In this document: positions 1 through 40,341 of the stretch, piece after piece
Layout: every line of letters begins with the position of its first letter
Position numbering within the stretch: the first letter of the stretch is position 1
Assembly: GCA_001776505.1 (NCBI GenBank)
Contig: MFBV01000014.1
Coordinates: forward strand, 33,774-74,114
Reading direction: 5' to 3'
Source of the DNA: Candidatus Curtissbacteria bacterium RIFCSPLOWO2_02_FULL_40_11
Lineage (GTDB): Bacteria > Patescibacteriota > Microgenomatia > Curtissbacterales > GWA2-41-24
DNA length: 40,341 bases
Made by a program: the position numbers and the translations under genes
The notes under the pieces: generated by a model
Told to the model about the DNA's origin: nothing
The model's input: only the letters and a program-made list of their open reading frames with translations
The model's database searches: none

Positions 1-281
1 GTTATTAAAAAGGCAAGCCCAACATTTAAAGCCTGAAAAAACGCTACCATCAGATTTGCCTTGTATGCAACAGTTGCATCATATGGTAGGTGGGTAAAAA
101 TCCAACCTATCATCGTATTTAGAGGATAACCTTGTGGGTGAGCAATACCAGCAGTATATGCAGCCAAAATAATATCTCCACTATCACCCCCAAAAACTGA
201 AGGGGAAATACCGGGAATATACAAAATAAAAGTGAGCAGAAAAACCAGAATAAAAGAAACTAATGTTAAATTCTTTAACAT
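1..281 (-). CDS. DUF2723-like (protein O-mannosyltransferase-like) membrane protein, N-terminal part, runs off window
   Basis: Reverse-strand translation from ATG at 281: MLKNLTLVSFILVFLLTFILYIPGISPSVFGGDSGDIILAAYTAGIAHPQGYPLNTMIGWIFTHLPY...; GDSGD and GIAHPQGYPL motifs resemble DUF2723. Confidence 0.7.
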   Translation of the reverse strand, partial: MLKNLTLVSFILVFLLTFILYIPGISPSVFGGDSGDIILAAYTAGIAHPQGYPLNTMIGWIFTHLPYDATVAYKANLMVAFFQALNVGLAFLI

Positions 282-342
282 TAAACTTTAGTTAAACATC
301 CTATTGACAAAAGTTGCAAATCGATGTTATGCTGTATACATC

Positions 343-603
343 ATGCAAAGAACACAAGTATATTTTCCAAAAGAAGTCTTAGACGAATTAAGACGAGAGG
401 CATATGAAAAAAGAAAAACTCTTGCTGCTATCATACGCGAAAAGGTTGCCAAGACAACAGGGGTAAAATCCGCTAAAACATCAAAGTCTACAATAGTCAG
501 AAGACTTAAACTTTTAGACGAAATCTCAAATCTTAACCTGCCAACAACAAGTCCCCAAAATATGAAAAAAGCCTTCTCAGAAGCCCACGATGCCCGGTTG
601 TGA
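343..603 (+). CDS. ribbon-helix-helix type antitoxin-like protein
   Basis: MQRTQVYFPKEVLDELRREAYEKRKTLAAIIREKV is RHH-like; overlaps downstream PIN gene. ORF-track start at 304 is a TTG inside a probable -35 box (TTGACA), so ATG 343 preferred. Confidence 0.75.
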   Translation: MQRTQVYFPKEVLDELRREAYEKRKTLAAIIREKVAKTTGVKSAKTSKSTIVRRLKLLDEISNLNLPTTSPQNMKKAFSEAHDARL

Positions 604-1025
604 AATATTATATCGATACAAATATTTTCATTTACTCTACAAATCCTTCTGACTCCAGATATTCAAATTGTAAAACAATCTTAGAGAAAATTATTACCGG
701 AGAGATTGAAGCATTAACCTCAGTAGAAACTTTTGAGGAGATTATTCATTATGGTCAAAAAAATAAGGTTGTTCGAAAAACTATCTTACTTTGTCAAAAA
801 CTTTTAACTACTAATTTAAACATTGTTTCATTTACTAACAAGCTCTTGCTTTCTTACCTTAAGATAGTAAAAAGATATTCAGACTCAAAAGTCGATAGTC
901 GTGACCTTATTCACGTTGTCAGCGCTCTCAAAAATGATGCTGAGATAATTATTTCAGCAGATAGAGACTTTGACAAAATCACCGAAATCAAAAGAATTGA
1001 TCCTTTTGAATTTAAGAAAAATTAA
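600..1025 (+). CDS. PIN-domain (VapC-like) toxin
   Basis: N-terminal YYIDTNIFIY, internal E, DSRDLIHV and SADRDFDKI acidic motifs; 4-nt overlap with RHH gene. Confidence 0.85.
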   Translation: MKYYIDTNIFIYSTNPSDSRYSNCKTILEKIITGEIEALTSVETFEEIIHYGQKNKVVRKTILLCQKLLTTNLNIVSFTNKLLLSYLKIVKRYSDSKVDSRDLIHVVSALKNDAEIIISADRDFDKITEIKRIDPFEFKKN

Positions 1026-1029
1026 CTTA

Positions 1030-1070
1030 AAAATAACCATGAGGATGGGCAACAACCCAAACCAGGGGAA
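1030..1070 (-). pseudogene. short decayed fragment of the DUF2723-like gene
   Basis: Reverse strand encodes GVVAHPHGY-like string, cf. GIAHPQGYPL in the gene at 1-281. Confidence 0.5.
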
Positions 1071-1071
1071 A

Positions 1072-1464
1072 CTAAATTTTTAGACTGAATAATTTCGCAA
1101 GTTTTGCGTCAAACGTCTTGAAGGCTGCAGCATTTCTGCTTTTGGCAAATACTAAATTATAGCTATCCTCAAGGCTTATATTATTTTCCTTATATTTCTC
1201 AATAGCTTCCAATAATATTGCTTTTTCAATTATCTTCAAAAATGGAAACGAAAGGGCTTCATCTAAAATACTGCAAGTCCTTATTTTGTCTTTCCTGTAA
1301 AAGGACGAAAGCACCCGGTTGATTTCAAAAATAACAATAATAGACGTAAAAAGCTTTAAATTGCCGTCTGCAGCTTCTAAAAAAAGTTTTTTTGCCTCTT
1401 TATGCTGCGAATCAACGTCCTCAAGAAGAAATCTCAAAAAATAATTGGTATCAACAAAGATCAC
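1072..1464 (-). CDS. PIN-domain (VapC-like) toxin
   Basis: MIFVDTNYFLRFL..FEINRVL..LEDSYNLVFAK..TFDAKL; overlaps AbrB gene by 4 nt. Confidence 0.85.
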   Translation of the reverse strand: MIFVDTNYFLRFLLEDVDSQHKEAKKLFLEAADGNLKLFTSIIVIFEINRVLSSFYRKDKIRTCSILDEALSFPFLKIIEKAILLEAIEKYKENNISLEDSYNLVFAKSRNAAAFKTFDAKLAKLFSLKI

Positions 1465-1724
1465 TTAGATTTTCCGAACTTTTGAGAAAAATATTCCCCT
1501 TTAGAAATTTCAATTACTTGTTTTAAAGTTTTGTCTTTCAATCGTTTTGGGATTTTTACTGAACCCGAAAGTCTTAAAACTTTATTAATAGTGGGTTGAA
1601 TTTTAATAATACCGCCTTCTTCTTCCACAAGGACTTTTTGATATTCCTTAAGTCGAGCCTTCTTAAAAAGTGCGACTGGAATAGTTAATTGTCGTTTACT
1701 TGTAATAGTCGCAATTTGTGACAT
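1461..1724 (-). CDS. AbrB/MazE-like (SpoVT-AbrB fold) antitoxin
   Basis: MSQIATITSKRQLTIPVALFKKARLKEYQKVLVEEEGG. Confidence 0.8.
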   Translation of the reverse strand: MSQIATITSKRQLTIPVALFKKARLKEYQKVLVEEEGGIIKIQPTINKVLRLSGSVKIPKRLKDKTLKQVIEISKGEYFSQKFGKSK

Positions 1725-1789
1725 TTCAAGGAAATTATACTAGATGTAAGGATTAAAAGTCAAAACAAGGAAATTTTTCATAAATATTG

Positions 1790-1990
1790 CCAGTCAACCT
1801 GATGTTGGCTTATACAAAAGTAGGGGGGAAATAACCAATCATGGTGTTTAAGAGATAACCTTGGGGATGGGCAACAACCCAAACCAAGAAGCCAAGATAA
1901 CATCACCTGAATCACCGCCAAAAACTGATGGGGAAATTCCCTGCGAATAAACAAGAAATATTAAAAAAAATATACAAAAAGCTATTAACA
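1790..1990 (-). pseudogene. decayed 5' part of a second DUF2723-like copy
   Basis: Reverse strand reads ..GISPSVFGGDSGDVILAS then, after a frame change, GVVAHPQGYLLNTMIG, then stops. Confidence 0.65.
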
Positions 1991-2088
1991 CAAAATTAGC
2001 ACGATAATATAATAACTTAATTCGCTGAATAATAATTTTACGTCAGCTTTCATGTTTTCTGGCCTAATGATAATATCTACTAATATAA

Positions 2089-3411
2089 ATGGAGTTAATC
2101 GGTAAACGTACATTCATCTTAATTTCGTATACTTTCTTAACAATTGGTTACGCGTTTAGTATTGGGTTGTATGATTTCTCTTCATTCTGGATCATCACCA
2201 TGGTATTTGCTGTCCTTCTGGTAGCACTATTTATCAAATTACCTACTGTCTTTATCGATAAAGACGATAATATTTTCATTAAATTCTCTTCATTTTTAAT
2301 AATTTTATCTATTGCAATTACATTTTATTTACCAAAAGAATTCTATGAATTGAATACTATTCTAAAACCCCTGCAGTTTTATATTTTTCTAGTTGCTTTT
2401 ATAATTTCTTTATCATTTCTCATAGACATAAATTATCGTCTCAAAAAATTCAGGTTTTTTACACTTTTATCAGTTCCGGTCATATCCCAAATTTTAATTA
2501 TCATTAACACACCCTATCCGAAAATAGACGTCTTCGACATCTTACAAAATGCAAGTTCAGCGGTAGTGCAAGGTATAAATCCATATACCATAACATTTAA
2601 CCAAATTTACGAAAACATAACACCAGATTACTTCACTTACATGCCTTTTTCTTTTTTAATGAATATTCCAGCTCGGACATTGCTCGGCGACGTGAGATTT
2701 ACATCTGTAGTTAGCCTTTTGATTACTTCTTTTATTATTTACAAAATAGGGGAAAAACAAAACATGAAAGAAGATAGTTATCAAAACACTGTACTATTAT
2801 TTATGTACCATCCATTAGCTACTCTCATAGTTGGCGAGGCCTGGCTTGATCCAATTCTTGTTGCATTATTTAGTCTTTTTGGTTATCTGTTCTTAACATA
2901 TAAAAACAAATATTGGGCATACTTTACGCTAGCTTTAGCTTTTGGTGTTAAACAAAACATGTTCTTAATTCTACCTTTCCTGATTAAACTAAAGCCTTTC
3001 AATTTCCAAAAATTAATCCTTGCTTATATACCAGTAATTGCTGTTATTTTATTTTTCTTGTTTTTATCCCCCAAGGATTTTATTGCGGATACGGTAAAAG
3101 AGCCCATTCTCAGAAAAACAAGGTTTGATGCCTTAACATTCCACTCATTTATTCATAACATTTATCCTTCTGTACAAATTCCAAAAGGCTTCTTCCTTTT
3201 ACCTATTATATTTTTACCTATTTTGTTATTTAAACAAGGTAAGAAAATTAGCTCATTTTACCTGACTTTCGCTATATGGTTTCTATGCAGTCTTATTTTA
3301 TTTCGAGAAGCTTTTTTGAATCAGTACTATTTCGTCTCATCTCTGCTAATTCTAAGTTTATCCTTCGGTTCTCTACGCTCGAAAGTGAGGAAAATTGAAA
3401 AGTACCATTAA
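2089..3411 (+). CDS. polytopic membrane glycosyltransferase (GT87/DUF2029-like)
   Basis: Multi-TM hydrophobic protein with PYPKIDVFDILQNASSAVVQGINPYT and late SPKDFIADT motif. Confidence 0.65.
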   Translation: MELIGKRTFILISYTFLTIGYAFSIGLYDFSSFWIITMVFAVLLVALFIKLPTVFIDKDDNIFIKFSSFLIILSIAITFYLPKEFYELNTILKPLQFYIFLVAFIISLSFLIDINYRLKKFRFFTLLSVPVISQILIIINTPYPKIDVFDILQNASSAVVQGINPYTITFNQIYENITPDYFTYMPFSFLMNIPARTLLGDVRFTSVVSLLITSFIIYKIGEKQNMKEDSYQNTVLLFMYHPLATLIVGEAWLDPILVALFSLFGYLFLTYKNKYWAYFTLALAFGVKQNMFLILPFLIKLKPFNFQKLILAYIPVIAVILFFLFLSPKDFIADTVKEPILRKTRFDALTFHSFIHNIYPSVQIPKGFFLLPIIFLPILLFKQGKKISSFYLTFAIWFLCSLILFREAFLNQYYFVSSLLILSLSFGSLRSKVRKIEKYH

Positions 3412-4729
3412 TCTTTACTTATTTCTGTACTCTCTTCTTCAACTAGGGTATATATTCTCTTTCGGGGTTTACGCACTCAATGGCATACTCATCCTTTTAT
3501 TCTGCCTACTTATCTGGTTTGCATTTTTCTTTAAAAGCAATCTTTTCGATAAAAACTTTGATTTTTCTCCACAGCTAAATCTGTACTTTCTGTTAAATTT
3601 TTCGGTGATTTTCTCCCTATTTCTAATTAAACCAACTCTACAACAAGGGGGCATACCATTTAGACCTCCAAATTTTGCTGACGTTTACTTAATAATAATG
3701 GCATTATCCGCTGTTAGCTTGTTTCTGGGCATTTTTCTGCCTTTTTTTAGCAAAAGAACTACTGTTTTTCTATTATTATTATCTATATCTACCATACTTC
3801 GATTGCTTTTTATCTATGTCTCACCATATCCTAGAATGGATACATACGACATTATTAGACTCGGATCGTTAGGGTTGATTAGAGGAGAGAATCCGTATCA
3901 AATGACATTCATACCTATAAGTGAACCTAACTATAAAGGTGTTGAGCCTAATTACTTTTCCTATACACCGGGAATCTTAACATTTTCAGTACCTGCCATT
4001 CTGCTTTTCAAAGATCAGCGTATTTTCTTCGCCATAGCAAACATAATCACCTCAATCCTTCTTTATCTGATCATAAAAAGAAACAAGAAAATACCCAATA
4101 CATATTCGCTAACTTTACCGCTGATTTTTTTATTCAACCCTTCTAGTTACTTTATTATTTTAAGAGGTTGGACAGACCCAGCGGTTATCCTGTTTTTAAC
4201 GTTGATCGCAACAAGCTTAGTTTTTAATAAATTTAAGAATTCAGTTTTAATTCTTCTTGCCATAGTAGCCACAACTAAACAAACCCTCGTATTTATTCCT
4301 CTATTTTTTTTGAGTTATTTGCAAAAAGGTTTGCGAGCGCTCTTTATTGTTGGGATTTTAAGTGGTTTTATAGTCGCACCGTTCGTAATTTGGTCACCTA
4401 AAGATTTCCTCCAAGATACAGTGCTATTCCATTTTAAAAACCCTGTAAGACATGAGGCCTTAATGATCAATAACCTTTATTATTTTTTAAGTGGCTCAGA
4501 TATTCCACCTATAATCTTGATTTCAATAATTGTAATAACTGGTGTATTTATTTTGAAGAAGCAGAAGAGAAAAACAGAAGAAATATATCTATCTATGGGG
4601 CTATGGTACTTTACATTTTTCTTATTCAACACCAAACAAGCTTTCGTTAATTATTATTACTTTATCAGTTCGCTCATTCTTTTGTATATCGCACTTAAAA
4701 TTAGTAATTCAACTTTATCCGAGGAATAG
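3395..4729 (+). CDS. polytopic membrane glycosyltransferase (GT87/DUF2029-like), paralog of preceding gene
   Basis: SPYPRMDTYDIIRLGSLGLIRGENPYQMTF and SPKDFLQDT shared with the 2089-3411 product; 17-nt overlap. Confidence 0.65.
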   Translation: MKSTINLYLFLYSLLQLGYIFSFGVYALNGILILLFCLLIWFAFFFKSNLFDKNFDFSPQLNLYFLLNFSVIFSLFLIKPTLQQGGIPFRPPNFADVYLIIMALSAVSLFLGIFLPFFSKRTTVFLLLLSISTILRLLFIYVSPYPRMDTYDIIRLGSLGLIRGENPYQMTFIPISEPNYKGVEPNYFSYTPGILTFSVPAILLFKDQRIFFAIANIITSILLYLIIKRNKKIPNTYSLTLPLIFLFNPSSYFIILRGWTDPAVILFLTLIATSLVFNKFKNSVLILLAIVATTKQTLVFIPLFFLSYLQKGLRALFIVGILSGFIVAPFVIWSPKDFLQDTVLFHFKNPVRHEALMINNLYYFLSGSDIPPIILISIIVITGVFILKKQKRKTEEIYLSMGLWYFTFFLFNTKQAFVNYYYFISSLILLYIALKISNSTLSEE

Positions 4730-5402
4730 CAATTAGAGACTCTTTGACTTCAGAAAGACTAAAATTAGATTTACCACGAACCCTATTCCTAAATACTGTC
4801 GGAACCTCACCAAAACTATATCCTTGACGATGTAAAAAATATGCAATTTCTGAAAGTAAAATGTATCCTTTCGATTTAAAATTTGCGCTTATTAATTTCT
4901 TTGCTGTTCTTTTGCTATAGCACCTAAATCCATTCGTATAATCTGAAATAGGAACTCCTAAAACTAACCTACAATAAAGATTTGCAATTTTTGAAAATAC
5001 CTTTCGGCCAATACTCCAACCAAAAATCTTAGAATTTTTTAAATATCGAGAACCAATAACAACATCGAACTTTTTAGATTTTTCTACTAGCTTTTTTATC
5101 TCCTCAGGTCTATGAGAAAAATCAGCATCCATCTCGATAAAGAGCTTTATATCTCTGTTTTTGTAAACATGCTTAAATCCTTCTACAACTGCAGAACCTC
5201 TTCCACCTTTGCCTTTTCTCTTTATTAAAGATAGCTTAATATGCCTTTTTTTGAGAACGTTAACTGCTTTAGCTGTCCCATCAGGTGAATTATCATCGAC
5301 CACTATAACATTAAGATTTTTATTAATTGAGAAAATTTGATCAATTAGTTTCTTGATGTTATTCACCTCGTTGTAAGTAGGGATAACAATTGCTACTGAC
5401 AC
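4701..5402 (-). CDS. family 2 glycosyltransferase, dolichol-phosphate mannosyltransferase-like
   Basis: VAIVIPTYNEVNNIKKLIDQI..VVDDNSPDGTA..EMDADFSHRPEEI..IGSRY. Confidence 0.9.
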   Translation of the reverse strand: MSVAIVIPTYNEVNNIKKLIDQIFSINKNLNVIVVDDNSPDGTAKAVNVLKKRHIKLSLIKRKGKGGRGSAVVEGFKHVYKNRDIKLFIEMDADFSHRPEEIKKLVEKSKKFDVVIGSRYLKNSKIFGWSIGRKVFSKIANLYCRLVLGVPISDYTNGFRCYSKRTAKKLISANFKSKGYILLSEIAYFLHRQGYSFGEVPTVFRNRVRGKSNFSLSEVKESLIAIPRIKLNY

Positions 5403-5404
5403 AT

Positions 5405-6604
5405 CTAGGCGTATTTTTTAAAAAACTTACTAAATTTGTCAATTACATAGTCAAGGTCGGATTCTGTTAAATCTTGATGACACCCTACTATAAAACCATT
5501 TCTATTTATTGCTTTTGCGACCGGATAGTTATTTTCTATATCTCCAAACATTTTCTTGTAAACAGGCTGGTTTATAAGAGGCATTAAATATCTAGTCTCT
5601 ACACCATTCTGTTCTAAAAAGTTGATAAGTTTTTCTCTATCGATCTTTTGATTAATTATTAAAATAGGGTAGAGCATAAATCCGTGTTCCGAATTCTTTC
5701 TAATTTTAGGAGTCTGAATATAATATGAATATTTAGCAAGGCCTTTTGTTAAATATTGAGCATTTGCTTGTCTATGCGAAATTATTTTTTCCCATACATC
5801 TAGCTGTGCTAAACCTAAAGCAGCTTCTATCTCGGTAAGCCTGAAACTGTGCCCAATATGAACAAATGAAAATCTTCTTGGAATAATCTCAAAAAGTTTT
5901 TTGGGTGACACCGAGTCATCATCATCGATAGTCAGATAAATACGATCTCTACCATGATTAAAATAACTTTTCATCATAACAGCCAGCTCAGGATCGTTCG
6001 TCATTGAAAAACCACCTACGCCCGTTGTAATCAAATGGGTAGCATAAGTAGAAAAACAAGCGATGTCGCCCGAAGAACCCACTGGCTTACCATTATATTT
6101 CACAAACATCGCCTCAGCAGAATCTTCTAATACCTTCAAATTATATTTCTTAGCCATCTTCATAATGGGTTTCATATCTGCCGATTGCCCGAAAAGGTGC
6201 ACAGGCATAATTGCTCGAGTCCTTGTACTAATTCTGGACTCTATTAAATCCGGATTTATCCCATAAAAATCACTTTCAACATCGACAAAAACAGGCTTTA
6301 GGTTATTGTGTATTACTACATTGGAAGTCGCAACAAACGTAACAGCTGGAACAATTACTTCATCCCCATCTCTCCAATTGAATTTTTCTTTTAAAACACC
6401 TAACGCGACATGTAGAGCACTTGTTCCGCTGTTACAAAAGATTGCGAATTTACGGTCGTGAAGACTTGCTAGATTTATTTCTAATTTCTCAGTATATTTC
6501 CCCGGTGAAAGACGATTTGATGCTAAAACTTTTAAGACATTTTTTCGGGCAGTATCGCTGATATTGACAGTACCGATTCCGACATGCTTTTTTTTTAACT
6601 GCAC
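5405..6604 (-). CDS. DegT/DnrJ/EryC1/StrS-fold PLP enzyme with His at the Schiff-base Lys position (ColD-like sugar 3-dehydratase candidate)
   Basis: CNSGTSALHVAL, DEVIVPAVTFVATSN, VLEDSAEA, CFSTYATHLITTGVGGFSMT (H190). Confidence 0.85.
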   Translation of the reverse strand: MQLKKKHVGIGTVNISDTARKNVLKVLASNRLSPGKYTEKLEINLASLHDRKFAIFCNSGTSALHVALGVLKEKFNWRDGDEVIVPAVTFVATSNVVIHNNLKPVFVDVESDFYGINPDLIESRISTRTRAIMPVHLFGQSADMKPIMKMAKKYNLKVLEDSAEAMFVKYNGKPVGSSGDIACFSTYATHLITTGVGGFSMTNDPELAVMMKSYFNHGRDRIYLTIDDDDSVSPKKLFEIIPRRFSFVHIGHSFRLTEIEAALGLAQLDVWEKIISHRQANAQYLTKGLAKYSYYIQTPKIRKNSEHGFMLYPILIINQKIDREKLINFLEQNGVETRYLMPLINQPVYKKMFGDIENNYPVAKAINRNGFIVGCHQDLTESDLDYVIDKFSKFFKKYA

Positions 6605-6659
6605 TTTGAATTAAATTCAACCATGAACTGCTATTAAATTCAATGTCGAGATTTAAATA

Positions 6660-6698
6660 TAAAAAGAGCACAATAGATCATTTGATTCTATCGTGCTC
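6660..6698 (-). terminator. intrinsic terminator downstream of pilin gene
   Basis: Reverse strand GAGCACGATAGAATC-AAAT-GATCTATTGTGCTC followed by TTTTT. Confidence 0.7.
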
Positions 6699-6717
6699 AA
6701 TTTAAATTCTACTCTTC

Positions 6718-7254
6718 TTATTCTACTGTACAAGCACCTACTGCTAATTCTACGGCTGTATTTGTCGTTGACCTCCAACACCAAAGATGTGAAGACTGAC
6801 CTCCTCCTGCTGTTGTCGGATCCTCAATTGTCGCATGCACTGAAGCCTCAGTAGTATTAGAGTGAACATCATAACAATAACTACGGCCAGTTTGAGGATC
6901 TGCAGGAATCTGCTTCAATCCTCCGGAAACTGTTAATGTAGTCAAACCTCCAGCTGAACCACAACCATCGTTGATTGGATACTTACCTTCCCCTGGAGTT
7001 GTGTAATATGCCTGAAGTTCTGTGGCAAGAGATCCGATATCGTTCTTGCGGCCTGCATCTCTTGCTTGACGTGTTCTTTTTTGAGGGTTAATAGCAACCA
7101 ATACTGCAGCTGCCAAAATACCAAGAATTGCGATAACTATTAGAAGCTCGATTAAAGTAAAACCGAATAAGCGAGCTTGTTTTCTCGGTAAACTCGAAAA
7201 TAATTTCTTTTTTTGGGCAGATTTAATCACTAAGTTTAATTCACCCCCTTCCAA
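6718..7254 (-). CDS. type IV pilin / pseudopilin
   Basis: RLFGFTLIELLIVIAILGILAAAVLVAINP prepilin signal (actual start may be internal). Confidence 0.9.
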   Translation of the reverse strand: MEGGELNLVIKSAQKKKLFSSLPRKQARLFGFTLIELLIVIAILGILAAAVLVAINPQKRTRQARDAGRKNDIGSLATELQAYYTTPGEGKYPINDGCGSAGGLTTLTVSGGLKQIPADPQTGRSYCYDVHSNTTEASVHATIEDPTTAGGGQSSHLWCWRSTTNTAVELAVGACTVE

Positions 7255-7407
7255 GCTTTAACATAATTTTCTTAGCTTAATATCAGTATTATAGATGCTC
7301 CATCTGCTTGTCAAGTGGATGTATAAGCTGTAACTAATTTTTAATTTTAAGTTTTCAATTTTAAATCAAATCTAAATGTTTTAATTAAAATAATGTAAAA
7401 TGCCCTT

Positions 7408-7605
7408 ATGAAATATGACCTTGAGGAAAGAACGCTGAAATTTGCTGAAAGTATTATTGGACTTTGTAAAAAAGTACCCCAAAATCCTATTACACTACCC
7501 ATAATCAGCCAGTTAATCCGTGCAGCAACCAGTATTGGGGCAAACTATGCAGAAGCAAACGGAGCTTCAAGCAAAAAAGACTTTAAAAATTGCCCAGAAT
7601 ACTAA
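7408..7605 (+). pseudogene. truncated four-helix-bundle (23S rRNA intervening-sequence-type) protein
   Basis: LEERTLKFAESIIGLCKKVPQNPITLPIISQLIRAATSIGANYAEANGASSKKDFKN then early stop; family members are about twice as long. Confidence 0.7.
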
Positions 7606-7669
7606 ATAGGCCTTAGAATTTTAAAATTTAAAATTGAATTAAAATTAAGAATTAAAAATTTAAAATTAG

Positions 7670-8887
7670 CTAAAATTGCGAAGTCAAATTGTATATTGGC
7701 AATATAATCGAAAGCACTAGCGTTCCTACACCCAAGCCTAGAATAACTAAAATAATCGGCTCCAGAGCAGTCGTTAAATTTTGAATTTGGTGCTCACTTT
7801 CTCCCTCAAAAAAAAGCGCCAGCCTGCCCAAGACCTCATCCATTTTGCCGGTTTCTTCACCAACCCTCATCATCTGGCTCATCAACGGGGGGAATGCGGA
7901 GTTTGCAGCTATCGGCTGATAAAGCGGCGTACCCCTTTCAACATGCCTGATAGCTTCATCAACACCGTCCTTGTACGCTTTACTGGTTAATATGTCTCTC
8001 ACCACTTTTAAGGCAGTAATAATTGGAATACCTGTACCAATTAACAAACCCAAAGTTCGGGAAAATTCAGCCAGAACTAAAGTCTTTCTAATTTTGCCCC
8101 AAACTGGAAGCGACAATACCAACCTGGAAACTTGCTGGGACCCAATTGGTGTCTTTGAATATGTCTTAAAAGCATAAACAAAAACTACAGTACCAATAAT
8201 TAAAAGCCACCAAAAATTTCTTGTAAAATCAGACATTGCTATTAATATTTTGGTAGGAAGCGGCAGTTCTGTACCAATTTCTTCATATAGCGCTGTCAAC
8301 TTAGGAATAACAAATACCATCATCAGTCCAACTACTAATATCATCACCAGTACAACAATAAACGGATATATAAATGCGCCACGTGTCTTAGATTTAAATT
8401 CCCTGTCCTTTTCTAGGCTCTGAGCGAGCTTGAGAAGCACTTTATCCAGTACTCCACCTGTTTCTCCCGCTTCTATCAGTTTTATGTAAATAATATCGAA
8501 TGCTTTAGGGTGTTTTGCCATTGCCGCAGAAAGAGAACTTCCACCTTCGACGTCGGCTACAACTTCGGAAAGAATACGCCCAAAATTGGCATTTTTAGTT
8601 TGCTTCTGCAAAATTACCAGTGCGTCGGTGAGTGGTAACCCGGCAGAAAGCATTGTGGAAAGCTGTCGGGTAAAATTTACGACTTCGCCTATATTTACTC
8701 CGCCGCCCATTTTGGGCATCGCGGCAGAAGTGTTTAGAAATTTCTCTTCACCGCGCTTAGTTATACCAAGCGTTACAAAGTTTTCTCTCCTAAGAGTCTC
8801 TACTACAGATTTACTATCCACAGCTTCAACTTCTCCGGAAACTTTTTTCCCTGAAAAATCTTTCGCAACGTATTTAAAAATTGGCAT
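7670..8887 (-). CDS. pilC: type IV pilus inner membrane protein PilC (type II secretion F family)
   Basis: FTRQLSTMLSAGLPLTDAL, GETGGVLD, VGEETGKMDEVL. Confidence 0.95.
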   Translation of the reverse strand: MPIFKYVAKDFSGKKVSGEVEAVDSKSVVETLRRENFVTLGITKRGEEKFLNTSAAMPKMGGGVNIGEVVNFTRQLSTMLSAGLPLTDALVILQKQTKNANFGRILSEVVADVEGGSSLSAAMAKHPKAFDIIYIKLIEAGETGGVLDKVLLKLAQSLEKDREFKSKTRGAFIYPFIVVLVMILVVGLMMVFVIPKLTALYEEIGTELPLPTKILIAMSDFTRNFWWLLIIGTVVFVYAFKTYSKTPIGSQQVSRLVLSLPVWGKIRKTLVLAEFSRTLGLLIGTGIPIITALKVVRDILTSKAYKDGVDEAIRHVERGTPLYQPIAANSAFPPLMSQMMRVGEETGKMDEVLGRLALFFEGESEHQIQNLTTALEPIILVILGLGVGTLVLSIILPIYNLTSQF

Positions 8888-8906
8888 AACGACTTAATTT
8901 TAAGAA

Positions 8907-9977
8907 TTATTTATCAGATGTTGAATCTCTACCTACTAACCGCTCTAATTCCTTAGGCCTCAAACTGTACTGTTGTGCAGTATCTGCGCTGATTTTTCCG
9001 GAGTTAACATGCTCTGCCAACGAAACCTCAAGAAGCCTCATACCCGATGACCCTGATGTCTGAATAATGTTATCTATTTGATGGGTTTTCCCCTCACGTA
9101 TTGAAGTCTTCACGGCAGAAGATGCAAGTAAAATCTCTGAGACAGGTATTCGACCTCCTCCTATTGCCGGTATTAATCTTAGCGAAACAATGCCCGCGAT
9201 AGTCGCCGAAAGCTGTAATCTTACTTGAGCTTGTTGCCTGTCGGGGAAAACATCAATTATTCTGTCAATCGATTGCGCGGCATTATTTGTGTGCAGGGTC
9301 GCAAAAACCAAGTGTCCGGTTTCGGCAACGGTTATTGCCGAAGATATGGTCTCAAAGTCGCGCATCTCACCAACCAAGACCACATCCGGATCCTCACGAA
9401 GCGCACTTCGCAGTGAAACTTCCCAAGAATGAGTATCCAAGTGCATTTCCCGCTGAGAAACCAATGCCTTCCCCCGAGGATAAACATATTCAATTGGGTC
9501 TTCAATCGTAAGTATATGAACAGGCCTCGTTTGATTAATTTCATTAATAATTGAAGCAATCGTCGTAGATTTTCCGTGGCCTGTTGGCCCGGTAACCAAA
9601 ATAAATCCCTGCCGCATCTTGGCAAAATTGTGACAAATAGAAGGCAAATTAAGCTCTTCAAGCGTCTTTATGTAAGTAGGAATTAGACGAAGTGCTGCAG
9701 AAAGATAACCCTTCTGATAGTAAGCATTAACACGAAACCTGGCAACTTCACCCAGAGCAAAAGAGAAATCCAACTCCTTATTGACCGAAAGCATTTCTTT
9801 TTGCTCCGGCGATAAAAGTTCATGAACCAGAGTTTCTGTGTCCTCGGGTGTTAAGGGGGCGGAAGATAACGGAATCAGTTGCCCGTCAATCCTCATCATT
9901 GAAGGAGTACCAACAACCAAGTGCAAATCAGAGGCCTCTTTTTTGACTATAGTTTCCAGATAATCTTGTATAGACAT
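8907..9977 (-). CDS. pilT: type IV pilus retraction ATPase PilT
   Basis: ASDLHLVVG, GPTGHGKSTT Walker A, EDPIEYVYP, LREDPDVVLVGEMRD. Confidence 0.95.
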   Translation of the reverse strand: MSIQDYLETIVKKEASDLHLVVGTPSMMRIDGQLIPLSSAPLTPEDTETLVHELLSPEQKEMLSVNKELDFSFALGEVARFRVNAYYQKGYLSAALRLIPTYIKTLEELNLPSICHNFAKMRQGFILVTGPTGHGKSTTIASIINEINQTRPVHILTIEDPIEYVYPRGKALVSQREMHLDTHSWEVSLRSALREDPDVVLVGEMRDFETISSAITVAETGHLVFATLHTNNAAQSIDRIIDVFPDRQQAQVRLQLSATIAGIVSLRLIPAIGGGRIPVSEILLASSAVKTSIREGKTHQIDNIIQTSGSSGMRLLEVSLAEHVNSGKISADTAQQYSLRPKELERLVGRDSTSDK

Positions 9978-10087
9978 GTTTAAAATTTCTAATTTCTAAG
10001 TGCTCTAATTTCTAATCAAATCCCAATTTGCAATTCCCAAATTGATTAGATCAATTAGAAAAATTAGGTTAATTAGGTCAATTGTCA

Positions 10088-11857
10088 TTATTCCTCGGCT
10101 ACTCTCAATACTTCTTCTACGGTTGAGATTCCTTCGATAACTTTCAAAAATCCGTCTTGCTTCATGGTTATCATCCCTTCTGCTATTGCTTCTCTTTGTA
10201 TAGCCTGCGACGTTTCGTGAGAAAATATCATCCTTGCGACCTTTTCACTAACTACCAAAACTTCAAAAATTCCTATCCTGCCTAAATAACCCGTGTTATT
10301 ACACTCGGAACAACCCTTACCAACATATACTTTAAATTTTTTAGTGTTAAAGTCGTATAGATTCCCCAATATCTTTTTCAATTCTTCAACAATCTCAACT
10401 TTCGGCTCTCGTGCTTCTTTGCATGTTGGGCAAATTTTTCTAATAACGCGCTGGCCTACAACGCAATTAACTGTAGAAGCAATTAAATACGGCTCCGCAT
10501 GCATATCCAGAAGCCTTGGCAAGGCTCCGGAAGCATCATTGGTGTGCAAAGTCGAAAACACTAAATGCCCGGTTAGAGAAGCTTGAACAGCAAGCTCCGT
10601 TGTCTCACTATCTCGAACCTCTCCCACCATAATGATATTCGGGTCTTGTCTCAGAAACGAGCGGAGCCCGGAAGCAAACGTTAATCCTGCTTGAGGGTTG
10701 ATCTGAACTTGATTGATTCCTGCCATCTGATACTCAATCGGGTCTTCTAGGGTAACAATGTTCACTTTTGTGGAGTTTAACTTCGAAAGAACCGAATAGA
10801 GTGTGGTAGTTTTTCCGCTTCCCGTCGGACCCGTTACTAAAATTATTCCGTGCGGTCTGGCAATATTTTCTTCTAGATTCTTCAGTGCCTTTGCGCGCAA
10901 ACCGAGTTCAGGCAGTGTTGGTACGGCTCCTGTTTTTTTAAGCAGTCGCATAACAAACTTTTCACCAAATGCAGTCGGCAAGGTAGAAAGTCTCAAATCA
11001 AGTTCTTCCTTGCCAAGCTTAAAGTTAAATCTCGCATCTTGAGGAACACGTTTTTCATCTATTTTCATATTCCCAAGAATTTTTATTCTCGAAATAATTG
11101 AATCGTGAATTTTCTTGGGCAAAATTAATTTCTCGTGCAAAATTCCATCAATTCTGTATCTCACTCGAGTTTCATTTTCTAATGGCTCAATGTGAATATC
11201 CGATGCTCTCACTCTAATTCCATATTCCAAGAGTGTTGACACAATCCTGGCAACAGGAGCTTCCCCTAGAACAGATCCGGTCATTGCGCTTTGGATATTC
11301 GTATTACCCATTCCGGGTGCAACTTCTTTCAACGCTTCAGTAACCTCGGAAGAAAGTCCTCTTGTATACTGTTCAGCTATTGCTTTACTAATCGAAGCAG
11401 CCGTCGCAAGATACGGCTTTACAGTAAGACCGGATTTCTTTTCAATAAACTCAAAAACCTGCAAGTCCAGTGGGTCGACCATCGCCACAGACAAAACCTC
11501 GTTATTCTTATTAATTGGAATAACCTGAAATCTCTTAGCTACTTCTTCTGGAATATAACCTAAAATTTCTGGAGAAATTGGCTGCTCGGCAGGATCGCTA
11601 TAAGGAACACCCATTACTTTAGATTTTGCTTGGCTCATCTGTTCATCAGTAACCCAGTTCATCGAAGCGATAATCTTTTCGCTATCTTCTTGCCTTCGTT
11701 TAACCTCGTCCTTTACGAATTGAAGCTGTTCTTGGGTAATTGCTCCAGATGACGCTAGGATATCTTCAAGTGAAGCTATTGTCTTTTTCTTTTCTTTAGG
11801 CGTTGCAAACGGGGCAGTGACTGCCATGATTTTATAATTTCTACCTAATTTGATCAT
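10088..11857 (-). CDS. pilB: type IV pilus assembly ATPase PilB
   Basis: GPTGSGKTTTLYSVL, LRQDPNIIMVGEVRD, CPTCKEA..CSECNNTGYLGRIGIFEVL zinc motif; an in-frame later ATG (MAVTAP..) may be the start. Confidence 0.95.
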   Translation of the reverse strand: MIKLGRNYKIMAVTAPFATPKEKKKTIASLEDILASSGAITQEQLQFVKDEVKRRQEDSEKIIASMNWVTDEQMSQAKSKVMGVPYSDPAEQPISPEILGYIPEEVAKRFQVIPINKNNEVLSVAMVDPLDLQVFEFIEKKSGLTVKPYLATAASISKAIAEQYTRGLSSEVTEALKEVAPGMGNTNIQSAMTGSVLGEAPVARIVSTLLEYGIRVRASDIHIEPLENETRVRYRIDGILHEKLILPKKIHDSIISRIKILGNMKIDEKRVPQDARFNFKLGKEELDLRLSTLPTAFGEKFVMRLLKKTGAVPTLPELGLRAKALKNLEENIARPHGIILVTGPTGSGKTTTLYSVLSKLNSTKVNIVTLEDPIEYQMAGINQVQINPQAGLTFASGLRSFLRQDPNIIMVGEVRDSETTELAVQASLTGHLVFSTLHTNDASGALPRLLDMHAEPYLIASTVNCVVGQRVIRKICPTCKEAREPKVEIVEELKKILGNLYDFNTKKFKVYVGKGCSECNNTGYLGRIGIFEVLVVSEKVARMIFSHETSQAIQREAIAEGMITMKQDGFLKVIEGISTVEEVLRVAEE

Positions 11858-11916
11858 AGCAGAAAGGGGTTAAAAATTGAAAATTCTTATACATACGTTT
11901 AAAATCACCATGTCAA

Positions 11917-12594
11917 ATGGTCAAAACAACACAATCCAAATTTCAATCATTCTTAATAATAGGGAAGGGTGCAAAGACAGAAAGTAACAAGATTGCAGAT
12001 TCATTCAACATAAATTTACAAAAACAATCTCCAGACATTTCAATCATCTCTCCTCAAAAAAAATCCATTTCGATAGATCAAATACGCCAGTTAAAAAAAC
12101 AGATTGACCAAAAACCGGTTTCAGATTCTCATAAACTAATCGTAATCAAAGATGCCCAAAACCTAACCAAGCAAGCCCAAAACTCACTTCTAAAAATATT
12201 CGAAGAGCCGCCGCCACACGCGATAATTATTCTTGAAGCCAAGGATAAATCGGACTTGCTTCCAACGATTGTCTCGCGGGCAGTAATGATTAAAACTTCC
12301 GCAAAACATGGAATAGAGCCCAAGTCGTCAATTCTGCTATCGGACAAAAAAACACAAGAATTGCTCGAAGAAATCTCACAAATCGAAGACCCTATCGTTT
12401 GGATTGACGATCAAATGAACTCGCTCCATGAGTCTCTACTTACAAATATAAGAAGCAATAAAAATAATTATTCACTCGCCGAAATCCGGACAGCACAAGA
12501 AAAATGTGCCGAGGCAAAAAAAATGATCGAGGCAAATGTTGACGCCAAATTCGTCCTGGCAAACTTAATTTTCAGCTTAAAATTAGACGCTTAA
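11917..12594 (+). CDS. DNA polymerase III delta' subunit-like protein
   Basis: SIDQIRQLKKQI..KLIVIKDAQNLTKQAQNSLLKIFEEPPPHAIIIL..LLPTIVSRA. Confidence 0.8.
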   Translation: MVKTTQSKFQSFLIIGKGAKTESNKIADSFNINLQKQSPDISIISPQKKSISIDQIRQLKKQIDQKPVSDSHKLIVIKDAQNLTKQAQNSLLKIFEEPPPHAIIILEAKDKSDLLPTIVSRAVMIKTSAKHGIEPKSSILLSDKKTQELLEEISQIEDPIVWIDDQMNSLHESLLTNIRSNKNNYSLAEIRTAQEKCAEAKKMIEANVDAKFVLANLIFSLKLDA

Positions 12595-12712
12595 TATCTG
12601 ATAACTAGCCTCACGGTTCGACTCCTAACTTCCGGCACCGCGTCAAACGCGGTTAGTCGAGTTTGACTCGACACTGTCCTTCACTAAAGTTTCGAACAGC
12701 AAGCAAAATTAG

Positions 12713-12750
12713 ACCGATAGTTTTGACTATGGCAGTAAAAGTGATATAAT
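12713..12750 (+). promoter_or_regulatory. ACCGATAG box + TTGACT-N16-TATAAT promoter
   Basis: ACCGATAG 12713-12720, TTGACT 12723-12728, TATAAT 12745-12750, ATG at 12761. Confidence 0.7.
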
Positions 12751-12760
12751 TCTCATCAGT

Positions 12761-13468
12761 ATGGTATCTAAAGAAGCGTTAGTTTTACCAGGGCAGGAAA
12801 ACTTTAAAGTCCATGAGGATTCTAATTTGGCGCGAGTCTTAGAAACCCTTGAGGATCTTCAGAGGGCAGAAAAAATTCTAATTGCGAATAACAAACCACT
12901 TGTTAAAATTAATCCTGAAAGTAATTGGGCAGAGTGGATAGAATATTTTGTAGCTCCTCCTGAAGGAATTTTCAACGCCGACAGATTAAATAGTTTCAGG
13001 CAAAATCTTTTTCCCCACATGAAACCTGGATTGAATAGCCCTGTGTACCAAACTGCTGATGGCTTACATTTGGGTTATGTTGCATTTGACGACAAGTTAG
13101 TTCGTAGAAATCGAGAAATAACAGATGCAGTACAGGAGGAATTCGAGCCAGGGGCAGCTGAAAGGCTAGGTCTGAAATTGGAAGAACCTATTGCTAGAAG
13201 AAGCGATGATACTCTAAGTAGAAGGACATTTGTTAAAGTTTATCCACATATATTACTTGCAGAGGTTGTTGCTAGAATGAAAAGAGAAGGAACCCATTAT
13301 TCTTCGCTCTACTTTACCCGACTAGAGGACGAATTAAGTAAACCTCAACAAGAAGTATTAAAAGTCGCTGCTCAAGATAGATATGGGCATAGCGGTAGGT
13401 TGTTTCGGATAATGCAGAGCGTAGCAAGACGAGAAGAAGCAGAAGCTCACAGTCAGTATCTTCGTTAA
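12761..13468 (+). CDS. hypothetical protein
   Basis: 235-aa ORF with good upstream promoter; no family recognised. Confidence 0.75.
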   Translation: MVSKEALVLPGQENFKVHEDSNLARVLETLEDLQRAEKILIANNKPLVKINPESNWAEWIEYFVAPPEGIFNADRLNSFRQNLFPHMKPGLNSPVYQTADGLHLGYVAFDDKLVRRNREITDAVQEEFEPGAAERLGLKLEEPIARRSDDTLSRRTFVKVYPHILLAEVVARMKREGTHYSSLYFTRLEDELSKPQQEVLKVAAQDRYGHSGRLFRIMQSVARREEAEAHSQYLR

Positions 13469-13480
13469 ACCCCAATCTCA

Positions 13481-13514
13481 AGAAAGTTATTCTGATTCTG
13501 AACCCAAAAAGTTC
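13481..13514. repeat. island repeat, copy B (AGAAAGTTATTCTGATTCTGAACCCAAAAAGTTC)
   Basis: Core GAACCCAAAAAGTTC at 13500-13514. Confidence 0.85.
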
Positions 13515-13646
13515 ATCTCGCTACGCTCGATGTAAACTCCTTCGAAAACTCAGGATAAATAACAGCGTCGATTTTTTGACATGACTATATTGCTTTTGGT
13601 AATATAACTTTAATCACTAGGGAGAATACGACCATATGACTGCGTG

Positions 13647-14222
13647 TCATATTGCGACGCCTCCCGTTTTTATTGGTCTAAATTCAAGAGTCTCTTTCTC
13701 TCTATATAGAAATATTTTGTGCTTTTGGTACCCCTTTAGTAAACTTGACTCAGAATGGCGATTGGGAATGATAATTTTGAACAACTTGTCCTTTTTTTCA
13801 AGAAATTCGTACAGGCAATAGAAATCCCCGTCACCTGAAACAATTACCGCTTTGTCATAATTATTATATTCTATTGCAGCCGCATAAAGCACCAATTCGG
13901 CATCTACATTACCTTTTGGCTTACCCTCCCTATTTTTAGTAGTTGGTTTATAAACTAGATTGTAACCACATGATTTTAGATATTTGTACAGTTTTTCATT
14001 TTGCTTCATGTAGCCAATAAACAAAAGTGCTTTAGACACACGGTATTTGTCCGATAAATACTTTCTGAATTTTTTATAGTCCAGTTTCCAACCTCTGTAG
14101 ACTCGTTTCCTGCCCTTATAAATATCTTTGCTGGTACCAAGATTGAGATTTTGGCTGTCGATAAAAGCATAAACCAGCGGATATTTACTTCTTGATGTTT
14201 TTCTCGTTTTCATATTCATAAA
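13647..14222 (-). CDS. NYN/LabA-like (PIN-like) putative RNase
   Basis: YAFIDSQNLNLG..AELVLYAAAIEYNNYDKAVIVSGDGDFYCLYEFL; ORF-track start 14231 overlaps a probable -10 (TAAAAT), so a start near 14213-14219 is likely. Confidence 0.8.
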   Translation of the reverse strand, partial: FMNMKTRKTSRSKYPLVYAFIDSQNLNLGTSKDIYKGRKRVYRGWKLDYKKFRKYLSDKYRVSKALLFIGYMKQNEKLYKYLKSCGYNLVYKPTTKNREGKPKGNVDAELVLYAAAIEYNNYDKAVIVSGDGDFYCLYEFLEKKDKLFKIIIPNRHSESSLLKGYQKHKIFLYREKETLEFRPIKTGGVAI

Positions 14223-14252
14223 TTTTATCATAGAAGAAATATGCAGAATTAC

Positions 14253-14286
14253 AGAAAGTTATTTTGTTTTTGAACCCAAAAGGTTC
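14253..14286. repeat. island repeat, copy C (AGAAAGTTATTTTGTTTTTGAACCCAAAAGGTTC)
   Basis: Core GAACCCAAAAGGTTC at 14272-14286 is a 5-bp-arm palindrome. Confidence 0.85.
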
Positions 14287-14325
14287 TAACATCGCCTACA
14301 CTTCAACCTTGTTCAGTGCTATAGC

Positions 14326-14376
14326 GTGTCGGCACTCTAGCCTATAGTTGATAAATTCTTCATCTCGTGCTAAAAT
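14326..14376 (+). promoter_or_regulatory. GTGTCGGCAC + CCTATAG box + TTGATA-N17-TAAAAT promoter
   Basis: GTGTCGGCAC 14326-14335, CCTATAG 14341-14347, TTGATA 14348-14353, TAAAAT 14371-14376, ATG at 14385. Confidence 0.75.
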
Positions 14377-14384
14377 CATTCGAA

Positions 14385-14813
14385 ATGAGTACAGAAGCAC
14401 CAGCTACGCAAGAAAGAACTATCATAGAAGTGGAATACGGTAAAAGGACGTGGGGGTTCCACAGAGAGCCGGAGATGTCTATGCACGAATGGGGATATGT
14501 AACGGTAGACTGGCCTTTGACCGTCGAGCATCCTGTCGTTGTCTATTACAAGCAAGGAGAAACCTCCAAAACTCCTCACACATTGGAAATCCAAAACGCT
14601 TTCAGCGAATGGGAAGTAGGTAATACAAACACTCCACAGATAAAAGGTAACAAGAACGCAATTATTCCCGTATGGTCGGAAGAGTTGAACCCTGAAACGG
14701 GAGAGCTGACGATAAGCAGCAAGAGCGTTAACCAAGCTATAATTGATTTAGTTGTAAAAGCTAAACCTGTACTTATTGAAAACCCTTCAATGGAAGAACT
14801 AGGCCTTAAATAA
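14385..14813 (+). CDS. hypothetical protein
   Basis: MSTEAPATQERTIIEVEYGKRTW..; ORF-track start 14367 would overlap the -10 box. Confidence 0.75.
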   Translation: MSTEAPATQERTIIEVEYGKRTWGFHREPEMSMHEWGYVTVDWPLTVEHPVVVYYKQGETSKTPHTLEIQNAFSEWEVGNTNTPQIKGNKNAIIPVWSEELNPETGELTISSKSVNQAIIDLVVKAKPVLIENPSMEELGLK

Positions 14814-14818
14814 TTTTT

Positions 14819-14833
14819 GAACCCAAAAAGTTC
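14819..14833. repeat. island repeat, copy D (GAACCCAAAAAGTTC)
   Basis: Exact match to copies B, F and G core. Confidence 0.85.
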
Positions 14834-14846
14834 TAACTTCATCTAC

Positions 14847-14897
14847 GTGTCGGCACACAGACCTATAGTTGAGAAAGTCTCCTTTTTCTGATATAAT
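14847..14897 (+). promoter_or_regulatory. GTGTCGGCAC + ACCTATAG box + TTGAGA-N17-TATAAT promoter
   Basis: GTGTCGGCAC 14847-14856, ACCTATAG 14861-14868, TTGAGA 14869-14874, TATAAT 14892-14897, ATG at 14911. Confidence 0.8.
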
Positions 14898-14910
14898 TTC
14901 GTCCCTAATC

Positions 14911-15495
14911 ATGTCAAAAGAAAGATTTACAGACTGGGCACGGATTAAACCGGAAAACTACCGACCCAAGGTTGAAAATGGAGTGATAGTCGAAATAGGC
15001 CCCGGTATTGTTAATGCGCCTAAAATCTCAGAAACACTTTTAAGAAGAATCAAGTATGGGGCAGTATATATAGGCATCGATTACTTCGCTGATGAATTGC
15101 ATCGTGATTCATTCGACGTTGGTGAGCTCGTTGTGGGCGATTTAATAGATCTTCCTATTTCTTCGGGGCTAGTCGAGCAAATATGGATGATGAATGTATT
15201 TAGCGACGGAGACCATAAACGGAGAAGCGTCCAATACACAGACTCGCAACTGTATGAGCACTTCTTCAACGAACTGGCGAGGGTCTTAAAAACTGATGGC
15301 ACTGTAATTATCTGCGACTATTATGGTGATACGGTCCCTATAGGCTGGCTTAGAACAAAAGATTACAGTCGCTTTGGCTTTAAAATGCGATCCTACTCTA
15401 GAGGAACAGCATATCAATTTATCGAAAAGCATGGAATAACTCCTCAAGTATCAGACGATGACCCGTTCTTTATCACACTAACAAAGGTGAGATAG
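14911..15495 (+). CDS. class I SAM-dependent methyltransferase-like protein
   Basis: VIVEIGPGIVNAPKI..YIGIDYFADEL..VGDLIDLP..FFNELARVLKTDGTVIICDYYGD; the 14869 start is the -35 TTG. Confidence 0.7.
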   Translation: MSKERFTDWARIKPENYRPKVENGVIVEIGPGIVNAPKISETLLRRIKYGAVYIGIDYFADELHRDSFDVGELVVGDLIDLPISSGLVEQIWMMNVFSDGDHKRRSVQYTDSQLYEHFFNELARVLKTDGTVIICDYYGDTVPIGWLRTKDYSRFGFKMRSYSRGTAYQFIEKHGITPQVSDDDPFFITLTKVR

Positions 15496-15504
15496 TTTTA
15501 TTTC

Positions 15505-15599
15505 AAACCCAAAAAGTTCACGCACTTCGCATAAAGCTACGAGCGGCAAGTCCTTCGAATTCGTTTACACTGAGTACTATCGAAGTGCTCAGGACGAGT
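15505..15599. repeat. island repeat copy E with REP-like element
   Basis: AAACCCAAAAAGTTC..CGCACTTCGCATAAAGCTACGAGCG..CCTTCGAATTCGTTTACACTGAGTACTATCGAAGTGCTCAGGA, near-identical to 17334-17428. Confidence 0.9.
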
Positions 15600-15668
15600 A
15601 ACCATTCGACAGGCTCATGGTCTTCGACATCGTCTACAGATTTTGCATTTTGAGATTTATTGTGATAG

Positions 15669-15768
15669 TATAATGTATAACAAGTTGATGATGACAAAGG
15701 CCCGTGTTGGCCGAGTCCGAAAGGGCTATTCATCTAACTGACCTCACCTTAGGGTGGGGTTTTCTTTT
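15669..15768 (+). ncRNA. short transcription unit: sRNA or micropeptide mRNA with its own terminator
   Basis: TATAAT at 15669-15674, complementary GTTGATGA/TCATCTAAC segments, and terminator hairpin + T tract at 15742-15768. Confidence 0.45.
15742..15768 (+). terminator. intrinsic terminator
   Basis: CCTCACC-TTAG-GGTGGGG followed by TTTTCTTTT. Confidence 0.8.
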
Positions 15769-16324
15769 AGGTAAGAATAAATTGAGAAGATAGCTTTTTA
15801 TCTTTTTGGAACTTATTGAACCATTTTTTGGCATCTTTTCTGTCGGGATTGTCAAAGTAATATCTCACAAGACCAGCAAGCGCATCAGCTAACTGTAACC
15901 CGATCGGAGCACTTCCTTTTCGCACTGTTCTTAATTTTTTAACAGAAATTCTTTTATCACGAAGCACTTTCTTTAATCTCCTTTCGTACCATTTGGGCTT
16001 TTTGCCATCGATATAAATACTTGTGATTTTACCTTCGGTAATTAAATGTTGAAATACGGTTTCAGTCATTTCATGAGTTTTAACAGGATTTTTAAAAATA
16101 CCAATCTTAAAAGTAAAGCTTAAATCATTAACTTGCTCCAAGAATTTATTTCTTACTTTCCAGCCATGATCAGCCCAATGAAAAGTTTTTAAATCTAACT
16201 TATTAAGCAGCTTAAGCATTTTGTTTTCAAAAGTTTCGAGATTTTTTACTTCTACATAGACAAGTGCATTGCTTGCATGATCGGATTGTTTGTGAGTACC
16301 AGATTCATCAATAAAAATTACCAT
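15767..16324 (-). CDS. DUF3800 domain protein
   Basis: MVIFIDESGTHK..; C-terminal LQLADALAGLVRYYFD. Confidence 0.85.
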   Translation of the reverse strand: MVIFIDESGTHKQSDHASNALVYVEVKNLETFENKMLKLLNKLDLKTFHWADHGWKVRNKFLEQVNDLSFTFKIGIFKNPVKTHEMTETVFQHLITEGKITSIYIDGKKPKWYERRLKKVLRDKRISVKKLRTVRKGSAPIGLQLADALAGLVRYYFDNPDRKDAKKWFNKFQKDKKLSSQFILT

Positions 16325-16359
16325 AATCCCAATTTTACACTAAACAATAGCTTAATTCT

Positions 16360-16374
16360 GAACCCAAAAAGTTC
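16360..16374. repeat. island repeat, copy F (GAACCCAAAAAGTTC)
   Basis: Exact core match, followed by TCTCGCTACGCTCGATGTAAAC as in copy B. Confidence 0.85.
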
Positions 16375-16434
16375 GTCTCGCTACGCTCGATGTAAACTAA
16401 CATCGTTCATCCTGAGTCTTACCGAAGGGTCTAC

Positions 16435-16489
16435 GTGTCGGCACAAAACTAAACCGATAGTAGTAAAATCGCTTCAAATTTAGTATAAT
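16435..16489 (+). promoter_or_regulatory. GTGTCGGCAC + ACCGATAG box + TAGTAA-N17-TATAAT promoter
   Basis: GTGTCGGCAC 16435-16444, ACCGATAG 16453-16460, TATAAT 16484-16489, ATG at 16498. Confidence 0.7.
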
Positions 16490-16497
16490 TCTCACCT

Positions 16498-17295
16498 ATG
16501 CAATTCGGTGGATCAGAAAGACAACCTAGTTCTGAACGGAAACTATTTGTTACCCAAAGACTCGTCGTTAAAATCGGTAGCAACGTTATCACTGAGGGAG
16601 CTACAAAAGAGAAACCCTTAAATGCAGAATTTATTGATAATGTTGCCAGACAATGCAGTGAGCTATTCAAAAGCAGTGTAGAAGTTGTAATCGTTAGTTC
16701 AGGAGCAGTTGCCAGTGGCCGCAATCTGCTGCATATTGAAGAACACGATATTAGAGATAAACAAGTTGAGGCAGTCTTCGGACAACCCACCTTAATAGGA
16801 ACGTGGGTAGAGGCATTTAAGAAATTTGGAGTGGTGGCTGGACAAGCTCTTATTACTGAAAACGACCTCGAGGAAGGAAAAAACGTTCTGCGTAAATCTC
16901 TCAAACACGGTGTTGTCATCGTCAACTGGAACGATGCAGTTAACAGTGATGAGATGAGAGCATTTATGCGTCTTGCGGATAACGATCACGGTGCCGCAGA
17001 AGTCGCGGAAGCAATAGATGCTGATACTCTACTGTTAGTAACCGATGTAGAAGGTGTAATCGATGCAAAGGGCCAACTCATTGAAGACGGTTCGCAAATC
17101 AACGATGATGACATCTTCTTTGAGGGTTCCGATAAAGGAACTGGTGGAATGGTGACAAAAGTTAAAGTTCTTAAAGATTTAGCTCAAAAGGGAATACAAG
17201 GAATTATTACGGGTACAAAACAGCAAGACTTTATTCTCAAGGTTGCCAAAGGGAATACTGGAGGACGTACCAGTTTTCAATCAAACCGAAACTAA
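16498..17295 (+). CDS. glutamate 5-kinase-like amino acid kinase
   Basis: LVVKIGSNVITEG..VEVVIVSSGAVASGR..LITENDLEEGKNVL..ADTLLLVTDVEGV..GTGGMVTKV; no PUA domain. Confidence 0.8.
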   Translation: MQFGGSERQPSSERKLFVTQRLVVKIGSNVITEGATKEKPLNAEFIDNVARQCSELFKSSVEVVIVSSGAVASGRNLLHIEEHDIRDKQVEAVFGQPTLIGTWVEAFKKFGVVAGQALITENDLEEGKNVLRKSLKHGVVIVNWNDAVNSDEMRAFMRLADNDHGAAEVAEAIDADTLLLVTDVEGVIDAKGQLIEDGSQINDDDIFFEGSDKGTGGMVTKVKVLKDLAQKGIQGIITGTKQQDFILKVAKGNTGGRTSFQSNRN

Positions 17296-17333
17296 TCCAG
17301 AACATCAAGATTAAGCAAACTTAAATTGACCCT

Positions 17334-17428
17334 GAACCCAAAAAGTTCTCGCACTTCGCATAAAGCTACGAGCGACAACTCCTTCGAATTCGTTTACACT
17401 GAGTACTATCGAAGTGCTCAGGATAAGT
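17334..17428. repeat. island repeat copy G with REP-like element
   Basis: Near-identical to 15505-15599; GTGTCGGCAC follows at 17502-17511. Confidence 0.9.
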
Positions 17429-17640
17429 CCAACTTCACTATATTCTTCGCTAAAAGCTACGAATATCAAGAAAGTTTCGTCGGACAAGTAACATCGTTTA
17501 GGTGTCGGCACGTGAATTTCTAAGCCCTAGACCCTAAACCCTAATCCCTAACTTCAGCCTCATTTTAGGTTGCATGGCCAAGTGATCTTCTGGTAAAATC
17601 AGGTAATGGATTTTCGTATACTTTAAGAGTATGAAATTAA

Positions 17641-19584
<1,944 letters not shown>

Positions 19585-19586
19585 AC

Positions 19587-20087
19587 ATGGAACAAGCCGC
19601 AGAAAAAGTACAAACCACCGGAGTTATTGAATTAGATTCTCTTTTCACTTTTTTCGAAAACGCTAAAGACTCAGGCGGATTAACGACAACGGAGACTAGA
19701 AGTGTAAATAGGATTGGTGAATTATTAGGTGAAGCAACAAAACTGGAAGTTGAAGGACATCCAGAAATCAACCGCAAAGTCGTCAATTTTCAAATAGAAG
19801 CAATACCAGCCAAAAAAGAGGGTGGTGCTAGAAATCATCAAACCATAGAGGGTGAACCCGGGGAAAGATTAGTAATGTTTGCGGCTTTACCTGATGGAAG
19901 AATATTTGGATCATTTAGAGAACTGGTTGATCAAAATGTTAGCCGCATCATAAAGTTTACTCAATGGTATCAAATAGATAATACAAATAATAAACAGGAG
20001 TTAATAAAACTTTCTCAAAGTAGAAAAGGGTCTTCGCTTACAGTAGATGGAACAGAACTAACCAAAGTAAAATATCTTCTTAAGTAA
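19587..20087 (+). CDS. hypothetical protein between gyrB and gyrA
   Basis: 166-aa ORF starting 2 nt after the gyrB stop; no family recognised. Confidence 0.75.
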
Positions 20088-20098
20088 ACCATAAACAA

Positions 20099-22753
20099 AT
20101 GGCAGACATAGGGAAAATACAGAACGCCGAAATCACGGAAGAAATGCAAAAGTCCTATTTGGACTATGCAATGAGTGTAATTGTAGCGCGAGCTCTTCCG
20201 GATGTCCGCGATGGGCTAAAACCTGTTCACCGCAGAATTCTTTACGCTATGCACAGGATGGGGGTAACCCATAGTGCACATTACACAAAAAGTGCCAAGG
20301 TGGTTGGTGAAGTATTGGGTAAATACCACCCACACGGAGACACACCGGTTTACGAAGCCATGGTTCGTATGGCTCAAAATTTCTCAATGCGGTATCCCTT
20401 AATCGACGGTCAAGGAAACTTTGGCTCGATAGATGGCGATGCTCCGGCTGCCATGCGTTACACGGAAGCTAGAATGGCTTCCATATCGGAAACCCTTCTT
20501 TACGATCTCGATAAGAAGACTGTCGATTTCGTGGACAATTTCGACGGATCTCTCAAAGAGCCAGTATATTTACCGGCAGTGTTGCCAAATTTACTTATCA
20601 ATGGTGGTTCTGGAATAGCTGTTGGAATGGCAACTAATATCCCTCCTCACAACCTGGGTGAAATCGTAGACGCAATTGTGCACCTGATCGACAAACCAGA
20701 TGCTTCGGTAGAAAATCTCATGGAATTCGTTAAGGGACCGGATTTCCCAACGGGCGCTCAAATTTACGATATCACTGAAATTACTGCGGCATATGCAACA
20801 GGAAGAGGCAAAATTGTCATGCGGGCTAAGGCAGAAATCGAAGAAAAGATAAGTGGGCACTTTCAAATTTCTGTTTCTGAAATTCCATACCAAGTTAATA
20901 AATCAACACTCATTTCCAGAATCGCAGAACTAGTTAAAAATAAAAAATTAGATGGTATTGCTGATCTTCGCGATGAATCGGATAGAAACGGCTTGAGTAT
21001 TTCTATAGAGCTCAAACGTGATGCCAGACCGCGTTCAGTTCTTAACAACCTTTACAAATATACCGCCCTTCAACAATCGTTTGCTGTAAATACGGTCGCG
21101 TTAGTCGACGGTACCCCTCAAACCCTCACTCTTAAACATATCTTAGAAGAATTCATCAAACATAGAAAAAAAGTTATCACAAGACGAAGCCAATTTGAAC
21201 TTGAAGAAGCTACAAAACGAGCTCACATCTTAGAAGGCTTAAAGATCGCAGTCGATAATATCGATGCAGTCATCGAAACCATTAAAAAGAGCAAGGACCA
21301 GCAGGCAGCCAAAGTTAACTTGATGTCCAAGTTTAAATTAACCGAAATCCAGGCACTTGCGATTCTAGACATGCAACTGAAGCGCCTAGCGGCTCTTGAG
21401 AGACAAAAAATCGATGAGGAACTAGCGATGGTTAAAGAGGAAATCGCCTATCTCGAAAATTTGCTCGCGCATCCAGAAAAAATATTGCAAGTTGCTAAAA
21501 AAGAACTGTCTAAACTCAAAGAAAGATTTGGCGATGAAAGAAGAACTAAGGTATATAAACAAAAAGTCGGAGAATTTTCAGAAGAAGATTTAATTGCCAA
21601 CGATCCAACGATTGTTACCATAACCCAAGGTGGTTACGTTAAAAGGCAAGATATTGGATCTTTCAGAACTCAAAGACGCGGCGGTAAGGGTATATCCGGA
21701 ATGAAAACTAAAGAAGAAGATACTGTCGCTCAACTTATTGCTTGTCAAACCCACGATGACTTATTATTTTTTACGGATAGGGGAAGAGTATTCAAACTAA
21801 AAGTTTGGGAACTTCCAGATTCTTCTAGAACTGCTAAAGGTGTTGCGATCGTAAACCTTCTAGAATTACAACCGAACGAAAAAGTACTTTCTACCTTAAA
21901 AGTTTCCAAAGGCGATAAATCATCTCGATTCGTTACTATGGCCACCAAAAACGGCGTTATTAAAAAAACTGAAATCAAAGCATATGAGGCTATCAGAAAA
22001 TCCGGAATTATCGCTATTAAACTCTCAGACGGAGATGCACTAAGATGGGCCAAGTTAACTTCCGGAACCGACAGCGTATTCTTAGTTTCTAAAAAAGGTA
22101 TGTCTATTAAATTCAGGGAAAGTGACGTAAGACCGATGGCTCGAGACACAATGGGAGTTAGGGGTATCAAATTAAAACCGGGGGACGAATTAATTGGAAC
22201 GGATGTCATCGCTAAAGATGATCTTAAAGCTGACTTGATAGTCATAACAGCTCGCGGTATAGGTAAGAAATCAAATATTGAAGCATGGCCGATGCAGCTT
22301 CGTGGAGGAGTAGGAGTTAAAGCAGCAAATCTTGCAGATAAGACCGGCAATATAGTTAATGCCCAAATATTAACTAAAAACGATGAAGGCTTAATCCTGA
22401 CCAGCCAAAAAGGGCAAATAATGCGAACCACGCTCAGATCTGTTCCTCGCTTAACACGCGATACTCAAGGAGTAATTTTAATGAGACTTACCGGAGACGA
22501 TAGAGTTTCAGCCGCAACCGTAATACAAAAAAAGAAAGACTCCGATTTGGCAAAGGAAGCAGCTCAAACACAAATTAAAGCGGCGAAAAAAGTTAATCCT
22601 GCAACTCAGCAAATAGTTAAAAAGGCAAAGGTAACAGCTAAATTAAGAGCTAATCAAAAAACCAAAACAAAAGTAGCCAAAAAATCAAATGCTAAAAAGA
22701 TTGCTAAAAAATCAAAACCAGCAAAAAAAGCAGGAAAAAGGGGAAATAAATAG
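20099..22753 (+). CDS. gyrA: DNA gyrase subunit A with Lys/Ala-rich C-terminal tail
   Basis: [30 protein letters not shown], GyrA box QRRGGKG. Confidence 0.97.
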
Positions 22754-22786
22754 TATGATTTCTCAACGAAAACATTAATCTAATAT

Positions 22787-22808
22787 AAAGCCTATAGGCT
22801 TTTTTTTT
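22787..22808 (+). terminator. terminator-like hairpin immediately upstream of carA
   Basis: AAAGCC-TATA-GGCTTT followed by a T run. Confidence 0.65.
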
Positions 22809-22812
22809 GACC

Positions 22813-23931
22813 ATGAATAAAACAAGACTCATTTTAGAAGATGGTGCTGTTTTTGATGGTTATCAAGCAGGTTATAATAATTCTGTAAGCGGAGAAGTAG
22901 TTTTTGCAACCGGCATGGTAGGCTATGAACAAAGCCTCACAGATCCTTCCTATTCAGGCCAGATTTTAGCTTTTACATACCCCCTAATAGGAAACTGGGG
23001 AGTACCAATCAGAAAATACTGGGAATCTGAAAAAATACAGGTTCAGGGCGTAATTATTAGTGATCTAACAACAAATCCTAATCACCGTCTTGCTAAAAAA
23101 ACTCTCAATAATTGGTTAGTAGAGCAGAAAATTCCGGCAATTGTTGACGTTGACACCAGACTCTTAACCCAAAAGCTGAGAGACGAAGGGGTAATGCTCG
23201 GCAAAATAATCATGGACAACAACGACATAGATTTTTGGGACCCAAACCAAACAAACCTTGTCGCCAAAGTCTCACCCAAAACAATAAAAATCCACAAACC
23301 CAAGATTCAACCTCGTAGGTTGAAAGCTCAAAACCTACGAGGTTGTAAAGTCGGGCTTCTCAACTGCGGAGCCAAAAGAAATATTCTAAGGTCACTACTT
23401 TCTCGTGGCGCAACGGTCTATGAACTTCCTTGGAATTTCGACCTTTTTGAAAATAACCTCAAAATCGACGGTCTGGTAATTTCGAACGGACCAGGAGATC
23501 CTAAGATTGCTAAAGAATCCATTGCAATAATCAAGAAATCACTTGCCAAAAAAATTCCTACTTTTGGCATTTGCCTCGGAAACCAGCTTTTAGGACTGGC
23601 AGCAGGTGGCGACACATACAAACTAAAATTTGGACATAGAGCGCAAAACCAACCTACAATTCAGGTCGGCACCCCGCCTCGACTCGCTCGCTCGTCGGGC
23701 GAGGCGGGCAAGAGATGCTTTATAACCACTCAAAACCACGGTTTCGCTCTAAGTGAAAAGAAATTACCTAAGGGTTTTAAGCGCTGGTTTTATAATGCAA
23801 ATGACAACACAAATGAAGGGATAATTCACGAAAAACTTCCGTTTTTCTCTGTTCAATTTCACCCCGAAGCAACGCCGGGCCCAACCGATACCCAGTGGCT
23901 GTTTGATTTTTTTATGGAGAAATTTAAGTGA
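22813..23931 (+). CDS. carA: carbamoyl-phosphate synthase small subunit
   Basis: TGMVGYEQSLTDPSYSGQI, FGICLGNQLLGLAAGG, QFHPEATPGP; ATG 22813 preferred over TTG 22807. Confidence 0.95.
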   Translation: MNKTRLILEDGAVFDGYQAGYNNSVSGEVVFATGMVGYEQSLTDPSYSGQILAFTYPLIGNWGVPIRKYWESEKIQVQGVIISDLTTNPNHRLAKKTLNNWLVEQKIPAIVDVDTRLLTQKLRDEGVMLGKIIMDNNDIDFWDPNQTNLVAKVSPKTIKIHKPKIQPRRLKAQNLRGCKVGLLNCGAKRNILRSLLSRGATVYELPWNFDLFENNLKIDGLVISNGPGDPKIAKESIAIIKKSLAKKIPTFGICLGNQLLGLAAGGDTYKLKFGHRAQNQPTIQVGTPPRLARSSGEAGKRCFITTQNHGFALSEKKLPKGFKRWFYNANDNTNEGIIHEKLPFFSVQFHPEATPGPTDTQWLFDFFMEKFK

Positions 23932-23953
23932 ATTTTCAATTTGTAATTAGGAT

Positions 23954-26900
23954 ATGAAAATTAATAAAGTATTACTTTTGGGCTCAGGCGCGCTTAAAAT
24001 CGGCCAAGCCGGAGAATTCGATTATTCCGGATCCCAAGCAATCAAAGCTTTAAAAGAAGAAGGGGTTAAAGTTATATTAATTAATCCCAACATCGCAACT
24101 ATTCAAACTTCCAGAGGTTTTGCCGATGAAGTTTATTTTTTACCACTCGAGCCTAACTTCGTTGAAGAAGTAATCAAGAAAGAAAAACCTGATGGTATTC
24201 TCCTTTCATTCGGTGGCCAAACAGCGCTTAACTGTGGGCTTGCCCTTGCCATATCCGGCGTTTTTAAAAAATACAAGGTTAAAGTTTTGGGAACACCCGT
24301 AAGTTCGATAAATAAAACAGAAGACCGCAATCTATTTGTAAAAGAACTCATTTCAATCAACTTAAATACTGCAAACAGTCAAGCTGTAAAATCACTGAAA
24401 GAGGCTAAAAAAGCTGCCCGACAAATCGGCTACCCGGTAATGGTTAGGGGCGGCTTTTCACTAGGTGGACAAGATTCCGGGGCCGCCGCGAGTGAAAAAG
24501 ACCTTGCAGAAATAGCCGACCGGGCCCTTTCCAAAACTCCGCAAATTCTAATAGAAGAATACTTAAAAGGCTGGAAGGAGGTTGAGTACGAAGTCGTTCG
24601 GGACAAATTCGACAACTGCATAACAGTTTGTAATATGGAAAATTTTGACCCGATGGGGATCCATACCGGAGAATCAATAGTCGTTGCTCCTTCTCAAACA
24701 CTAAATAATTATGAATATCACAAACTTAGGGAAATCTCAATAAAAGTTATTAGACATCTAAATATTGTAGGGGAATGTAATATCCAGTTTGCCCTCAATC
24801 CAAATCCAAAATCAGATAAAATCGATTACCGAATCATAGAAGTTAATGCCAGACTGTCCAGAAGTTCAGCCTTAGCATCAAAAGCAACCGGCTATCCTCT
24901 GGCATACGTTGCCGCAAAACTCGCGCTTGGTAAATCGCTTACTGAAATCACCAATTCCGTAACCCAAAAAACCATAGCTGCTTTTGAGCCGGCTCTCGAT
25001 TATTTAGTCGTAAAATTACCGCGCTGGGATCTTTCTAAATTCATAAAAAGCGAAGCAACAATTGGCTCTTATATGCAGTCTGTCGGAGAAGTTATGGCAA
25101 TTGGCAGAAAATTTGAAGAGGCGCTGCAAAAAGCAGTACGTATGCTTGATATTGACCTTGAAGGTATTACTGACAAAAAAGCTAAAACTATTGATTTTAA
25201 AAAACCCACACCGTGGCGAATTTTCTCAATTGCTCAAAAAATTAAAATTGGGGAAAGTAGCCAAAAAATTTCAGCACTTACCGGTATCGACAAATTTTTC
25301 CTGGAAAAAATTAAAAACATTACAAATTTAGAAAAAGAGATCGAAAAGAAAAAGAGATTGTCTGCCGATACCTTAACTCTTGCCAAGCAATATGGATTTT
25401 CCGACAAGCACTTAGCTAGTCTCATCGGTGAAAAATCGGATTATGTTAGAAATCTCCGATACAAATTCAAAATAGTCCCTTCGGTTAAACAAATAGACAC
25501 ACTCGCTGGTGAATATCCTGCAAAAACCAATTATCTTTACCTAACTTACAATGGAGAATCTGATGACACAGACGTTAAAAACTCGAAATCCGAAGCACTA
25601 AATACGAAACAATCCTCAAATTCTAATAATCAAAATTATAAACGTTTGAAACATTCTAATTTAGAAAATTCTGATTTGTTTAGAAATTCTCTTTTGGGTA
25701 GCCAACAATTAGAAATTAGAAATCCCCAAAATCATAAAGTTATCATTTTGGGATCCGGCCCATACCGCATCGGCTCTTCTGTGGAATTCGACTGGTGTTC
25801 TGTAAATGCCGCCGCAATCTGTATAAAGTCCGAATATTCACCAATTATCATCAACTGCAATCCCGAAACAGTTTCAACCGACTATGATATGGCCGAGAGG
25901 CTTTATTTTGAAGAATTAACCGAAGAAACCGTTTATGAGATTTACCAAAAAGAGAAACCGGACGGCATCATAGTCTCAATGGGCGGCCAAAAACCAAATA
26001 ATCTAACTCCCGAGCTTTCAAAATTAGGTCTTAAAATTTTAGGCACTACCCCAAAATCTATCGACAATGCCGAAGATCGCAATAAATTCTCAGCCCTTTG
26101 TGACAAGTTACAAATAAATCAGCCGCCATGGGCCATGCTCAAAACTGTCGAAGAAGCGACGCGGTTTGCCGATAAAATCGGCTTTCCGGTTCTTGTCAGA
26201 CCCTCTTATGTACTTTCGGGTGCGGCAATGAATGTTGCGGGCAATAGTGAAGATTTAAAAGAATACTTAGCTCAAGCTGCTAATGTCAGCGAAAAATACC
26301 CGGTAGTTATCTCCAAATTTTTCTCAAACGCTAAAGAAATAGAAATAGACGCTGTTGCCAAAAGCGGTAAAATACAATGCTTTGCTATTTCCGAACACAT
26401 CGAAAACGCCGGCGTTCATTCCGGCGATTCAACTCTTGTCCTGCCCGCTCAAAATCTTTACACCCAAACTGTCGCCGAAATTCAAGACATCGCTCGAAAA
26501 ATAGCCGGTGCGCTAAAAATAACAGGCCCGTTTAACATCCAGTTTCTGGCAATCAACAATAAGGTCTCAGTAATAGAGTGTAACCTGCGCGCTTCTCGCA
26601 GCCTCCCGTTTGTTTCTAAAGTCACCGGAATTGACTTTGCCAAAGTGGCCACCGAAGCCATCCTAAGCAAACCGTCAACTGTCAACCATCAACTGTCAAC
26701 CATCAACTATGTCGCCGTCAAATCACCACAATTCTCTTTTTCTCGAATCAAAGGTGCAGACCCGATTCTTCGCGTAGAAATGGCATCAACCGGAGAAGTA
26801 GCCACATTCGGTGATGATATCTATGAGGCATTTTTAAAATCAATACTCGCAACCGGCACAAGCCTCCCAAAAAAATCGGTTTTCATTGCTTTATCCGGAG

Positions 26901-27286
26901 ACGAAAACAAGATAAAGTTTTTAGAAAGCGCCAGAATAATTTCCAAAATCGGTCTCAAAATTTACGCAACCGAAGGCACGTCGAAATTTTTAAAGAAAAA
27001 CGGTATCGAAAATCAAATGCTTTACAAAATCCACGAAAATAAAAAGCCAAGCGTCCTCGATGTCTTAACTGCCAAAAAAGTCGATATGGTGATAAATATC
27101 TTCGACCCTTATCACAAAAAAGAATTTACAGACAGCTACCAGATGAGAAGGTACACAATCGACTTTGGAATACCGCTTTTAACAAACTTACAAACCGCCG
27201 AACTCTTTGTCAAAGCAATCTCAGTTAAAAAACTTTCCGACCTTAAAGCCCTTCCTTGGTCAAGCTACGTTAAATTCAGAAATTAA
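23954..27286 (+). CDS. carB: carbamoyl-phosphate synthase large subunit
   Basis: LGSGALKIGQAGEFDYSGSQA..; second half VIILGSGPYRIGSSVEFDWCSVNAA..; NCNPETVSTDYD. Confidence 0.96.
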   Translation: MKINKVLLLGSGALKIGQAGEFDYSGSQAIKALKEEGVKVILINPNIATIQTSRGFADEVYFLPLEPNFVEEVIKKEKPDGILLSFGGQTALNCGLALAISGVFKKYKVKVLGTPVSSINKTEDRNLFVKELISINLNTANSQAVKSLKEAKKAARQIGYPVMVRGGFSLGGQDSGAAASEKDLAEIADRALSKTPQILIEEYLKGWKEVEYEVVRDKFDNCITVCNMENFDPMGIHTGESIVVAPSQTLNNYEYHKLREISIKVIRHLNIVGECNIQFALNPNPKSDKIDYRIIEVNARLSRSSALASKATGYPLAYVAAKLALGKSLTEITNSVTQKTIAAFEPALDYLVVKLPRWDLSKFIKSEATIGSYMQSVGEVMAIGRKFEEALQKAVRMLDIDLEGITDKKAKTIDFKKPTPWRIFSIAQKIKIGESSQKISALTGIDKFFLEKIKNITNLEKEIEKKKRLSADTLTLAKQYGFSDKHLASLIGEKSDYVRNLRYKFKIVPSVKQIDTLAGEYPAKTNYLYLTYNGESDDTDVKNSKSEALNTKQSSNSNNQNYKRLKHSNLENSDLFRNSLLGSQQLEIRNPQNHKVIILGSGPYRIGSSVEFDWCSVNAAAICIKSEYSPIIINCNPETVSTDYDMAERLYFEELTEETVYEIYQKEKPDGIIVSMGGQKPNNLTPELSKLGLKILGTTPKSIDNAEDRNKFSALCDKLQINQPPWAMLKTVEEATRFADKIGFPVLVRPSYVLSGAAMNVAGNSEDLKEYLAQAANVSEKYPVVISKFFSNAKEIEIDAVAKSGKIQCFAISEHIENAGVHSGDSTLVLPAQNLYTQTVAEIQDIARKIAGALKITGPFNIQFLAINNKVSVIECNLRASRSLPFVSKVTGIDFAKVATEAILSKPSTVNHQLSTINYVAVKSPQFSFSRIKGADPILRVEMASTGEVATFGDDIYEAFLKSILATGTSLPKKSVFIALSGDENKIKFLESARIISKIGLKIYATEGTSKFLKKNGIENQMLYKIHENKKPSVLDVLTAKKVDMVINIFDPYHKKEFTDSYQMRRYTIDFGIPLLTNLQTAELFVKAISVKKLSDLKALPWSSYVKFRN

Positions 27287-27295
27287 TCAAGCCAA

Positions 27296-28231
27296 CTATT
27301 TATTCCCGGAATGGAAAGCCTTATGAACGTCTCGCAGTTGTGTATTGGTTACGTGCGTGTAGATTTGGGTTGTCGCCACATTTTTATGGCCTAAAAGCTC
27401 CTGGACACTTCGCAAATCCGCTCCGTTCATTAAAAGATCCGTCGCAAACGAATGTCTTAAAACGTGGGGAGTTGCCGCAACCGGCAATTTTGCGCGTCTT
27501 ACATATTTGACAACAATTCGCTGAACCGAACGGGAAGTGAGCCTCATTTGCTCACCATTTACTGTCGGGCTTTGGTTCCCGGCATAGCGGATAAATAACG
27601 GGAAATAATGATCAGATCTTTTTTCTAAATATCTTTGAAGCCACAAAGTTGCTCTATCCGAAAGAAACACAACCCGGGCTCTTCCTCCTTTGCCAATAAC
27701 TCCAAACTCACGTCTTGCAAGATTAATTTGATCTTTATTTAGCTTGCAAAGTTCCGACACCCGCAAACCTGTAGAAAATAACATCTCCATTAAAACCTTA
27801 TCTCTTAAGCCTTGATCCTTGGAAATATCAGGTTGGGCGAGCAACCTTTCAACTTGCTCTCGATCCAAAAATTTCAAAGATCTACTTTCAACTTTCGGCA
27901 GTTCGATTTTTTCCGGTGCAACAACAGGCAAATCCTTCCTTATTAGATACCGCAGGAAGGATCTAAGAGCAATTACATAATAATTCTGAGTGACTTTTTT
28001 AATCGGTAAATTGCCATTTGGACTGTTGTAATGGGCAAGATACACTCGATATTTACGCACAGTTTCAATTGTTAGCTGCTTTGGCGAAGAAATAGGGTGA
28101 TGCTTATTTGACCAATTGATAAAATTATTTAAATAATGACGATAATCGCGAATAGTTAAAGGAGATAAATTTTTTTCGACTTCTATATATTCTAAGAATT
28201 CAGTCACTAATGCGGGCAAATCAAAAGTCAT
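27296..28231 (-). CDS. tyrosine recombinase, XerC/XerD family
   Basis: STGLRVSELC, GKGGRARVV, HVLRHSFATDLL, LGHKNVATTQIYTHV. Confidence 0.95.
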   Translation of the reverse strand: MTFDLPALVTEFLEYIEVEKNLSPLTIRDYRHYLNNFINWSNKHHPISSPKQLTIETVRKYRVYLAHYNSPNGNLPIKKVTQNYYVIALRSFLRYLIRKDLPVVAPEKIELPKVESRSLKFLDREQVERLLAQPDISKDQGLRDKVLMEMLFSTGLRVSELCKLNKDQINLARREFGVIGKGGRARVVFLSDRATLWLQRYLEKRSDHYFPLFIRYAGNQSPTVNGEQMRLTSRSVQRIVVKYVRRAKLPVAATPHVLRHSFATDLLMNGADLRSVQELLGHKNVATTQIYTHVTNTQLRDVHKAFHSGNK

Positions 28232-28363
28232 GCGTTAGTCCTTAAGCGTTCAGCGTTAAGCATATATATTCTACGACGCTCCCACCTTCGAAATCAATCA
28301 ATAGGGAAGCCAACCCCAAAATTCTACGACCCTTCGACGAACTCAGGGTAAACTAAATTATTA

Positions 28364-28401
28364 ACCTATAGTTTGCAATCACAGAAAAAATCCTATATAA
28401 T
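28364..28401 (+). promoter_or_regulatory. ACCTATAG box + TTGCAA-N17-TATAAT promoter of pyrH
   Basis: ACCTATAG 28364-28371, TTGCAA 28373-28378, TATAAT 28396-28401. Confidence 0.75.
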
Positions 28402-28445
28402 CAAGCAATAGAATCAAAAAGTAAAACTTGTTAGAATATAGTTTA

Positions 28446-29162
28446 ATGCCGAAAACCAAATACAAGCGAGTTCTTCTTAAACTCTCCGGTGAAACATTCT
28501 TAGGAGAGCGTAAATTCGGTATCGATCCCAAATTTACCCAGTGGCTCGCCAAAGAAATAGGTAAAGCTATAAAAACCGGTAGTCAAATCTCAATCGTGGT
28601 AGGTGGTGGTAATATTTTTCGCGGAACGTCTGCTGCCGAACATGGGCTTGAGCGCACAGTAGGCGACTATATAGGAATGCTCGCAACCATAATGAACTCA
28701 CTCGCCCTGCAAGCCGCCCTTGAAAAAGAAAAGATTCAAGCCCGAGTCTTAACTTCCATCGAAGTAAAAGACGTTGCGGAACCTTATATCAGAAGACGCG
28801 CTATTCGCCACTTAGAAAAGGGGAGAGTAGTTATATTTGCGGGTGGCTCAGGCGCTCCTTATTTTACTACGGACACTACGGCAGCTCAACGCGCTCTGGA
28901 AATTGCAGCTGATATTATCTTAAAAGGTACAAAAGTGGACGGCGTTTATGACAAGGATCCCCACAAACACGACGATGCTAAAAAATTAGAGAGTCTATCG
29001 CTAAAAGAAGCTCTCACCAATAAACACATAGAAGTCCTGGATAACAGCGCACTTTCACTCTGCATGGACCACAAAATTCCAATATTAGTGTTTAACCTAC
29101 ACACAGAAGGCAATATTGTCAAAGCTGTTTCCGGCGAAAAAGTCGGCACCTTAATATCTTGA
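28446..29162 (+). CDS. pyrH: UMP kinase
   Basis: YKRVLLKLSGETFLG..IVVGGGNIFRG..GLERTVGDYIGMLATIMNSLAL..ATDTTAAQRA-type motif. Confidence 0.95.
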   Translation: MPKTKYKRVLLKLSGETFLGERKFGIDPKFTQWLAKEIGKAIKTGSQISIVVGGGNIFRGTSAAEHGLERTVGDYIGMLATIMNSLALQAALEKEKIQARVLTSIEVKDVAEPYIRRRAIRHLEKGRVVIFAGGSGAPYFTTDTTAAQRALEIAADIILKGTKVDGVYDKDPHKHDDAKKLESLSLKEALTNKHIEVLDNSALSLCMDHKIPILVFNLHTEGNIVKAVSGEKVGTLIS

Positions 29163-29235
29163 GAATAATCGAAGAATTAATTTTTAACCTTCCACCCTAT
29201 AGTATTTTTTAGTTATTTTTGATAAAATACTTAAC

Positions 29236-29663
29236 ATGTCAAAAGAAACGTATGACTATCCAGACGTAAATATTAAAGAACTCGAAAAAGTTCAGCAATT
29301 AGCATATGCCGATTTACAGAACTTGATAAATCGGCACTCAAAAAAAAAAGCACTTTAAACTTTGCTTATATAGAATTCGAATCAAATACTAGATTACTTT
29401 TTTTAATTACCAATGTGCTGTCAGGACGATTTTTTTCAGAAGTCTTAACAAGATCCGAGATTCGAGTTAATGAGTTAAGCTGTGATAACAATCCATGGGC
29501 ATTAATTTTAGATTATCCTTCAACTTCTGCCCAAAATTTATGTCAACAACTTCCGTCTTTTATTTGGTCTCATTATCCCGACGCTTTAAGATGTAGCATT
29601 AATGTTTTTACAAGCTTCTCTGATTTTCGTGCCCAAAAATCTGCTGCTACGCATAAAATTTAG
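29236..29663 (+). pseudogene. hypothetical protein interrupted by a frame change at a 10-A run
   Basis: ATG 29236 ORF reads MSKETYDYPDVNIKELEKVQQLAYADLQNLINRHSKKKAL*; the -1 frame continues from the A run as ..STLNFAYIEFESNTRLLFLITNVLSG.. to 29663. Confidence 0.55.
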
Positions 29664-30551
29664 TTTTATTTTAGCCTCAACAAGCCGCTTATTTGCGATT
29701 TAAAGGCTTTTTACACCTTTAGTTGTATTGTCCAATCATTTAAAATCTATATTTTGTGAAATCCGCAACAAAAATAAGCAAAAAAAGTCTATCTGTTAAC
29801 AATGGGGGAGAAGTGTATCAAAATTAGTCAAGTTAAAAGTTAAAAAGTAAAAGTCAAAAGTTAAAAAAACCCAAAATAACAAACACTAGAAATTAGAAAT
29901 TTGAAATTTGAAATTTACCCATACCTCCTCTTTCAACCATGATATACGTCGCAAAAGTATCATTGTGCGACGCATTACAAATAGGAAATATATATGTCTT
30001 GTCTCAAAGGGAATAAGAGAGTTTATTGGGAAAGATTAATTTGAAATTAGATATTAGAAATTAGAAATTTACTTCTATTTGACCCCTTCCCCAAAAGACC
30101 CCGAAATCGACTTTTTGGTTGCAATATTAGCACCTTATAGTAATTACCGCTAACTCCTTACATATAGCTGCGCAGAGAACTGGACACCTTTTTTATCCTC
30201 CACAAAGATGTCTATAGATGTTTATACTTGCTCATCTGAACCCAAATCATTAACATTTGAATTTTCTACAAATTTTTCACACTAATTTTCACGATTACTA
30301 TAACTATTTCAAACTATATCATCCTTCGGCTTCGTTTACACTGAGTTCAATCGAAGTGCTCAGGACAAGCCTCTCTCCTCTATTCCCTCTACTTTCCCTT
30401 TTTTCTCAAAATTTTCTGAAGCTAATATGAAGCTAAGTAAAATGTGAATAGTGAATTGTAAATTGTAAATAGTAGACAAATTTACCACTTCTGTCTCAAT
30501 TACTATGGGCTTTAAGGATCTATTTCCCATTGACTATTTTCTATTTACCCG

Positions 30552-31364
30552 TCAGCCACCCCATCTTGTCGTCACAAGCACAATTAATGCAACAATCGAA
30601 GCTACGCCAATATATTCAAAGATGATTTTCCGCTTTAAACCTTCGGTAATTGCAAACTGCCCCACACCTAAAAGTACGTACATAACTGTTACTAAAATTA
30701 AAGCTCCATTAATAGGCTCAAGTGGCCAAAATGAAAATACCATCGCCATTTGGGCTGTTACCAACGTATAAATTCCCGTGTACAGCGCAACTTTCCGAGA
30801 AACATAATCCTCAAGTTCTGCTGACCAAAGCTGTACCGTATAAAGCGGTCCTACAATCAAAGCTACTCCCAGTGCATTCAGATAAAACTGATAATGAAGC
30901 GACAAAAGCACATTTATTAAAAAAAAGACAGCTACGAGTGTAAATAACATTCCGACTGCCCTAGCCGCCCGATGCAGCGCTATTGTTCTAATTGCAGCTA
31001 CGTTATATATGTTGGCTGTCAACATCAAAAGATAAACGCTAATCCCAAACAAAAAGGCGAACGGTAGCCTAGTTAGCCACCTAACAGGCAACAAAAAGTA
31101 AAAAAGAGACGCCCCTGTTACAAAATACACTGGCAACAGAAGAAGTAAAAAATACTTTGCTCCGCTAAGTTCACCCCAAAGCGAAAAAATAGCTAGGAGT
31201 AAAGTTGAAACTGCTAAAAAACCAATTGAATAAAAACGTAGATTTTCACTAACAGTTTGAGTAGCAACTAAAACCACAGTTAAAAAAAACGACATTAGAA
31301 TAAGTTTCTGCCGTTTAGTTATTACATATGATGTGAATCCGGGGAAAAAACTCACCACTTCCAT
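30552..31364 (-). CDS. polytopic membrane protein of unknown function
   Basis: 270-aa ORF with about 8 hydrophobic segments. Confidence 0.75.
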   Translation of the reverse strand: MEVVSFFPGFTSYVITKRQKLILMSFFLTVVLVATQTVSENLRFYSIGFLAVSTLLLAIFSLWGELSGAKYFLLLLLPVYFVTGASLFYFLLPVRWLTRLPFAFLFGISVYLLMLTANIYNVAAIRTIALHRAARAVGMLFTLVAVFFLINVLLSLHYQFYLNALGVALIVGPLYTVQLWSAELEDYVSRKVALYTGIYTLVTAQMAMVFSFWPLEPINGALILVTVMYVLLGVGQFAITEGLKRKIIFEYIGVASIVALIVLVTTRWGG

Positions 31365-31374
31365 ACTCCTTAAA

Positions 31375-31878
31375 TCACTTATTATTTATTTTTAAATAGT
31401 GACAAATCGCAACTGCCAGTGCATCTGTAGCATCGTCCATAAATCCTTCTTTTGGTTTAACTAGCTTCCTTTTTCCTAAATATTTCATTACGCTCTTTTG
31501 AACTTGTTTCTTGTCCGCCCTTCCGGATCCTGTTAAAGTATGCTTTACATGCAACCCCTGATATTCAAATATAGGAAGCCTATAGCCTGCTATAGCAGAC
31601 AACACAACTCCTCTTGCCTGCCCTACTGTCATAGCTGTCCTGGAATTCACTCCGAAGAACAACTGTTCTATAGAAACACAATCAGGTTTAAACTCTCTAA
31701 GAAGCCTTCTCATATCTTTTTGAATACTATTTAACCTCAGTGGCATTGCCATTTCTTTTGGCGTAACAATACAGTTATATTCAATTAGTTGGATCTTTTT
31801 CGAAGAGTTTTTTGCAGGAGTTTTAATTACCCCATAGCCGGTTGTTGCTGTCCCCGGATCAATGCCAAAAATAATCAT
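31375..31878 (-). CDS. ruvC: crossover junction endodeoxyribonuclease RuvC
   Basis: FGIDPGTATTGYGVI..VSIEQLFFGVNSRTAMTVGQARGV..DATDALAVAICH. Confidence 0.95.
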   Translation of the reverse strand: MIIFGIDPGTATTGYGVIKTPAKNSSKKIQLIEYNCIVTPKEMAMPLRLNSIQKDMRRLLREFKPDCVSIEQLFFGVNSRTAMTVGQARGVVLSAIAGYRLPIFEYQGLHVKHTLTGSGRADKKQVQKSVMKYLGKRKLVKPKEGFMDDATDALAVAICHYLKINNK

Positions 31879-31920
31879 AAATTCAAAACTTCCTTAAGTA
31901 TTATGAAAATAGTTTTGGAT

Positions 31921-31997
31921 TTATATCAGAGGAGCACCATTGCGAGGGCGAAGTCGATTAAAGTCGACGAGCCTCGCAAGGTGACCTGCTGATATAA
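31921..31997. repeat. structured intergenic element, copy 1
   Basis: TTATATCAGAGGAGC-[hairpin]-GACCTGCTGATATAA with 9-bp closing stem; same ends as 39059-39109. Confidence 0.75.
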
Positions 31998-32006
31998 TAT
32001 TCCTTT

Positions 32007-32750
32007 CTATTTTCTCGGCCTTGGCCCATCGTATTCCACTTCCTTTTCCGTAAGTCTCCTGACCGGCTTTTCGCGCAAACTCTCCTCAACTACATGAGCT
32101 ACAAGCCCCGGTACTCGGGCAATTATAAAAAATCCTTTGCCGCTTTTGGGGTGAAAACCCATCTCAAGAAGTAGCGCTGCGAATATCCCATCGATATTAA
32201 GAGGTAATTTCTTAGATCCAACTGTTAATTCTTTTTCTACTTCAAGTGCAAACTTCACATACTTGCCGTAAAACCCTAATTCCTTTGCAAGCTCAATTAA
32301 CCTTTCAGTTCTTGGATCCGTACTATATACCCGATGCCCAAAACCGCTCACTCGCTTTCCTTTTTTCTTAAAATCTTCATTCAGTTTTTTAGCTCCCTCG
32401 CTTTCGTATTTTTTAAAAGTATTCATACTCTCCTCTATCGCTCCGCCATGATATTCACCAAATGCCAAAACACCCGCAGCAACCGCCGCCTGAAGCGGCG
32501 AACCACCGGAATAAACGTTTCTGGCAGCAACTGTAGAACTTGGCTCGACACCATGATCGATAGCAATTGTCAGCATACCATCTAGCATCTTCTCACTGTT
32601 TTTATCCGGCATCTCGCCTTTCAAAATTAAATAAATAACCGCTGTAAACGACTTATTCCCGGCAAGTTTTGTTAAATCGTACCCATATACGTGAGGCTTG
32701 CCGTCAACATGATGAGTAATTGAAGTTCTGTAAGGTTTAGTCATCTTCAA
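32007..32750 (-). CDS. citrate synthase-fold protein, citryl-CoA lyase-like
   Basis: RTSITHHVDGKPHVYGYDL, GEYHGGAIEE, GFGHRVYSTDPRT, PLNIDGIFAALLLEMGF; short like citryl-CoA lyase. Confidence 0.8.
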   Translation of the reverse strand: MKMTKPYRTSITHHVDGKPHVYGYDLTKLAGNKSFTAVIYLILKGEMPDKNSEKMLDGMLTIAIDHGVEPSSTVAARNVYSGGSPLQAAVAAGVLAFGEYHGGAIEESMNTFKKYESEGAKKLNEDFKKKGKRVSGFGHRVYSTDPRTERLIELAKELGFYGKYVKFALEVEKELTVGSKKLPLNIDGIFAALLLEMGFHPKSGKGFFIIARVPGLVAHVVEESLREKPVRRLTEKEVEYDGPRPRK

Positions 32751-32958
32751 AAGTATGTATTACGGGATGACCACGTAAAAGTAAATAGCCTTCTCTTACT
32801 CTAGCAAGACCTTTTCTCCTTCTTTTAATAACCTTGGCTTCTTGAAGGGCTCTTCTTACCTTATCCTTCCCACCAAGAAATTCAACCAGTTCTTCTAATG
32901 ATTGTCCAGGATCATTTTCCCTAGAACTATCCAGTGAACCCCTAAACCTTTCTTCCAT
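32737..32958 (-). CDS. small hypothetical protein (73 aa) within the citrate cluster
   Basis: Overlaps downstream citryl-CoA lyase-like start by 14 nt; basic, helix-rich. Confidence 0.6.
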   Translation of the reverse strand: MEERFRGSLDSSRENDPGQSLEELVEFLGGKDKVRRALQEAKVIKRRRKGLARVREGYLLLRGHPVIHTFEDD

Positions 32959-32982
32959 AGTGATAATTATAGCAAACCTAAT

Positions 32983-33918
32983 TTAGATTTTTTGTTTAAT
33001 TAATCTCGGTATATCCTCAAAATGCTTGGCAACAATTGCACCGGAATCCTTCAAAATCTTGGTCTTTTCTTCCATTGTTGCCTCCAGGCCCACAATAGCT
33101 CCGGCATGCCCTAAACTTGTATCTTTTGGCAATTTTTCCGCAAATTTTCCTGCCAGATAAATAATGAAAGGCTTAGTAAATTCTCCTTCACGAATTAACT
33201 TTGCAACTTCAACCTCTGCACTGCCTCCTACTTCGCCGAACGCCACAACTGCTTTTGTGCTTGTATCACTCTCAAATTCTTTTAATAAATCCCCAAATGT
33301 TATCCCAACCAGTAAATCCCCGCCAATTCCAACAACTGTCGACTGCCCAAATCCGCTTTCTGTAATCAACATTGCAAGTTCGCTGCACATACCGCCGGAT
33401 TTTGAAATTACCCCAACAGGTCCTTTGCTAAAAACTTTATCCGGGTTTGCCCCGCCGATTGAACCGATCTTTCCTTCACCTGGGCTTATTGCCCCGACAG
33501 AAGCTGGCCCCAAAACTTGAACATTTTTTTCTTTTGCCCGCGCTAAAATCTGCGCCACATCAAAAACCGGCACCTTTTCTACAAATATGTGAACTAGCGG
33601 CACTTCTGCCTGCCCGCTTGCCGAGCCGCGCGAGGCGGCCAGGGCCTCAATTGCTTCCATTGCCGCATCACGAGCCATTAAAGGCGGTACATAAACCATC
33701 GAAACATCAATTGGCCCAACCTCTTCTATCGCCTCGCGTACTGAGTTAAATACCGGCACCGTGTCAACTTCCTGCCCGCCTTTGCCGGGTGTAACACCGG
33801 AAACTACCTTCACCCCATAATCAAGCAGTTCAGAGGTTACAGGAACACCACTTCTGCCAGTTATCCCCTGAATTAAAATCCTTGTTTCCTTGTTTACTAA
33901 TATCGACATACTTGACAA
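32983..33918 (-). CDS. acyl-CoA synthetase (NDP-forming) alpha subunit, SucD/ATP-citrate-lyase-like
   Basis: TRILIQGITGRSG, VLGPASVGAISPGEGKIGSIGG, ISKSGGMCSELA, LGHAGA phosphohistidine motif. Confidence 0.88.
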   Translation of the reverse strand: MSSMSILVNKETRILIQGITGRSGVPVTSELLDYGVKVVSGVTPGKGGQEVDTVPVFNSVREAIEEVGPIDVSMVYVPPLMARDAAMEAIEALAASRGSASGQAEVPLVHIFVEKVPVFDVAQILARAKEKNVQVLGPASVGAISPGEGKIGSIGGANPDKVFSKGPVGVISKSGGMCSELAMLITESGFGQSTVVGIGGDLLVGITFGDLLKEFESDTSTKAVVAFGEVGGSAEVEVAKLIREGEFTKPFIIYLAGKFAEKLPKDTSLGHAGAIVGLEATMEEKTKILKDSGAIVAKHFEDIPRLIKQKI

Positions 33919-33967
33919 CGCAACCTAATTGATTATTCTACTTTAATGATTTAAATCATTAAAGTAT

Positions 33968-35194
33968 TTAGATATGAGATCTCATATTTTTATATCCGTC
34001 TGATAATTCAACCATTTTTTTACAAGCCACCGAAATCGGTGTTTCCGGTCCAAACAAATGAATGTCGAACCCTTCTTTTTTTGCAAATTTAGTAAGCATT
34101 TTGTACGCTTCTTTTTGCCTTGGGCCACCACGTCTAATTACGATTGGATAATTTGGTTTCGGACGAACCTGCTTCAACCCCTCGACAAATCCACTCAAAG
34201 TTTCGAAAATATCCGTAAAATTGGCAACAGCACCGGCAACCAAACAACCGTTAAGTCCTTTTTTATCGAGTGTAATTTTAGTTAGCTTCTCAACTTTTTC
34301 GCGTGGCGGATTACCGCTGTACTCTGTATAATTTGCACATCTTCCGCCTGCCGCCACTACACTGTCCATTATCATTAAGCTTGCCCCACCGCCGGATGCA
34401 AGTATCGCAATGTCACCCGCTTCGCCGCGAGGCGAGCCGTCAAATTCAATAAAAGTTGAGCCGGCACTCCCCCTATAATCTTCTTCATCAATTTTGCGCG
34501 CATCAATTTCTCTTTTTGTAGGAATCGCCCCTGCCGCACCCTTTGGAATTACATCCAAGCTTTTCTGGCGTACCAAACCATTCCCATCCAAAATTACTTT
34601 TGCATCAATCGCCACATAGCCACTTTGTACTTTTGCAATTGGATTAACCTCAACCAAACGACAATCGTAGCGCCAAAATGCATCCCACAACCGCATCAAA
34701 AAATCCACAAGTGTTTCATCCTTGCCAATAATTTTCTTGAGATTTCTTTCTTTAAGCCCCTCGAGCGGATTAATTTCGTACTTAATTAATTCTTCGGGAT
34801 CTTTTTTTTCAACCTCTTCTATATCTATTCCACCTTTTTTAGAAAAAAGCAAAAACGGTTGCTTGGAGCAAGTATCATAGGTAATTGAAGCATAATATTC
34901 CTCTTCGATTCTCACCCATTGTGCCAGGTTTATGTAAATAACTTTCTCGTCTTCAAAATCATTCCCCAGCATTTCATTGCAAAATTCAACTAACTTTTTT
35001 TCGGATTTAAAAATTTTAACCCCCCCGCCTTTGCCACGCTTGCCGGAAAGAACTTGCACCTTCGCTACAATTGGAAACTTTAGGCGTTTTTTAGCTTCTT
35101 TTACTTCTTCACTATTTGCACACGTAACAAAAAACGGGCTTGCTATTCCCGCCTTGGCAAGAATTTTATGACCTTCAAATTCATAGAGTTTCAT
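33968..35194 (-). CDS. ATP-grasp acyl-CoA synthetase beta subunit, ATP-citrate-lyase-like
   Basis: LYEFEGHKILAKAGI, VEVNPIA, GGGASLMIMDSVV, ANYTEYSGNP, VANFTDIFETLSGF, VIRRGGPRQ, IHLFGPET. Confidence 0.85.
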   Translation of the reverse strand: MKLYEFEGHKILAKAGIASPFFVTCANSEEVKEAKKRLKFPIVAKVQVLSGKRGKGGGVKIFKSEKKLVEFCNEMLGNDFEDEKVIYINLAQWVRIEEEYYASITYDTCSKQPFLLFSKKGGIDIEEVEKKDPEELIKYEINPLEGLKERNLKKIIGKDETLVDFLMRLWDAFWRYDCRLVEVNPIAKVQSGYVAIDAKVILDGNGLVRQKSLDVIPKGAAGAIPTKREIDARKIDEEDYRGSAGSTFIEFDGSPRGEAGDIAILASGGGASLMIMDSVVAAGGRCANYTEYSGNPPREKVEKLTKITLDKKGLNGCLVAGAVANFTDIFETLSGFVEGLKQVRPKPNYPIVIRRGGPRQKEAYKMLTKFAKKEGFDIHLFGPETPISVACKKMVELSDGYKNMRSHI

Positions 35195-35237
35195 CTTTTA
35201 TTGAGAAATCTTAACATAACAGTTAAACTAAATCATT

Positions 35238-35663
35238 ATGGAAATTGTTAAGGCTGAAGAGGCAGATATAAAGGATATTTTAGCCCTGCAGGCTCAAATA
35301 TACCGTATTGACAACCTAGCCTCAAATTCAGAAGAATCTCTAAAAAAACAGCTTGCAGACGATTGCTGCGATATACTTGTTGCTAAGAACGAAAACAAAA
35401 TCGTTGGTACAGCCACGATTTATTACATTCAGGTTGCCGCTCACGGTAAACCATACGCTCTACTTGAAGGTCTTGTTGTTAACAAAAACCAAAGAGAACA
35501 CGGAATCGGAACAAAATTATTTACAAGATGCGTAGAAATTGCGCAGAAAAAAGGCTGTTACAAAATGATATTCACTTCAGGAAACGATCGCAAAGAGATC
35601 CATACATTCTACGAAAAACTAGGTTTTAAAAAATGGGGTTTGGAATTTCGAAAAGATCTCTAG
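35238..35663 (+). CDS. GNAT family N-acetyltransferase
   Basis: ALLEGLVVNKNQREHGIGTKLFTRCVEIAQKKGCYKMIFTSG..FYEKLGFKKWG. Confidence 0.92.
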   Translation: MEIVKAEEADIKDILALQAQIYRIDNLASNSEESLKKQLADDCCDILVAKNENKIVGTATIYYIQVAAHGKPYALLEGLVVNKNQREHGIGTKLFTRCVEIAQKKGCYKMIFTSGNDRKEIHTFYEKLGFKKWGLEFRKDL

Positions 35664-36415
35664 GAACCAATCTTGGCTAAAATTTCATCATTGATATCAA
35701 AGTTTGCATAAACCTTCTGCACATCATCAAGCTCCTCAATCTTATCTATAGTCTTCAATACTTTACTTGCAATTACTTCGTCATTAACCGGGACTGTGGT
35801 TGTCGGCTTCTTAAAAATTTCCGCACTTTTTACAACTAACCCTTTTTCGCTCAGGGCATTCTTTACTTTTTCCACTTCCGTCGGTTTTGTAAAAACTTCC
35901 ACAAATTCTCCGGCATCTTCAACATCTTCGACACCGGCTTCTACCGCAATTTCAAAAATGTCATCCAGAGTCTTTCCATTTTTCACAATTGTCACCAAAC
36001 CGCTATCGGCAAACATCCAGGAAACTGCACCAGGTGAGGCAAATGTTCCACCGTTTTTTTCTATCGCTCCTCGAACTTCGGGCGTAGTTCTATTTCTATT
36101 GTCAGTTGCAGCTTCCACGATCAATGCAACTTTGCCAGGCGCATATCCTTCGTAAACAACCGTTTCAATCGCCGCTCCTCCACCCTTCCCTAATCCACGT
36201 TCTATAGCCCGTTTTATATTCTCATTGGGCATATTAATTGCCTTAGCATGATCTATTGCCAGTCTAAGTTTGAAGTTTGACGCAGAATCCCCGCCTCCAC
36301 CTTCTTTGACTGATATTGTTATTGCATTTGCAGCCTTCGTAAACGCTTGTCCGCGCTTTGCGTCCTTTACACCCTTTTGGCGCTTAATCGTCGACCATTT
36401 ACTATGTCCACTCAT
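35660..36415 (-). CDS. yebC: YebC/PmpR family protein
   Basis: MSGHSKWSTIKRQKGVKDAKRGQAFTKAANAI; IKRAIERGLG; YEGYAPGKVALIVEAATDNRNRT. Confidence 0.97.
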   Translation of the reverse strand: MSGHSKWSTIKRQKGVKDAKRGQAFTKAANAITISVKEGGGGDSASNFKLRLAIDHAKAINMPNENIKRAIERGLGKGGGAAIETVVYEGYAPGKVALIVEAATDNRNRTTPEVRGAIEKNGGTFASPGAVSWMFADSGLVTIVKNGKTLDDIFEIAVEAGVEDVEDAGEFVEVFTKPTEVEKVKNALSEKGLVVKSAEIFKKPTTTVPVNDEVIASKVLKTIDKIEELDDVQKVYANFDINDEILAKIGS

Positions 36416-36608
36416 AATAGTTTTCGATTATATCAGCCCTCACTAAATTCCCTGATATAATCTGTATAATATTGGGGAATTATACAACAATAATGTATAA
36501 ATTTAATTTTTTAACGAAAAAATTCTTATGAATAAATTATTTACTCTATTTACATACCAATTGTTTCATTTTTTTCACTCATTGACTAGGTTCCACAAAT
36601 AATCTACT

Positions 36609-37301
36609 GTGGTTTCTATGCTTATACCTAAGCTAAAAAGCTTAAAAAACGAAAACGATTTAGAAAAACTTACCAAGCTTGCAATTGAAGCTGCAATCTC
36701 CTCTGATTGGAAGCAGGCTGAGAAAATAAACAAGAAAATCGTGAGTATTTCCGAACACGATGTCGAAGCCCTAAACCGCCTAGCTCGTGCCCAGGTATGC
36801 GAAGGCAACCTAAAAAGAGCCGAAAAAACATACAAAAGAGTACTCGAACTAGACCCTTATAATATAATTGCAAAAAAGAATCAGGAAAAACTTAACACAA
36901 TGCCTAAAACAAATGGCCGTGAAAATGTCAACGGCAACACCAATGGCCATGATTTTACAAACGGCAGCTTATCGAATTATTTTCTGTTCGAGCCTGGAAA
37001 GACTAAAATCATTCAGCTTTTAAATCTTGCTCCTCCTTCTACTATAGCTAGGCTAAATTGCGGTGAGAAGCTCTCGATGACGCTAAAAAAACACACCATA
37101 TGTGTAGCCAGTGAGAACGGCACCTATTTGGGTGCGCTACCGGACGATCTCTCACACAAGCTTCTTTCATACATAAATGGTGGAAACAAATACGACGTGT
37201 ACGTAAAATATTCAACAGCTAAGAAGCTAACAGTCTTTATAAGAGAAATAGAAAGATCGCCAAAATTCGAAAACCAACCCTCTTTTCAAACCAGCGCTTA
37301 A
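36609..37301 (+). CDS. TPR-containing protein with C-terminal HIRAN-like segment
   Basis: LARAQVCEGNLKRAEKTYKRVLELDPYNIIAKKN; ICVASENGTYLGALPDDLSHKLLSYINGGNKYDVYV. Confidence 0.7.
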   Translation: MVSMLIPKLKSLKNENDLEKLTKLAIEAAISSDWKQAEKINKKIVSISEHDVEALNRLARAQVCEGNLKRAEKTYKRVLELDPYNIIAKKNQEKLNTMPKTNGRENVNGNTNGHDFTNGSLSNYFLFEPGKTKIIQLLNLAPPSTIARLNCGEKLSMTLKKHTICVASENGTYLGALPDDLSHKLLSYINGGNKYDVYVKYSTAKKLTVFIREIERSPKFENQPSFQTSA

Positions 37302-37302
37302 T

Positions 37303-37767
37303 TTAAGCTGCTTTCTTTTTAAGATCACTGAGAGAAATTTCTCCACTTAACCCACTATTAGTCTCATGAATTTCTTCTTTTTGCCCCTCTTCTTGTTTTG
37401 GGAGAATCGTCAAGCCTTTTGTTGCTTTTATTTGCTCGAGCTGTGACTTTAGTCGCTCAATCTTCTCCTCTTCACTTTCTGGTTTTTTAATATTTTCAGC
37501 ACCGAATTCTTTATCCCAAGGAAATGGCTCTCTTCCGCTTGCTGATCTCTTATCTTCATCTTGAACCAGTGGCTGGATAGTTACAGGCCCATCATTTTTT
37601 TTAGGTTCAAAATGTTGTTGCTTGTCTATGCCTTCAGCTTCTTTGATTCCGGAGTGTTTTTCCCTGTCCGGCAGACTTTGAAACTTATTTTGTTCTTTAA
37701 CTAATGATTGCAGAGCAATGATAAAAGATACAACGAGAATAATTACACCTATTATTACGAAAATCAT
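37303..37767 (-). CDS. single-pass membrane protein of unknown function
   Basis: N-terminal MIFVIIGVIILVVSFIIALQ followed by charged region; overlaps upstream LytR_C gene by 4 nt. Confidence 0.7.
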   Translation of the reverse strand: MIFVIIGVIILVVSFIIALQSLVKEQNKFQSLPDREKHSGIKEAEGIDKQQHFEPKKNDGPVTIQPLVQDEDKRSASGREPFPWDKEFGAENIKKPESEEEKIERLKSQLEQIKATKGLTILPKQEEGQKEEIHETNSGLSGEISLSDLKKKAA

Positions 37768-38747
37768 TTGAAGTATTTGGAGGCAAAATCCGAGCCTATT
37801 ATAACCATAATTTCTCCTTCATCTTTAAAATTTTTCGCTTCAGTTATATCACAGTCAAATATTTTTGCCAAATAACTTGCGGTATAAGAATTTTTGTCGG
37901 CAGCTACAATTTGCGTTTTATCCTGCCTGCTATCACCTTCTGAAACATCAATCACTTTTCCTCCTACACTAGCAACAAATAAAGAGGCCAGTCGTCCGGC
38001 ATCAGTATTCCTTGAGCCATTTCGCATGCGGATATTCTTGGCCTCTTCGATAACTTCAAAATTATCCATATATTCACTTATAATTCTGTGAAGTGAAGCC
38101 GTATCTGCACCCAACACCTGCGCGTTTTCTTTGTTAATAATTTCTTCCTGATAACTAGAAAGGTCAGCAAATTTCAGCGAATTCGCACTCGCACCTTTTA
38201 GCTGCCACCACAGCTTAAAGGCATCAATTCGAGTAATATTTGTTGACGATATATTATTTGAATATCCGCTAGTTAGAATTTTAAAAGGAGTAGTAACTGA
38301 TGCGAAATCTATAAACATTTTTTGCGCCGAATCTTTTTCAATCTCCGATTTTTCGCCAAGTTTTATAAAATTATCGATTTTTGTTCCGTAAGTTTGAGAA
38401 AGCGAACTCGTTAGCTCACCTCCCGTTTTATCAATAACAGAGGAAATTTTCTCAAGTGGCGTGTTAAAACTACCCGTTTCATAAAGAACGTCCCCTGCAA
38501 GAGCTAAAACAACTATACTCTTAGAATCAGGTTTGAATATAAAAACAGAAGGATTAAGGCTATCGACAGCAACAGTAAATGACGACTTACTATCCCACTG
38601 AGAATCACTTATAGAATTTTTAAGCGAAAAACCTTTAGCTATACCATTAGCTATCACGAAAAGAAGCGTAACGGTAATAAAAACCGCGAGTAAATTTTTT
38701 AGTTTGGATTTATCTTGATGTTGCTTCCAAGAAGGCTCACGACCCAC
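37764..38747 (-). CDS. membrane-anchored protein with LytR_C-like C-terminal domain
   Basis: FEVIEEAKNIRMRNGSRNTDAGRLASLFVASVGGKVIDVSEGDSRQDKTQIVA. Confidence 0.7.
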   Translation of the reverse strand: MGREPSWKQHQDKSKLKNLLAVFITVTLLFVIANGIAKGFSLKNSISDSQWDSKSSFTVAVDSLNPSVFIFKPDSKSIVVLALAGDVLYETGSFNTPLEKISSVIDKTGGELTSSLSQTYGTKIDNFIKLGEKSEIEKDSAQKMFIDFASVTTPFKILTSGYSNNISSTNITRIDAFKLWWQLKGASANSLKFADLSSYQEEIINKENAQVLGADTASLHRIISEYMDNFEVIEEAKNIRMRNGSRNTDAGRLASLFVASVGGKVIDVSEGDSRQDKTQIVAADKNSYTASYLAKIFDCDITEAKNFKDEGEIMVIIGSDFASKYFK

Positions 38748-38827
38748 GTGAATTTTTCCTTTCTAGAAAGCTTTTAGCTCGGGGCCCTAATAATGTACTG
38801 AGGTTGCTTATCGCAAGTTAGACAACC

Positions 38828-38971
38828 TTACTTTCCCTTACGTTTACCTTTTCCAATTATTTTTATATTAGGCACAATATAAGCATGCTTTATGTGCAAA
38901 GCTTGCTTTTCTAGCTTGTCTTTTTTTAATTTTTTCTTTTCGCCTTTATAATATCCGCTATATCCACCCAT
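38828..38971 (-). CDS. small basic protein, 47 aa
   Basis: MGGYSGYYKGEKKKLKKDKLEKQALHIKHAYIVPNIKIIGKGKRKGK*, below ORF-track cutoff. Confidence 0.5.
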   Translation of the reverse strand: MGGYSGYYKGEKKKLKKDKLEKQALHIKHAYIVPNIKIIGKGKRKGK

Positions 38972-39058
38972 ATTATTCCTCTCTGCTAGCGGATATTACA
39001 TCGCTTTTCCGAAGGAAAAGGAAGATATAAAAACCTCCAAAATTGCCCATATATGTTT

Positions 39059-39109
39059 TTATATCAGAGGAGCGCACTGAGTTTATCGAAGTGCGACCTG
39101 CTGATATAA
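39059..39109. repeat. structured intergenic element, copy 2
   Basis: TTATATCAGAGGAGC-[GCACT..AGTGC]-GACCTGCTGATATAA, cf. 31921-31997. Confidence 0.75.
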
Positions 39110-39160
39110 TTTCCTCCCATACCTAAATTTTAGCAAGCGAAGCCTAATGGAAGCAACCAA

Positions 39161-40117
39161 TCACAGCGAAACTACCCAGTTTCTAAACTTATCAGCCTGA
39201 AGATAGTCTGGATTTTGGCTCAAAGACTCATCTAAAAATCCACCAATCGCTCTTGCCGACAAAATTACTTTTAACTTCGCCAGGTCATATTTTCTACCCA
39301 CAAGTAGACTTACGATGTACTCTGCAAGTTCTGGATTTCTCAACACACTAAAAACTCTCTGAATAAAATAGCCAATGTCATAATACTCGACACTACTGCC
39401 CATGGCATGTTCACCGTCAATTAAGCCCAAGTTTCTATCGTCAAGCTTTATCAAATGCCATGGAGTAAAGTCACCATGTCTTGGTTTTGCCTCAAGACGC
39501 CAAACGCCACTTTTAACTATTTTTAAAAGCTCATGCAGTTTGTATTCTTTCTGAATATTTTTTGGTATGCTTTCAAACCATGTCTTCGTTTTGCTAACAA
39601 ACCAATCTTGATGATTAATTTTTATGGCTTGACTATATGGATTTAAATTTTTGATCTCAAGACTCTGAATCAATTCAGAAAATTCAATAACGTCCTCAAG
39701 GCTAATCGGCAAAACTTTTAATGGTTTGGTATCGCTTGGCCCGTTTGATAGTAACTTCCCTTCAAATTTATCAGTGATTAAATAAAAAAGATTGTTGTCA
39801 AATAACCCGCTATCATAGTTTATTGGTACCCAAAAAGGTGATTTTGCTCTTGGGTTCACGTTGTTAAACGCATCATTCCAGTCATGCTCAATTTTAGTAA
39901 CTGCTCCTATTCCTTCACTTGTCGCCAGTTTCAAAAACAACTCGCGATTATTTTTCTCAAGATAACCCAATACATGCCTTCCTTCTGACCAAATTTTGAC
40001 AACCTTGTATTTTCTCTCAAAAAACTTCCTCACCTTCTCCAAATCCAAATCTTGTCCCAAACGATAATCCAAAATTTTCCCATTAACTTCAATCTTAAAA
40101 GCATTAATATTTTGCAT
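39161..40117 (-). CDS. aminoglycoside phosphotransferase/kinase-like protein
   Basis: LEAKPRHGDFTPWHLIKLDDRNLGLIDGEHAMGSSVEYYDIGYFIQRV (HGDxxxxN-like and IDxE motifs). Confidence 0.75.
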   Translation of the reverse strand: MQNINAFKIEVNGKILDYRLGQDLDLEKVRKFFERKYKVVKIWSEGRHVLGYLEKNNRELFLKLATSEGIGAVTKIEHDWNDAFNNVNPRAKSPFWVPINYDSGLFDNNLFYLITDKFEGKLLSNGPSDTKPLKVLPISLEDVIEFSELIQSLEIKNLNPYSQAIKINHQDWFVSKTKTWFESIPKNIQKEYKLHELLKIVKSGVWRLEAKPRHGDFTPWHLIKLDDRNLGLIDGEHAMGSSVEYYDIGYFIQRVFSVLRNPELAEYIVSLLVGRKYDLAKLKVILSARAIGGFLDESLSQNPDYLQADKFRNWVVSL

Positions 40118-40163
40118 AATGCAAACAGTACAAAAGCCGCTCCCCGAACCTAATTATATACTC

Positions 40164-40192
40164 TTGACAATAATTCTATATGAACCTAAAAT
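40164..40192 (+). promoter_or_regulatory. sigma70-type promoter TTGACA-N17-TAAAAT
   Basis: TTGACA 40164-40169, TAAAAT 40187-40192, ATG at 40201. Confidence 0.75.
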
Positions 40193-40200
40193 CTAGCTTT

Positions 40201-40341
40201 ATGAGCTTAACGGATAAAGAAATGTCAAGAAGAGAACTTTTGAAAGCAGCATGGGGAAAAGCGCCTGCAGTAGGGGCTTTTCTATTCCTTCCCACAATTA
40301 TTGCTTGCTCTGAAAGTACTAAAACAAACGATTATAACGAT
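40201..40341 (+). CDS. Tat-exported lipoprotein N-terminus, truncated by window end
   Basis: MSLTDKEMSRRELLKAAWGKAPAVGAFLFLPTIIACSES: twin-arginine SRRELLK plus lipobox IIAC. Confidence 0.75.
   Translation, partial: MSLTDKEMSRRELLKAAWGKAPAVGAFLFLPTIIACSESTKTNDYND

Follow-up and report, generated by a model that had tools for sequence, protein, structure and literature searches.

A citrate-cleaving enzyme putatively encoded by three clustered genes in Curtissbacteria, and its probable link to amino-sugar N-acetylation

Background

The CCS/CCL system, composed of citryl-CoA synthetase and citryl-CoA lyase, was described from Aquificaceae, which fix CO2 via the reductive TCA cycle (PMC3665934). 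Its solved representatives from Hydrogenobacter thermophilus, CcsA/CcsB (6hxq) and Ccl (6hxp), are three polypeptides. Among CPR, a two-subunit ATP-citrate lyase (ACL) is known from a gracilibacterium, for which it has been proposed that acetyl-CoA and oxaloacetate derive from external citrate (PMC6851277), and ACL has been reported in MAGs of Saccharimonadia (PMC12577380). The literature searched, outside which most subscription papers fall, yielded no paper that connects amino-sugar synthesis in CPR with either citryl-CoA enzymes or ACL.

Here, I describe a cluster of three such genes (hereafter, the trio: beta, alpha and lyase) in Candidatus Curtissbacteria bacterium RIFCSPLOWO2_02_FULL_40_11. 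The window, i.e. the whole stretch of DNA analysed, measures 40,341 nt and spans positions 33,774-74,114 of the forward strand of contig MFBV01000014.1 (GCA_001776505.1).

Results

A sequence-only reading of the window had proposed that citrate is cleaved by separate polypeptides arranged in the domain order of eukaryotic ACLY. The four ORFs on which it relied are present on the minus strand (Table 1), and the motifs ANYTEYSG, ANFT, RRGGP, GHAGA, GHRV and NIDG are all in frame; they are not chance occurrences, because two Pfam domains are recognised in beta, ATP-grasp_2 (1e-42) and, above cut-off, Citrate_bind (3.7e-27), and NF004869, the NCBIfam model of citryl-CoA lyase, matches the lyase above its cut-off (1.7e-85). 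Domains, nearest solved relatives, residues and trees thus argue for the predicted citrate cleavage. The same reading took the partition of the enzyme to differ from the CCS/CCL one, which has to be corrected: the division into beta, alpha and lyase is exactly that into CcsA, CcsB and Ccl, with the small ORF as the sole addition. No other TCA genes were seen among the window ORFs scanned, as that reading had it. A search of Rfam gave no RNA control element near the trio, and the idea of repeat elements inside the alpha and beta genes was dropped, as no second copies turned up.

Table 1. Genes of the cluster and the adjoining acetyltransferase, in window coordinates
Feature	Position	Strand	Remarks
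Beta-like (CcsA-type) subunit, ATP-grasp and citrate-binding domain	33968..35194	-	408 aa
Alpha-like (SucD/CcsB-type) subunit, phosphohistidine motif GHAGA	32983..33918	-	311 aa from TTG; ATG at 33909
73-aa ORF between alpha and lyase	32737..32958	-	8-nt overlap with lyase start
Citryl-CoA-lyase-like (Ccl-type) protein, citrate-synthase C-terminal domain	32007..32750	-	247 aa from TTG; ATG at 32744
GNAT acetyltransferase, divergent	35238..35663	+	43 nt from beta start

The best PDB match of beta is Hydrogenobacter CcsA (6hxq_B, 7e-56), followed by Chlorobium AclB (6hxj, 5e-41), and the protein combines Citrate_bind with ANFT and RRGGP, as expected of an ATP-citrate lyase. In a tree built without SucC, the split betas together with Hydrogenobacter CcsA, the latter on a long branch, are set apart from all AclB with a support of 100/99; when SucC is included, its long branch lands inside the split group, probably as an artefact, and SucC was then left out. 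With and without SucC, the window beta clusters with Curtissbacteria. The candidacy of beta as a SucC itself was ruled out by domains and motifs: it scores 198 against the sucC-model cut-off of 370 and carries Citrate_bind, and the solved SucC sequences have neither this domain nor ANFT/RRGGP. The counterparts, mapped by motif, of N346, T348, R378 and R379 of the human ACLY citrate site are conserved in beta across the trio loci, a conservation that is partly circular since the loci were chosen by patterns including ANFT and YSGN. A residue numbering of human ACLY is given in PMC9504748.

Alpha holds three SucD-type Pfam domains (CoA_binding, Ligase_CoA and Succ_CoA_lig), and its phospho-His is kept in 75 out of 75 aligned loci covering the site, a count free of circularity. 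By PDB match scores, archaeal SucD (5e-70) ranks before CcsB (6hxq_A, 4e-49) and AclA (1e-33), such that SucD proteins, rather than CcsB, are the nearest to alpha. A phylogenetic position within succinyl-CoA synthetase, named by the sequence-only reading as what would speak against it, was found neither for beta nor for the lyase, alpha alone being nearer to SucD than to CcsB. The fusion of alpha and lyase domains typical of ATP-citrate lyase is not seen in the window, where the two are separate ORFs, and the fused form belongs to a different branch.

As for the lyase, its best PDB match is Hydrogenobacter Ccl (6hxp_A, 6e-68), and the expected active-site residues H, H and D are all present. 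The trio therefore has the make-up of CCS/CCL in that beta, alpha and lyase are separate polypeptides, beta is nearest to CcsA, and the lyase is nearest to Ccl with His/His/Asp in place. The His of GH(R/K) and the Asp of NxDG are kept in 73/73 trio loci (again not circular), and the His equivalent to H900 occurs in 61 of 74 lyases, the other 13 having Asn. The lyase tree places Hydrogenobacter Ccl within the lyases of CPR/DPANN (84/91).

The small ORF that had been counted as an addition to the system does exist, yet its membership is not borne out, for it is absent from close relatives, in which the space between alpha and lyase is either empty or taken up by other ORFs. At five Curtissbacteria-type loci the two genes are 15-46 nt apart; elsewhere the space is occupied by a YerC-like ORF (L057, L059) or by one of 168 aa (L058). 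The 73-aa ORF has no Pfam or NCBIfam match; searched against 280 genomes of the class it gives weak matches only (best foreign E 8e-4), and its single-sequence model reaches a pLDDT of 69. Its absence from relatives, the weak foreign matches and the low-confidence model led to its rejection as a subunit. It is probably a lineage-specific insert. Its 8-nt overlap with the lyase ATG means that it could influence how the lyase is translated. The best foreign match is a 115-aa ORF lying between NusA-like and IF2-like ORFs (L135), for which no informative annotation was obtained.

When 84,980 species genomes were scanned using the beta alignment, 80 loci were recovered, mostly from Patescibacteria (Curtiss-, Davies-, Woyke-, Magasanik-, Kerfeld-, Staskawicz-, Uhr- and Giovannonibacteria) and DPANN archaea; single records labelled Heimdallarchaeota and Acidobacteriota may be mis-binned. 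Beta, alpha and lyase follow each other in this order on one strand at 73 of the 80 loci, most of the others being at contig ends. Of 380 genomes drawn evenly from across the phylum, 25 contain Citrate_bind, and one of these (G261) has a true SucC by its motifs. Gene maps assign AclB with a fused AclA (about 600 aa) to 12 genomes of this draw, and the split trio to 11, a twelfth (G082) being cut by the contig end after alpha.

When the ORFs neighbouring the 80 loci are clustered into families, the main ones are a GlmU/hexapeptide/uridylyltransferase group (34 loci), GlmS (25), YvcK (25) and GNAT (25/80, plus the window), the latter lying directly upstream and in the same direction at 14 loci, with gaps of -50 to 78 nt. 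None of these four families is found at 21 of the 63 loci having at least 3.5 kb upstream. Of the 18 GlmS-bearing carriers in the even phylum sample, 7 have the gene within 5 kb, where 0.21 would be expected (P 8e-10); counted by family, the figure is 5/12 (P 1e-6). The sequence-only reading was silent on this amino-sugar context.

The layouts differ among lineages. In Magasanikbacteria and their kin the order is HAD - GlmU-N - GlmS - (HAD) - YvcK - GNAT - beta - alpha - lyase, in which GlmU, 252 aa long, is a uridylyltransferase lacking the acetyltransferase half, and the score of YvcK is just under the cut-off of the UDP-GlcNAc-binding YvcK model. Two DPANN loci (L080, L083) have a hexapeptide acetyltransferase and GlmS before beta, Daviesbacteria have a full-length archaeal-type bifunctional GlmU in that place, and in Curtissbacteria the gene next to beta encodes a hexapeptide protein or, as in the window, a divergent GNAT. 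Another locus (L046) is a single run of GlmS - beta - alpha - lyase - GNAT - YvcK - GlmU. A case in point is the Giovannonibacteria locus L096, by its gene content a pseudaminic-acid-type cluster, where the trio is surrounded by PseC, PseI (each scoring above cut-off) and a GNAT, and a cytidylyltransferase overlaps beta by 4 nt. Downstream of the lyase in Woykebacteria (L074) lie a hexapeptide acetyltransferase and a PseC-like aminotransferase. Even the fused AclBA of CPR has such neighbours, with GlmS directly after AclA, 3 nt downstream (L037), or GNAT directly before AclB (L039). The acetyltransferase beside the trio thus varies by lineage between GNAT, hexapeptide and bifunctional GlmU types, and this swapping of families under a constant functional theme is the strongest argument that acetyl-CoA would be directed to the N-acetylation of amino sugars.

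In the window, the trio has no such neighbour apart from the divergent GNAT; GlmS is present on another contig of the genome. This GNAT (Acetyltransf_1, 2.9e-17) has an orthologue at the same position in three related loci. The profile of its family matches the uncharacterised 2dxq (7e-19) and the GNA1-type glucosamine-6-P N-acetyltransferases (3fb3, 2.6e-15; yeast, 2e-10), aminoglycoside acetyltransferases also scoring against the protein, and its model (pLDDT 95) retrieves 2dxq and 3fb3/3i3g at Foldseek ranks 1-5. It resembles the GNA1 type in sequence and fold, with the proviso that the top match is the uncharacterised 2dxq and that other GNAT families score too. An amino sugar is a candidate substrate.

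The genome of the window (938 kb, 94.8% complete) has no recognisable source of acetyl-CoA besides the trio: profile searches by family detected neither PFOR (POR_N), PDH E2, Pta (PTA), acetyl-CoA synthetase (AMP-binding) nor PFL, and a family search detected no second SucD/ADP-forming acyl-CoA ligase, the sole SucD-like gene being the trio alpha. Family searches were also negative for LDH/MDH N-terminal domains and for aconitase. The latter and citrate synthase were genes that the sequence-only reading proposed to look for in the genome, and the only citrate-synthase domain there is that of the trio lyase. Not every carrier has the trio alone as its source of acetyl-CoA: PFOR and an AMP-binding ligase are encoded as well in G079 and G093, which belong to the same family. 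Of 12 split carriers, 7 have neither. Over 38 genomes, GlmS is present in 23/29 with a recognised acetyl-CoA source (ACL/CCS, PFOR or PFL) versus 2/9 without (Fisher P 0.003), a test that is only indicative, as the genomes are related.

Discussion

The trio is probably a CCS/CCL-type citrate-cleaving enzyme whose acetyl-CoA would serve mainly for amino-sugar N-acetylation. The new point lies in this proposed amino-sugar function. As predicted from the sequences, beta would use ATP to phosphorylate the His of GHAGA in alpha, the phosphate would pass from there to a citrate that beta binds through ANFT/RRGGP, CoA would then give rise to citryl-CoA, and the citrate-synthase-like lyase would split the latter into acetyl-CoA and oxaloacetate. 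The acetyl-CoA would go mainly into the N-acetylation of amino sugars, on the way from glucosamine phosphate to UDP-GlcNAc and, in some lineages, to pseudaminic-acid-type sugars. In this bacterium, citrate, presumably taken up from its surroundings, is thus probably scavenged to provide acetyl groups for cell-wall sugars.

A citrate-cleaving enzyme for general carbon supply, yielding acetyl-CoA and oxaloacetate/aspartate from scavenged citrate next to sugar genes of incidental presence, is rather unlikely, although it accords with the proposal made for the gracilibacterium with a two-subunit ACL (PMC6851277) and with the 21 of 63 loci devoid of the main sugar neighbours. Against it, the proximity of GlmS in the even sample is far above chance and recurs in unrelated layouts, the type of acetyltransferase swaps while its function class stays, and the window genome has no aconitase or MDH-type gene for the further processing of the products. 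It is more improbable still that the trio acts on another acid (2-methylcitrate, citramalate, succinate etc.) or is a succinyl-CoA synthetase beside an unrelated citrate-synthase-like protein: alpha is indeed SucD-like, and sequence cannot give a substrate with certainty, but beta has Citrate_bind and the ANFT/RRGGP missing from solved SucC, and the lyase is co-located in 73/80 loci. Known ATP-citrate lyases work near equilibrium, for which reason a reverse run from acetyl-CoA and oxaloacetate to citrate and ATP, for substrate-level phosphorylation or citrate export, may be imagined, but it is very improbable in a genome where no acetyl-CoA source besides the trio is recognised and the neighbour genes consume acetyl-CoA.

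Returning to citrate cleavage for amino-sugar N-acetylation, a broader picture can be put forward tentatively. In Patescibacteria and DPANN archaea at large, the clustered, unfused enzyme might be a dedicated generator of acetyl-CoA for this purpose, fed with citrate from hosts or neighbours and being the only acetyl-CoA source in several lineages; the cluster might keep a pre-fusion order and be a possible origin of the two-subunit ACL and of eukaryotic ACLY. That the gene order of the trio equals the domain order of ACLY bears on the origin of the latter.

Relatives of the Aquificaceae CCS/CCL occur in two groups of minimal cells, mostly symbiotic, that lack the reductive TCA cycle, and their gene context in CPR/DPANN points to a job other than that cycle. 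This offers a testable answer to where the acetyl-CoA for the precursors of peptidoglycan and surface glycans may come from in CPR/DPANN devoid of pyruvate dehydrogenase or PFOR, and the predicted dependence on citrate could be of use for cultivation.

Comparison with known systems

Among known systems, SucCD shares with the trio the beta/alpha fold and the phosphohistidine chemistry, unlike it being without citrate-binding motifs and without a lyase partner. AclA/AclB (Chlorobium, 6hxj; Methanothrix, 6hxi) and eukaryotic ACLY have the same domains, order and citrate-site motifs as the trio; in AclA, however, the alpha and lyase domains are fused, a form that CPR also hold, on a branch separate from the trio. 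The gracilibacterium two-subunit ACL is likewise a citrate-cleaving enzyme in a CPR genome without TCA cycle, but it is of the fused type, was called rare in CPR, and was given no tie to amino-sugar synthesis (PMC6851277).

The closest system is that of Hydrogenobacter thermophilus, which has the same partition into three polypeptides and whose CcsA and Ccl are the best solved relatives of the trio beta and lyase. The trio differs from it in having its genes clustered in one direction in the order of the ACLY domains, and close to amino-sugar genes in many carriers; in the ACLY-type ANFT/RRGGP of beta, where Hydrogenobacter CcsA has ANNT/RRNGP; in an alpha closer to SucD than to Hydrogenobacter CcsB; and in its setting, the carriers of the trio being, unlike Hydrogenobacter, without the reductive TCA cycle.

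Variation within the trio genes

The lyase of the trio (CcsA-type beta, SucD/CcsB-type alpha and Ccl-type lyase genes) carries Asn in place of His at the position equivalent to human ACLY H900 in 13 of the 74 lyases whose residues were compared across trio loci, the other catalytic residues being retained in these 13. A more divergent and shortened version of the trio occurs at two loci, L049 and L050, and no GlmS (the amino-sugar enzyme often neighbouring the trio) scores over the cut-off in either genome. The only pyruvate-formate-lyase-like gene among the 38 Patescibacteria genomes tested lies in G208 (C1:436233-437996).

Relative to close relatives, the alpha and beta genes of the window each contain an in-frame G+C-rich insert (Table). 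The lyase of loci L085 and L045 has an insert of its own, LPAGRQG, which differs from both, and no repeat family behind the alpha, beta and lyase inserts was found among the trio loci compared.

Features of the trio genes and of the window
Feature	Window position	Strand	Details
Alpha insert	33600-33640		about 11-15 aa, LAASRGSASGQAE
Beta insert	34415-34445		about 6-7 aa, SPRGEAG
DUF3800-II RNA	15677-15743	+	Rfam, 64.9 bits, above gathering score
L049 (G172)			beta 285 aa, truncated by contig end; lyase 221 aa
L050 (G365)			beta 313 aa; lyase 191 aa

Repeats and RNA in the window

Dispersed repeats with the core AACCCAAAAAGTTC, together with a 62-94 nt element beginning TCCTTCGAATTCGTTTACACTGAG, are found at window positions 13481-17441, a stretch bearing NYN, DUF3800 and amino-acid-kinase genes; an additional repeat copy lies outside it, at 30322. 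The DUF3800 gene (15767-16324, minus strand) adjoins the DUF3800-II RNA.
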